DNA of 46,855 nt from an uncultured Ectothiorhodospiraceae bacterium (lineage in GTDB: Bacteria > Pseudomonadota > Gammaproteobacteria > Nevskiales > Oceanococcaceae), in assembly GCA_937141935.1 (NCBI GenBank), contig CAKZQS010000024.1:1-46855 (forward strand). The letters are read 5' to 3'. Numbering within the stretch: position 1 is the first letter of the stretch; every line of letters starts with the position of its first letter. The translations under genes were made by a program, and so were the position numbers. Positions 1 to 46,855 of the stretch are shown here, piece after piece. A model generated the notes under the pieces. It was not told the origin of the DNA. It saw nothing but the letters and a program-made list of their open reading frames with translations, and searched no databases.

Positions 1-57
1 CGTCGCGGAATCTTGCCATTCACTGGCGCTATTCGCCCCGTCGAGGAAGACTTCGCC

Positions 58-411
58 ATGAGCGCATCGGTCGAAAGCACCATGCCTGTTTCACCTGAAA
101 CCACAGCGCGCCGCTCGACTGTTTCCGAACTGGTTCCGTTCCTGCTGGTCGGCGGTCTGGCAGCGGCTGGCTATGTCGTGCTGTCGGTTGTGGCGATCGG
201 CCTCAACACCGGGATCCCCGACTGGATCGTCAGCGCGGTGTGCTACGCGCTGTTCATTGTCCCGGTCTATCTCGCGCATCGCCAGTTGTCCTTCCGCTCG
301 GACGCCCCGCACGCCGTGGCGCTGCCGCGCTACATTGCGGTGCAGGTCAGCGCCCTGGTCCTCGCGGCGATCTTCTCGTTCGTGTGCTTTTCGCTACTGG
401 GCATGCAGACA
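58..411 (+). CDS. GtrA-like membrane protein, 3'-truncated fragment
   Basis: About 118 residues are left of a small polytopic membrane protein of the GtrA type. GtrA proteins have four helices and are thought to move or position lipid-linked sugars across the inner membrane. Three hydrophobic segments can be seen: one starting FLLVGGLAAAG, one around IVSAVCYALFIVPVYL, and one in YIAVQVSALVLAAIFSFV. The GtrA-like 'HRQLSFRS' follows the second. The ATG at 58 has a GAGGAAG ribosome binding site at 43-49; an upstream TTG at 13 is in frame but less likely. The fourth helix is interrupted near 400-435, where the reading frame runs without a stop into cyclase-like sequence. The fusion is not a known architecture and is taken here as a join of unrelated DNA. 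Family call is fairly sure; species of origin is unknown. Confidence 0.6.
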
Positions 412-617
412 GCCGTCGCTGCGGCCCTCGCCATCCAAGAGGAAGTTGCGCAAAGTCACCAGCCCTATCGCCTAAAAATTGGTATCGCTACTGGCATTCT
501 TGCGACCACACCACCTGAACGGCTTGGTATTGAGCGCTGGAAGGCGAGTGGCGTAGCCATTAACCTCGCCGCCAGACTACAAGAGCAGGCCAACGCGGGG
601 CAGGTTTGGCTTACACG
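412..617 (+). pseudogene. class III adenylate/guanylate cyclase domain fragment
   Basis: This stretch, in the same frame as the sequences on both sides, encodes about 65 residues typical of the middle of a class III nucleotide cyclase (CHD) domain: AALAIQEEVA, then LKIGIATGIL, then GVAINLAARLQEQANAGQVWLT. Family members have this order of ALAIQ, RIGI(A/H)TG and (V)NLAARLQ..A..G.V. The metal-binding part before it and the C-terminal part after it are absent, so it cannot be active. Its base composition is visibly less GC-rich than the mfd sequence that follows (for example AAAAATTGGTATCGCTAC near 475). It has no start codon of its own. The boundaries (about 400-435 and 612-630) are estimates from where family similarity changes. 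Confidence 0.6.
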
Positions 618-3600
618 TGGCGTGGCCAGCGCCGCCGGCGAGCGCGCGCAATGGCCGGCGCTGGATGCCGGCTGCCTGCCCGCGGCGGCCGTGCAGGCCG
701 CGCTGGCGGCGCCCGGCCCGGTGCTACTGGTGGCGCCGGACGAGCAGCAGGCCTGGCGGCTGGAGCAGGCGCTGCATTTCTACGCGGGCGGCGACCTGCC
801 GGTGCGCCACTTCTGCGACCCGGAAACGCTGCCCTATGACCTCTATTCGCCGCACCCGGATCTGATCTCCGACCGTCTGGCCTTGCTTGCCGAGTTCGGC
901 CGCATGGGCCAGGGCCTGATCCTGACCACGCCCTATGTGCTGCGCTCGCGACTGCCGCCCACCGACTACCTGAGCGGCCGCAGCTTTGTCTGGCGGGTGG
1001 GCGACCGGCTGCGGCTGGAGGACGAGATGACCCGCCTGGCCCGCGCCGGCTATGCGCGCGTGGCCGAGGTGGCCGGGCATGGCGAATTCGCGGTCCGCGG
1101 CGCCTTGCTCGACGTCTACCCCATGGGCGCGCGCCAGGCCGTGCGGGTGGATCTGTTCGACGACGAGATCGACAGCCTGCGCTGGTTCGACGTGGAAACC
1201 CAGCGCTCGACCGACAAGGTCGACGAGATCCGCCTGCTGCCCACGCGCGAAATCCCGCTGGACGACGAGGCCATCAACGCCTTTCGCGAGCGTTACCGCG
1301 AGCGCTTCCCCCGCGACATCCACCGCAGCCGCATCTATGACGACGTCAGCCGCGGCATCGCGCCGGGTGGCATCGAGGCCTGGCTGCCGCTGTTCTTCGA
1401 GCAGACGGCGACCCTGTTCGACTACCTGCCCGCGGCCACCACCGTGCTGGACGCGGCCGGCGAGGAGGCCTTTGCCCACGACTGGGCCGAGATCGCCGAA
1501 CGCCACGAGCAGCGCCGCCACGACATCGAGCGGCCGGTGCTGGACCCCGAGGAGCTGTACCTGGGCCCGGCCTCGCTGCGCGCGGCCCTGGGCGCGCATG
1601 GCTACACCGCTGCCCCTTACGCCGCGCCGGGAGCCGAGATTCCGCAGACGCCGCTGGCCGACGCCCTCGCCGGGTCGGCACGCACGCTGCTCGTGGCCGG
1701 CACCGCCAGCCAGCGCGAGCAGATCGAAACCGAGCTGGCGCGCGATCACGGGCTGACGCCGAAGCGCGTTGGCGCGCTGGCCGAGTTCGTGGCCGACAAG
1801 GCCCGCGTGGGCGTCACGCTGGCGCCGCTGGATCTGGGCTGCCAGTACGACGACATCCGCGTGCTCAGCCATGCCGAGCTCTACGGCGCGCGCCCGCCAG
1901 TGCGCCAGCGCCGCCGCGCCAGCCGCGATGCCGAGAGCCTGCTCAAGGATTTGTCCAGCCTGACCGTCGGCGCGCCCATCGTGCACCGCGACCATGGCGT
2001 GGGCATCTACCGCGGCCTGCAGCACCTGACGGCCGGCGGCATCGAGCAGGAATTTCTGACCCTCGAGTACGCCGGCGGCGACAAGATCTACGTGCCGGTC
2101 ACCGGCCTGGAGCGGGTGCACCGCTACACCGGCGCCGAGCTGGACGACCCGCCGCTGGCCAGCCTGCGCACCGACCGCTGGTCCAAGAACCGCGAACGGG
2201 CCGAGAAGCGCGCCCGCGACGTGGCTGCCGAGCTGCTGGAAATCCAGGCCCGCCGCGCCGCCCAGCCCGGCACCGTGATCGCCTGCGACGGCGCCGACTA
2301 CGCCCGCTTCGCGGCCGGCTTTCCCTTCACCGAGACCGAAGACCAGGCCCGGGCCATCGAGCAGGTGCTGGAAGACCTGGAAAAGCCGCAGCCGATGGAC
2401 CGCATCGTTTGCGGCGACGTGGGCTTTGGCAAGACCGAGGTGGCGCTGCGTGCCGCCTTCGTGGCCGCCGCGGCCGGCTTTCAGGTCTGCCTGCTGGCCC
2501 CGACGACGCTGCTGGCCAACCAGCACCTGGAAACCTTCCACGACCGCTTCACCGACTTCCCGCTGCGGGTCGAGGGCCTGTCGCGGCTGAAAACGAGCAA
2601 GCAGCAGCAGGCGCTGCTGGCCGACCTGGAGGCCGGCAAGGTCGACATCATCATCGGCACCCACCGCCTGCTGCAAAAAGATGTGCGCTTCAAGCGCCTG
2701 GGGCTGGTGATCGTCGACGAGGAGCAGCGCTTTGGCGTGCGCCACAAGGAGCGCCTGAAGAGCCTGCGCGCGGCGGTGGACATGCTGACGCTGACCGCCA
2801 CGCCGATCCCGCGCACGCTGAACATGAGCATGGCCGGCATCCGCGACATGAGCGTGATCGCCACGCCACCGGTGCGCCGCCTGGCCATCAAGACCTTCGT
2901 GACCCAATGGGACAACGCCCGCATCCACGAGGCCTGCCAGCGCGAGCTGCGCCGCGGCGGCCAGGTCTATGTGCTGCACAACCGCGTCGAGGACATCGAG
3001 GCGGTGGCCGAGAAGATCCGTGGCATCGTGCCGGAGGCCCGCGTGGCGGTGGCCCACGGGCAGATGAACGAGCGCGAGCTCGAGCGGATCATGCTCGACT
3101 TCTACCACAACCGCTTCAACATTCTGGTCAGCACGACCATCATCGAATCCGGCATTGACGTGCCCAATGCCAACACCATCCTGATCAACCGTGCCGACCG
3201 CCTGGGCCTGGCCCAGCTGCACCAGCTGCGCGGCCGCGTGGGCCGCAGCCACCACCGCGCCTATTGCTTCCTGATCACGCCGCCGCGCGAGCTGCTGTCC
3301 CGCGATGCCGAGCAGCGGCTGGAGGCCATTGAGCAGATGACGGACCTGGGCGCCGGCTTTCAGCTCGCCACCCACGACCTGGAAATCCGCGGCGCCGGCG
3401 AGCTGCTGGGCCAGCAGCAAAGCGGCCAGATCAACGCCGTGGGCTTCACGCTCTATGCCGAGATGCTGTCGCGGGCCGTGCGCGCGCTCAAGCGTGGCGA
3501 ACTGGACGGGCCGCTGGAGGACGAGGCGCTGACCGAGGTCGAGCTGGGCACCTCGGCGCTGTTCCCGGAGAGCTACATCGGCGACGTGAACACCCGCCTG

Positions 3601-3999
3601 ACGCTGTACAAGCGCCTGGGCCAGTGCGAATCCGGCGAGGACATCGACGAGCTGCGCGGCGAGGTCATGGACCGATTTGGCGATTTGCCCGAGGTCGCCG
3701 CCACCCTCTTCGACGTGCACCGTGTCCGCGTGCTGGCCGCGCCGCTGCGGCTGGAGCGCATCGAGGCCGGCAGCCGCGGCATTCGCATCAAGTTCGGCCG
3801 CCAGGCCCGGATCGACCCCGCGCGTCTGCTGCGGCTGATCCAGTCACGGCCGCGTGACTACAAGCTCGACGGCGACCGGCAGCTGGATTACAACCGCCCG
3901 CTGGAGGACATGCCGGCACGGCTCAAGGCCCTCACTGGCATACTGGAATTTCTGCTCCCGAGGACCCCCGCCGATGCGCCTGCGCCCGCGCCTGCCTAG
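616..3999 (+). CDS. mfd: transcription-repair coupling factor Mfd (5'-truncated)
   Basis: Mfd is a DNA translocase that displaces stalled RNA polymerase and recruits UvrA for transcription-coupled repair. The order of domains is complete apart from the extreme N-terminus: a UvrB-like region (ETLPYDLYSPHPDLIS near 820-870), the CarD-like RNA-polymerase interaction domain (VHRDHGVGIYRG near 1980-2015), helicase motifs with Walker A GDVGFGKTE at 2416, DEEQ box at 2716-2727, TATPIPRTL near 2795, GRVGRS at 3232-3249, and the TRCF C-terminal domain ending before the TAG at 3997. About 15-20 N-terminal residues and the native start are replaced by cyclase sequence upstream, so the ORF continues in frame back to 58. 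The stop overlaps the csiV start by 26 bases, as often seen for mfd-csiV. Function is certain; the first residues are not native. Confidence 0.93.
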   Translation, partial: RGVASAAGERAQWPALDAGCLPAAAVQAALAAPGPVLLVAPDEQQAWRLEQALHFYAGGDLPVRHFCDPETLPYDLYSPHPDLISDRLALLAEFGRMGQGLILTTPYVLRSRLPPTDYLSGRSFVWRVGDRLRLEDEMTRLARAGYARVAEVAGHGEFAVRGALLDVYPMGARQAVRVDLFDDEIDSLRWFDVETQRSTDKVDEIRLLPTREIPLDDEAINAFRERYRERFPRDIHRSRIYDDVSRGIAPGGIEAWLPLFFEQTATLFDYLPAATTVLDAAGEEAFAHDWAEIAERHEQRRHDIERPVLDPEELYLGPASLRAALGAHGYTAAPYAAPGAEIPQTPLADALAGSARTLLVAGTASQREQIETELARDHGLTPKRVGALAEFVADKARVGVTLAPLDLGCQYDDIRVLSHAELYGARPPVRQRRRASRDAESLLKDLSSLTVGAPIVHRDHGVGIYRGLQHLTAGGIEQEFLTLEYAGGDKIYVPVTGLERVHRYTGAELDDPPLASLRTDRWSKNRERAEKRARDVAAELLEIQARRAAQPGTVIACDGADYARFAAGFPFTETEDQARAIEQVLEDLEKPQPMDRIVCGDVGFGKTEVALRAAFVAAAAGFQVCLLAPTTLLANQHLETFHDRFTDFPLRVEGLSRLKTSKQQQALLADLEAGKVDIIIGTHRLLQKDVRFKRLGLVIVDEEQRFGVRHKERLKSLRAAVDMLTLTATPIPRTLNMSMAGIRDMSVIATPPVRRLAIKTFVTQWDNARIHEACQRELRRGGQVYVLHNRVEDIEAVAEKIRGIVPEARVAVAHGQMNERELERIMLDFYHNRFNILVSTTIIESGIDVPNANTILINRADRLGLAQLHQLRGRVGRSHHRAYCFLITPPRELLSRDAEQRLEAIEQMTDLGAGFQLATHDLEIRGAGELLGQQQSGQINAVGFTLYAEMLSRAVRALKRGELDGPLEDEALTEVELGTSALFPESYIGDVNTRLTLYKRLGQCESGEDIDELRGEVMDRFGDLPEVAATLFDVHRVRVLAAPLRLERIEAGSRGIRIKFGRQARIDPARLLRLIQSRPRDYKLDGDRQLDYNRPLEDMPARLKALTGILEFLLPRTPADAPAPAPA

Positions 4000-4912
4000 C
4001 CTGCTGCCCGCCCTGCTGCTGGTTCTGCTGGCCATGCCGGCCGGCGCCCAGACGCTGCAGCTGGACCTGTACCTCTTCGAGCAACCGCGCTGGGTGCAGG
4101 ACAGCGACCAGGGCCGCTGGCCCTTCGCCATCCCCGAAGGCCGCGACGCGCTGCCGCCCTCGCAGGCCGCCGAGCGGGCGGGGCTGGAGTGGTTGTCCGG
4201 CGAGCAGGCGGGCTTTGCTGCGGCGGCGGCGCAGATGGAATCGCAGGGTTACCGGCGCCTGTACCTCGCCAGCTTTCGCTTCCCGCAGGCCCGCCAGCGC
4301 CAGGCCCAGACCTGGCGCATCGCCGGCGGCGAACGCCTGGACATCGCCGCCGCCGACGCCTATGCCGACCTCGAAGGCTTTCGCGGGCAATGGCAGGACG
4401 AGATCGAATCGCGCGAGCCGCTGACGCTGCCCAGCCTGTCCGGCTGGGTGCAGACCTGGGTCGACACCTACCTCTTCGTCGAGCTGGACCTGGCGCTGCT
4501 GCAGGCCGACATGCGCCGCCGTGCCGAGATCGAGCAGGCCCGGCGCGAGCGCGCCTGGCAGGCCCAGGCCGACGGCGGCCCCGGCCTGCGCATCGCCAGC
4601 AACCGCGCTGCCGAGCGCGGCACCGGCGACCCGGCCAGCTACCGTGGCAGCGGCCGCGATGCCGCGCGGGCCGCCAGCGCGGATGCGCGCGCCAGCGACG
4701 GCCGTCCCGAGACCGGCGGCTACGACGCCCGCGACCCCTATGCCGCGGGCGGCGGGAACACGGCCTCCGATTTTGGCACCGCCGACGCCGGCTGGCCGCG
4801 GGGCGCCGTGCAGTCCTGGCGCCTGGATCGGCGCAAGCGCGTGCGCCTGAACGAGATCCACTACCTCGACCACCCACGGATCGGGGCGCTGATTCGCGTC
4901 CGCGAGCTGTGA
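3974..4912 (+). CDS. csiV: CsiV family protein (DUF2803-like), periplasmic
   Basis: The product is 312 residues with an N-terminal signal peptide (LLPALLLVLLAMPAGAQ, cleavage after AGA) and the start of the mature protein, LDLYLFEQ, typical of CsiV. The C-terminal signature RRVRLNE-type block is present as RKRVRLNEIHYLDHPRIGAL, which in the family precedes the end of the protein. CsiV was described in Vibrio as a peptidoglycan-binding protein needed for growth with a D-amino acid, and in many gammaproteobacteria the gene lies directly after mfd, as here. The middle (about residues 195-275) is low complexity, rich in Ala, Arg and Gly. The ATG at 3974 overlaps the end of mfd, so translation is probably coupled. 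Its exact role outside Vibrio is uncertain. Confidence 0.8.
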   Translation: MRLRPRLPSLLPALLLVLLAMPAGAQTLQLDLYLFEQPRWVQDSDQGRWPFAIPEGRDALPPSQAAERAGLEWLSGEQAGFAAAAAQMESQGYRRLYLASFRFPQARQRQAQTWRIAGGERLDIAAADAYADLEGFRGQWQDEIESREPLTLPSLSGWVQTWVDTYLFVELDLALLQADMRRRAEIEQARRERAWQAQADGGPGLRIASNRAAERGTGDPASYRGSGRDAARAASADARASDGRPETGGYDARDPYAAGGGNTASDFGTADAGWPRGAVQSWRLDRRKRVRLNEIHYLDHPRIGALIRVREL

Positions 4913-4927
4913 GCCCGGAGAGTCGCC

Positions 4928-5470
4928 ATGAGCATCGCCGCCCTGCGTACCCTGCCCCTGCTGGCCTGCCTGGCGGCCTGCGCCAGCCAGCCGCCGGCGC
5001 CGCCTGAGCCGCCGCCGCCACCGGTGCCGGCGCAGACCCAGGACCGCGGCGGCGTACCGCGTATCAGCCTGCCGCCGGCCCAGGCACCCGCCGAGGGTCA
5101 GGACAACAAGAGTGCGCCCTACCGCTTTGCCGACAGTGTCGAGCTGGAGCTGACGCCGCGCAGCGCCGGCGCCTGGTCGCGCTGGGACGAGGGCACCGAC
5201 CGCTGGCGCCTGGACCTGCACAGCCCCGGTGCGACCTCGCTGAATCTGCACTTCGACCGCTTCGCGCTGCCGCCCGGCGCCTCGCTGAAGCTCTATGACC
5301 CCAGCGCCCCGGCCCAGTCCCTGACCCTCAGCGCCGCCGACAACAAGCCGCATGGCCAGCTGTGGACGCCGCAGATTCGTGGCGACACGCTGCGGCTGGA
5401 CCTGCGCCTGCCCGCCAGTGCCGGCCGGCAGGTGGGGCTGAAGCTGAAAACCGTCAACATCGCGTGGTAA
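4928..5470 (+). CDS. lipoprotein with a protease-prodomain-like beta domain
   Basis: This 180-residue protein starts with a lipoprotein signal (LPLLACLAAC, lipid on the Cys of LAAC), followed by a proline-rich stretch (PPAPPEPPPPPVPAQ). The globular part (about 60-180) has the pattern WRLDLHSPGATSLNLHF, FALPPGASLKLYDP, HGQLWTPQIRGDTLRLDL, ending LKTVNIAW. That pattern resembles the propeptide/N-terminal domain found before trypsin-like and lysyl-endopeptidase-type secreted proteases, but no protease domain follows, so it stands alone. It lies 15 bases after csiV and 20 bases before the next gene, probably in one transcription unit. The homology is from recognition of the motif pattern only; its function is unknown. 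Confidence 0.7.
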   Translation: MSIAALRTLPLLACLAACASQPPAPPEPPPPPVPAQTQDRGGVPRISLPPAQAPAEGQDNKSAPYRFADSVELELTPRSAGAWSRWDEGTDRWRLDLHSPGATSLNLHFDRFALPPGASLKLYDPSAPAQSLTLSAADNKPHGQLWTPQIRGDTLRLDLRLPASAGRQVGLKLKTVNIAW

Positions 5471-5490
5471 GCGGCACGGCGCTGCCGGGG

Positions 5491-5904
5491 ATGGATGCGC
5501 TGGGCCAGGCCATCGTCGTCGCCACCGGCGGCATGTTCCTGCTGGCGCTGCTGGCCGGCGTGTGGAAATGGCGGGCCATGCTGGCCTCGCCGCAACACCT
5601 GGCCCCGCCCTATGTCGACATCGCCCACCGCGCGGCGCTGATGTACAGCTTTGCCGGCCTGCTGGTCTGGCACTTTGCCGCCTGGTCGGTCTGGCCCACC
5701 TGGCTGGACGCGCTGGCCTGTGCCGGGCTGTTCCTGTTCTTCTATGCCGCCGTACTGACCTATCTGGCGCTGGGCTGGCGCAACGAAACGGATAACCAGT
5801 TTTCCGAGCGCCGCTTCGCCACCGTCGGAGGCATGTGGCTGCTGATTGCCGGCGAGATCGGCGGCTTCACCATTTTGTTCAGCGGCACGCTGGCCGGCTT
5901 CTAG
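5491..5904 (+). CDS. small integral membrane protein, unknown function
   Basis: The ORF from ATG 5491 codes for 137 residues with four hydrophobic segments: ATGGMFLLALLAGVW, AALMYSFAGLLVWHFAAW, ALACAGLFLFFYAAVLTYLAL, and a last one around MWLLIAGEIGGFTILFSG. A conserved-looking loop APPYVDIAHR lies between helices 1 and 2, and DNQFSERR follows helix 3. I recognise it only as a conserved hypothetical membrane protein type. A GTG at 5464 is an alternative start that would overlap the preceding gene; neither start has a strong ribosome binding site. It follows the csiV-lipoprotein pair closely and is probably the last gene of the mfd transcription unit. Confidence 0.7.
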   Translation: MDALGQAIVVATGGMFLLALLAGVWKWRAMLASPQHLAPPYVDIAHRAALMYSFAGLLVWHFAAWSVWPTWLDALACAGLFLFFYAAVLTYLALGWRNETDNQFSERRFATVGGMWLLIAGEIGGFTILFSGTLAGF

Positions 5905-6042
5905 CCGCGCCGCGCCAGCGGCCAGCGTGGGGCACCGAGCCCCGCACGCCCCCCACAACCCGCGACCCGCCGGCGAACTGGCATGGTCGTTGCTGCAGCG
6001 CAGCAGGGCGCGCCGTCGCGCGCCACCGCTGGAGTACCGACA

Positions 6043-7836
6043 ATGCGATTCTTGCCCGGGGCCACGCTGCTGGCCCTGACCGCGCTGCTGGCCGCCTGTG
6101 AGGGCGGCCGCGGGGAAAACCTGGCCGCCGCCGCGGCCCACCGCGCCACGCCCGCGACGGCGCCCGACACCACACAGGCCGGGCCCTATGCCGTGAGCAG
6201 CGCCGAATACGATTTTGGCCGGCTCGAGGTGCGCGATGCGCAGGGCGGCGGTAGCTACGAGACCGACATCCACGGCTATGTGGTCTACCCCGATGCCCAG
6301 GGCGATGGCGGCGCGGGCGCCCTGCCCGAGCGCTGGCCGCTGCTGCTGTTCATGCACGGCCGCCACCAGACCTGCGAAACCGGGCCGGGGCAGCTGCCGG
6401 TATTCGTCGGCGATGACAACTGCCCGGATCTGGCGCCGCTGCTGACGCCGGCGCCGAGCTACCGCGGCTATGACTACCTGGCCCGCTACCTGGCCTCGCA
6501 CGGTTATGCGGTGATCTCGGTCGATGCCAACGACATCAACGACAACGACGGCTCCGGCGACCGCGGCGACCTGGCCCGCGCCGAGCTGCTGCTGACGACC
6601 CTGGACGCCTTCGCCGCCATCGACCGCGGCGAGCGTGAGGACCTGCCGCAGCTCGTGGGCCGCCTGGAGCGCAGCCGCATCGGCCTGATGGGCCACTCCC
6701 GCGGCGGCGAAGGCGTGGCCAAGGCGGTGAGCGTGAACCGCGACTGGCCCACGCCGCATGCGCTGCACGCCGTGTTCGGCCTGGCGCCCACCGACTACAA
6801 CACCCAGGCCGTGCCCGAGGTCGTGTACGCCACGCTGCTGCCCTATTGCGATGGCGATGTCGAGGATCTGATGGGCAGCTTCGTCTACGACAACGCCCGT
6901 TTCGACGCCGCGCCGGCAGCGCGCAGCCAGCCGCTGTTCCAGATCCTGGCCATGGGCGCCAACCACAATTACTTCAACACCGTCTGGACCACCGACGACT
7001 GGGAAATCCACGGCACGGCGGCCGACAGCCACTGCGGCACCGGCGCCCCCGGCAACGAGCGCGACAGCCCCGAGCAGCAGCGCGCGTTGGGGCAGTTCTT
7101 CATGGCCTCCTTCTTTCGCTATTTCATTGGCGGCGAGATGGACTACGGCGCCTACTGGAGCGGCGCCAGCGCGGTGGCCGCCAGCGCCTGCCCGCAGGGC
7201 CAGGCCCCCTGCCCCGGCCGCTTTCACCTGAGCCTGCAGCCGCCGGCCGCACAGCGGCTGTTGCTGGATGCCACCCCGGCGGAGAGCGCGCTGCAAAGCA
7301 ATGCGCGCAGCCAGCCGGTGCGCTTCGAGGGCTTCACCGAAGTGGGGCATTGCACCACCAATGGTCGCCCCGGTGAGGGCTGCCCCACCGCCACGCCCAC
7401 CTTCGCCGCGGCCGGCATGCTGTGGCTGCGCTGGGAGGGGCCGGCCGTGTACCGCAGCGAACTCGACGGCCTGGACGCCCGCGGCTATGCCGCGCTGAGC
7501 CTGCGTGTGGCGCTGTCGCATGGCGAGGCGAGCAATGCCGACGGCGGCGATTTCGACCTGGTGCTGATCGACCGCGCGGGGCGCGAAGCGCTGGTCGCTG
7601 CCCAGGATGGCGACTGGGGCGCCGCACTCTTCGACCCGCCGGGCGATCCCTTCGCCACCGGCGGCTCGGAAAAAACCACGCTGAACATGCTGCGGCTGCC
7701 CTTGGCGGCCTTCCGCGCCGCCGAGCCGGCGCTGGACCTGGGCGCACTGCAGGCGCTGGAACTGCGCTTTGGCCAATCTCAGCCCGCGGGCGCGCTGCAA
7801 CTGACCGACCTGATGCTGCAAGGGGTGGCGCCGTGA
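6043..7836 (+). CDS. exported alpha/beta hydrolase, lipoprotein
   Basis: This 597-residue protein starts with a lipoprotein signal peptide (LLALTALLAAC, lipidated Cys19). The alpha/beta hydrolase core is shown by FMHGRHQTC (oxyanion strand and loop), the nucleophile elbow GHSRGGEG with Ser219, and GANHNYF with the likely catalytic His308. A beta-rich C-terminal region of about 200 residues (from LSLQPPAAQ onward) looks like an accessory domain. Cysteines around 115-140 and 325-420 suggest disulfides, consistent with export. The ATG at 6043 was chosen because GGAG lies 8 bases before it and the signal peptide starts there; the ORF is open back to 5983. The stop overlaps the amidase start. The substrate cannot be told from the sequence; ester or lipid hydrolysis is a guess from the fold. 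Confidence 0.8.
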   Translation: MRFLPGATLLALTALLAACEGGRGENLAAAAAHRATPATAPDTTQAGPYAVSSAEYDFGRLEVRDAQGGGSYETDIHGYVVYPDAQGDGGAGALPERWPLLLFMHGRHQTCETGPGQLPVFVGDDNCPDLAPLLTPAPSYRGYDYLARYLASHGYAVISVDANDINDNDGSGDRGDLARAELLLTTLDAFAAIDRGEREDLPQLVGRLERSRIGLMGHSRGGEGVAKAVSVNRDWPTPHALHAVFGLAPTDYNTQAVPEVVYATLLPYCDGDVEDLMGSFVYDNARFDAAPAARSQPLFQILAMGANHNYFNTVWTTDDWEIHGTAADSHCGTGAPGNERDSPEQQRALGQFFMASFFRYFIGGEMDYGAYWSGASAVAASACPQGQAPCPGRFHLSLQPPAAQRLLLDATPAESALQSNARSQPVRFEGFTEVGHCTTNGRPGEGCPTATPTFAAAGMLWLRWEGPAVYRSELDGLDARGYAALSLRVALSHGEASNADGGDFDLVLIDRAGREALVAAQDGDWGAALFDPPGDPFATGGSEKTTLNMLRLPLAAFRAAEPALDLGALQALELRFGQSQPAGALQLTDLMLQGVAP

Positions 7837-9485
7837 ATCCCTCCAGCCGCAGCAACCGGAACAAGGCGATTCCCGTGAACCAATCAGAGGCCGTGGCGCC
7901 ACGCCACCCCAACGCCGGCTTTTCGGCCCGGCTGGCGGTCGCTCTGCCGGCTACGGCGCTGCTGGCCTCCGCTCTGCTCGCGGGCTGCGGCTCCGGGGGG
8001 CGGCCCTCCGGCGTGCCCACGCCCAGCCGCGCGCTCGATGGCGTGCCCATCGAGTGGAGCCTGAGCGAGATGGCGGCGGCGCTGGAGAACGGGCGCAGCT
8101 GCGAGGACATCGCCGCCGCCTATGTCGAGCGCATCGAGTCGCTGGACCAGGCCGTCCTTCCGGCGGCCGGTGGCCTGCCACTGAACAGCATCGTCGCCAT
8201 CAACCCGCTGTGGCGCGAACAGGCCCAGGCGCTGGATGCCGAATACGCCCAGCGCGGGCCGCGCGGGCCGCTGCACTGCGCGCCGGTGATTCTCAAGGAC
8301 CTCTACGACAGCTTCGACTTCCCGACCACCGCCGCCAGCCTGTCGCTGGCCGGCTCGCAGCCGCCGGACGACGCCCACAGCGTCGCCGGGCTGCGCCGCG
8401 GTGGCGCGTTGATTCTGGCCAAGGCGGCAATGACCGAGTTCGCCTACTTCACGCAAAGCTACAACAGCGCCACGCTGCGCATCGCCAACCCCTATGACAC
8501 CCAGCGCGACGCCGGCGGCTCCTCCGGGGGCAGCGCCAGCGCCATCGCCGCCAACTTCGCCCTGCTGGGCACCGGCTCGGACACCTGCGCCTCGATCCGC
8601 CTGCCGCCGTCGAACGCGGCGCTGGTCGGCGTGCGGGCGACGGTGGGCCTGGTCTCGCAGGACGGGCTGGTGCCGCTGTCGCACACCCAGGATGTGGGCG
8701 GGCCGATCACCCGCACCGTGCGCGATGCCGCGCTGATGCTGGATGCAATGGCTGGCGTGGACCCGCGCGACGTGCGCACGCTCGACCCCGAGCGCCGTCA
8801 GCCGGCCAGCTATGCCGCCGGCCTGCGCGCCGATGCGCTGCTCGGCGCCCGCATCGGCGTGCTGCGCAGCTACGGCGGCAGCGACGCCTTCGGCGACGAG
8901 CCCGGCATCGCCGCGTTGATGCAGGCCGCGGCCACCGACCTGGCCGCCGCCGGCGCCGAGATCGTCGACCCGGTGGAGCTGCCGGACTTCGATGGTGTGT
9001 CGGTCATCGTGCAGGAGTTCGCCGACCATCTCGACGAATACTTGGCCAGCTTCGACGCGCCGCGCGCCAACACGGTCGAGGTCTTCGCCAGCGGCCTGGT
9101 GCACCCGGTGATCGAGGCGCTGATCGGCGCCTCGCTGGCCGCGCGCGACACGCAGTCGGCCGGCTATCGCGAAGCGCTGGAGCGGCGCGAGCAGATGCGC
9201 GACTACGTCGAGGCCGAGATGGACCGCCTGGGCCTGGACGCGCTGATCTACCCGCCCGTGCTGGCCCCGGCCCAGCCCACCGGCCAACTGCAGGGCAGCA
9301 ACTGCGGTTTCAGCGCCACCACCGGCATGCCCTCGGTCGTGGTGCCGGCCGGCCTGGTCGAGGGCCTGCCCGTGGGCCTGGAAATCTTCGGCCGCCGCTG
9401 GGACGAAGCCCGCCTGCTCGCCTACGCCCACGCCTATGAGCTGGCCACCGCCCACCGCCAGCCGCCGCCGGCCTATACGCCGTAA
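7833..9485 (+). CDS. amidase-signature enzyme, lipoprotein
   Basis: An amidase-signature hydrolase with the Lys-Ser-Ser triad visible: Lys in VILKDLYD (codon 8295), the cis-Ser in GGSSGGSAS (near 8520) and the nucleophile Ser in CASIRLPPS (codon 8592). Typical family text follows (DGLVPLSHTQDVGGPITRTV). The usual TGGSIR is TCASIR here, a change of the Gly next to the nucleophile. The N-terminus carries a lipobox (SALLAGC), so it is probably anchored outside the cytoplasm. GTG 7833 overlaps the stop of the hydrolase gene and has AAGGGG upstream; a second GTG at 7875 with AAGG gives a shorter, more normal signal peptide and may be the true start. Together with the previous gene it forms a two-gene exported hydrolase operon. 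The substrate is unknown. Confidence 0.85.
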   Translation: MNPSSRSNRNKAIPVNQSEAVAPRHPNAGFSARLAVALPATALLASALLAGCGSGGRPSGVPTPSRALDGVPIEWSLSEMAAALENGRSCEDIAAAYVERIESLDQAVLPAAGGLPLNSIVAINPLWREQAQALDAEYAQRGPRGPLHCAPVILKDLYDSFDFPTTAASLSLAGSQPPDDAHSVAGLRRGGALILAKAAMTEFAYFTQSYNSATLRIANPYDTQRDAGGSSGGSASAIAANFALLGTGSDTCASIRLPPSNAALVGVRATVGLVSQDGLVPLSHTQDVGGPITRTVRDAALMLDAMAGVDPRDVRTLDPERRQPASYAAGLRADALLGARIGVLRSYGGSDAFGDEPGIAALMQAAATDLAAAGAEIVDPVELPDFDGVSVIVQEFADHLDEYLASFDAPRANTVEVFASGLVHPVIEALIGASLAARDTQSAGYREALERREQMRDYVEAEMDRLGLDALIYPPVLAPAQPTGQLQGSNCGFSATTGMPSVVVPAGLVEGLPVGLEIFGRRWDEARLLAYAHAYELATAHRQPPPAYTP

Positions 9486-9507
9486 CCGCCGTTGGCGGGC
9501 ACGCGGC

Positions 9508-10236
9508 CTAGCCGCGCAGCAGCGCCTCCAGCGTCGCGCGGACTTGCGCCATGCCGCGGTTGATCGACTCCTCGATCTCGGCGTGGATGGCGCCGGAGCC
9601 GATGCCGGCCGCCCAGTTGACCACGACGGCCAGGCAGGCGTAATCCAGGCCGGCCTCGCGGGCCAGCGCGGCTTCGGGCATGCCGGTCATGCCGACCAGA
9701 TCGCAGCCGTCGCGGGCCAGGCGCCGCACCTCGGCGGCGCTTTCCAGCCGCGGGCCCTGGGTCACACCGAGCACGGCGCCCTCGCGCAGCGGGACCTCGG
9801 CGCGGGCGGCGGCGCGGCGCAGCGCATCCTGCAGCGGCGGCGCATAGGGCGGCGCGAACTCGATGTGCTGCATCTGCTCATCCTCGCCATCCCAGAAGCT
9901 CTGCGCACGGCCCCAGGTGTAGTCGATCAGGTCCTCGGGCAGCACCAGCGTCGCCGGGCCGCAGTCTTCGCGAATGCCGCCTACGGCGGCCACGCCCACC
10001 ACCTGGCGGGCGCCGGCCTCGCGCAGCGCGGCGATGTTGGCGCGGTAGTTGATGCGATGCGGCGGCACGAGGTGCCCCGGCCCATGGCGCGGCAGGAACA
10101 GCAGATCGCGGCCGGCCAGGCGGCCCAATGTCACGATAACCGGGCTCTCGGCCCAGGCGGTGCGGAATTCGCGGCTTTCGCCGCCCTCGAGGCCGGGCAG
10201 CGTGTTCAGGCCGGTGCCGCCGATGATTGCCAGCAT
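9508..10236 (-). CDS. S-methyl-5'-thioinosine phosphorylase (MTAP/PNP family)
   Basis: The enzyme splits a methylthiopurine nucleoside with phosphate, giving the free base and 5-methylthioribose-1-phosphate (polyamine by-product salvage). The 242-residue protein begins with IIGGTGLN and has PRHGPGH, the phosphate-binding His region, GPRLES, and the substrate pocket MTGMPEA followed by VVNWAAGIG. This form matches the pseudomonad MTI phosphorylase (PA3004 type) better than eukaryotic MTAP. The gene is last in a minus-strand operon after a hypoxanthine phosphoribosyltransferase and nagZ. That placement fits the pathway: hypoxanthine released from methylthioinosine would be recaptured by the neighbouring phosphoribosyltransferase. 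True MTA specificity cannot be excluded. Confidence 0.88.
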   Translation of the reverse strand: MLAIIGGTGLNTLPGLEGGESREFRTAWAESPVIVTLGRLAGRDLLFLPRHGPGHLVPPHRINYRANIAALREAGARQVVGVAAVGGIREDCGPATLVLPEDLIDYTWGRAQSFWDGEDEQMQHIEFAPPYAPPLQDALRRAAARAEVPLREGAVLGVTQGPRLESAAEVRRLARDGCDLVGMTGMPEAALAREAGLDYACLAVVVNWAAGIGSGAIHAEIEESINRGMAQVRATLEALLRG

Positions 10237-10265
10237 GCTTCAGGTCCGGTGGTCGGGGCGCGCGC

Positions 10266-10853
10266 TCAGTCGGCGGGCAGCGCCAGGATGCGGTCGAGCT
10301 GGCGGTGGGCGTGGTGGTAGTCCATGCCGGCGCCAAACAGGTAGCGGTCGGGCAGCGTGAGCCCGATGTAGTCGGCCGCCGCACGCGGGTGGCGGCGGTC
10401 GTGGGTTTTTTCGCAGGTCACCAGGGTGCGCAGCGAGGCCGGCCCCAGCGCCCGCAAGGCGTCGAGCACGGCCACCAGCGTGTGGCCCTCGTCCAGCACG
10501 TCGTCGATCACCAGCACGTGGCGGCCTTCGAGCGACTGCGCCGGCATCGCCTTCCAGGCGATCTCGCCGCCGCTGGTGTCGCCGCGGTAGCGGGTGGCGT
10601 GCAGGTAATCGAGGTCGAAGGCGAAATCCCAGCGCCGCGTGACCTCGGCGGTGGCATAGAGCCCGCCGATCATCACGCACAGCACCAGCGGCTGCAGCGT
10701 GCGCAGATCGGCGGCGCTGGCGGCCGCCAGGCGGTCGTAGGCGGCGGCCAGCTCGGCGCGCGAGACCAGCTCCTCGCAGCCCGGCAGCAGCGCCTCGGCG
10801 GCCTGCAGGCGGGCGCTGTCGCTCTGCCGCTCCTCAGTCGCATCGCGTCCCAT
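10266..10853 (-). CDS. hpt: hypoxanthine-guanine phosphoribosyltransferase
   Basis: A 195-residue type I phosphoribosyltransferase. The PRPP loop VLVIDDVLDEGHTL (about residues 113-126) is intact, and the substrate region MIGGLYATAEVTRRW and the catalytic loop follow the hypoxanthine enzyme layout. It returns hypoxanthine or guanine to IMP/GMP. The ATG at 10853 was chosen because AGGAAAGG lies just before it; the frame is open further upstream but without supporting features. It sits 29 bases upstream of the MTIP gene and 59 bases downstream of nagZ on the same strand, linking it to methylthioinosine salvage. Confidence 0.9.
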   Translation of the reverse strand: MGRDATEERQSDSARLQAAEALLPGCEELVSRAELAAAYDRLAAASAADLRTLQPLVLCVMIGGLYATAEVTRRWDFAFDLDYLHATRYRGDTSGGEIAWKAMPAQSLEGRHVLVIDDVLDEGHTLVAVLDALRALGPASLRTLVTCEKTHDRRHPRAAADYIGLTLPDRYLFGAGMDYHHAHRQLDRILALPAD

Positions 10854-10912
10854 CGTTCGTCCTTTCCTAACTTGGTATCTCTGCCACCCCTGCGGCCCCC
10901 TGCACGCCGGCG

Positions 10913-11968
10913 CTACGCGGTGGCGCTGGCCGGGCCGCGCAAGGGCGGCGGCTCGCGCTGGGCGATCAGGCCCGCCTCGTACAGCGGCCCATAGGCCGCC
11001 TGCGGCAGCGCGGGTGCCGGGCCCTGCCGCCGTAGGCGCGCCAGGCGCTGCGCACCCCGCGACGGCTCGGCGCAGTCCCAGCCTTCCAGCAGGGCATCCA
11101 GGTCGTCCGGGGCGTTGCACACCGGCAGCATGTCGCAGCCGGCGGCGAAGGCCGCCTCGGCGCGGGCGATGATGTCGCCCTGCCCGCGCGCCCCGCCCAT
11201 GCTCAGGTCATCGGCGAAAATCGCGCCGGCAAAACCCATGTCACCGCGCAGGATCTCGCCCAGCCAGCGGGCCGAGAAGCTGGCCGGCTGCGCGTCGACC
11301 AGCGGGTAGACGATGTGCGCCACCATGATCGCGTCCAGCCGCGGCAGCAGCACGCTGTAGGGGTGCATGTCATGCGCTTGCAGCCACTCCAGCTTGCGCC
11401 CGTCCACCGGCAGCTCGGTATGCGAATCGGGCGCCACGTGCCCATGGCCGGGGAAGTGCTTGCCGGTGGTGGCCACGCCACCGGCGTGCAGGCCATCGCA
11501 GTGCGCCGCGGCGAGCTGGGCCACGATGGCCGGCTCGGCGTGCAGGGCGCGGTCGCCGATGATGCCGGAGACGCCGCCATCCAGGTCCAGCACCGGCGCA
11601 AAGGGCAGGTCGATATCGAACTGCGCCAGCTCGGCGCCGAGCACCTGCCCGCCCAGCCGCGCCAGCTCCAGCGCCGCCTCGGGGCCATCGGCATGGCGCT
11701 CGCCATAACTGGCCAGCGGCGGCAGTCGGGTGAAGCCCTCGCGAAAGCGCTGCACGCGCCCGCCCTCGGTATCCACGGCCAGCAGGATGTCGGGCCGCAG
11801 CGCGCGGATCTCGCCGCACAGCTCGGCCAGCTGCTGCGGCGATTGGTAATTGCGGGCGAAGAGGATCAGACCACCCAGTAGCGGGTGCTGCAGGCGGCTG
11901 CGCTCGGCCGCGCTGAGCGCGCCGCCCTTGATGTCGCCCATCACCGGACCCAGGGGCCGCTCAGTCAT
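10913..11968 (-). CDS. nagZ: beta-N-acetylhexosaminidase NagZ
   Basis: A cytoplasmic glycoside hydrolase family 3 enzyme that removes GlcNAc from 1,6-anhydromuropeptides in cell-wall recycling, and thereby affects AmpC-type beta-lactamase induction in relatives. The 351-residue length fits. Motifs: GGLILFARNYQSP (about 32-44), KHFPGHGHVAPDSHTELP (170-187, with the general acid/base His/Asp dyad) and the nucleophile Asp in IFADDLSMGGA (250-260). No signal peptide is seen, as expected. The ATG at 11968 overlaps the stop of the L,D-transpeptidase gene by 8 bases; a shorter start at MGDIKGG (residue 10) is possible. Confidence 0.95.
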   Translation of the reverse strand: MTERPLGPVMGDIKGGALSAAERSRLQHPLLGGLILFARNYQSPQQLAELCGEIRALRPDILLAVDTEGGRVQRFREGFTRLPPLASYGERHADGPEAALELARLGGQVLGAELAQFDIDLPFAPVLDLDGGVSGIIGDRALHAEPAIVAQLAAAHCDGLHAGGVATTGKHFPGHGHVAPDSHTELPVDGRKLEWLQAHDMHPYSVLLPRLDAIMVAHIVYPLVDAQPASFSARWLGEILRGDMGFAGAIFADDLSMGGARGQGDIIARAEAAFAAGCDMLPVCNAPDDLDALLEGWDCAEPSRGAQRLARLRRQGPAPALPQAAYGPLYEAGLIAQREPPPLRGPASATA

Positions 11969-12431
11969 CGATCCACACCTCGGTGTTGGGCGCCACGTGG
12001 GCAAAGAGCGCGATGACGTCCGCGTTGGCCATGCGGATGCAGCCATGCGAGACCGGCTCGCCCAGGCGCGCCTCTTCGTTGGTCCCGTGAATGTAGATGT
12101 AGCGCGACTGGCTGTCGACGCGGCCGTAGCGGTTGCGGCCCGGCTCCAGCCCGCCCAGCCACAGGATGCGCGACAGGATCCAGTCGCGCTCGGGGTGCGC
12201 GGCGCCCAGCGCCGGTGTGTAGATCTCGCCGGTGGGCCGGCGGCCGATGAAGACCGCGCCGGCGGGCTGGCCGGCACCGATCAGCGCGCGCACGCGATGC
12301 CGGCCGCGGGGCGTGCAGCCGCTGTCGCGCTGCTCGCCCGGTCCGGCGAGGGCCGTCGAGATCGGGTAGTCGGCCACCAGGCCGGGCAGCTCGGCGCGCA
12401 GGCTTTGCCGCGCCAGCGAGACCCTCAGCAC
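11961..12431 (-). CDS. L,D-transpeptidase (YkuD) domain protein
   Basis: A 156-residue protein consisting mainly of a YkuD catalytic domain, with IYIHGTNEE (His115) and the active-site motif VSHGCIRM (His129, Cys131). Such enzymes make or exchange 3-3 peptidoglycan cross-links or attach proteins to the wall. No convincing signal peptide is present, so either the start is imperfect or the enzyme belongs to the short YkuD class that usually sits beside nagZ without an obvious leader. It overlaps rlmD (7 bases) at its start and nagZ (8 bases) at its end, so the three are co-translated. Its placement next to NagZ fits a role in wall turnover. Confidence 0.85.
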   Translation of the reverse strand: MLRVSLARQSLRAELPGLVADYPISTALAGPGEQRDSGCTPRGRHRVRALIGAGQPAGAVFIGRRPTGEIYTPALGAAHPERDWILSRILWLGGLEPGRNRYGRVDSQSRYIYIHGTNEEARLGEPVSHGCIRMANADVIALFAHVAPNTEVWIDD

Positions 12432-13741
12432 CGGTCAAAGCGGGCAATCGACTCGACGTGCCCGGTGTGGGGGAACATGTCCATCACGCCGGCGGCGCTG
12501 AGCCGGTACCCGGCGCGCACCAGCGTGCCGGCATCGCGGGCCAGCGAGCCGGGGTGGCAGGAAACGTAGACGATGCGCTGCGGCGGCCGCCGCAGCAGGT
12601 GCGGCAGCAGCTCGGCGGCGCCGCTGCGGGGCGGGTCGAAGAGCGCGTAGTCATAATCACGGTTGAGCCAGCCTTCGCCGCCCTCCAGCGCGAAGAGGTC
12701 GGCCACGTGGTAATCGACCTGCAAGCCGTTGCGCTCGGCGTTGGCGCGGCCCTTGGCCACCAGCTCCTCGGCGCCCTCGACGGCGGTGACCCGCAGCCCC
12801 TCGCGGGCCAGCGGCAGCGTGAAGTTGCCCAGGCCGGCAAACAACTCCAGCACCGAGGCGCCCGGTTCGGGCTCCAGCAGCTCCAGCGCCTGGGCGATCA
12901 TCGCCTGGTTCAGCGCGGCGTTGACCTGGATGAAGTCGGTGGGCCCGAAGTCCAGGTGCAGATCCCACTGCGGCAGCGTGTAATGCAGCGCGGCGGGCCG
13001 CTCCAGCGGCCGGCAGGTCTGCGGGCCACCCGACTGCAGATACCAGCAGACCTGATGCTCGGCGGCAAAGCGCGCCAGCGCCAGCGCGTCCGCATCCGTC
13101 AGCGGCGCCAGGTGGCGCAGCAGCAGCACCACGTCGGCATCACCGGCCGACACCTCGATCTGCGGAATCTGGTCCGGGCAGGACAGCCCGCCGATCAGCT
13201 CGGACAGCGGCAGCAGCAGCGCGCCGATGCGCGCGTCGAGCACCGGGCAGACCTCGATGTCGGCCACATAGCGCCCGTTGCGCTCGCGAAAGCCCACCAG
13301 CACCCGGCCCTTGCCGGCCACCTGTTTGCAGGCCAGGCGCGCGCGGCGGCGGTAGCCCCAGCTTTGCGCGGTCAGCGGGGGCAGCCAGCGCTCGGGCTCC
13401 ACGCCGCCGCCGATGCGGCGGAAGGCCTCGGCCAGCGTGTGCTGCTTGGCCGCGATCTGCGCGGCCGGCGCCAGGTGCTGCAGCGTGCAGCCGCCGCACT
13501 GGCCAAAGTGCGGGCAGCGCGGCTCCACGCGGTCGGGGCTGGGCTCCAGCACCTCCAGCAGTTCGGCCTCGTCGAAGCTGCGCCGCCGCTTGCGGCGGCG
13601 GTAGGCCACGCGCTCGCCGCTCAGGGCGTCGGCGACGAACACGGTCTTGCCCTCGGTGCGCACGACGCCGCGGCCGTCGGAGGACAGGTCGACGACCTCG
13701 CCCTCGAGGCGCTCCTCGCGGTCAAATCGTTTGCGACTCAT
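12425..13741 (-). CDS. rlmD: 23S rRNA (uracil-1939-C5)-methyltransferase RlmD
   Basis: RlmD methylates U1939 of 23S rRNA using SAM. The 438-residue protein has an N-terminal TRAM domain (about 1-68), the iron-sulfur motif CPHFGQCGGC (Cys76, 82, 85) with a fourth Cys in DIEVCPV (165), the SAM-binding block VLELFAGLGNFTLPLA, the DPPRSGA motif and the catalytic Cys in VSCHPGSLARD. MSRKRFDR at ATG 13741 is the natural start; its ATGA overlaps the stop of the preceding gene, indicating coupled translation. Confidence 0.95.
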   Translation of the reverse strand: MSRKRFDREERLEGEVVDLSSDGRGVVRTEGKTVFVADALSGERVAYRRRKRRRSFDEAELLEVLEPSPDRVEPRCPHFGQCGGCTLQHLAPAAQIAAKQHTLAEAFRRIGGGVEPERWLPPLTAQSWGYRRRARLACKQVAGKGRVLVGFRERNGRYVADIEVCPVLDARIGALLLPLSELIGGLSCPDQIPQIEVSAGDADVVLLLRHLAPLTDADALALARFAAEHQVCWYLQSGGPQTCRPLERPAALHYTLPQWDLHLDFGPTDFIQVNAALNQAMIAQALELLEPEPGASVLELFAGLGNFTLPLAREGLRVTAVEGAEELVAKGRANAERNGLQVDYHVADLFALEGGEGWLNRDYDYALFDPPRSGAAELLPHLLRRPPQRIVYVSCHPGSLARDAGTLVRAGYRLSAAGVMDMFPHTGHVESIARFDRC

Positions 13742-14301
13742 AGCCAGCCGGCCTCCTGCAAGCGGCACAGCGCGCGGGCCTGCGCCACCGCGCGCCGGGG
13801 ATCATCGGCGGCCTGGCCCTGCGGGTCGAAGGCGGGCTCGCCGGTGGCCAGCGCCAGTACGGCGCCGGGGGCATCGGGGTCCGCGGCCAGCCCGGGCGGC
13901 TGCCAGGACTGCCCGTCCACCAGGCGCGCGGCCCAGTCCTGGGCGAAGCTGGGGGCGCGCCCGGCCAGCAGCAGGCGCAGACGCAGCTGCCGGCACAGGC
14001 CCTCGGCGTCGGCGAACACGGCCACCGGGCCGCTGCTGCCGTCAAAACGGGCGACCAGCTGGTCCAGCACCGCGCCCTCGTCGGCGTGCTGGCACAGCGT
14101 GGGCTCGACATCCTGCGCCGGGCACCAGGCAAAACCGGCCAGCGCCTGCAGCCAGGCGGGCAGCGGCGCCGGGCCCTGGCGCTGCTGGCGCACCTGTTCG
14201 ACGGCGCGCAGCACGTCGGCGCCGGCCAGCGATTCGGAAAGCCCATGCAGGCGGCGGGCGGCGTCGGCGTCGGCGCGCCACAGGGGTACGAGTGCGGCCA
14301 T
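13738..14301 (-). CDS. unknown 187-residue protein between cysM and rlmD
   Basis: The ORF starts at ATG 14301 inside the cysM stop (TGATG) and ends inside the rlmD start (ATGA), so it is a translated member of the operon rather than chance. The product is acidic, alanine- and leucine-rich and soluble. It has no signal peptide or membrane segment. Visible pieces include a Trp/Cys pair (FAWCPAQD), a strand-like VAVFADAEGL and WQPPGLA. I do not recognise a family. Its position between a cysteine synthase and an rRNA methyltransferase gives no clear clue. Its GC content and codon use look like the neighbours, so recent transfer is not suggested. Confidence 0.75.
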   Translation of the reverse strand: MAALVPLWRADADAARRLHGLSESLAGADVLRAVEQVRQQRQGPAPLPAWLQALAGFAWCPAQDVEPTLCQHADEGAVLDQLVARFDGSSGPVAVFADAEGLCRQLRLRLLLAGRAPSFAQDWAARLVDGQSWQPPGLAADPDAPGAVLALATGEPAFDPQGQAADDPRRAVAQARALCRLQEAGWL

Positions 14302-15191
14302 CAGTCGGGGTACACGCCGGTGGAAATGTAGCGGTCGCCGCGGTCGCAAATGATGCTGACCACCGTGGCGCCGGGGTTTTCGCGGGCCACGGTCAGCGCG
14401 CAGTGCAAGGCGCCACCGGAAGACACGCCGGCGAAGATGCCCTCCTCGGCCGCCAGCCGGCGCATCGTCGCCTCGGCGGTGGGGGCATCGACCTCCAGGA
14501 TGCGGTCGACGCGGGCCCGGTCATAGATCTTCGGCAGGTAGGCCTGCGGCCAGCAGCGGATGCCGGGGATGCTGGACTCGCCGTCCGGCTGCACGCCGAT
14601 GATCTGGATGTCCGGGTTTTGTTCTTTCAGGTACTGCGACACGCCCATGATGGTGCCGGTCGTGCCCATCGAGGCGACGAAGTGGGTCACCTGGCCCTGG
14701 GTGTCGCGCCAGATCTCCGGCCCGGTGCCCTCGTAGTGGGCGCGCGGGTTGTCGGCGTTGCCGAACTGGTCCAGCACCACGCCCTCGCCGCGCGCCTGCA
14801 TGGCCTCGGCCATGTCGCGGGCGCCCTCCATGCCCTCCTGCTGGGTCACATGGATGATCTCGGCGCCAAAGGCGCGCATCGTCGCGCGGCGCTCGGCGCT
14901 CATGTGCTCGGGCATGATCAGCGTCATGCGGTAGCCGCGCATCGCCGCCACCATCGCCAGCGCGATGCCGGTGTTGCCGCTGGTGGCCTCGATCAACCGG
15001 TCGCCGGGGCGGATATCGCCGCGCTCCTCGGCGCGGCGGATCATCGAATAGGCCGGGCGGTCCTTGACCGAGCCCGCGGGGTTGTTGCCTTCCAGCTTGC
15101 CCAGCACGGTGCTGCCGGTGTCCGCGGCCATCCGCTTCAGGCGCACCAGCGGGGTATTCCCCACGAAATCGTCGAGTGTCGGCAGGCTCAT
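14301..15191 (-). CDS. cysM: cysteine synthase B CysM
   Basis: A PLP enzyme that makes cysteine (or S-sulfocysteine from thiosulfate) from O-acetylserine. The 296-residue protein shows the PLP lysine in NPAGSVKDRPA (Lys43), the phosphate/substrate loop SGNTG (71-75), the GTTGT glycine loop and SSIPGIRCWPQAYLPKIYD. The length and the SIPGI.RWP text favour CysM over CysK. The start shares one base with the stop of the MFS gene upstream, and its end shares one base with the next gene, so this is a fully overlapping operon. Confidence 0.93.
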   Translation of the reverse strand: MSLPTLDDFVGNTPLVRLKRMAADTGSTVLGKLEGNNPAGSVKDRPAYSMIRRAEERGDIRPGDRLIEATSGNTGIALAMVAAMRGYRMTLIMPEHMSAERRATMRAFGAEIIHVTQQEGMEGARDMAEAMQARGEGVVLDQFGNADNPRAHYEGTGPEIWRDTQGQVTHFVASMGTTGTIMGVSQYLKEQNPDIQIIGVQPDGESSIPGIRCWPQAYLPKIYDRARVDRILEVDAPTAEATMRRLAAEEGIFAGVSSGGALHCALTVARENPGATVVSIICDRGDRYISTGVYPD

Positions 15192-16423
15192 CAGGCGGTC
15201 GGGCTGGGGGTGGCGGGGGAGGCAGATGCTGCCACAAGCGCCGGCCCCGAGTCGGTCAGCCGGGCGCAGGCGGCCAGGCCCAACGCGGCCACGCCGGTCG
15301 AAAACAGCAGCGCCGCCTGCCAGGCGGCATCGCCATAGCCGCCTCCGGCGAGCTGCGGGTCAACCCAGTCGAGCACGGCGCCAAAGGCCGACTGCATCAG
15401 CGCCGCGCCGGCGAACAGGCCGGTGTTGGCGATGCCGATGGCAAAACCGGCCGAGCCCTGCCCGGCCAGCTCCTTGGCATTGGCATAGATCACCGACACC
15501 CAGCCGCCACCCAGGCCCAGCAGCGCGAACAGCAGCGTGGCGCTCCAGCCCGGCGCCCAGGGCAGCAGCGCCAGGCCGGCGAAGCCCAGCACCAGCAGCG
15601 TGGCGCCCAACAGCGCCACCGGCCGCCGCCGGCCGATGCGGTCGGAGACCCAGCCGGCGGTGATCACGCCCAGCACCAGCCCGCCCATCAGCACCGTGGC
15701 CGGCGCCGCGGCCTGCTCGCGCGGCAGGCCAAAGCGGTCCTGCAGCAGCGGCAGCGTCCACAAGCCGGCGAAGGCGAAGATGTTGCCCACGGTGCCAAAC
15801 AGCGCCAGGGCGCCCCAGCGGATGCCGGGCATCGCCAGCACGCGGCGCGCCGCCGGCCGCGCCGGGGCGTGCTCCGGTGGCAGGCGCACGCAGAGCAGCA
15901 CCGCCAGCGACAGCGCGATGCCGAAGACGCCCAGGCCGACGAAGACGCCGCGCCAGTCGACAAAGCCCAGCAGCCAGGCCAGCGGCGCCGCGGCCAGCAA
16001 GGCCCCCAGGTTGCCGATCAGCAGGGTCAGGCCCGAGATGCGCCCGTAGCGCTCGGCCGAGAACCACAGGCTGTTGTACTTCATCAGCCCGACAAACAGG
16101 AAGGCCGTGCCCGCCCCCACCAGCAGGCGACCGACGCTGGCCATGGCGAAGCTGTCGGCGAGGCCGAAGACGATGCTGCCGGCGCCGCCCACCAGGCCCA
16201 GCCAGCCGACGGCCCGGCGCGGCCCCAGCCAGTCGGCCGCCAGGCCCGCCGCCGGCTGCAGCGCGGTGTAGATATAGAAGTAGCTCGCCGTCAGCAGCCC
16301 CAGGCGCGTGGCGTTGACCGCCAGCGCGGCCTGCAGGTCGGGGGCGACCATGGCCGGCGCCATGCGGTGAAAGAAACCGAGCAGATAGGCTGCCGACAGC
16401 AGCGCAAAACCCAACCAGCGCAA
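15191..16423 (-). CDS. MFS transporter
   Basis: A 410-residue major facilitator superfamily permease with about 12 hydrophobic helices, beginning with WLGFALLSAAYLLGFFHRM. The MFS loop-2 signature is seen as ADWLGPRRAVG, with a weaker copy in the second half (SDRIGRRRPVALLG). A charged/aromatic pair near the start (FHRMAPAMVAPDL) resembles carriers for small organic anions, but the substrate cannot be named. It is the first gene of the minus-strand operon leading into cysM; no ligand-specific regulator is adjacent. The 190 bases between it and the glutamate dehydrogenase gene upstream show no other gene. Confidence 0.88.
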   Translation of the reverse strand: MRWLGFALLSAAYLLGFFHRMAPAMVAPDLQAALAVNATRLGLLTASYFYIYTALQPAAGLAADWLGPRRAVGWLGLVGGAGSIVFGLADSFAMASVGRLLVGAGTAFLFVGLMKYNSLWFSAERYGRISGLTLLIGNLGALLAAAPLAWLLGFVDWRGVFVGLGVFGIALSLAVLLCVRLPPEHAPARPAARRVLAMPGIRWGALALFGTVGNIFAFAGLWTLPLLQDRFGLPREQAAAPATVLMGGLVLGVITAGWVSDRIGRRRPVALLGATLLVLGFAGLALLPWAPGWSATLLFALLGLGGGWVSVIYANAKELAGQGSAGFAIGIANTGLFAGAALMQSAFGAVLDWVDPQLAGGGYGDAAWQAALLFSTGVAALGLAACARLTDSGPALVAASASPATPSPTA

Positions 16424-16613
16424 GGCGCGCCCCAGGCCAAAACAGCGCGCGATTCTACTCCCTCACCGCCCCCGACCACGGTCGCGGGTGACCAAGGGGC
16501 GTGCGCGCGGCGGATGGGCGCCCCGGCGCGCGGCCAGCCGCGCGGGATTCACCCCCCCAGGGGGCGGCTCGCGGGCGGCACGCGGATCGCGCACGCGACC
16601 GCCGCGCCGCGCA

Positions 16614-19600
16614 TCAGGCGATCAGCCGCCGCAGCTGCCCCAGCAGCACGGTGAGGCCGGCGGAGTCCGCCGCGTCCATGGTCTCCAGCTCGGCCTGCGA
16701 ATGCAGCACCTGCGCGCGCCCGGCCTCGTGCGTGGCCTCCCAGTGGGCCACGCGCTCGGGCACCAGGCCCTCGCCGCTGCCCAGCGCCGCGTCGACCAGG
16801 CCGCGGTGGATGGCATAGGCCTCGGCGCGCAGCTGGTTGCGGGCCATGGCCTGCCAGCGGTTCTTCACCGGCAGGCTGTTGATTTGCTCCAGCACCCATG
16901 GCAGCTCCAGGCCGCTGCCCAGCGCGAAATAGGCCGCGGCCACCGCATCCAGTGCCAGGCCATGGCGCGCGCTGAGCCAGGCGATGTCGGCGCCCGAGCC
17001 CAGCACGTGATGGTGCGCATGCAGCCGCGCCTCGGCCTCCGGCAGGCCCAGCGCCTGGGCCTGCTCGTAGTGTTCCTGGTGGCGGCTGGCGTAGCCCGGA
17101 GCCAGCAGCGCCTCCAGGTCGGCCTCCAGCTCGTGCAGCGGCTCGGCATAGATTTCGGCCAGCGTCTCAATGGCCGGCAGCGGGCTGTGCTGGGCCAGCA
17201 GCCACAGCGTCAGGTGCTTGCACAGCCCGGCAAGGCGGTCGAGCGCGGCGTAAACGGCCTCCAGCGGCGCCGCGCAGGCCTCGAAGCGCTGGCAACGGGC
17301 CTCGGCCTCGAGCACCCGGCTGGCCGCCAGCCAGGCGCGCACGACCTCGGGCAGCGGCCGATGCTGCTCCTCGGCAATGCGCCGGGCGAAGCTCGGCCCC
17401 ATGCGGTTGACCAGGCGGTTGGTCGTGACGGTGGCGATGATCTCGTGGCGCAGGCGATGGCCCTGCAGCGCCTGCGTGTGCTGCGCGCGCGCGGCCTCGG
17501 GGAAATAGCCAAGCAGCTCACCCTCCAGCGCCGGGTCTTCGGGCAGGTCGCTGTCGACCACCGCGGCGAACAGATCGAGCTTGGCGTAGGAGACCAGCAC
17601 CGCCAGCTCCGGCCGGGTCAGGCCCAGGCCGGCGCCGCGGCGCTCGGCCAGCCCCTCCTCGTCGGGCAGGAATTCCAGCGCCCGGTCCAGGCCGGCGTGG
17701 CGCTCCAGCATGCGGATCAGCGCGGCATGCTCGGCCAGCCGCTGCGGCGCACTGCGCGCCTGCATGCAGATGCCCTGGGTCTGCAGGTCGCTGTCGCGCA
17801 GCACCTTGTCGGCCAGATCCTCGGTCATCGACTCCAGCAGCGCGTTGCGGGCCTCCAGCTCCAGCGCGCCGGCGCGCACCTGCGCGTTCAGCGGGATCTT
17901 CAGATTGACCTCCCGGTCGGAGGAATTGACCCCGCCGGCGTTGTCGTTGAAGTCGGTGATGACGCGCACGCCGCGCAGCGCCGCCTGCACCCGGCCGCGC
18001 TGGGTCAGCCCCAGGTTGCCGCCCTCGCCCACCACCTTGGCGCGCAGCTGGTCCGCATTGATGCGCAGCGCATCGTTGGCGCGGTCGCCCACCTCGACAT
18101 GAGCCTCGTCGCTGGCCTTGACGTAGGTGCCGATGCCGCCGTTCCAGAACAGGTCCACGGGCGCCGACAGGATCGCGCGGATCAGCGCATCCGGTGCCAG
18201 TTTTTCCGCCTCGATGCCCAGGGCGGCACGCGCCTGCGGCGACAGCGTGATGGACTTGGCGCGGCGCTCGTAGATGCCACCGCCTTCGCTGATGCGCTCG
18301 CTGTCGTAGTCGGTCCAGCTCGAACGCGGCAGGCGGAACAGCCGTTCGCGCTCGGCATAGCTGCTGGCCGCATCCGGCTCGGGGTCGATGAAGATGTGCA
18401 TGTGGTTGAAAGCGGCCACCAGGCGGATGTGCCGCGACAGCAACATGCCGTTGCCGAACACATCGCCGGCCATGTCACCCACGCCGACCACGGTGAAATC
18501 CTGCTGCTGGCTGTCGTGGCCCATCTCGGCAAAATGCCGCTTGACCGACTCCCAGGCGCCCCGCGCGGTGATGCCCATCTTCTTGTGGTCGTAACCGGCA
18601 CTGCCGCCGGAGGCGAAGGCGTCGCCCAGCCAGAAGTTGTAATCGGCCGATATCGCATTGGCGATGTCGGAGAAGGTGGCCGTGCCCTTGTCGGCCGCAA
18701 CCACCAGGTAGGGGTCGTCGCCGTCGTGACGGCGCACGGCGGGTGGCGGCTGCACCTCACCGTCGACCAGGTTGTCGGTGATGTCCAGCAAGCCGCGGAT
18801 GAAGGTCTGGTAGCAATCGACGCCGGCCTGCTGCCAGGCGGCCCGATCACTGCGATCCACCGCGCGCTTGACCACGAAACCGCCCTTGGCGCCCTGCGGC
18901 ACGATGACGGCGTTCTTGACCATCTGCGCCTTGACCAGGCCTAGCACCTCGGTGCGGAAATCCTCGCGCCGGTCCGACCAGCGCAGCCCGCCGCGGGCCA
19001 CGGGGCCGCCGCGCAGGTGCACGCCCTCGACCTCGGGCGCGTAGACAAAGGTTTCGACCATCGGCCGCGGCCGCGGCAGCTCGGGCACCTCGTCCGAGCG
19101 GATCTTCAGGCTGATATGCCGCTTGGGCGCATCCTGCGCGTCGCGCTGGTAGAAATTGGTGCGCAGCGTGGCCTGCACCACAGACAGCAGGCAGGCCAGC
19201 AGGCGGTCGGCATCGGCGCTTTCCACCGCATCGCGCAGCGCCTGGGCCTGTTGCGCCTCGGCCTCGCCCGCGCCGTGGCCGCCGGGCTCAAAGCGTGCGC
19301 GGAACAGCGCCAGCGTGGCCGCCACGAAGTCCGCGTGGTCGCAGAGCAGGCTTTCGATGTAGCCCTGCGAGAAGGGCAAGCCGGTTTGCTGGGCGTACTT
19401 GACCAGCGTGCGCACCAGCGCGATCTCGCGCCAGTCCAGGCCGGCGCTCAGCACCAGCGCATTCAGCCCGTCGTCCTCCAGCGCGCCCTCCCAGACGGCG
19501 CCGAAGGCCTCCTCGAAGTCGGCGCGGCGCTCACGGCTGGGCGCGGAGCCGCTGCGCAGGGCCACATCGAAGTGCTGCACCCAGCCGCCCTCCTCGCCCT

Positions 19601-21350
19601 CGCCGAAGAGATAGGGGTGCTGCGCCAGCACCTGCAGGCCAAAGTGTTCCAGGCGCGGCAGCAGCAGCGACAGGCTGGGCACCTCGCCGCGCCCGTAGAG
19701 CTTGATGTCCAGCCGCTCGCCGTGCGGCAGCATGCGCACCCGCAGCGCGCCGGGCCGGTCGATCATCTGCAGGTACTGCAGGTCGGTGGCGGCCTCCTGC
19801 GGCAGCACCTCCTCGCGGTAGGACACCGGCACACGGCGCAGCCAGCGGGTGGTCAGCAGTTCGGCCTGCGCATCCGGCAACAGCTTGACCAGCGCGGCGG
19901 CCACCGCATCCTCCCAGCGGGTGGCCAGCTCGACCAGACGCGACTCCAGCTCGCGCACGGTCAGCGGCGTCGTCGCGCCGCCGGGCGTGCGGATCGTCAG
20001 GTGGATGCGCGCCAGGCCGTCACGCTGGAAGGAGACGTCGTGCTCGATGTCGGCGCCGCCCAGCAGCCGCAGCAGCGCCTGGCTCATCGCCCGCCGGGCC
20101 GAGGAGCTGTAGCGGTCGCGATGCTGGTAGATCAGGCAGGAGAAAAAGCGCCCGTAGCGGTCGCGGCGCAGGAACAGCCGCAGCTGCTGCGCCTCGCGCA
20201 CCGTCTGCACGCCGGTGGCCAGCGCCGTCAGCTCGCGCACGCTGGACTGGAACAGCTCGTCGCGCGGCAGGTTGTCCAGGATGTCGCGCAGCTGCTTGGC
20301 GCCGTGGCCGCCCTCGCGCAGGCCAATGCGCGCCATCACCAGCTCGATCTTGCGCCGGATCAGCGGGATGCGCCGCGGCAGCGTGTTGTAAACCTCGCTG
20401 GAGAACAGGCCCAGAAAGCGCACGGTGCCGCGTGGCTCGCCCTCGGGCGTGTATTGCTTGATGACCACGACGTCGCAGTACTCGTCGTGGTGGATCGGCG
20501 AGCGGCCCTCGGTGGTGGTGATGATCAGCGGCCGCCGCGAGCGCGCGTACTTGGCCATCTCCGAGGTCGGCGCGATGCGCAGCGCCTCCGGCTCTTCGCC
20601 GCGCCACAGGCCCAGGCCGCTGCCCGGCAGCACGGCCAGGCCCTCGTCCTCGCTGCTCTGGCTCTGCAGAAAGCCCAGGAAGGTGAAGTGGTCGCTGTCC
20701 AGCCAGCGCAGAAACTCGGCGATCTCCGAGCGCTCGCCCGGGTCGATGCCGGGCACGTCTTCGGCCAGCGCGTCGATCTGCTCGGCCAGCCGTTCGCGCA
20801 TGGACAGGTAATCCTCGACCACGGCGTCGAGCTGGCGCGAGACTTGCTCCAGCGCATCGTGCAGCGCCTGCATGCGCGCCGGGTCCACGCCGCCAAACTC
20901 GAACTGGATCAGCGACTCCGGCCGGCCCTGCTCGCCCAGCTGCTTATAGCGGCCCTGCGCGTCGCGCTCGATCGGCAGCACCGGGTGCACCAGCCAGCGG
21001 ATGCTGGCGCCGAAGCGGCGCGCCGTCAGCAGCAGCGTGTCGACCAGGAATGGCTTGTCGGCCACCACGTTGCGCAGCAGCCAGCCGCGGCCATCGGCCT
21101 GCTCCACCAGCTCCAGCCGGCCCTCGCGCGGCGGCGGTGCCTGCAGCAGCGCGAAGTGCGCCAGGCCGCGCTCGAGCAGGTCCGGGGGGTGGCGGCGGTC
21201 GAGCACCTCGGTCGGTGTGCCGCCGTAATAGGCACGCAGGAAGTCGATCGCCGCGGCCCGGTCGGCCGCGGGGATGGCTTCCTGACAGAGCGTTTCCAAC
21301 TGTTCCAGCAGCAGCTCGCGCTCCTGCTGCTCGGCCGCCTCGCTTGTCAT
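16614..21350 (-). CDS. gdhB: NAD-specific glutamate dehydrogenase (180-kDa type)
   Basis: A 1578-residue enzyme of the large bacterial GDH family (Bac_GDH), which converts glutamate to 2-oxoglutarate and ammonia with NAD and mainly works in amino-acid catabolism. The catalytic core is visible as ARGGLRWSDRREDFRTEVLG followed by KNAVIVPQGAKGGF, with the nucleotide-binding region further on (VVGEGGNLGLTQ, ITDFNDNAGGVNSSDREV). The long N-terminal part (about 700 residues) and C-terminal helical part are complete, giving the usual length. MTSEAAEQ at ATG 21350 was chosen because AAGGGAGA precedes it. The gene is monocistronic. Such enzymes are often allosterically controlled by arginine, which cannot be seen here. 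Confidence 0.95.
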   Translation of the reverse strand: MTSEAAEQQERELLLEQLETLCQEAIPAADRAAAIDFLRAYYGGTPTEVLDRRHPPDLLERGLAHFALLQAPPPREGRLELVEQADGRGWLLRNVVADKPFLVDTLLLTARRFGASIRWLVHPVLPIERDAQGRYKQLGEQGRPESLIQFEFGGVDPARMQALHDALEQVSRQLDAVVEDYLSMRERLAEQIDALAEDVPGIDPGERSEIAEFLRWLDSDHFTFLGFLQSQSSEDEGLAVLPGSGLGLWRGEEPEALRIAPTSEMAKYARSRRPLIITTTEGRSPIHHDEYCDVVVIKQYTPEGEPRGTVRFLGLFSSEVYNTLPRRIPLIRRKIELVMARIGLREGGHGAKQLRDILDNLPRDELFQSSVRELTALATGVQTVREAQQLRLFLRRDRYGRFFSCLIYQHRDRYSSSARRAMSQALLRLLGGADIEHDVSFQRDGLARIHLTIRTPGGATTPLTVRELESRLVELATRWEDAVAAALVKLLPDAQAELLTTRWLRRVPVSYREEVLPQEAATDLQYLQMIDRPGALRVRMLPHGERLDIKLYGRGEVPSLSLLLPRLEHFGLQVLAQHPYLFGEGEEGGWVQHFDVALRSGSAPSRERRADFEEAFGAVWEGALEDDGLNALVLSAGLDWREIALVRTLVKYAQQTGLPFSQGYIESLLCDHADFVAATLALFRARFEPGGHGAGEAEAQQAQALRDAVESADADRLLACLLSVVQATLRTNFYQRDAQDAPKRHISLKIRSDEVPELPRPRPMVETFVYAPEVEGVHLRGGPVARGGLRWSDRREDFRTEVLGLVKAQMVKNAVIVPQGAKGGFVVKRAVDRSDRAAWQQAGVDCYQTFIRGLLDITDNLVDGEVQPPPAVRRHDGDDPYLVVAADKGTATFSDIANAISADYNFWLGDAFASGGSAGYDHKKMGITARGAWESVKRHFAEMGHDSQQQDFTVVGVGDMAGDVFGNGMLLSRHIRLVAAFNHMHIFIDPEPDAASSYAERERLFRLPRSSWTDYDSERISEGGGIYERRAKSITLSPQARAALGIEAEKLAPDALIRAILSAPVDLFWNGGIGTYVKASDEAHVEVGDRANDALRINADQLRAKVVGEGGNLGLTQRGRVQAALRGVRVITDFNDNAGGVNSSDREVNLKIPLNAQVRAGALELEARNALLESMTEDLADKVLRDSDLQTQGICMQARSAPQRLAEHAALIRMLERHAGLDRALEFLPDEEGLAERRGAGLGLTRPELAVLVSYAKLDLFAAVVDSDLPEDPALEGELLGYFPEAARAQHTQALQGHRLRHEIIATVTTNRLVNRMGPSFARRIAEEQHRPLPEVVRAWLAASRVLEAEARCQRFEACAAPLEAVYAALDRLAGLCKHLTLWLLAQHSPLPAIETLAEIYAEPLHELEADLEALLAPGYASRHQEHYEQAQALGLPEAEARLHAHHHVLGSGADIAWLSARHGLALDAVAAAYFALGSGLELPWVLEQINSLPVKNRWQAMARNQLRAEAYAIHRGLVDAALGSGEGLVPERVAHWEATHEAGRAQVLHSQAELETMDAADSAGLTVLLGQLRRLIA

Positions 21351-21440
21351 CGGTCTCCCTTCGCGGCGCCCGCAAACGGCGCCGCCCACCCGACTATAGC
21401 GGCTTGGCGCGCGGCTCCCAATGGCCCCGCGCCGACCGGC

Positions 21441-22109
21441 TCAGCTGCGTGGGCGGACGGCCTTGGCCAGGCGGTCGCCCTGGGTCAGCGGCGCGGCGGA
21501 CTGGAAGGCCGATTGCGCCGAGCAGGTGCGGTAGATGCGCCGCGCCGTGGGGTATGGTGACAGGTCCAGGCCGTTGGCCTCGGCATTGGCCAGCTGCGGC
21601 ACCAGGCAGACATCGGCCAGCGTGACCCGGTCGCCGTGGCAATAGCGGCCCGGCGCCAGATGCGCGCCGAGCAGCGATTCCACCGCGCGCAGGCCCTGAT
21701 GCGCCCAATGCTCATACCAGGCTCGGCGCTGCTCGTAGCCCAGGTCCATCTCGTCGCGCATGTAGCGGTACACGCGCAGGATGTTCAGCGGGTTGGTGTC
21801 GGCGATCAGCACCTGGGCAAAACTGCGCACGCGGGCGCGGTCGGCCGTGTCCTGCGGCAACAGCGGCCGCTCGGGGTAGCGCTCTTCCAGGTATTCCAGG
21901 ATCGCCGAGGACTGGGTGATGGTCAGCGTGTCATCGACGACCAGCGCCGGCACCAGCCCCTGCGGGTTGCGCGACAGGTAGGTTTCCGAGATGTGCTCGT
22001 CGCTGTCCGAGTCGATGTACACCGACTGGTAGGGGATCGCCTTGTGGTTCAGCGCGATGCGCACCCGGTGCGCCGACACGCTGCGGTAATAGGTATAGAG
22101 CTCAAGCAT
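21441..22109 (-). CDS. maiA: zeta-class glutathione S-transferase / maleylacetoacetate isomerase
   Basis: A 222-residue two-domain GST. The zeta-class start YYRSVSAHRVRIAL resembles the SSCX(W/H)RVRIAL motif, with the usual Ser/Cys positions altered (RSVSAH instead of RSSCSW/RSSAS). The thioredoxin-fold ends with ITQSSAILEYLEERYPE and the C-terminal domain has VTLADVCLVPQLANA. Zeta GSTs isomerise maleylacetoacetate in tyrosine breakdown, but no fumarylacetoacetase or homogentisate dioxygenase is next to it, so the metabolic role is open. It overlaps the ROK gene by 8 bases and is last in the DUF1329-ROK-GST operon. Confidence 0.8.
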   Translation of the reverse strand: MLELYTYYRSVSAHRVRIALNHKAIPYQSVYIDSDSDEHISETYLSRNPQGLVPALVVDDTLTITQSSAILEYLEERYPERPLLPQDTADRARVRSFAQVLIADTNPLNILRVYRYMRDEMDLGYEQRRAWYEHWAHQGLRAVESLLGAHLAPGRYCHGDRVTLADVCLVPQLANAEANGLDLSPYPTARRIYRTCSAQSAFQSAAPLTQGDRLAKAVRPRS

Positions 22110-22989
22110 CTTCGTCCTCTTCGGGCACAAGCCGCGCGGCGCCGCGTACGCCGCTGTCATCCCCATGCTGGGCGGGGCGCAAGGCCGTGTGCAGCGCCGG
22201 GGTGAAGGCGTGCGGGGCGATGTGCGCCGGCAGCGCAGTGTACAGCCCCGGCAGTTGCGACAGCCCGCCGCCGAAGACGATGACGTCCGGGTCGGCGATG
22301 TTGACCACGACGGCCAGCGCCCGGCCCAGGTCAGCCAGCCAGGCCTCGTAGACGACGGCCGCATGGGCATCGCCCGCGGCCAGCGCGGCACCCACGGCGC
22401 GGCCGTCCGGGTAGCCGCCGCGCCGGGCCAGCGCCGGCCCGGCGAGGTGGCTCTCGACGCAATCCCAGCGCCCGCACCAGCACAACCGGCGCCGGGCCAG
22501 GCCGGGCAGCGGCGTGTGGCCCCATTCGCCACCAATACCGTGGCGGCCGCCCACGATCTGCTGGCGCACCACCAGCGCGCCGCCGACGCCGGTGCCCAGG
22601 ATCACCGCGAAGACGACCCCGGCGCCGGCCCCGGCGCCATCCACGGCCTCGGACAGCGCCAGGCAGTTGGCGTCGTTGGCCAGCGCCAGCGGGCGCCGCA
22701 GGCGGGCCCGCAGGTCGGCGGCGAAGGGCCGGTCGTTCAGGCAGGTGCTGTTGCAGCCACGCAACAGCTCGGTGTCCGGATCCAGCGTGCCGGGCGTGCC
22801 GATGCCCACCGGCAGGCCGGCGCGGCCCACGTCGGCCTCCAGCGCCTCAACCACGCCGGCCACCGCGGCCAGCGTGCCGGCGTAATCGCCCTGCGGCGTG
22901 GGCACGCGGCGCCGGGCGCGCTCCTGGCCGGCGCCGTCAAGCACAACGCCGGCGATCTTGGTGCCGCCGAGGTCGATGCCGATGCGCAT
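22102..22989 (-). CDS. ROK-family sugar kinase (fructokinase-like)
   Basis: A 295-residue ROK kinase that phosphorylates a sugar with ATP. The ATP phosphate-binding start IGIDLGGTKI (3-12), the catalytic region LANDANCLALSEA, the glycine loop ILGTGVGGALV and the sugar/zinc region EWGHTPLP followed by CWCGRWDCVESHLAGPAL are all present. The Cys pattern C-W-C-G-x4-C matches the ROK zinc site. The text is closest to manno(fructo)kinase Mak and glucokinase-like members; the sugar cannot be fixed from sequence. It lies 4 bases after the DUF1329 gene and overlaps the GST gene, an unusual set of partners. Confidence 0.85.
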   Translation of the reverse strand: MRIGIDLGGTKIAGVVLDGAGQERARRRVPTPQGDYAGTLAAVAGVVEALEADVGRAGLPVGIGTPGTLDPDTELLRGCNSTCLNDRPFAADLRARLRRPLALANDANCLALSEAVDGAGAGAGVVFAVILGTGVGGALVVRQQIVGGRHGIGGEWGHTPLPGLARRRLCWCGRWDCVESHLAGPALARRGGYPDGRAVGAALAAGDAHAAVVYEAWLADLGRALAVVVNIADPDVIVFGGGLSQLPGLYTALPAHIAPHAFTPALHTALRPAQHGDDSGVRGAARLVPEEDEDA

Positions 22990-22993
22990 GGAA

Positions 22994-24334
22994 TTAGTGA
23001 CGTTGGCTGGCGAAGCGCCTTAGCGCCGAGGTGGTGAAGGCCGACTTGGGCGCACGCACGTCGTACTCCAGCGGCTCGTCCTCCTGGTTGCGCATGTTCA
23101 GGATCACGTAGCGCCGCGACTGGATGTCGTAATGCGTTTGCATCGCGTTCACCAGCAGCGGGACACGCGGGTACATCAGCGCATAGGACTCGGCATAGCG
23201 CCAGAACTCGCCGCGGGTGTCGTACATGTCCTGCATCAGCACCAGCCAGGAATCCTCGTCCAGGTAGAAGATGCGCTTGTCGTAGATGTGCGCGGAGCCC
23301 TCGCGGCGGGTGGCCTCGACCACCCACATGCGGTGCAGCTCGTAGCGCACCAGCTCGGGGTCGATGTGGCCGGGCTCGATCAGCTCGTCGTATTCCACGT
23401 CGCGGCTGTGCAGCTCTTCGGTGTTGTAGGGCACCAGCATCGGCTTCTTGCCCAGCAGCTTGAAGTCGTAGCGGTCGAAGGGCCCGTTGAACATGTCGAT
23501 CTGGTCCTGGGTCATCAGGCCATCGGCGAAGGGGTTGTCATAGCCCACCTCGCCAATGCGCCGCACCTTGCGCGTGCCCTTGTTGTAGACCCACACCAGC
23601 GTCTCGTGCTGCGAGCGGTCCAGCGGCACGTGCAGCAGGTGCGCGTCGCCGGACTTGTTGGCCGGCGCCACCGTCTTCGACAGAATCCAGGCGATCATCG
23701 GCTTGTCTTCGTCCTGCTCGATGTCGAAGTTGTTGTAGCCGAAAACAATTTCCAGGTAGGTGCGCTCGACCACGTAGTCGCCGCTCTTGGTCGTGGTCGC
23801 GCGGTTCACATAGCCGCGGAAACCGCTGGTGCGGTAGCGGGCCACGTGGTTCCACATGGCCTCGATGCCGGAGGCAGGCTGCGGAAAGGGCACGCCGGCC
23901 ACCGCGCCGGACAGGCCGCTGCCGTTGTTGACCAGCTCGACGCGGTCGACGTTGGCCAGGCTGGCCTCCAGCACCGGCGCCGGCATCGTCGCCGTGCGAT
24001 GCGCGGGGTAGACGCGCATTTCGAAGGTTTTCGGGTAGGCGGCAAACAGCGCCTGCTGCCCCTCGCTGAGCAGGTCGGCGTAGTCGCTGACGTTCTCCGC
24101 GGTGATCGTGAACAGCCGGTCGTCGTCCTCGTAGGGCGCCTCGACATCGTCGGCATCGGTGTCGCGGGGCAGGACCCAGCCGCCGTCCCAGTCGGGGATG
24201 CGCAGGCCGTGCGGCCCCTCGGCACCGGCGCGCTCGGCGCCCACCGGGGTCAGTTCGGCCGGCTCGGCCAGGGCTGCCGGCACGCTCAGGGCGAGCAGCA
24301 GCGTCGTCAGTAGCGAAACGGGTGTCTTCCTCAT
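22994..24334 (-). CDS. DUF1329 periplasmic protein (LolA-like fold family)
   Basis: A 446-residue exported protein: signal peptide SLLTTLLLALSVPAALA, then a family-typical text with AAYPKTFEMRVYPAHRT, GSGLSGAVAGVPFPQP, MWNHVARYR, and TRKVRRIGEVGYDNPF. DUF1329 proteins are usually encoded next to a DUF1302 outer-membrane protein and an RND-type exporter and are thought to help move hydrophobic compounds to the outer membrane. Here the DUF1302 gene is 6.4 kb away and no RND gene is present. It starts an operon with the ROK kinase and zeta GST. Confidence 0.88.
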   Translation of the reverse strand: MRKTPVSLLTTLLLALSVPAALAEPAELTPVGAERAGAEGPHGLRIPDWDGGWVLPRDTDADDVEAPYEDDDRLFTITAENVSDYADLLSEGQQALFAAYPKTFEMRVYPAHRTATMPAPVLEASLANVDRVELVNNGSGLSGAVAGVPFPQPASGIEAMWNHVARYRTSGFRGYVNRATTTKSGDYVVERTYLEIVFGYNNFDIEQDEDKPMIAWILSKTVAPANKSGDAHLLHVPLDRSQHETLVWVYNKGTRKVRRIGEVGYDNPFADGLMTQDQIDMFNGPFDRYDFKLLGKKPMLVPYNTEELHSRDVEYDELIEPGHIDPELVRYELHRMWVVEATRREGSAHIYDKRIFYLDEDSWLVLMQDMYDTRGEFWRYAESYALMYPRVPLLVNAMQTHYDIQSRRYVILNMRNQEDEPLEYDVRAPKSAFTTSALRRFASQRH

Positions 24335-24351
24335 GCGCGCAGTATAGGCAG

Positions 24352-24382
24352 GGTGCCGGGGGCGGCCTATGCCCCCGGCACC
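24352..24382. terminator. strong hairpin between the CpxP-like gene and DUF1329
   Basis: A perfect 12-bp stem (GGTGCCGGGGGC, 24352-24363, with its complement at 24371-24382) closes a 7-base loop. It lies 10 bases beyond the stop of the CpxP-like gene and 18 bases before the DUF1329 start. No T-run follows on the minus strand, so it is either a weak or factor-assisted terminator, or a stabilising 3' structure that separates expression of the two genes. Confidence 0.45.
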
Positions 24383-24391
24383 GGGTGGATC

Positions 24392-24865
24392 CTAGAAACG
24401 GTTGGGCCGCGTGCGGCCCGGTTCACGCCGTTGGCCGCGACGCTGCTGGCCGGCCTCGCGGTGCTGCGCCTTCAGGGCCGCCAGTTCGGCACGCTGTTCC
24501 TCGGTCAGCACGGCATGCAGGCCGGCGCGCATCTCGCTCATCAGCAGCGTGCGGCTGCGCGCAAACTCGGCACGCTGGGCCGCCAGCTGCTCGACCTGGC
24601 CGCGGTAGGCGCTGTCGCCCGGGTCCAGTTCGCGCATGCGGCTGTGCAGCGTGCGGCCCTGCTCGCGCAGTTGCTGCATTTCCGGCTGCAGCCGCTGCTT
24701 GAGCGTTTGCAGTTCGCCGCGCTGCGCCTGGGTCAGTTCGAGCTCCTGGGCCAGGCGCTCAAAGTGCTTGCCCCCACCCTGACCGGGGGGCATGGCCAGC
24801 GCGCTGCCGGCGGTGGTCAGCGCCAGCAGCGCCACGGCGAGTCGGGGGAATTTGGCTGTGTACAT
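24392..24865 (-). CDS. CpxP/Spy-like periplasmic LTXXQ protein
   Basis: A 157-residue exported, mostly helical protein. Signal peptide: LAVALLALTTAGSALA. The mature part has two LTXXQ-like motifs, LELTQAQRGEL and HAVLTEEQRAEL, with a long basic coiled region between, the layout of Spy and CpxP chaperone/sensor proteins. The tail is very Arg-rich (QRRGQRREPGRTR). ATG 24865 has AAGGAG upstream. It is transcribed away from the response regulator/kinase pair at 24995-27042, the same arrangement as cpxP versus cpxRA in enterobacteria, so it may be both a target and a feedback inhibitor of that pair (inference). Confidence 0.85.
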   Translation of the reverse strand: MYTAKFPRLAVALLALTTAGSALAMPPGQGGGKHFERLAQELELTQAQRGELQTLKQRLQPEMQQLREQGRTLHSRMRELDPGDSAYRGQVEQLAAQRAEFARSRTLLMSEMRAGLHAVLTEEQRAELAALKAQHREAGQQRRGQRREPGRTRPNRF

Positions 24866-24938
24866 CGAAGCTCCTTGGGGTTGAGCGTTGAGGGAGTGCA
24901 CAGGTTGCCGCCGCGCTCGTGAGCCGCCGTTCGCGCCT

Positions 24939-24953
24939 GTAAAGATTTGTCAG
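24939..24953. promoter_or_regulatory. candidate CpxR-type box in the divergent promoter
   Basis: GTAAA-GATTT-GTCAG lies between the CpxP-like gene and the response-regulator gene. The E. coli CpxR consensus is GTAAA-N5-GTAAA: the first half is perfect and the second matches three of five bases. The spacing is exact. In such GC-rich DNA this AT-rich patch stands out, but the match could still be chance. Confidence 0.35.
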
Positions 24954-24994
24954 CGCGCTTGCCGGCCGCCCCAGGGCGCCGCAGAGTGCGGCCC

Positions 24995-25711
24995 ATGAGC
25001 GCGATCGCCCTGTGTGATGACGATTCCCAGCTGACCGCACTGCTGCGCGACTGGTTCGCCGCGCAGGGCCTGAGCCTGGATGTGTACGCGCGCGCCGAGG
25101 ATCTGCTGGCCGCCGACCCGGCCCGCTACGACCTGCTGCTGCTCGATGTGGGCCTGCCCGGCATGGACGGCTTCGCCGCGCTGGCTGCGCTGCGCGCGCA
25201 GGTCGACACGCCGGTGCTGATGCTGACCGCGCGCGGTGACGACGAGGACCGCATCCGCGGCCTGGAGGGCGGCGCCGACGACTACCTGCCCAAGCCCTTC
25301 AACCCGCGCGAGCTGCTGGCGCGCGTGCGCGCCCTGCTGCGACGCAGTGGCAGTCACGGCGGCAGTAGCGGCGGCGGCGGCAGCGCGGCGGCGCCGGCGC
25401 CCCGCCCGGGGCTGTTGATCGACCCGGCCCGGCGCCTGGCGAGGCTGGACGGCCAGGACCTGGAGCTGACCGGCAGCGAATTCGCGCTGCTGCAGCGGCT
25501 GGCGGCCCAGGCCGGCGAGCCCGTGAGCCGCGACACGCTGTATCGCGACGCGCTGCAGCGGCGCTGGAACCCGCTGGACCGCGCGCTGGATCAGCACATC
25601 GTCGGCCTGCGCCGCAAGCTGGGCGCCCAGGCCGTGGCCACGGTCCGCGGACGCGGCTACCAGCTGACGCTGCCGCTGGCCGCGCCGCCCCATCCTCGCG
25701 CGGAGCGCTAG
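24995..25711 (+). CDS. OmpR-family response regulator (CpxR-like)
   Basis: A 238-residue DNA-binding response regulator. The receiver domain has the acidic pocket DDD (8-10), phospho-acceptor Asp51 in LLLLDVGLPGMDG, the switch Thr in MLTARG and Lys100 in DYLPKPFNPRE. A Gly/Ser linker (about 118-135) joins it to a winged-helix OmpR domain (LTGSEFALLQRLA, VSRDTLYRDAL, LDQHIVGLRRKLG, TVRGRGYQL). It is 2 bases upstream of the histidine kinase gene, forming a two-component operon, and divergent from a CpxP-like gene, which suggests an envelope stress role. Confidence 0.93.
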   Translation: MSAIALCDDDSQLTALLRDWFAAQGLSLDVYARAEDLLAADPARYDLLLLDVGLPGMDGFAALAALRAQVDTPVLMLTARGDDEDRIRGLEGGADDYLPKPFNPRELLARVRALLRRSGSHGGSSGGGGSAAAPAPRPGLLIDPARRLARLDGQDLELTGSEFALLQRLAAQAGEPVSRDTLYRDALQRRWNPLDRALDQHIVGLRRKLGAQAVATVRGRGYQLTLPLAAPPHPRAER

Positions 25712-25713
25712 GC

Positions 25714-27042
25714 ATGTTCCTGCGCCTGCTGGGCTGGATTCTCTGCGCCAACCTCGCGGCCGTGCTGGCCACGCTGCTGGTGCTGCGGCCCTGGGACCCG
25801 CCCTCGCCGTTTACCGGCCTGCCGCTGGCCGAGCTGCGCAGCGAACTGCAGGGCGCGGAGCGCGCCACGGTGCAGCGCCTGCGCGCGCAGCTGCACCGCC
25901 GCCGCGGCCTGCAATTGCTGCCGCTGCGCGGCAATGCGCCGCCCGGGCGCCTGCCGCCGCGCCTGTTGGCGCGGATCGCCGCGCTGGAACCCGGCGAAAG
26001 CCTGCGCCTGCGCAATGGCGACATGCTGCTGCGGGTCGGCAGCGAACCCGACTGGCTGCTGCGCGCCCCGGCCGGGCTGGCACCGCGCTTGCGGCTGGCG
26101 CCGCTGTCGCTGCTGCTGCTCGCCCTGCTGGCCTTTGTTGGCGTGGCCTGGTTCGCCGCCCGCCGCCTGGACCGCCCGCTGCATGCGCTGCGGCGGCTCA
26201 GCGCCGAGGTCTCGGGCGGCGCCGTGCCTTCCGCGGCCCGGGCCGCCGGCCGTGCACCCACGCCCGCCCCCAGCCTGACGCGCCGGCGCGATGCCATCGG
26301 CGCCCTGGCGCGCGAAATGGGCCAGATGCAACAGCGGCTGGCCGCCGGCGAAGCGGCGCGCATCGAGCTGACCCGCGACCTTTCGCATGAGCTGCGCAGC
26401 CCGTTGGCGCGTATGCAGGTGGCGCTGGCGCTGGCCCAGGAGCGCGACCCCAGCGACCCGCGGCTGCACAGCATCGAGGCCGAGATCGGCCGCCTGGACG
26501 GCATGATCGGCGAGCTGCTGCAGTACAGCGCACTGCAGGCCGAGCCGCCGCTGCAACGGACACCGACCGACCTTGCGGCCCTGTTTGAAGCGCTGCGCAG
26601 CCGCTGGCAGGAGGGCTTTGCCCAGGCGGGCGTCGCCCTGCAGGCCCATTGCCCGGACATCAGCTGGCCGCTGGACGAGCGCTGGGTCGAGCGCGCGCTG
26701 GACAACCTGCTGCGCAATGCCCTGCGCGCCTGCGCCGGGCGGCCCCAGGCCGCCGTGGCCCTGCACGCCCGCCGCGATGGCGAGGGCCTGGAGCTGGAGG
26801 TCAGCGACAATGGGCCGGGCGTGCCCGCCGATCAGCTCAGCCGGCTGTTCGAGCCGCTGGGCGGCGAGCGCGCGGAAGGCTTTGGCCTGGGTCTGGCCGT
26901 GGTGCGCCGGGTGGCGCTGCGCCACGGCGGCGATTGCGCGGCCAGCCGCAGCGCGAGCGGCGGGCTGAGCCTGCGCCTGCGCCTGCCGCGCCACGGCCCG
27001 GAGGACACCGCGCCCGCAGCGCCCACCGCGGCCGCCCGCTAA
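25714..27042 (+). CDS. sensor histidine kinase (CpxA-like)
   Basis: A 442-residue membrane sensor kinase: first membrane helix LLGWILCANLAAVLATLLVL, a periplasmic loop of about 100 residues, second helix LSLLLLALLAFVGVAWF, HAMP linker, H-box RDLSHELRSPLARM with His225, N-box DNLLRNALRA, and the G-boxes SDNGPGVP and GFGLGLAVVRR. The organisation and the CpxR-like partner fit the CpxA class. The small periplasmic domain would be the site where the divergently encoded CpxP-like protein could act. The stop is 9 bases before lipA. Confidence 0.92.
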   Translation: MFLRLLGWILCANLAAVLATLLVLRPWDPPSPFTGLPLAELRSELQGAERATVQRLRAQLHRRRGLQLLPLRGNAPPGRLPPRLLARIAALEPGESLRLRNGDMLLRVGSEPDWLLRAPAGLAPRLRLAPLSLLLLALLAFVGVAWFAARRLDRPLHALRRLSAEVSGGAVPSAARAAGRAPTPAPSLTRRRDAIGALAREMGQMQQRLAAGEAARIELTRDLSHELRSPLARMQVALALAQERDPSDPRLHSIEAEIGRLDGMIGELLQYSALQAEPPLQRTPTDLAALFEALRSRWQEGFAQAGVALQAHCPDISWPLDERWVERALDNLLRNALRACAGRPQAAVALHARRDGEGLELEVSDNGPGVPADQLSRLFEPLGGERAEGFGLGLAVVRRVALRHGGDCAASRSASGGLSLRLRLPRHGPEDTAPAAPTAAAR

Positions 27043-27051
27043 AATGCGCGC

Positions 27052-28044
27052 ATGAGCGAATTCAAGGGCATCCCCATCGTGCGCAGCGGCGAGAAGTACC
27101 GCACCGCACAGGGTTTCTCGGCCGTGCGCGACGGCATCAAGGCGCGCAACGTGACCAACGCCCCGCCGCCGGCCCGCCTGCCCAAACCGCGCTGGCTGAA
27201 GGCCCAACTGCCCTCGGACCCGCGTTACTACCGCACCCGCGAAATCGTGGGCGAGCACCGCCTGGCGACCGTGTGCGAAGAGTCCAAGTGCCCCAACATC
27301 GGCGAGTGCTGGTCGCACGGCACCGCCACCATCATGTTGATGGGCAGCGTGTGCACGCGGGCCTGCCGCTTCTGCAGCGTGGACACCGGCAACCCCGGCG
27401 GCTGGCTGGATGCCGAGGAGCCGGCCAATGCCGCCGAGTCGGTGCACCTGATGCGGCTGCAGTACGTGGTGCTGACCAGCGTGGATCGCGACGACCTGCC
27501 CGACGGCGGCGCCGGCCATTACGCCGCCTGCGTGCGCGCCATTCGCGACCGCAACCCCGACACCGCCGTCGAGGCGCTGACACCCGATTTCCAGGGGCGC
27601 ATGGCCGATGTCGAGACCGTGGTCGACTCCGGCCTGCAGGTCTTCGCCCAAAACCTCGAAACCGTCGAGCGGCTGACCCACGTGGTGCGCGACCGCCGCG
27701 CCGGCTACCGGCAGACGCTGGACCTGCTGGCCCACGCCAAGGCCCACCGGCCCGATGTGCTGACCAAGACCAGCCTGATGCTGGGCCTGGGCGAATCCGA
27801 GGACGAGGTGCTGCAGGCGCTGCGCGATATCCGTGCCGCCCAGGTCGACATCGTCACGCTGGGCCAGTACCTGCAGCCCACCGCCAACCACCTGCCGGTG
27901 GCCCGCTACGTGCCGCCCGAGGACTTCGCCCGCCTGCGTCAGGCCGGGCTGGAACTGGGCTTTTTGGAAGTGGTGGCGGGGCCGATGGTGCGCTCCAGCT
28001 ACCGCGCCGACCGCGTGTTCCAGAAGGACAACTGCGGCGTCTGA
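27052..28044 (+). CDS. lipA: lipoyl synthase LipA
   Basis: A radical-SAM enzyme that inserts two sulfurs into octanoyl groups on lipoyl domains. Both clusters are coded: the auxiliary cluster CX4CX5C (Cys75, 80, 86) and the radical-SAM CX3CX2C motif CTRACRFC (Cys101, 105, 108). The C-terminal RSSY motif that ligates the auxiliary cluster is present (VRSSYRAD). 330 residues, full length. lipB is not next to it, unlike in many proteobacteria; instead it follows the sensor kinase by 9 bases. Confidence 0.97.
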
Positions 28045-28080
28045 GCACCCGCGGCGCGCGGGCATCTACAAACCCGGCGG

Positions 28081-29550
28081 CTACAAACCCGGAACGATGA
28101 CCTGCGGCCAGGGCGCCTGGGTCGGTGGCGGGGCCGCCTGCGTCTGCGGCCGCTCGCGTTCGGCCGCCTCGGCCGCGGTGGGATACAGCCAGCGCAGCAG
28201 GTCGTAATAGGCGCGGATATTGCCCACATAGGCCCGCGCCTCGGTGCCGCGGGCATAGCCATAGCGCAGGTCTTCGTACCAGCGGGGCTGCATCAGCTTG
28301 GGCAGGTTGGCGCGCAAGTCGATCCAGCGGTTGGGGTCGCCGCCCAGCTCCGCCGTCAGGCCTTGCAGATCGCGCAGGTGACCCAGGCCCAGGTTGTAGG
28401 CCGCCAGCGTCATCCAGGTGCGATCCGGCTCGGGCGCCTCCGGCGACACCCGGCCGTGCAGGTTGCGCAGGTAGCGCGCGCCGCCGTCGATGCTCTCCTC
28501 CGGGTCGGTGCGGTTGCGCACGCCCAGCTCCCGCGCCGTGGCCCGCGTCAGCATCATCAGGCCGCGCACGCCGGTCTTCGAGCGCGCATCCGGGTCCCAG
28601 GCCGATTCCTGGTAGCCCACCGCCGCCAGGAAGCGCCAGTCAAAATCGTACTCGGCCGCCGCGCGCTCAAAAGCCTCGCGGAAGCGCGCCAGGCGCGAGT
28701 CCACCCGCTTGCGAAAGGCCCGCCGCGAGTAATCGTCCAGCCGATTGAGGTGCTGGAAATGCCGGTGGCGCAGCCGCGCCAGGTCGCCCTCCAACTCGGC
28801 GAAGCGCAGGAAGCTGTCGACCTCGCGCCACAGCCGCTCGCCCCCGTCGCGCGGCACCGCCCAGACCTTTTCCAGCGGCGCGCCCAGGTGCGGCCCGGTG
28901 CGCAGGCGCGGGTTGGTGCGTTCGGCGATGACCAGGTTGTCCGTATCCACCAGCGCGTACAGCACCTCCTGCGCGGCCAGCCTTTGCAGCAGCTCCGCCT
29001 GGCTTTGCGGCTGCTCCACGGCGACGAAAGGCGGCTCATCGACCAGCAGGCGGCGCCAGGCCAGGCCCGCCGGGATCAGCACCTCGGCGCCGGCGACCTG
29101 CCCCAGGTCGCGCAACCGCGGCCCGGTATCGGCGTGGTAGGCAATGACGTACTGCGCCTCGCGATAGGGCACCGTCAGCAGCAGGTCCTCGGGGCGCGGC
29201 TGCGGTGGCGTCCAGCTCGCGGCCAGCAGGTGCGCATTGCCCAACGCCGTGTCGGCGCGGGCCTCGGCCAGCGTGGGGTAGACCTGCCAGCGGATTTCCA
29301 GGCCCATGACCTCGGCCAGTTCATTGACCAGGTCGTATTCGAAACCGGCCGGGCCTTCGGGCAGCTCGATGCGCGTCAGCGGCCCCTCGACCGTGGCCAC
29401 GCGCAGGATGCCCCGGGCCTGGATCTGGTCCAGCACGTCGCTGTCCGGCGGATCGCTGCTGAGCATCCACCAGCAGAACACGCCAAGCAGCGTGTTCCGC
29501 AACACGGCTCGGGGAATCACCGCACCGGCGGAGGCGGATGAAGCGCGCAT
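28081..29550 (-). CDS. mltF: membrane-bound lytic murein transglycosylase F
   Basis: A 489-residue MltF: N-terminal membrane/signal segment (TLLGVFCWWML), a solute-binding-protein-like regulatory domain (about 40-265, ILRVATVEGPLTRIEL to WAVPRDGG), then a soluble lytic transglycosylase family 1 domain with the catalytic Glu in VGYQESAWDP, SKTGVRGLMMLT and WMTLAAYNLG. It cleaves peptidoglycan to 1,6-anhydromuropeptides, the pool that NagZ at 10913-11968 processes further. The stop codon lies in a 12-base direct repeat (see findings). It is convergent with lipA. Confidence 0.92.
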   Translation of the reverse strand: MRASSASAGAVIPRAVLRNTLLGVFCWWMLSSDPPDSDVLDQIQARGILRVATVEGPLTRIELPEGPAGFEYDLVNELAEVMGLEIRWQVYPTLAEARADTALGNAHLLAASWTPPQPRPEDLLLTVPYREAQYVIAYHADTGPRLRDLGQVAGAEVLIPAGLAWRRLLVDEPPFVAVEQPQSQAELLQRLAAQEVLYALVDTDNLVIAERTNPRLRTGPHLGAPLEKVWAVPRDGGERLWREVDSFLRFAELEGDLARLRHRHFQHLNRLDDYSRRAFRKRVDSRLARFREAFERAAAEYDFDWRFLAAVGYQESAWDPDARSKTGVRGLMMLTRATARELGVRNRTDPEESIDGGARYLRNLHGRVSPEAPEPDRTWMTLAAYNLGLGHLRDLQGLTAELGGDPNRWIDLRANLPKLMQPRWYEDLRYGYARGTEARAYVGNIRAYYDLLRWLYPTAAEAAERERPQTQAAPPPTQAPWPQVIVPGL

Positions 29551-29692
29551 CGGCTGCTATGCTACGCGGCGCCCGCTCCGGGGGGAACTGGCCCGATGTT
29601 TGCTGGTGGCAGGACAGCCGCCCCGCCGGGAGCCCCTGTGCACCGGCCGGGCGCGCCCAGATTGACGACGCGGCAGGACGGCCGCCAATGCC

Positions 29693-29950
29693 ATGAAACA
29701 TCGAATTCGCCTGGCCCTGAGCGGCCTCATCATTGCCCTGGCCCCCGCCGCCGGCGCGCTGGCCAATGACGGCCGCCCCGTGCCCTACGAGCGCATCATC
29801 ACGCTGGAGGTGCACCAGGACGGCGCCCTACCGCAGCGAGAATGCGCGCAAACCGGCCGCCACACGCTGGACAAGCGCAACAAGCGCTACGGCCGCCGCA
29901 GCTGCGTCGCCCTGGAGCCCGCCCACCCGGCCGACCGCGAGACCGACTGA
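29693..29950 (+). CDS. small exported protein, unknown
   Basis: An 85-residue ORF beginning MKHRIRLALSGLIIALAPAAGALA, a clear signal peptide, followed by a short mature chain with two cysteines (RECAQTG and GRRSCVAL) that could pair. The remainder is basic. AGGACGG lies just upstream of the ATG. I do not recognise a family. It stands alone between mltF and tRNA-Ser. The good signal peptide argues that it is real; the small size means it could still be a chance ORF. Confidence 0.55.
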   Translation: MKHRIRLALSGLIIALAPAAGALANDGRPVPYERIITLEVHQDGALPQRECAQTGRHTLDKRNKRYGRRSCVALEPAHPADRETD

Positions 29951-30013
29951 GCGCCCGCCCGCACCCCGCCCCAGATGCGCCCACAACCCGACCCGGGTTA
30001 TCATGGGCGGCTT

Positions 30014-30104
<91 letters not shown>

Positions 30105-30110
30105 AATCGA

Positions 30111-30136
30111 AAAGCCCCGCAAAGCGGGGCTTTTTT
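30111..30136 (+). terminator. rho-independent terminator of tRNA-Ser
   Basis: AAAGCCCCGC, a 3-base loop AAA, GCGGGGCTTT and a run of T. It lies 6 bases after the CCA end of tRNA-Ser. Confidence 0.9.
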
Positions 30137-30178
30137 ATTTGGAGATGGGGGTGGCGCGCCGAACCCACCCGGGTTCGA

Positions 30179-30252
30179 CAATTCCGCAGGACAGCGGAAT
30201 TGGACGAGCCGCAGGCTCGCCCCGCAGGGGTGCGGGCCACGGATGGCCCGCA
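30179..30252 (+). repeat. four-hairpin element, copy in tRNA-Ser array (A)
   Basis: Four consecutive stem-loops: CAATTCCGC/GCGGAATTG (30179-30202), CGAGCC/GGCTCG (30205-30219), CCCC/GGGG (30220-30230), TGCGGGCC/GGCCCGCA (30231-30252). Left flank GGGTTCGA and right flank AATCCCACCC together recreate the tRNA-Ser T-arm. Confidence 0.75.
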
Positions 30253-30329
30253 TCAATCCCACCCGCTCTCGCGTTCCGTCCTCGGACCACACCAAACGGT
30301 GGCCCCGTCAAACGACCCTCCGAACGCCC

Positions 30330-30396
30330 CCGCAGAACAGCGGACGGACGAGCCGCAGGCTCGCACCGCAGGGGTGCGGGCCAAGGATGGCCCGCA
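30330..30396 (+). repeat. four-hairpin element, copy in tRNA-Ser array (B)
   Basis: A degenerate copy of the preceding element: short first stem CCGC/GCGG, second stem CGAGCC/GGCTCG kept, third stem eroded, fourth stem TGCGGGCC/GGCCCGCA at 30375-30396 kept. It is followed 3 bases later by the 13-base tRNA-Ser 3' copy. Confidence 0.65.
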
Positions 30397-30646
30397 TCAA
30401 TCCCACCCTCTGAGCCGTTCCGTCCTCGGACGAGACCAGCCGGTGAGACCGCCATACGACCCTCCGCACGCCCCTCCAGGCGCGTGCCCATGGTCTGCCC
30501 TGCCCCATTGGTCGCCCCCCCAGAACAGCGGACGAACGAGCCGCAGGCTCGCCCCGAAATCGCGTTCCGGCCTTTGGCACCCCCAGGTCCCAGCGCCACC
30601 CAGACGAACCCACCCGGGTTCCTCCACGCCATCCCTGGACCTCCAC

Positions 30647-30673
30647 AAAAAACCCCGCCGAAGCGGGGTTTTT
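30647..30673. terminator. bidirectional terminator after DUF1302 gene
   Basis: AAAAAACCCCGC, loop CGAA, GCGGGGTTTTT. On the minus strand it lies 20 bases beyond the DUF1302 stop and ends in a run of T, so it terminates that gene; on the plus strand it also closes the tRNA-Ser array. Confidence 0.85.
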
Positions 30674-30692
30674 CGTATCGGAGCTCGCCGCC

Positions 30693-33086
30693 CTAGAAGT
30701 CGTAGCGGACGTTGAGCTGCAGCGTGTCGCGGTCGCGGCGGGCGTTGTTCTCGCCCTCGTTGAGCGTGTAGCGCACGTTGGCGGAGAAGGTCTGCTGGTA
30801 GTCAAAGCCCACGCCGAACAGGCCGGTCAGGTTGCCCTCGGAGAAGTTCTGGCCCAGGCCCGGGGCATTGCCCTCGATGTCGTAGAACAGGCCCAGCAGC
30901 GGCGACACGTTCAGGCCCCAGAACAGGTTGTCGTATTTGAACAGGCCAATGATGCGCACGCCGTAGGACACGGGGTCGCCGAAGTTGTCGGCATCCTGCG
31001 TGGTGGGGTTCTGGCGGCAGGGCTCGGCCTCGTAGTTGCCGTAGGTGTCGGAGTTGAACACGCGGCGCTGGCATTCCTCGTCGCCGTTGCCGCCGGTGTC
31101 GGTGGCATCGGTGCGCGCCGCGCTGTCGCTGATCTCGCCGTTGACGCTGCCGTCGGCACCGGCCGAGGCGTGCGTGTTGGCCTCCGGCCCCTGGAACTGC
31201 AGCTCAGAGAGCTTGGGCATGTCCACAACGTGGGTCAGGCCGGCCTCGCCGATCACGACGATCTGCGTGGCCTGCAGCGGGTTGGCCGCGCCGATGGTCT
31301 TGATCAGCGTGGTGGCCAGCTGGCCCACCTTCAGGCGCTCGTAGCCGCGGATGTAATAGCCGCCCGGCTGGCTGGAGTCATAGGGCTGGTCGCGATACAG
31401 CGTCCGCACATAATCAGGCACCGCGATGCGGCGGCCCGGCAGCACGATGTTCTCCTGCCCCGCCGCTTCCAGGATCGGCGTCAGCAGGCCGCCTTGCAGG
31501 GCGTCGAGCAGGGGGCCGGCCAAATCGCCTGCGACCGGCACGGTGCCCGAGAGCACGTCGAGGTCGGTCAGGTTGATGTTGTTGTCCGGGAAGGCCGGCT
31601 GCAGCGCGGCGAAGGTCAGGTCCACTGTGTGGATCTGCACCGGCAGGTTCGGGCGGAAGCTGTACTCGCCCGACCAGGCGATGCCGCCGATCGTCGTGTT
31701 GAAGCTGATGCCGTACATCTGGATGTCTTCGGGGTATTCGGCGAAGACACCGGCCGTGTCCACCGGCAGCGGCTCGCCGGACAGGCGCAGCGTGCCGATG
31801 TCGCCCTGCAGCACGCCGCAGGCCACCGCCAGTTCGACAATGTTCACCGAGTCGCCGGCGCAGCTGGGCTGGGCGGCGATGAAGGAAGCGCTGGGAATGC
31901 GCGAGTGGTACTTGGAGTAGTACAGCCCGAATTCGGTACCGCCGTTGAGGTTCTCGGCGTAGTAGCGCAGCGACACGCCGAACTGGCCCTCGTCCGGCGC
32001 CTCACGGTCGGGCAGGCGGTTCAGCGTGCGGCCGCTGGCCGAGCCCAGCGAGAAGGGGTCCTCGGGGTTGTCTTCGGAGCTGTAGATGTTGCGCGGGTCT
32101 TCGGGCGCCTTGCCGAAGGACAGCATGGCGTAATAGCCGTCGCTGTCTTCGCCGCCGAAGGTGTCGGAGGTGCTGTAGAAGGTGCCGGGCGCGTCGATGA
32201 TCGCCGGCCGCCATTCGTACTGGTAATAGGCCTCCATGCTGGTGTTCAGCGTCAGCTCGGTCTGCAGCGACACCATGCCCACGCCCTGGAAGGGCTCGGA
32301 GAGGTCAAAGCCGGGGATGCGCGTCAGACGCTGGTCCGGCGGGTTGACGGTGTTGATCGAGTTCAGCACCAGCGCGGTGGATTCGCCCCAGTTCAGGCGG
32401 TGGCGGCCCACGCGCACCTCGGCGTAACGGTCGAAGATGTTGAACACCCGCGACAGAAACAGGTCCTGCACGATGAAGTCCGAACCAAACTGGTCCTCGG
32501 CGCCGGGCGGCAGGTCCTGGCGCAGGGGCTGCAGCGTGGAATCGAAGCGCTCCTGCGTGTGGCTGCTGTACACGCTGTCAAAGAGCCATTGCGTGCGCGC
32601 CGTCAGGTAGAAGTCGGCGAAGTCGGCAATCAGCGTGGTGTTGAGCTTGGCCGCGGCGTTGACGATGTCGCCGCGGTCGAAGTTCATGTTGCCGTTGTCG
32701 CCGTTGATGTTGAAGCTGCCCGGCGACTCGACATAGGCGCGGTTCAGGTCCGGGTTCTGCGTGCCGTTGCAGGTCTCGCCGATGTCATCGCCCTGGGCGC
32801 CGGGGTATTGCGGCTCGCCCTGGTAGGCGTTGTTGGTGGTGGTCCAGTCGGTACGCGTGCACAGGCCGGGGTTCAGGTTGCCCTTGGCGATCAGGTCGGT
32901 GTCGCGGTCCTCGACCCGCACCGCCGCGCCCAGCGTCAGAAAGCCGCGCAGGTTCACGTTCAGGCCGCCAATGGAATAGTCCATGGCCAGCGCCGAGCTC
33001 GTAGCCCCCAGCAGCAGCACCCCGAACAGACCCGCGGCGCCACGGCGCCCCCACACACGGCCACCTGGCCGACGCGCTTGACTCAT
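30693..33086 (-). CDS. DUF1302 outer-membrane protein
   Basis: A 797-residue exported protein: signal peptide (FGVLLLGATSSALA), then a barrel-like, Gly/Asn/Asp-rich chain with alternating hydrophobic residues and a C-terminal Phe (LNVRYDF), the signal for outer-membrane barrel insertion. Text such as LNLRGFLTLGAAVR-like start, VRVGRHRLNWGES and INTVNPPDQRLTRIPG is characteristic of DUF1302. GGGAG precedes ATG 33086. The family is usually co-encoded with DUF1329 and RND exporters and linked to hydrophobic compound traffic; the DUF1329 partner here is at 22994-24334. The gene is monocistronic with its own terminator. Confidence 0.9.
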   Translation of the reverse strand: MSQARRPGGRVWGRRGAAGLFGVLLLGATSSALAMDYSIGGLNVNLRGFLTLGAAVRVEDRDTDLIAKGNLNPGLCTRTDWTTTNNAYQGEPQYPGAQGDDIGETCNGTQNPDLNRAYVESPGSFNINGDNGNMNFDRGDIVNAAAKLNTTLIADFADFYLTARTQWLFDSVYSSHTQERFDSTLQPLRQDLPPGAEDQFGSDFIVQDLFLSRVFNIFDRYAEVRVGRHRLNWGESTALVLNSINTVNPPDQRLTRIPGFDLSEPFQGVGMVSLQTELTLNTSMEAYYQYEWRPAIIDAPGTFYSTSDTFGGEDSDGYYAMLSFGKAPEDPRNIYSSEDNPEDPFSLGSASGRTLNRLPDREAPDEGQFGVSLRYYAENLNGGTEFGLYYSKYHSRIPSASFIAAQPSCAGDSVNIVELAVACGVLQGDIGTLRLSGEPLPVDTAGVFAEYPEDIQMYGISFNTTIGGIAWSGEYSFRPNLPVQIHTVDLTFAALQPAFPDNNINLTDLDVLSGTVPVAGDLAGPLLDALQGGLLTPILEAAGQENIVLPGRRIAVPDYVRTLYRDQPYDSSQPGGYYIRGYERLKVGQLATTLIKTIGAANPLQATQIVVIGEAGLTHVVDMPKLSELQFQGPEANTHASAGADGSVNGEISDSAARTDATDTGGNGDEECQRRVFNSDTYGNYEAEPCRQNPTTQDADNFGDPVSYGVRIIGLFKYDNLFWGLNVSPLLGLFYDIEGNAPGLGQNFSEGNLTGLFGVGFDYQQTFSANVRYTLNEGENNARRDRDTLQLNVRYDF

Positions 33087-33323
33087 CGAACACTCCCTGT
33101 CGCGATATCTGGCCGCATTCCTGCGACCCCCTTTGGCGGCGAAGTGTAGGGCCGGCGCGAGCCCGTCGGGGGGCTTCGTAATTTTTGCTACAGCGAATCA
33201 GGCACTTGAGCCCGCGGGCGGCCGAATCCTGACAGACAGGCGCGCATGGGCCTGTAATCCCTGTCCTACGCCACGCCCGGGCTGCGCAAGCCCGGCGCAG
33301 CCGGGTCGTGCTATCAAGAGCGC

Positions 33324-33662
33324 ATGGAAATCGTCTTCACCGGCCACAACCTCACGGAGGCACACATCGTGGCCGGCATGCTGCGGGCCCACGATATCGA
33401 CGCCCATGTGGGCGGCCACTACCTGCAAGGCGGCGTGGGCGACATGGCCGCGCTGGATTTCGCCAAGGTCTATGTGGGCCCGGAGGATCTGGACCACGCG
33501 CGGCGGCTGATTGCCGACTACGAGGGCCCGCAACAGGAAGATGCGGATGCGTCGCCGGCGGCGCCCGCGGCCGAGCCCGAAGACAGCCGCTGGTCACTGG
33601 CCCAGATGGCCTGGCTGCTGGCCGCCTTCGTGTTCCTGTTCCTGCTGAGCTGGGCGGCCTAG
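33324..33662 (+). CDS. DUF2007 domain protein with C-terminal membrane anchor
   Basis: A 112-residue protein. The DUF2007 (putative signal-transducing) domain covers about 1-68: VFTGHNLTEAHIVAGMLRAHDIDAHVGG and AKVYVGPEDLDHARRLIADYE. A Pro/Ala/Glu-rich linker leads to one C-terminal helix (MAWLLAAFVFLFLLSWAA), giving a tail-anchored form. Family function is not established. The 237 bases before it contain only short GC hairpins (for example 33277-33295). Confidence 0.85.
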   Translation: MEIVFTGHNLTEAHIVAGMLRAHDIDAHVGGHYLQGGVGDMAALDFAKVYVGPEDLDHARRLIADYEGPQQEDADASPAAPAAEPEDSRWSLAQMAWLLAAFVFLFLLSWAA

Positions 33663-33690
33663 CGCAGGGTCGGGGTTGGGACGGCGCCGC

Positions 33691-33912
33691 CTAGCCGCCC
33701 CGGGCCTCGTCGTCGGTGGCGCCCGCGCCACCCGGGGTCCAGGCCGGCGGGTCACTGGCGGGAAAGGACTCGGCGCCCGCCTCGTCCACGAGGTCCGCGG
33801 GGGACTGCATGGGCCTGGGCCGGGCGGCGGCGTGGGCATTGCGCGCGGGCGGGGACGCGGCATCGGCGGGTGTCGAAACGTCGGGCGGGGTCTTTGAGGG
33901 GCTGGCGCTCAT
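33691..33912 (-). CDS. small acidic 'ESFPASDPP' protein
   Basis: A 73-residue hydrophilic protein. The C-terminal half holds the conserved word DEAGAESFPASDPPAWTPG, seen in many small proteobacterial proteins of unknown function (often annotated only as hypothetical). The N-terminal half is Pro/Ala-rich and likely disordered. No signal peptide is present. The motif makes it a real gene; nothing in the context tells what it does. Confidence 0.75.
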   Translation of the reverse strand: MSASPSKTPPDVSTPADAASPPARNAHAAARPRPMQSPADLVDEAGAESFPASDPPAWTPGGAGATDDEARGG

Positions 33913-33998
33913 GGCGGCTACTCCATGGGGGTGTCCCTCCTAGCGACTCTGCCCGGCGCATGAGGTTCCCGGCCGCGAGGCGCATGGCGGCGGCGGCT

Positions 33999-34037
33999 TG
34001 ATGCGGCGGCGTGATGCGGCGGCTTGATGCGGCGGAT
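33999..34037 (+). repeat. 13-base tandem repeat upstream of cioA
   Basis: TGATGCGGCGGCG, TGATGCGGCGGCT and a third, imperfect copy TGATGCGGCGGAT follow each other directly, 117 bases before the cioA start. No function is apparent. Confidence 0.7.
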
Positions 34038-34153
34038 GCGGGTGTCGCGGGCCGCGCTGGCGGGCCGCAGCGCGTGTTATAGTGCAGTGCAGCATCGGCG
34101 TACCGCAGCCGCCGTGCGCCGCGTGCTCCCACAACACGCACGAGGACGCAGCG

Positions 34154-35560
34154 ATGATGTTCGAAGCCCTGGATCTGGCGCGATTCCAGTTCGCCTTTAC
34201 CGTGGCTTTTCACATCATCTTCCCCGCCTTCTCCATTGGCCTGGCCAGCTATCTGGCCGTGCTGGAGGGGCTATGGCTGCTGCGCAAGGATCAGGTCTAC
34301 CTCGACCTGTACCGCTACTGGCTGAAGATCTTCGCCATCGTTTTCGGCATGGGCGTGGTGTCGGGGCTGGTGATGTCCTACCAGTTCGGCACCAACTGGT
34401 CGGTGTTCTCCGATCGCGCCGGGCCCGTGGTCGGGCCGCTGATGGCCTACGAGGTGCTGACGGCCTTCTTCCTCGAGGCCGGCTTCTTAGGCGTGATGCT
34501 CTTTGGCATGAACCGCGTGGGCCCGCGGCTGCATTTCGCGGCCACGCTGGCCGTGGCGGTGGGCACCTTCATCTCGGCCTTCTGGATCCTGGCGGTGAAC
34601 TCCTGGATGCAAACGCCGCAGGGCCACACCATCAATGCCGCCGGCCAGTTCGTGCCCGCGGACTGGTGGCAGATCGTGTTCACGCCCAGCTTCCCCTACC
34701 GCCTGGTGCACATGCTGCTGGCCGCCTACCTGACCACGGCGTTGGTGGTGGGCGCGGTCGGCGCCTGGCACCTGCTGCGCGACCGGGCCCGGCCTGGCGC
34801 CCGGCGGATGTTTTCGATGGCGATGTGGATGCTGACGCTGGTGGCGCCGCTGCAACTCTTCGTCGGCGACCTGCACGGCCTGAACACGCTGGAGCACCAG
34901 CCGACCAAGGTGATGGCGATGGAGGGCCACTTTCGCAGCTACGACGAGGGCGCCCCGCTCTACCTCTTTGGCCTGCCGGACCAGGAGGCCGGCGAGCTGC
35001 GCCACGCCGTGGGCATCCCCAAGCTGGGCTCGCTGATCCTGAAGCATGACCCCGACGCGCCGATGCCCGGCCTGGACAGCGTGCCGCGCGAGGACTGGCC
35101 GCCCGTGGCCATCGTGTTCTGGGCCTTTCGCATCATGGTCGGCATCGGCGTGGCCATGATCGCCGTGGGTCTGTGGTCGGCCTGGCTGCGCTGGCGCCGG
35201 CAGCTGTATCGCAGCGACGGCCTGCTGCGCGCGGCGCTGCTGATGGGGCCCATGGGCTTCGTGGCCGTCGTGGCCGGCTGGGTGGTCACCGAGGTGGGCC
35301 GCCAGCCCTATGTGGTCTACGGCCTGCTGCGCACCGCCGAGGCCGCCTCGCCCATTGATGCGCCGGCCGTGGCCGCCTCGCTGATCGCCTTTATCGTCAT
35401 CTACTTCATCGTGTTTGGCGCCGGCACCTGGTACATCCTGCGGCTGATGGCCAAACCGCCCTGCCCCGACGAGCCCGGCCTGGCCGACGATGTGCCGCAG
35501 CGGGCCGCCGGCATCGTGCCCGGCCCCGCCAGCGGCACCCCCATGGAGGAGACCCGCTGA
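34154..35560 (+). CDS. cioA: cyanide-insensitive quinol oxidase subunit I (bd-type)
   Basis: Subunit I of a cytochrome bd-type oxidase, which takes electrons from ubiquinol and reduces oxygen in the inner membrane. 468 residues. MFEALDLARFQFAFTVAFHIIFPA contains the conserved haem ligand His (residue 20) and is of the CioA form; MAMEGHFRS, GRQPYVVYGLLRT and the central helices fit. The Q-loop region is short, as in the cyanide-insensitive subfamily rather than E. coli CydA. GAGGA at 34142 serves ATG 34154 (a second ATG follows at once). TATAGT at 34078-34083 may be a -10 box. The stop abuts cioB. Confidence 0.93.
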   Translation: MMFEALDLARFQFAFTVAFHIIFPAFSIGLASYLAVLEGLWLLRKDQVYLDLYRYWLKIFAIVFGMGVVSGLVMSYQFGTNWSVFSDRAGPVVGPLMAYEVLTAFFLEAGFLGVMLFGMNRVGPRLHFAATLAVAVGTFISAFWILAVNSWMQTPQGHTINAAGQFVPADWWQIVFTPSFPYRLVHMLLAAYLTTALVVGAVGAWHLLRDRARPGARRMFSMAMWMLTLVAPLQLFVGDLHGLNTLEHQPTKVMAMEGHFRSYDEGAPLYLFGLPDQEAGELRHAVGIPKLGSLILKHDPDAPMPGLDSVPREDWPPVAIVFWAFRIMVGIGVAMIAVGLWSAWLRWRRQLYRSDGLLRAALLMGPMGFVAVVAGWVVTEVGRQPYVVYGLLRTAEAASPIDAPAVAASLIAFIVIYFIVFGAGTWYILRLMAKPPCPDEPGLADDVPQRAAGIVPGPASGTPMEETR

Positions 35561-36558
35561 TGGACCTGAGCATCGTCTGGCTGGGCCTGCTGGGCCTGGC
35601 CGTGCTGGCCTACGTGATCCTCGACGGCTTCGATCTGGGGGTGGCGCTGCTGTTCCCCTTCTACCCCGAGCGCGGCGACCGCGATGTGATGATGAACTCG
35701 GTGGCGCCGGTCTGGGATGGCAACGAGACCTGGCTGATCCTGGGCGGCGGCGGGCTGTTCGCCGCCTTCCCGCTGGCCTATGCGGTGCTGATGCCCGCGG
35801 TCTATGCGCCGCTGATTGCGATGCTGCTGGGGCTGGTCTTTCGCGGCGTGGCCTTCGAATACCGCTGGCGCAGCCAGCGCCGCCGCTGGTTCTGGGATCG
35901 CGCCTTTACCGGCGGCTCGCTGGTGGCGGCGCTGAGCCAGGGCATCATCCTTGGCGCGATCCTGCAGGGGGTCGAGGTCGACGAGCGCAGCTATGCCGGC
36001 GGCTGGTGGGACTGGCTCAGCCCCTTTTCGCTGCTCTGCGGCGTGTCGGTGGTCATCGGCTATGCGCTGCTCGGCGCCACCTGGCTGATCATGAAGACCG
36101 AGGGCCCGCTGCAACAGCGCGCCTTTGGGCTGGCCGGCTGGGCGGGGGGCGCCACGCTGGCCTGCGTTGGCGCCGTCAGCCTGGCCACCGTGTTTTTGCA
36201 GGAGAGTTATTACCACCGCTGGTTCGACATGCCGGCGGTGCTGCTCACCGCCCAGGTGCCGCTGTTGACGCTGATCACAGCGGTGGCCTTCTTCGCCAGC
36301 CTGCGGCGGCGGCGCGAACGGGCGCCCTTCTTTTTGGCGTTGGCGCTGTTCCTGCTGTCCTTCACCGGGCTGATGGTCAGCCTGTACCCCTACATCGTGC
36401 CCAACAGCATCACGATCTGGGAGGCCGCCGCGCCGCGCAGCAGCCAGCTCTTCATGCTGGTGGGCGCCGTCATCCTGCTGCCCATCATCATCGCCTACAC
36501 GGCCTATGCCTACTGGGTGTTCCGCGGCAAGATCGACCCCAACGAGGGTTATCACTGA
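35560..36558 (+). CDS. cioB: cyanide-insensitive quinol oxidase subunit II
   Basis: A 332-residue, eight- or nine-helix membrane protein with the CydB/CioB signature: LAYVILDGFDLGVALLFPF near the start and VWDGNETWLILGGGGLFAAFP. It forms the heterodimer with CioA. The ATG shares the last base of the cioA stop, so translation is coupled. The stop in turn overlaps the start of the DUF2474 peptide. Confidence 0.94.
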   Translation: MDLSIVWLGLLGLAVLAYVILDGFDLGVALLFPFYPERGDRDVMMNSVAPVWDGNETWLILGGGGLFAAFPLAYAVLMPAVYAPLIAMLLGLVFRGVAFEYRWRSQRRRWFWDRAFTGGSLVAALSQGIILGAILQGVEVDERSYAGGWWDWLSPFSLLCGVSVVIGYALLGATWLIMKTEGPLQQRAFGLAGWAGGATLACVGAVSLATVFLQESYYHRWFDMPAVLLTAQVPLLTLITAVAFFASLRRRRERAPFFLALALFLLSFTGLMVSLYPYIVPNSITIWEAAAPRSSQLFMLVGAVILLPIIIAYTAYAYWVFRGKIDPNEGYH

Positions 36559-36671
36559 TGCCCGCGCCGCGCTGGCGGCAGTGGGCCTGGTTCGTGGGGC
36601 TGTGGCTGGCCGGCGTGCTGGTGATCAGCGCGGTAGCCGGCGTACTGCGCTGGGTGCTGCAGCCGGGCTAG
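36558..36671 (+). CDS. DUF2474-like 37-residue bd-oxidase peptide
   Basis: ATG at 36558 overlaps the cioB stop (TGATG). The product has one membrane helix, WAWFVGLWLAGVLVISAVAG, after a short basic N-terminus with conserved Trp (PRWRQWAWF). This is the size, position and pattern of DUF2474 peptides that follow cioB, functional counterparts of CydX, which stabilise the oxidase. It is easily missed because of its length. Confidence 0.75.
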   Translation: MPAPRWRQWAWFVGLWLAGVLVISAVAGVLRWVLQPG

Positions 36672-36674
36672 GTG

Positions 36675-38336
36675 CTACCGGCGCCGGTCGTTGCGCCAGA
36701 TGTTCCACAGCAGCACGAAGCCGCTGCCGGCGGCCAGCAGGAACAGCAGCAGCGCCAGCGGCGGGTAGCCCCACCAGCGCTGCGGCGTGTCCACGCCCAT
36801 CACCAGGGCCGCGCCAACGATCAGCGCGGCGATGACGACGCCGGCCGTCACCCGGTTGGCGATCTTCTGCAACTGCAGCAGCAGCGCCTGCTCGTCGATG
36901 GCCTGCACGCGGATGCCCAGCTCGTTGCGGGCGAGCTGCTTGAGGATCTGGTTGATGCGGCCCGGCGCACGCCGGCCAAGCTCCTGCACGTCCAGCAGAT
37001 CCTTCAGCACGGCGCCGGGCGCCAGGCTCTGCAGCGTTCGCTGCCGCACCAGTGATTCGGCATGCTTGCGCAGCAGGGCCAGCGTGTCGAAGTCGGGCAG
37101 CAGCGCCTGCACCACCTGGTCCAGGTGCATCAGGGTCTTGCCCAGCACCGTCAGCTCGGCGGCGGGGCGCAGGCCGCGCCGCGAGCCGATACGGATCAGT
37201 TCGGTCAGCACGCGGCCCTCGCGCAGCCGCGCCTCCGGCGCGTGGCGAAAGCGGCTGACCAGGTCGGCGACCTCGGCCTCGTAGTGCTCGCGGTCGAAAT
37301 CCTCCAGCGGGTGGCAGATGCCGATGGCCAGCTCGGCCACCAGCGCGCCCTCGCCCTCGGCAATGGCCAGCAACAGCCGCAGCAGCTGCTCGCGCAGCGC
37401 CGGGTCCACGTGCACCACCATGCCCAGATCGATCAGCGCCAGGCGGTGCTCGCGCGTCAGCAGCACATTGCCCGGGTGCGGGTCGGCGTGGCAGAAGCCG
37501 TGCACCAGCACCTGGTCGAGGTAGCTGCGGTAGAAGTCGGACACCACCTCTTCCAGCGGCGTCTCCAGCTTGCGCAGGCCGGCCTGGCTGACCTTGACGC
37601 CGTCGATGCGCTGCATCGTCAACACGCGCGTGCGGCAGTAGTCCCAATGCGCCCGCGGCACCTCCAGGTGGCGGTAGTCCTCCAGCAGGCCGCGCAGCGT
37701 TTCCAGGTTCTGCGCCTCCTGCAGGTAATCCAGCTCGCGCAGCAAGGCCACGCGGCTTTGTGCCAGCAGGTCGGCAAAGGCGATGCGCCGGCCCACGTCG
37801 CTGTGGGCATCCAGCGCCTGGGCCAGCGTGTCGAAGGTGGAGAGGTCGTCCAGAATCTGCTGGCGGATGCCGGGCCGCTGCACCTTGACGGCCACCGGCG
37901 TGCCGTCGCGCAGCGTGGCGAAATGCACCTGCCCCAGCGAGGCGGCCGCCACAGGCTCGGGGTCGAACTCGGCATAGATCGACTTCAGCGGCACGCCGAA
38001 CTCGGCTTCGACAACCTGCTCGATCTCGGCATAAGGGACCGGCGGCACCTTGTCCTGCAGGTCCGCCAGCGATTCCATCCAGGCCTGCGGCAGCAGATCC
38101 GGGCGCCCGGACAGCATCTGCCCGAACTTGACGAAGGTCGGCCCCAGCGCGCAGAGCGCGGCGGCCAGGTCACCTTCGTCCTCGGGGCCGGGGGCCTCGC
38201 CGCCCGCCTCGGCTTGCATCTGCTCTTCGACCAGGGCCTGCTCCAGCCCGGCCTGCTTCAGCAGGCGGCTGTCACCGAAGCGCCAGAGCAGGCGCACGAT
38301 GTCGTGGTAGCGGCGGGCGTCGTGCAAAACGGTCAT
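36675..38336 (-). CDS. UbiB/ADCK-family atypical kinase
   Basis: A 553-residue ABC1/UbiB family protein: the KxGQ motif in FVKFGQMLSGRPDLLP (70-85), the Ala-rich nucleotide loop AAASLGQVH, VKVQRPGI with the ATP-site Lys, HADPHPGN catalytic loop and LIDLGMV metal site. Two C-terminal membrane helices follow (VIAALIVGAALVMGV, ALLLFLLAAGSGFVLLW). UbiB supports ubiquinone synthesis, matching the neighbouring quinol oxidase. It is not beside ubiE/ubiJ as the canonical gene is, so it may be a second family member (AarF type). It converges with the cio operon, with only 3 bases between. Confidence 0.85.
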   Translation of the reverse strand: MTVLHDARRYHDIVRLLWRFGDSRLLKQAGLEQALVEEQMQAEAGGEAPGPEDEGDLAAALCALGPTFVKFGQMLSGRPDLLPQAWMESLADLQDKVPPVPYAEIEQVVEAEFGVPLKSIYAEFDPEPVAAASLGQVHFATLRDGTPVAVKVQRPGIRQQILDDLSTFDTLAQALDAHSDVGRRIAFADLLAQSRVALLRELDYLQEAQNLETLRGLLEDYRHLEVPRAHWDYCRTRVLTMQRIDGVKVSQAGLRKLETPLEEVVSDFYRSYLDQVLVHGFCHADPHPGNVLLTREHRLALIDLGMVVHVDPALREQLLRLLLAIAEGEGALVAELAIGICHPLEDFDREHYEAEVADLVSRFRHAPEARLREGRVLTELIRIGSRRGLRPAAELTVLGKTLMHLDQVVQALLPDFDTLALLRKHAESLVRQRTLQSLAPGAVLKDLLDVQELGRRAPGRINQILKQLARNELGIRVQAIDEQALLLQLQKIANRVTAGVVIAALIVGAALVMGVDTPQRWWGYPPLALLLFLLAAGSGFVLLWNIWRNDRRR

Positions 38337-38479
38337 CGAGGGGCGGCGCTGCGTATTCCGGCACAAGGTTTAGCAAAGCCGCGGCGCGCTGCCCGCTTTT
38401 TGTGACCTCAAGCACGCTGGCGGGCCCGGGCGGCGCGGCGCCGTCTAGGCTCTAGGCCTCCCCCATTCCCGGAGGCCCC

Positions 38480-38638
38480 ATGGACCTCATCCGCATCATC
38501 CTGTCGATCCTGCTGCCGCCGCTGGGCGTGTTTTTGCAGGTCGGTATCGGCAAGCATTTCTGGATCAACATCCTGCTGACAATCCTGGGTTACATCCCCG
38601 GCATCGTGCACGCCGTCTGGATCATCGCCCGGCGCTAG
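38480..38638 (+). CDS. Pmp3/YqaE family membrane peptide
   Basis: A 52-residue protein with two membrane helices, MDLIRIILSILLPPLGVFLQ and INILLTILGYIPGIVHAVW, the exact pattern of the Pmp3/YqaE/stress-response family (PPLGVF...L..LG.IPG..HA). GGAGG at 38471 precedes ATG 38480. Such peptides affect membrane potential and are often stress-induced; the role in bacteria is not well known. The gene stands alone. Confidence 0.9.
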   Translation: MDLIRIILSILLPPLGVFLQVGIGKHFWINILLTILGYIPGIVHAVWIIARR

Positions 38639-38665
38639 CGCAACCGGGCAGGCCGGGCCGCGGAG

Positions 38666-39028
38666 CTAGTCGCGGGCGAACCGCGCCAGCGTACGCGCCA
38701 GCTCGGCGCCGGCCACCGGTTTGACCAAGTGAGCGTCAAAGCCCGCCGCCGCCGTCTCGGCACGGTCGTCATCGCCACCGCGCCCGGTCAGCGCCACCAG
38801 CGGCAGCTCGGCCCAGGCCGCCTGCGCCCGCAGCCGCCGCGCCAGCTCGGCGCCATCGATATCCGGCAAGCCCAGGTCGCAAAGCACCACATCGGCGCCC
38901 TGCGCCTCCAGGCAACGCAGCGCCTCGGCGCCGGTGCCCGCGGTGCTCACGCGATACCCCTGCGCTTCCAACAGCAGCGACAACATGCCGGTGATATCGG
39001 CATTGTCGTCCACCAGCAGTACGTGCAC
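38666..39028 (-). CDS. single-domain response regulator
   Basis: A 120-residue receiver domain with no output domain: DDN (7-9), phospho-acceptor Asp51 in VVLCDLGLPDIDG, Thr81 in VALTGRG and Lys103 in HLVKPV. The GTG at 39028 was chosen because an excellent AGGAGGAGGGG precedes it and the protein then begins HVLLVDDN as usual. It is divergent from the GAF-histidine kinase gene (155 bases apart), its probable partner. Confidence 0.88.
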   Translation of the reverse strand: MHVLLVDDNADITGMLSLLLEAQGYRVSTAGTGAEALRCLEAQGADVVLCDLGLPDIDGAELARRLRAQAAWAELPLVALTGRGGDDDRAETAAAGFDAHLVKPVAGAELARTLARFARD

Positions 39029-39182
39029 GTCGCCCCTCCTCCTTAGTAGACGCTCGACTGTGCGCGGCATCCGGGCCGCTGGCAAGCCGCGCTGGCCGCA
39101 GCGCCCTGCGGCGCTGCATACTGCGCTCCCTGTTCCCTTGGTGCTCGACCGCTGCCTCCCGCATGCGCCCAGGCACCCCGCG

Positions 39183-40415
39183 ATGAAAGCCGAACTGCCC
39201 CCGAACGAAGACGCCCGCCTGGCGGCGCTGGACGAGTACGACATCCTGGATACGCCCACGGAGGCGGAATTCGATGCCGTAACGGAGCTGGCCTCCCGCC
39301 TGTGCGAGACGCCGATTTCGGTGGTGAACCTCATCGCGCGCGGGCGCCAGTGGTTCAAGTCGGAGGTGGGCCTGGGGGTGCGCGAAACCCCCTTGGAGAC
39401 CTCGATCTGCGCGCACGCCATCCTGGAAGAGGAGTTCCTGATGGTGCCGGACACGCGCGTGGACCGGCGCTTCGCCGATAACGAGCTCGTCACCGGGGAG
39501 CCCTTCCTGCGCTTCTACGCCGGCGCCTTGCTGCGCTCCCCGGAGGGCTTTCCGCTTGGCACCCTGTGCGTGCTGGATACCAAGCCGCGCCAGCTCGACG
39601 CGCAGCAGGTCGCGGCGCTGCGGACGCTGGGCCAGCACGTGATGACCATGCTGAACCTGCGCCGCTCCAATCGGGAGCTGCAGGCCACCGGCGAGAGGCT
39701 GCAGTCCGTGCTGGCGGGGCGCCAGCGACTGGTGGCCAGCATCGCGCATGATTTGCGCACGCCCCTGAGCGTGATCCAGTTGGGCGCCACCACGCTGGCC
39801 AGCGCACCGCTGTCCAAAGACAGCCGGCGTACGCTCTCCACCCGCCTGCGGCAGGCCAGCGAGTCGATGAACGACCTGGTGCAGGACCTGCTCGACCATG
39901 AAAGCCAGGAGGGCGGCGCGCTGTCGGTTGAGCGCAAGCCCATGGCGGTGGGCACGGCCATTACCGATGTCATCGAGCTGATGCACCCGCTGGCCGAACA
40001 GGCCCAGGTGCGGCTGAACTACTCGGCGCAGGGCCCGGTGTGGGTCGACGCGGACGGCCGCCGGCTGCATCAGGTGCTGACCAACCTTGTGGGCAACGCG
40101 CTGAAGTTCACGCCGCCTGGCGGTGAGGTCCGGCTGGAATTGCGGCCGCTGCCGGGCGCGGTGGAAATTGCGGTCAGCGACACCGGCCCCGGCATTCCCC
40201 GCGAAGAGCACGAGAGCATCTTTGACCCCTATGTGCGCGCGGACCGGGGCGACAGCTACGGGGCTGGCCTGGGCCTGGCGATCGTGCGCCGCATCATCGA
40301 GGCACACGAGGGCGAGGTCGGCGTGCACAGCGAACTGGGCCACGGCAGCCGCTTCTACGCACGGCTGCCCACCTGCGCGCCGCCACACGCGCAGGCGGAA
40401 CCCGCCGCCACCTAG
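39183..40415 (+). CDS. soluble GAF-domain histidine kinase
   Basis: A 410-residue kinase without membrane segments. A GAF domain fills about 20-155 (ILDTPTEAEFDAVTELASRL, SVVNLIARGRQWFKS, FYAGALLRSPEGFPLGTLCV), a type common in cytosolic phytochrome-like sensors. Then the H-box VASIAHDLRTPLS with His189, N-box LVGNALKF, and G-boxes SDTGPGIP and GAGLGLAIVRR. It probably phosphorylates the single-domain regulator encoded divergently. The signal is unknown. The ATG at 39183 gives the normal GAF start; weak ribosome binding site. Confidence 0.9.
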   Translation: MKAELPPNEDARLAALDEYDILDTPTEAEFDAVTELASRLCETPISVVNLIARGRQWFKSEVGLGVRETPLETSICAHAILEEEFLMVPDTRVDRRFADNELVTGEPFLRFYAGALLRSPEGFPLGTLCVLDTKPRQLDAQQVAALRTLGQHVMTMLNLRRSNRELQATGERLQSVLAGRQRLVASIAHDLRTPLSVIQLGATTLASAPLSKDSRRTLSTRLRQASESMNDLVQDLLDHESQEGGALSVERKPMAVGTAITDVIELMHPLAEQAQVRLNYSAQGPVWVDADGRRLHQVLTNLVGNALKFTPPGGEVRLELRPLPGAVEIAVSDTGPGIPREEHESIFDPYVRADRGDSYGAGLGLAIVRRIIEAHEGEVGVHSELGHGSRFYARLPTCAPPHAQAEPAAT

Positions 40416-40419
40416 CGCC

Positions 40420-42522
40420 CTAGCGCACGCGCTGCGACCAGCTGCGCTCCCACATCTGCAGATAGGCCTCGGCCGAGCGGAACAGCGGGTCGATGATTTC
40501 GGCGCTGTTCTCTTCCAGGCGGATCGCCTCGAACCACTCCGGCCACAGGCCGTAGTGCGCCACGCCTTCGGCGTTGTAGTCGAAGACCCGCTCGCCGGTC
40601 TGCTGGCGATCAAAGCGCACGCCGCCGTCGATCGACGCGAAGGGATACGCCACCTCCGGCGAGCCCTCGTCCGGCTTGCCCGGGCCCGAGGCGCCATTGA
40701 CGTCCGAGGACATCGGCACACCGAAATAGAACTCGGGGCTGGCCAGCGCGCGCAGCTTGCGCACCTCGGGGCCAAAGTCCTCGGCATCCGGCTTCACCGG
40801 CGCCGCCAGGCCGCCCATCGCGTAGATTCGCCGCAGCATCGCATCCGAATAGGTGCCACCGGCGTGGAAGTGCCCGGCGTAAACGGGGTAGCCGCGGGCC
40901 TCGGTCAGATCCAGCACCTGGTTGCGGGCGCGGATGCCGATGTGGTCGGTTTCGATGATGATGCCGTAGTCCATCAGCCGCTCGACCACGTACACGCCCA
41001 GCGGCGTCAGCGCCTTGCTGTTGCAGTGCGGGCCGGGGCCGTAGGTGGGCACCGCCGCGAACTGGGCCTCATTGAGCGCCGTGGCCATGGCCGAATCGCC
41101 CTCGAAATGCATGCCCACCGACTGCATGTTCGCGCCCAGGCCCTCTTCCGGGCAGTCCTCCACGTCGTAATAGCGGCCGGTATCGAGCTTGTTGAACAGG
41201 TTCAGCACCAGCTCCGAGGGGCCGAACAGGCCACCGCCGGCGAAGGCGTTGTCGTACCAGTGGTTGATGAAGGCCGCGCGCACGCCCAGCTCGTCAAAGC
41301 GGCGTAGCTGGGCATCGATGTCATCCAGCGTGCAGGTGGGTGCCTCCAGAAACTCGCCGCAGTTGAAGAGCTTCTCGGCCTCGATGGCCATCACCACGGC
41401 CAGCTTGCCCTGCTCGATGACCTCGCGGGCATCCGCCGGCGTGTCGACAATGCGAAAGTAGCCCTGCCCCGGGCCGCCGGCCTGGGCATCGATGTAGTCC
41501 TGCATGTGCTGCATGCGCCGGATCTGCGCCTCGACGCCGTCCATCTCGTCGCAGTCGGTGCCCTGCACCACCGTCAGCCGGCAGATCGTCTCGTTGCCCA
41601 GCGCGTGCGTGACCAGCAGCCGCAGGCCGCCCATCCAGGCCCGCTCGATCCAGCGGTAATAACTCTGGCTGTGCGTGTAGGTGCCGCGCTCGGGCCAATC
41701 GACAAAGTCGGGCCAGCCGCGGGTTTCATGCGTGCCCACCGGGGTGCCGTCGCGCAGCATGTTGCCCAGCGTGTCCAGGCTGCCCTGCGGGCCGTGCTTG
41801 TCGGCGCAGTCCTCCAGCGCGTGGTCCACGCCATAGGGGTGGAAGGTGTCGCCATAGCTGCTGGAGGTCGTGGCGATGTGCGAGTGGCCGTCGGCCACGC
41901 CATAGACCGTGCCGTCCGGGTTGCTGCCGCGAAAGCTCGTGCCGGCGAGGTTCAGGCCGGCCTCGGGGAATTCGGCGCAGCCGCTGCTGGGCACGAAGCG
42001 GAAGCGATCCCCCGTGCCCTCGGCCAGCGCCAGGCTGCCGTCTTCCGCCTGCACCAGGCCGCGCCCGTCGGCCCGCGCCGCCACGGTGAAGCCCTCGCCT
42101 GGCGTGAACTCCACGACCCACTCGGCGGCCTGGCTGCGCGTGGCGCTGGCGGCCACGCTGCTGGCCCCCGTCAGCCCGCGGCTGACCGCCATGACCTCGC
42201 CATCGGCATCAAAAAAGAGGTACTCGCCCAGCGTCGTCGGCCGCAGCACAAAGGGCGTGGCCTGCGCCGCCTCCGCGGCGTCGCCGGTATAACCCGCATC
42301 CGTCTTGCGCACCAGGCCCGCGTCGTCGAAGCGGCCGAAGGCCAAACAGCGGTTCGCCAATGCATAGCGGCTGTCCAGCTCGCTCGCGGCACGGCTCCCC
42401 GTGCCCGCCTCGCCCTCGCGCCCGCCACCACAGGCCGCAAGCCCCAGCACAGCGCCCAGCAAAACCACGGCCCAAGCCGGCCGAACCGCGCCCACCGGCG
42501 CAGCAGTATTCCAATAACCCAC
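40420..42522 (-). CDS. large lipoprotein hydrolase, M19/amidohydrolase-like
   Basis: A 700-residue lipoprotein (LGAVLGLAAC, lipidated Cys31). Residues about 45-190 form a beta-rich N-terminal domain (PFVLRPTTLGEYLFFDADG, WVVEFTPGEGFTVAA). The catalytic part begins with GVADGHSHIAT, a metal-binding D-x-H-x-H type motif, continues with VVMAIEAEKLFNCG, IETDHIG and VYAGHFHAGG, and ends EGVAHYGLWPEWFEA, a text seen in exported proteins annotated as membrane-dipeptidase/amidohydrolase relatives. The substrate is unknown. Start GTG 42522 has GGAG 6 bases upstream. Convergent with the GAF kinase, 4 bases apart. Several Cys suggest disulfides outside the cytoplasm. Confidence 0.75.
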   Translation of the reverse strand: MGYWNTAAPVGAVRPAWAVVLLGAVLGLAACGGGREGEAGTGSRAASELDSRYALANRCLAFGRFDDAGLVRKTDAGYTGDAAEAAQATPFVLRPTTLGEYLFFDADGEVMAVSRGLTGASSVAASATRSQAAEWVVEFTPGEGFTVAARADGRGLVQAEDGSLALAEGTGDRFRFVPSSGCAEFPEAGLNLAGTSFRGSNPDGTVYGVADGHSHIATTSSSYGDTFHPYGVDHALEDCADKHGPQGSLDTLGNMLRDGTPVGTHETRGWPDFVDWPERGTYTHSQSYYRWIERAWMGGLRLLVTHALGNETICRLTVVQGTDCDEMDGVEAQIRRMQHMQDYIDAQAGGPGQGYFRIVDTPADAREVIEQGKLAVVMAIEAEKLFNCGEFLEAPTCTLDDIDAQLRRFDELGVRAAFINHWYDNAFAGGGLFGPSELVLNLFNKLDTGRYYDVEDCPEEGLGANMQSVGMHFEGDSAMATALNEAQFAAVPTYGPGPHCNSKALTPLGVYVVERLMDYGIIIETDHIGIRARNQVLDLTEARGYPVYAGHFHAGGTYSDAMLRRIYAMGGLAAPVKPDAEDFGPEVRKLRALASPEFYFGVPMSSDVNGASGPGKPDEGSPEVAYPFASIDGGVRFDRQQTGERVFDYNAEGVAHYGLWPEWFEAIRLEENSAEIIDPLFRSAEAYLQMWERSWSQRVR

Positions 42523-42697
42523 GGTGTCTCCTCAAGCTCGATTGGCGGGCGCGAAGCGCCGCGCATGGCGAGGCCAGTGTACGCAGCCCCAGCGGCCAGC
42601 GAAGTAGCAAATCCGTCGCTTGCGCTCCGCGTCAAACCATGCATCCCACGTTCCACCGCCAACGGCGAAGCGAGCCCGGTGTCGAGTGGCAGACACG

Positions 42698-42724
42698 AAA
42701 AAGCCTGCGCAAAGGCCGGCTTTT
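42698..42724 (-). terminator. terminator-like hairpin in array, unit 1
   Basis: An imperfect stem (minus strand AAGCCGGC ... GCAGGCTT, one mismatch) followed by TTTTCG; eroded copy of the others. Confidence 0.5.
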
Positions 42725-42736
42725 CCTACGAGCTTT

Positions 42737-42758
42737 TGGCTCCCGAGGACGTGCTCGA
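42737..42758 (-). repeat. tRNA-Asn 3'-end copy 1
   Basis: 22 bases equal to the T-loop half, T-stem, acceptor strand and CCA of tRNA-Asn (43371-43392), with one change. Confidence 0.85.
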
Positions 42759-42838
42759 CAATCCGGCAGGAGGCCGGATTGGACGCGTAGGCGCAGCCGG
42801 AGCGCCCCGAAGGGGTGAGGTCCAGAATGGCCCGAATC
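42759..42838 (+). repeat. four-hairpin element, tRNA-Asn array (1)
   Basis: First stem CAATCCGGC/GCCGGATTG (42759-42781), a second stem-loop region around GGCGCAGCCGGAGCGCC, third CCCC-GAA-GGGG (42805-42815), last GGTCC...GGCCC. Directly follows tRNA-end copy 1 and is followed by a second element. Confidence 0.75.
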
Positions 42839-42920
42839 ACGAATCGGCAGGACAGCCGATTCGGACACGGAGGCGAAGCCGCAGTGCCCCGAATGGGTGA
42901 GGGCCAGGATGGCCCGAATC
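42839..42920 (+). repeat. four-hairpin element, tRNA-Asn array (2)
   Basis: First stem CGAATCGGC/GCCGATTCG (42840-42863), middle stems GGCGAAGCC and CCCCGAATGGG-like, last GGGCC-AGGAT-GGCCC. In tandem with the previous element, explaining the longer unit. Confidence 0.75.
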
Positions 42921-42966
42921 CACCGCCGAAGGCGGTGAGAGCCCGGTACCGAAAGGCGGAAACGAA

Positions 42967-42990
42967 AAAGCCGGCACAAAGGCCGGCTTT
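42967..42990 (-). terminator. terminator in array, unit 2
   Basis: Minus strand AAAGCCGGC, loop, GCCGGCTTT then TTCG; lies just after tRNA-end copy 2 in the reading direction. Confidence 0.75.
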
Positions 42991-43003
42991 CTCTATGAGC
43001 TTT

Positions 43004-43025
43004 TGGCTCCCGAGGACGGGCTCGA
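43004..43025 (-). repeat. tRNA-Asn 3'-end copy 2
   Basis: 22 bases identical to tRNA-Asn 43371-43392, including the encoded CCA. Confidence 0.9.
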
Positions 43026-43102
43026 CAATCCGGCACGAAGCCGGATTGCACGGTCCGGCGCAGCCGGGCCGCCCGAAGGGCGAGGGGCAGGAGCCCCGAG
43101 TG
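43026..43102 (+). repeat. four-hairpin element, tRNA-Asn array (3)
   Basis: First stem CAATCCGGC/GCCGGATTG (43026-43048), then GTCCGGCGCAGCCGGGCC, GCCC-GAA-GGGC and GGGGC-AGGA-GCCCC. It is followed by ACCGCCGA, as the T-arm of tRNA-Asn would be. Confidence 0.75.
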
Positions 43103-43146
43103 AACCGCCGAAGGCGGTGAGAGCCCGGTATCGAATGGCAGAAACG

Positions 43147-43172
43147 AAAAAGCCGGCGCAAAGGCCGGCTTT
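43147..43172 (-). terminator. terminator in array, unit 3
   Basis: Minus strand AAAGCCGGC, loop, GCCGGCTTT followed by TTCG; near-identical to unit 2. Confidence 0.75.
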
Positions 43173-43185
43173 CTCTATGAGCTTG

Positions 43186-43207
43186 TGGCTCCCGAGGACG
43201 GGCACGA
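43186..43207 (-). repeat. tRNA-Asn 3'-end copy 3
   Basis: 22 bases matching tRNA-Asn 43371-43392 with one change in the T-loop part (GGCACGA for GGCTCGA). Confidence 0.88.
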
Positions 43208-43288
43208 CGAATCGGCAGGACAGCCGATTCGGACACGGAGGCGAAGCCGGAGTGCCCCGAAGGGGCGAGGGGCAGGAGCCCCGAGTCC
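43208..43288 (+). repeat. four-hairpin element, tRNA-Asn array (4)
   Basis: First stem CGAATCGGC/GCCGATTCG, then GGCGAAGCC, CCCC-GAA-GGGG and GGGGC-AGGA-GCCCC; flanked by the tRNA-end copy 3 and ACCGCCGA. Confidence 0.75.
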
Positions 43289-43334
43289 ACCGCCGACGGC
43301 GGTCGAGAACCGATGGAGCGGGGGCACAAACGAA

Positions 43335-43357
43335 AAGGCCGGCATAAAGCCGGCCAT
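43335..43357 (-). terminator. terminator of tRNA-Asn
   Basis: Minus strand GGCCGGC, loop TTTAT, GCCGGCC followed by TTTTCG, 16 bases beyond the CCA of the tRNA-Asn fragment. Confidence 0.8.
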
Positions 43358-43370
43358 TCCTACTATCTGT

Positions 43371-43417
43371 TGGCTCCCGAGGACGGGCTCGAACCGCCGA
43401 CCCGGTGATTAACAGTC
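43371..43417 (-). tRNA. tRNA-Asn (GTT), 3' part only; probable att site
   Basis: Read on the minus strand: GACTGTTAATC (anticodon loop with GTT), then TCACC and the variable loop, T-arm GGCGG-TTCGAGC-CCGTC, acceptor strand CTCGGGA, discriminator G and CCA (43371-43373). The 5' half is missing: the base pairs expected upstream of the anticodon (GGTGA) are replaced by CCGGA, and neither D-arm nor 5' acceptor strand follows. A break at the anticodon stem is a usual boundary for a tyrosine-recombinase element inserted in a tRNA gene. An assembly join is the alternative. Confidence 0.85.
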
Positions 43418-43455
43418 CGGATGGAAACGCAGCGAATTCAACGGTCTTGCCTTGA

Positions 43456-43522
43456 TTTTTTGCGCCACGGGCCCGCTGTAACGTACTGATTATTCGTGGC
43501 CCTCAACGCTTTTTGCGCCACG
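43456..43522 (+). repeat. 13-base direct repeat near the att boundary
   Basis: TTTTTGCGCCACG occurs at 43457-43469 and again at 43510-43522, 53 bases apart, within about 100 bases of the broken tRNA-Asn. A partly inverted GCCACGGGCCC/CGTGGCCC pair lies between. Such repeats could be arm-type integrase or excisionase sites; this is a guess from position. Confidence 0.5.
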
Positions 43523-43708
43523 TTTTTCGCCCTGCTCTGCTGCCCCGGCCGAGCGCGATTTCGCGCGCGGATCCACCGGCCGGCAGGGCGGCGTGCTCCA
43601 GGCCTGGTAGGCCGGCGGGGGCGCCTCGCCGCGCCGCTGCTGCTCAATGTATTCCCGCGCGGCCTGCTGCATTGCGCGCAGCTCGGCCGGGGTTTTGCGT
43701 TTGGCCAT
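43490..43708 (-). CDS. small hydrophilic protein, island/prophage
   Basis: A 72-residue basic, soluble ORF (MAKRKTPAELRAMQQAAREYIEQQRRGEAPPP), helical at the start and Pro/Arg-rich afterwards. No family is recognised. Its start is 4 bases from a LexA-type palindrome, so it may be SOS-controlled. No good ribosome binding site is visible because the palindrome occupies that place. Confidence 0.5.
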   Translation of the reverse strand: MAKRKTPAELRAMQQAAREYIEQQRRGEAPPPAYQAWSTPPCRPVDPRAKSRSAGAAEQGEKRGAKSVEGHE

Positions 43709-43712
43709 CGGT

Positions 43713-43732
43713 TACTGTGCAAAATGACAGTA
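43713..43732. promoter_or_regulatory. LexA (SOS) box
   Basis: TACTGTGCAAAATGACAGTA is a perfect match to the gammaproteobacterial SOS box in its conserved ends (TACTG-N10-CAGTA; core CTGT-N8-ACAG). It lies between two divergent small genes (43490-43708 and 43800-44021), just inside the presumed integrated element. It is AT-rich compared with its surroundings, which makes chance less likely. Confidence 0.7.
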
Positions 43733-43799
43733 TGCGCGATGTCCGGCTGCGCGGCGGGGCTGCGTACTGATGCTGCACACCACCTTTGTGAGCAGCACC

Positions 43800-44021
43800 A
43801 TGAGCTACTGGATCTTCCGCACCCCGCAGGGCACGTGCCTGGCCGTCGATGAAGAGGCGCTGGCCGAGGGTGGCATCGGCGACGACCTGGGCGAGCTGAT
43901 TTACGACGACCCGATGCCGCGGCTGATCGCCGCGCTGCATGTGGGGATGATGGGCGGCGGCATTGTGGATCCGGTGCCTACGCCGCCGAAGCGGTCGGCG
44001 GCGGCGCTGCAGGCGGCGTAG
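43800..44021 (+). CDS. small acidic protein downstream of the SOS box
   Basis: A 73-residue acidic ORF (MSYWIFRTPQGTCLAVDEEALAEGG), with IGDDLGELIYDDPMPRLI in the middle and a Pro/Ala tail. ATG 43770 is an alternative start giving 83 residues. No family is recognised. It is the first gene to the right of the LexA box. Its end overlaps the convergent ORF 43978-44172 by 44 bases, so one of the two may be shorter or false. Confidence 0.5.
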   Translation: MSYWIFRTPQGTCLAVDEEALAEGGIGDDLGELIYDDPMPRLIAALHVGMMGGGIVDPVPTPPKRSAAALQAA

Positions 44022-44172
44022 GCGCCCCGCCAGCGCCCCGCGCCCGCCAGCGCCGCTGAGCGCGGGTCAGGCGCCGGCCGATGATGATGTCGATGCTGTG
44101 CACCCACACGGCGCGGGCGATGATGACGGTGAGCACGGCGCCCAGCAGCATGCCGAGCAGCAGCGTGCTCAC
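43978..44172 (-). CDS. small single-helix membrane protein, island/prophage
   Basis: A 64-residue ORF from GTG 44172: an N-terminal membrane helix (STLLLGMLLGAVLTVIIARAVWV), a short basic stretch (RRLTRAQRRWRARG) and a Pro/Ala-rich tail. The start overlaps the stop of the next ORF by 4 bases (GTGA), as in compact phage operons. The look is that of small phage membrane proteins; no specific family can be named. Confidence 0.5.
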   Translation of the reverse strand: MSTLLLGMLLGAVLTVIIARAVWVHSIDIIIGRRLTRAQRRWRARGAGGAPTPPAAPPPTASAA

Positions 44173-44369
44173 TGCGCCTCGTCCGGCAGCGCGGGGTGGG
44201 CGGCCCGGGCGATGGAGAGGATGGCGGCGAGCGCCAGCCAGGTGGCCAGGCGCAGCAGCCAGCAGGCACGGCAGCCGGCGGCCGCTGGCGCCGGCGCCCG
44301 GGTGGGGCGCGAGGCGGTGCTGGGTTGGTCAGCGGCGGCGGCGCTTGGCGATGGCGGTTTCGATGGCAT
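44169..44369 (-). CDS. small membrane protein, island/prophage
   Basis: A 66-residue ORF from ATG 44369: Pro/Ala/Ser-rich N-terminus, then CRACWLLRLATWLALAAILSIARAAHPAL, one membrane helix with two Cys before it. It overlaps the preceding coiled-coil gene by 41 bases and the following ORF by 4, so the three form a cassette. No family is recognised. Confidence 0.45.
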   Translation of the reverse strand: MPSKPPSPSAAAADQPSTASRPTRAPAPAAAGCRACWLLRLATWLALAAILSIARAAHPALPDEAQ

Positions 44370-44637
44370 CGCGCTTTTCCTGAATCCACGGCCCCAGCGC
44401 CGGCCAGGTGTCGGCCAGGTCGCTGAGCAGGCCGCGGTAAAGGTGCACCTCGTAGCTATAGTCGCGCAGCGATGCGCGCAGCTCGTCGACATCGCGCGCC
44501 TGTTTGCGCATCTCACCTGTTAGGCGGTCGCGGTCGACTTCCAGCTGGTGGTGGCGGGCTTCGAGCAGCTCGGCGCGCCGCAGCAGGCTTTCGTACTCGG
44601 CGGGGGTGGGCAGAACCCGCCGCTCGCGCACGGGCTG
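44329..44637 (-). CDS. coiled-coil protein, 5'-truncated, island/prophage
   Basis: About 100 residues of a charged helical protein: PTPAEYESLLRRAELLEARH, then a heptad-like run to RKQARDVDELRASLRD, then WPALGPWIQEKRDAI and a basic end (AKRRRR). Its beginning is lost at the join with ribosomal sequence near 44640; codons further upstream on this strand are just antisense of rplD. No family is recognised. Confidence 0.5.
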   Translation of the reverse strand, partial: QPVRERRVLPTPAEYESLLRRAELLEARHHQLEVDRDRLTGEMRKQARDVDELRASLRDYSYEVHLYRGLLSDLADTWPALGPWIQEKRDAIETAIAKRRRR

Positions 44638-45018
44638 CCGATCTGGCGCGGCGGTGGTCAGACCTTCGCGCTGACGCCTCGCGATTTCTCGCAGAAGCTC
44701 AACAAGAAGCAGTGGCGTGTCGGCCTGCGCAGCATGCTTTCCGAGCTGCTCCGCCAGGACCGCATTCGCCTGGTGCAGGAAATTACCCTGCCGGACCACC
44801 GCACCAAGAGCGTCAAGTCCTGGCTGGATGGCATTGGTGAAGGTCGCGTGCTGGTCGTCGACACCCAGATCAGTGATGAGCTGGCGCGGGGCTCGGCGAA
44901 CCTGCCGCAGGTTGAGTTGTGTCTGGCCGGGCGTCTGAATCCGGCGGCCCTGGTCGGCGCCGATCTCGTGGTCCTCACCGCGGCGGCTGCTGAAGCGATT
45001 TCGGAGTCCTTGTCATGA
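44638..45018 (+). CDS. rplD: ribosomal protein L4, N-terminus missing
   Basis: The last 126 residues of L4: PIWRGGGQTFALTPRDFSQK, KKQWRVGLRSMLSEL and a C-terminal globular part ending AEAISESLS. About 80 N-terminal residues, including the long loop before the WRGGG, are absent; antisense of island genes lies upstream instead. It is the first of a run of S10-operon genes with less extreme GC and different codon use from the rest of the window. The stop overlaps the rplW start (ATGA). Confidence 0.9.
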   Translation, partial: PIWRGGGQTFALTPRDFSQKLNKKQWRVGLRSMLSELLRQDRIRLVQEITLPDHRTKSVKSWLDGIGEGRVLVVDTQISDELARGSANLPQVELCLAGRLNPAALVGADLVVLTAAAAEAISESLS

Positions 45019-45329
45019 GCCGCATCAATCCCACGAGCGAAAAGGCCTACCAGGTGCTGATCGCACCGCTGGTGTCTGAGAAGTCCTCGCTGCTGGCGGA
45101 GAATCTCAACGTCGTCGCCTTCGAGGTCAGTCGTGATGCCACCAAGCCCCAGATCCGGCGTGCGGTTGAATCCCTGTTCGACGTCAAGGTCGTGACCGTG
45201 AGTACCGTGCGGGTCAAAGGCAAGACCAAGCGTTTCGGTCGCAGTTTTGGCCGTCGGTCGGACTGGAAGAAGGCCTATGTGCGTCTGGCCCAGGGCCAGG
45301 AAATTGATTTCACCGCAGGCGCCAAATAA
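45015..45329 (+). CDS. rplW: 50S ribosomal protein L23
   Basis: A 104-residue L23 with APLVSEKSSLLAE near the start, VVAFEVSRDATKPQIRRAVE, the FDVKVVTVSTVRVKGK core and RRSDWKKAYVRL. It binds 23S rRNA at the exit tunnel and serves as docking site for trigger factor and SRP. Extended N-terminus MSRINPTSEKAYQ and text overall look alphaproteobacterial. Full length. Confidence 0.95.
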   Translation: MSRINPTSEKAYQVLIAPLVSEKSSLLAENLNVVAFEVSRDATKPQIRRAVESLFDVKVVTVSTVRVKGKTKRFGRSFGRRSDWKKAYVRLAQGQEIDFTAGAK

Positions 45330-45358
45330 GGCGCCGGGCAGAGTGAGGAAATCTTAAG

Positions 45359-46192
45359 ATGGCAACCCAGAAAGCCAAGCCGACTTCCGCCGGACGCCGC
45401 TTTGTCGTGCGCGTGGTCGGTCAGGACCTGTACAAAGGCAAGCCGCATCAGGCGCTGGTCGCGAAGAAGTCGAAGACCGGCGGCCGGAACAATCAGGGCC
45501 GGATCACCACGCGGCACCGGGGTGGCGGTCACAAGCAGCGTTATCGACTGATCGATTTCAAGCGCGACAAGGACAATGTTCCCGCGGTGGTTGAGCGTCT
45601 GGAATACGATCCGAACCGGACCGCGTTCATTGCGCTGATCAACTACGAAGATGGTGAGCAGGCCTACATCCTGGCGCCGCAGCGTCTGTCCCCGGGCGAC
45701 AAGGTCGTTTCCGGTGAGCGTTGCGACATCAAGCCGGGCAATGCCATGCCGTTGCGCAACATGCCGGTGGGCACGGTCATCCACAATGTGGAACTGAAGC
45801 CCGAAAAGGGTGGCCAGATCGCCCGTTCGGCTGGTACGTACGCGCAGCTGATCGGCAAGGATTCCGGTTATGCGCAGCTTCGTCTGTCCTCTGGTGAACA
45901 GCGGATGGTGCGTGGCGAGTGCATGGCCACTGTCGGCGCGGTCAGCAACCCGGACCAGCAGAATGCGAAGCTCGGCAAGGCCGGTCGCAAGCGCTGGCTT
46001 GGCAAGCGTCCCGCAGTTCGCGGTGTCGCCATGAACCCGGTCGACCATCCGCACGGCGGTGGTGAAGGCCGGACCTCCGGCGGTCGTCATCCGGTGACGC
46101 CGTGGGGCAAGCCCACCAAGGGCAAGCGTACCCGTTCGAACAAGTCGACGGATCGCTTCATCATGCGGTCGCGCCACCAGCGCAAGAAGTAA
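45359..46192 (+). CDS. rplB: 50S ribosomal protein L2
   Basis: A 277-residue L2, needed for subunit joining and peptidyl transfer. Conserved text: [20 protein letters not shown], the active-site region [16 protein letters not shown] with the essential His, and [27 protein letters not shown] precedes the ATG. Full length; the start [16 protein letters not shown] is of alphaproteobacterial type. Confidence 0.96.
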
Positions 46193-46206
46193 GAGAGGAC
46201 GTCTAA

Positions 46207-46485
46207 ATGGCTCGTTCGGTTTGGAAAGGTCCGTTTGTTGACGGTTATCTTCTCAAGAAGGCTGAGAAGGTTCGTGAAAGCGGCCGCAATGAAGTGATCA
46301 AGACGTGGAGCCGTCGCTCCACCATCCTGCCGCAGTTCGTCGGTCTGACTTTCGGCGTCTACAACGGCAACAAGCATATCCCGGTCTCCGTATCCGAGGA
46401 CATGGTCGGCCAGAAGCTCGGTGAATATTCGCCGACACGGACCTACTACGGTCACGGCGCCGACAAGAAAGCGAAGAGGAAGTAA
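46207..46485 (+). CDS. rpsS: 30S ribosomal protein S19
   Basis: A 92-residue S19: [20 protein letters not shown], then [20 protein letters not shown] and [20 protein letters not shown]. It lies in the head of the small subunit. The text matches alphaproteobacterial S19 closely. GAGGACG precedes the start. Confidence 0.96.
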
Positions 46486-46487
46486 CG

Positions 46488-46855
46488 ATGGGCAAGGCAA
46501 AAACCCCGCGCCGGCTCAAGGACAACGAAGATTGGCAACAGCAGCGCATTGCCGAATTCAAGACAGAACTGGAAGAGTCTGTATACGTAATCAGTGATTT
46601 CGTTCTCGCTGACACCATTCCACCGGCTGAACTCCTACAGCAAGAGGCAGAGGAAAGTAGGATTGCAACAGAAGAAAAGGCTATTAAAGAACGAATTAAA
46701 CAAACCTCACTTTTGGATTTTGATGGTCTTATCACGTACATCGAGGTTAACGGGAATCAGCTTCCTCCGGGTATGGTGTCCAGTCTTGTTTTAGAAGCTG
46801 TTGCAGCCAAAATGATGCTCCAGGTCAGTGATTTTGAGTCACGGCTCAAAACAGC
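46488..46855 (+). CDS. rplV start fused in frame to unknown sequence
   Basis: The first 14 residues, MGKAKTPRRLKDNE, are the typical beginning of alphaproteobacterial ribosomal protein L22, in the expected place after rpsS. From about 46528 the similarity stops: no SPQKLNLVA follows, and the frame continues open to the window end with an acidic helical sequence (RIAEFKTELEESVYVISDF, PPAELLQQEAEESRIATEE, LLDFDGLITYIEVNGNQLPP) that I do not recognise. The DNA there is visibly AT-richer. The ORF is cut by the end of the window. I read it as a join of unrelated DNA, not a gene fusion. Confidence 0.6.
   Translation, partial: MGKAKTPRRLKDNEDWQQQRIAEFKTELEESVYVISDFVLADTIPPAELLQQEAEESRIATEEKAIKERIKQTSLLDFDGLITYIEVNGNQLPPGMVSSLVLEAVAAKMMLQVSDFESRLKT

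Follow-up and report, generated by a model that had tools for sequence, protein, structure and literature searches.

Tandem units behind a remnant of tRNA-Asn each carry a multi-hairpin element inside their copy of the tRNA T-arm, and units of the same plan stand behind many other tRNA genes of this genome, with the orientation of the element linked to base 59 of the tRNA. We consider it probable that these arrays arose from a mobile palindromic element with a niche in the tRNA T-loop, which was inserted into duplicated tRNA tails and then amplified in tandem. The window, i.e., the whole stretch of DNA analysed (46,855 nt), is the entire contig C24 of an uncultured Ectothiorhodospiraceae bacterium (genome G000; 3.57 Mb, 52 contigs).

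Anatomy of the tRNA-Asn array

Three 22-nt copies of the tRNA-Asn tail lie on the minus strand, with ends at 43186, 43004 and 42737, and their start-to-start distances of 267, 182 and 185 (tRNA remnant counted in) agree with those given in an earlier, sequence-only reading of this DNA. A 169-nt unit (repeat family D1) is repeated at 81% and 70% identity. The same reading had placed a terminator behind each copy, and direct inspection together with repeat family D2 bears this out, as a GC-rich hairpin with a T run stands 3' of each tail copy; a simple terminator scan listed only 2 terminator-like sites versus 1.2 expected in shuffles. What had been overlooked is a multi-hairpin element inside the T-arm copy of every window unit, matched by our covariance model R1 (see below).

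Followed along the minus strand, the array begins with the 3' part of tRNA-Asn (43371–43417; anticodon arm to CCA) and a terminator-like hairpin behind it (43337–43355, terminator scan). Unit 1 consists of an element with its TCC-loop strand in the tRNA sense (43202–43288; R1 75.1 bits), a copy of the T-loop 3' part, T-stem 3' strand, acceptor and CCA of tRNA-Asn (43186–43207; 14/14 segment bases and CCA match) and a terminator-like hairpin (43144–43173; direct reading and family D2, absent from the terminator scan list). Unit 2 repeats this order with its element at 43020–43103 (64.8 bits), its tail copy at 43004–43025 (14/14 and CCA) and its hairpin at 42962–42991 (direct reading and repeat search, likewise absent from the scan list). 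Unit 3 holds two consecutive elements found by searching the genome with R1 (42834–42921, 74.8 bits; 42753–42839, 64.3 bits, the latter without a separate listing in the locus search), then a tail copy (42737–42758; 13/14 and CCA) and a hairpin that direct reading, repeat search and terminator scan all recovered (42697–42724). A truncated fourth unit seems to follow, reaching to about 42653. The window also contains tRNA-Ser(cga) on the plus strand (30014–30104; base 59 = A) with an array of its own, in which the element has the opposite orientation, with its GGA-loop strand in the tRNA sense (30173–30255, minus strand, 80.3 bits), and is followed by a second copy (30322–30399, minus strand, 43.3 bits).

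An integrative element appears to separate tRNA-Asn from its array

The sequence-only reading took a tRNA-Asn to head the array, which our search corrects: ARAGORN reported tRNA-Ser(cga) as the only tRNA gene in the window, and the array is preceded solely by the tRNA-Asn 3' part at 43417–43371(−). An intact tRNA-Asn lies on contig C13, where a 50-bp block identical to window positions 43368–43417 falls within the gene (C13:9416–9465), with a tyrosine integrase frame just downstream and with no own-tail copies downstream. The right end of C13 has 75 bp in common with window positions 44566–44640, in a fitting orientation. From the integrase beside tRNA-Asn and these shared 75 bp we infer that the tail-side array was probably displaced when an integrative element of some 39.6 kb entered tRNA-Asn, C13 and C24 presumably being joined; 43418–44640 would then be the end of that element, and the remnant its putative att core on the attR side. 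Only the block 43368–43417 fits an att core. The units themselves are not simple att relics, because the element sits within their T-arm copy, so that of the earlier suggestion of multiple integration sites the part that holds is the apparent use of tRNA-Asn by one integrative element.

Comparison with relatives bears on whether the array is real. In genome G001, of the same genus, such a unit stands directly behind tRNA-Asn, without the island, which argues that the array is not an assembly product. Two same-family genomes, G002 and G003, possess tRNA-Asn (loci L055 and L054) with no element match. The sequence-only reading had named relatives lacking the repeats as a refuting observation, and such relatives do exist in the family, but we read the absence of repeats from G002 and G003 as gain and loss and not as an artefact.

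Units of the same plan follow many tRNA genes

Evaluating 41 tRNA genes of G000 (intact tRNA-Asn included, one dubious ARAGORN call omitted), we found exact matches of 13–22 nt to the gene's own tail downstream of 10, namely Ala(cgc), Arg(acg), Val(gac), Gly(ccc), Met, Leu(caa), Ser(gga), Glu(ttc), Ser(cga) and Leu(taa); intact tRNA-Asn was one of the 31 that lacked any. Such a frequency speaks against chance. At these ten sites no tail of another tRNA matched over more than 13 nt, a length that ties with the gene's own match for Ser(cga) and Leu(taa). Altogether, units mostly 140–270 bp long stand behind at least 11 different tRNAs of the genome.

R1 found 30 copies in G000, and all of the 26 that were listed adjoin a tRNA or lie in a tRNA-derived unit: 19 within 800 nt downstream of an intact tRNA, 4 in the window array, 2 in tRNA-Val tail units on contig C20 with no tRNA gene nearby, and 1 interrupting an almost complete tRNA-Arg(tct) copy immediately 5' of the intact gene. 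Exact matches to the C hairpin (see below) number 12, of which 11 sit in tRNA arrays, a distribution that disfavours a general REP of this genome; the twelfth, at a contig start (C37:28), has the Met-array hairpin sequence.

The element is a conserved set of paired hairpins

The element spans about 70–90 nt and is built of hairpins A and C, both with a TCC loop, separated by one or two short GC hairpins; TCGA mostly stands 3' of hairpin C, and on the opposite strand the loops read GGA. This loop triplet, GGA or TCC depending on the strand, belongs to the best-conserved positions of the element, while the stems vary freely. Across 132 model-aligned matches (A2), 97.7% of 1739 pair cells are standard pairs and stem changes are two-sided in 461 cases versus one-sided in 14, with 25–46% paired in slid-partner controls; these counts are less biased than those from A1, where covariation is partly built in because elements were chosen for perfect stems, but they are fitted to the model. 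The elements on which R1 was trained, chosen for perfect stems, came mostly from tRNA loci and included a few flanking bases, which may bias its best matches towards tRNA sites. Four units fold better than shuffles, with z of −3.9 and −4.8 in the window, −2.9 in E. coli and −2.7 at locus L021.

Probable insertion beside TCGA in the T-loop and the link of orientation to base 59

Near-full-length tRNA copies reveal the point of interruption. At locus L096, two tRNA-Ser copies are identical to the intact gene in 72/72 bases up to A58, then carry a 70-nt insert and resume at base 59, with 13/14 matches in the tail; as A occupies both position 58 and position 59, duplication of a single base may have taken place there. 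The same break is seen at L098, L213 and L223 (of which L098 and L213 look like one locus), with one mismatch in the 73 bases before the insert and a match of only 10/14 bases in the tails after it. In the TCC orientation, as read from the units, the break falls between bases 54 and 55, an observation that led us to drop a reverse-transcription stop at modified A58 as an origin.

Insertion 3' of TCGA on one or the other strand of the palindrome TTCGAA would account for both breaks (58/59 and 54/55), and it predicts that the GGA orientation needs an A at base 59. This prediction is largely borne out, with 29 GGA and 9 TCC loci where base 59 is A and 2 GGA and 21 TCC loci where it is another base (Fisher P=2e-7, treating loci of shared ancestry as independent); the exceptions are thus nine A59 loci in TCC and two non-A59 loci in GGA orientation. 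Each tRNA locus received one vote in this count, which rests on hand-entered matches from two locus searches (44/74 and 52/122); the entries left out were mainly loci without tRNA and duplicates, 13 of the 96 entered were dropped as having no assigned tRNA, and the duplicate loci L084/L171 and L093/L172 were removed. Among the 28 best loci of the class, 15 lie downstream of a tRNA, all 15 with A59 and the GGA orientation, while 4 precede their nearest tRNA and, for the other 9, the fetched sequence contains no tRNA.

The E. coli tyrT repeats share this plan

The rtT repeats of E. coli have been known since the 1970s. In K-12, the tyrT/tyrV repeats read GGTTCGA, then a multi-hairpin insert, then AATCCTTCC...CCA, which places the insert at the same T-loop position as in our arrays and in the A59 orientation. 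The parallel with tyrT that the sequence-only reading drew is therefore closer than it stated: the unit plan is the same, R1 matches three E. coli repeats at E 3e-4 in 2.7 kb (a fourth at 0.013), and an R1 match (E≤0.05) lies inside the RtT match, on the opposite strand, in 19 of 20 RtT loci fetched. Of these 20 loci, 18 stand behind a tRNA on the same strand. The Rfam RtT model (RF00391) matches the tyrT/tyrV repeats and, at E≤0.001, 50 of 274 genomes of the class, 18 of them above its cut-off.

The window in turn follows the tyrT-type plan, with tandem units near 180 bp (spacing 182, 185 and 267), tails matching in 14, 14 and 13 of 14 bases plus CCA, and a multi-hairpin insert between the T-arm 5' part and the tail, recognised by R1 in the window as in the E. 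coli repeats (locus L198). The RtT repeats resemble the arrays described here in their tandem position behind a tRNA, their exact own-tail segment, the T-loop position of the insert and the inverted tail copy upstream (see below). They differ from the window array in the opposite orientation of the element, the tRNAs at the RtT loci inspected having A at base 59; the window array for its part belongs to tRNA-Asn, now separated by an island, and is not recognised by RF00391, which gave no match in window positions 42500–43500 up to E=10 and none in G000 at E≤0.001 (cut-off 45 bits). A tRNA-Ser unit of the same-genus genome G001 reaches 31.8 bits against that cut-off. For the window array no Rfam family reaches its cut-off, and weak sX14, rnk and RsmZ matches were taken as chance. 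We conclude that a larger set exists, in which RtT represents the A59 orientation class and the window tRNA-Asn array the other.

RttR is an annotated E. coli sRNA, and one table row marks rttR as REP-containing (PMC12306157). A passage in PMC4986893 describes RtT RNAs as tRNA operon products with stringent-response effects and places RtT-family RNAs upstream of tRNA-Asn and tRNA-Lys genes in Actinobacillus pleuropneumoniae, which bears on the remark in the sequence-only reading that no such array was known to it for tRNA-Asn.

Distribution and dispersed copies

R1 matches occur in 39 of 61 genomes comprising our own and its relatives (E≤0.001), in 110 of 274 sampled genomes of the class (own included, E≤1e-4) and in 53 of 200 genomes of the phylum (own included), where scans of more than 40 genomes used stricter filters at which weak matches are lost. 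A pattern scan of named genomes returned 21 stretches, 10 of them with a tRNA close by, including Rudaea and Mariprofundus ferrooxydans; the Bacteroidales stretches (L081, L083, L092) hold hairpin C only, as partial matches at E 0.01–0.04.

Several genomes possess near-identical dispersed copies away from tRNAs, which means that the element is not confined to them, and many of these copies sit inside longer repeats, so that they may be passengers. By eye, some of the longer repeats resemble MITEs. We evaluated a Y1/RAYT transposase as a possible partner and set it aside: no Y1_Tnp match was found in three of eight genomes searched (G000, G010 and G044; E≤0.001), all three of which carry many copies, and none of the seven Y1 loci found had a convincing R1 match beside it (best E 0.042).

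Other known systems share part of this picture. REP/REPIN sequences with their RAYT transposases carry a GTAG-like tetranucleotide at the hairpin foot. Our element is like them in its short paired hairpins, its non-autonomous nature, its dispersal in some genomes and its apparent insertion 3' of a short motif; it differs in a flank that by eye is TCGA or a related GA sequence instead of GTAG, in its strong tRNA linkage in G000 and in the three of eight genomes without a Y1 transposase match. Rickettsia palindromic elements are palindromic elements inserted in genes, and they share with ours the placing of multi-hairpin units inside genes (here tRNA copies), though ours are placed mainly in the tRNA T-loop in this genome and are arranged in tandem. 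Element copies were also seen by eye within a glmS-like frame and a group II intron maturase-like frame. Integrative elements that target tRNAs likewise use tRNA 3' halves, and one apparently did so at tRNA-Asn here, but they are long and carry an integrase, for which the units are too short. In Methanopyrus kandleri, a palindrome with a different motif stands behind tRNA genes, according to a passage in PMC5217627.

Tail segments are often retained and also occur as degenerate inverted copies

The tail segment (bases 60–73) has 0/14 mismatches in the first clear unit of nine arrays (Asn, Met, Ala, Arg, Val, Gly, Ser(gga), Glu and Leu(caa)), whereas units 1 and 2 outside the tail are 74% (Asn) and 85% (Ala) identical, and 56% identical for Ser(gga), where gap columns from a length difference are counted. 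Elsewhere the segment has changed, with mismatches numbering 3 and 2 in Ser(cga), 2 in Leu(taa), 4 in Ser(gct) and 3 in the second Gly unit. An acceptor segment is still present in the Glu, Ser(gga) and Leu(caa) arrays, but these lack CCA.

Between terminator and element, the spacer contains an inverted, degenerate version of the gene's own tail, with a mean score of 19.5 versus 14.3 for other tRNAs across 43 hand-chosen first units (P=1.4e-7, a rank P that treats ancestry-sharing loci as independent). In the window Asn unit this copy is not convincing (score 13; 6 of 40 others as high). By eye, the inverted T-loop reads TGAG in place of TTCG in 11 of 20 RtT loci, a count that the RtT model may favour.

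A proposed origin and its alternatives

On the insertion account, a tRNA gene or its tail would initially be duplicated, and a non-autonomous element of about 70–90 nt would insert beside TCGA in the TTCGAA of the spare T-loop. Either strand could serve, one of them when base 59 is A and the other always, and no clear target duplication would result, in the manner of hairpin-guided transposition of single-stranded DNA. The spare copy would then lose its 5' half by decay, and tail plus element would be amplified by recombination or template switching. Tail segments would be kept parent-like in most arrays by conversion or selection, and the later entry of the integrative element into tRNA-Asn would have moved the array about 39.6 kb away in G000. 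As part of this whole reading, the E. coli tyrT (RtT) repeats are probably the same thing in one orientation, the window tRNA-Asn array being the other. We are evenly divided over a broader proposal, in which a widespread, unnamed family of mobile palindromic DNA elements in Proteobacteria would have the conserved tRNA T-loop as its site-specific niche and hairpin-guided single-strand insertion, into either TTCGAA strand, as its mode, with rtT repeats as diverged members and base 59 largely deciding which strand is transcribed. Among the papers that searches of an open-licence library brought up, titles and abstract openings revealed none linking such arrays to T-loop insertion.

A further reading, compatible with an insertion origin, takes up the processed small RNAs that the sequence-only reading had suggested: the units would be transcribed together with the tRNA and released as structured RNAs whose 3' end resembles that of a tRNA, acting as RtT-like sRNAs or as decoys for tRNA-processing or tRNA-binding factors, and selection would maintain tail and hairpins. 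We regard this as possible though rather doubtful. The nine arrays with an identical first-unit tail segment may hint at RNA function, all the more beside units that diverge elsewhere, and the better-than-shuffled folds (z −2.7 to −4.8), the annotation of RttR as an sRNA and the stringent-response effects described for RtT RNAs (the passage in PMC4986893) point the same way. Yet the tie of strand to base 59 means that the strand in the tRNA sense changes from tRNA to tRNA, the tail has mismatches in Ser(cga), Ser(gct), Leu(taa) and the second Gly unit, CCA is absent in three arrays, few stem changes are one-sided, and one table row of an sRNA screen lists RttR without marked change (PMC4606813). 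A more specific role, as a CsrA/RsmA sponge, would have the strand with GGA in two hairpin loops titrate CsrA, which recognises GGA in hairpin loops. The constancy of the loop GGA/TCC over freely varying stems would suit it, but the GGA strand is antisense to the tRNA in 21 of 23 non-A59 tRNAs and clear GGA loops are absent by eye from the E. coli units; the orientation result disfavours any uniform function of that strand, and we deem such a sponge very improbable.

Template switching by itself, in which a polymerase turns back at the terminator and T-loop palindromes, copies the tail in inverted and direct form and perfects the hairpins as by-products of the same process, would account for the inverted own-tail copy in the spacer and for stem changes that are nearly all two-sided. 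We judge it unlikely, as the module order and loop motif are common to unrelated tRNAs and other repeats, which slippage would not recreate each time, and the inverted copy is unconvincing in the window Asn unit itself. That the units are relics of repeated phage or island integration at tRNA 3' ends, an idea to which the tyrosine-integrase element apparently lodged in tRNA-Asn lends some appeal, seems least probable of all: judged by length, most are too short for an integrase gene, their T-loop copy is interrupted, and they occur behind no fewer than 11 different tRNAs of G000. Insertion of a mobile palindromic element into spare tRNA tails, followed by tandem amplification, is thus the reading we favour.

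Implications

What is new here is that the tyrT unit plan is generalised to many tRNAs and to both strands, together with a testable account of its origin. The E. coli tyrT/RtT repeats, known but unexplained, gain a wider family, an anatomy and a proposed origin, from which follow the predictions that insertion occurs next to TCGA in the T-loop, that orientation is tied to base 59 and that an inverted tail copy lies upstream. Small RNAs, mobile palindromes and tRNA genes are thereby brought together, and a caution follows, in that what looks like a tail copy or a broken tRNA behind a tRNA gene need not be a phage scar.

tRNA-derived units and array ends elsewhere in the genome

In the source genome, a near-full-length copy of tRNA-Arg(tct) is present on contig C33 (positions 182-345 of fetched locus L021), its T-loop interrupted by the element, a palindromic multi-hairpin module of about 70-90 nt. 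This copy lies directly before the intact gene, and the region upstream is duplicated as well. On contig C20, two tRNA-Val tail units (L049, 1570-1960) occur with no tRNA-Val gene nearby, and their homology to the array on contig C13 starts approximately at the terminator; they represent either a dispersed array or an assembly effect. Because the end of C36, the start of C13 and apparently also the start of C37 fall inside tRNA arrays, this assembly yields only minimum values for the lengths of the arrays.

An integron integrase matching TIGR02249 at 473 bits (L036, 2917-3939) lies on C13 as well, roughly 1.4 kb downstream of tRNA-Asn, and adjoins the tyrosine integrase of the inferred island in that tRNA gene. 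In the window, the inferred island end is joined to a second piece of the S10 operon (44641-46855), with 67% identity to the copy on C34, containing an rplD fragment (Pfam) and putative rplW, rplB and rpsS (translations judged by eye), and followed by an AT-richer, unrelated frame; the contig looks chimeric across this stretch.

Contexts of the element and its proposed insertion site

Inspecting element copies by eye, we observed some (L090, L097, L094) within putative group II intron maturase-like and glmS-like frames, possibly as in-frame insertions. Several others, in L131-L138 from the same-genus genome G001 and L155-L166 from genome G006 (five and three loci read from these sets, respectively), lie within longer repeats bearing terminal inverted repeats, also judged by eye. 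One G006 copy appears by eye to be flanked by CTAG, in the manner of IS5-type MITEs.

In the spacers preceding the element, the inverted copy of the T-loop frequently has TGAG instead of TTCG (e.g., L247, L248, L265 and the E. coli tyrT/tyrV repeats, L198), and the TCGA within TTCGAA, the proposed insertion site of the element, is therefore gone from these copies.
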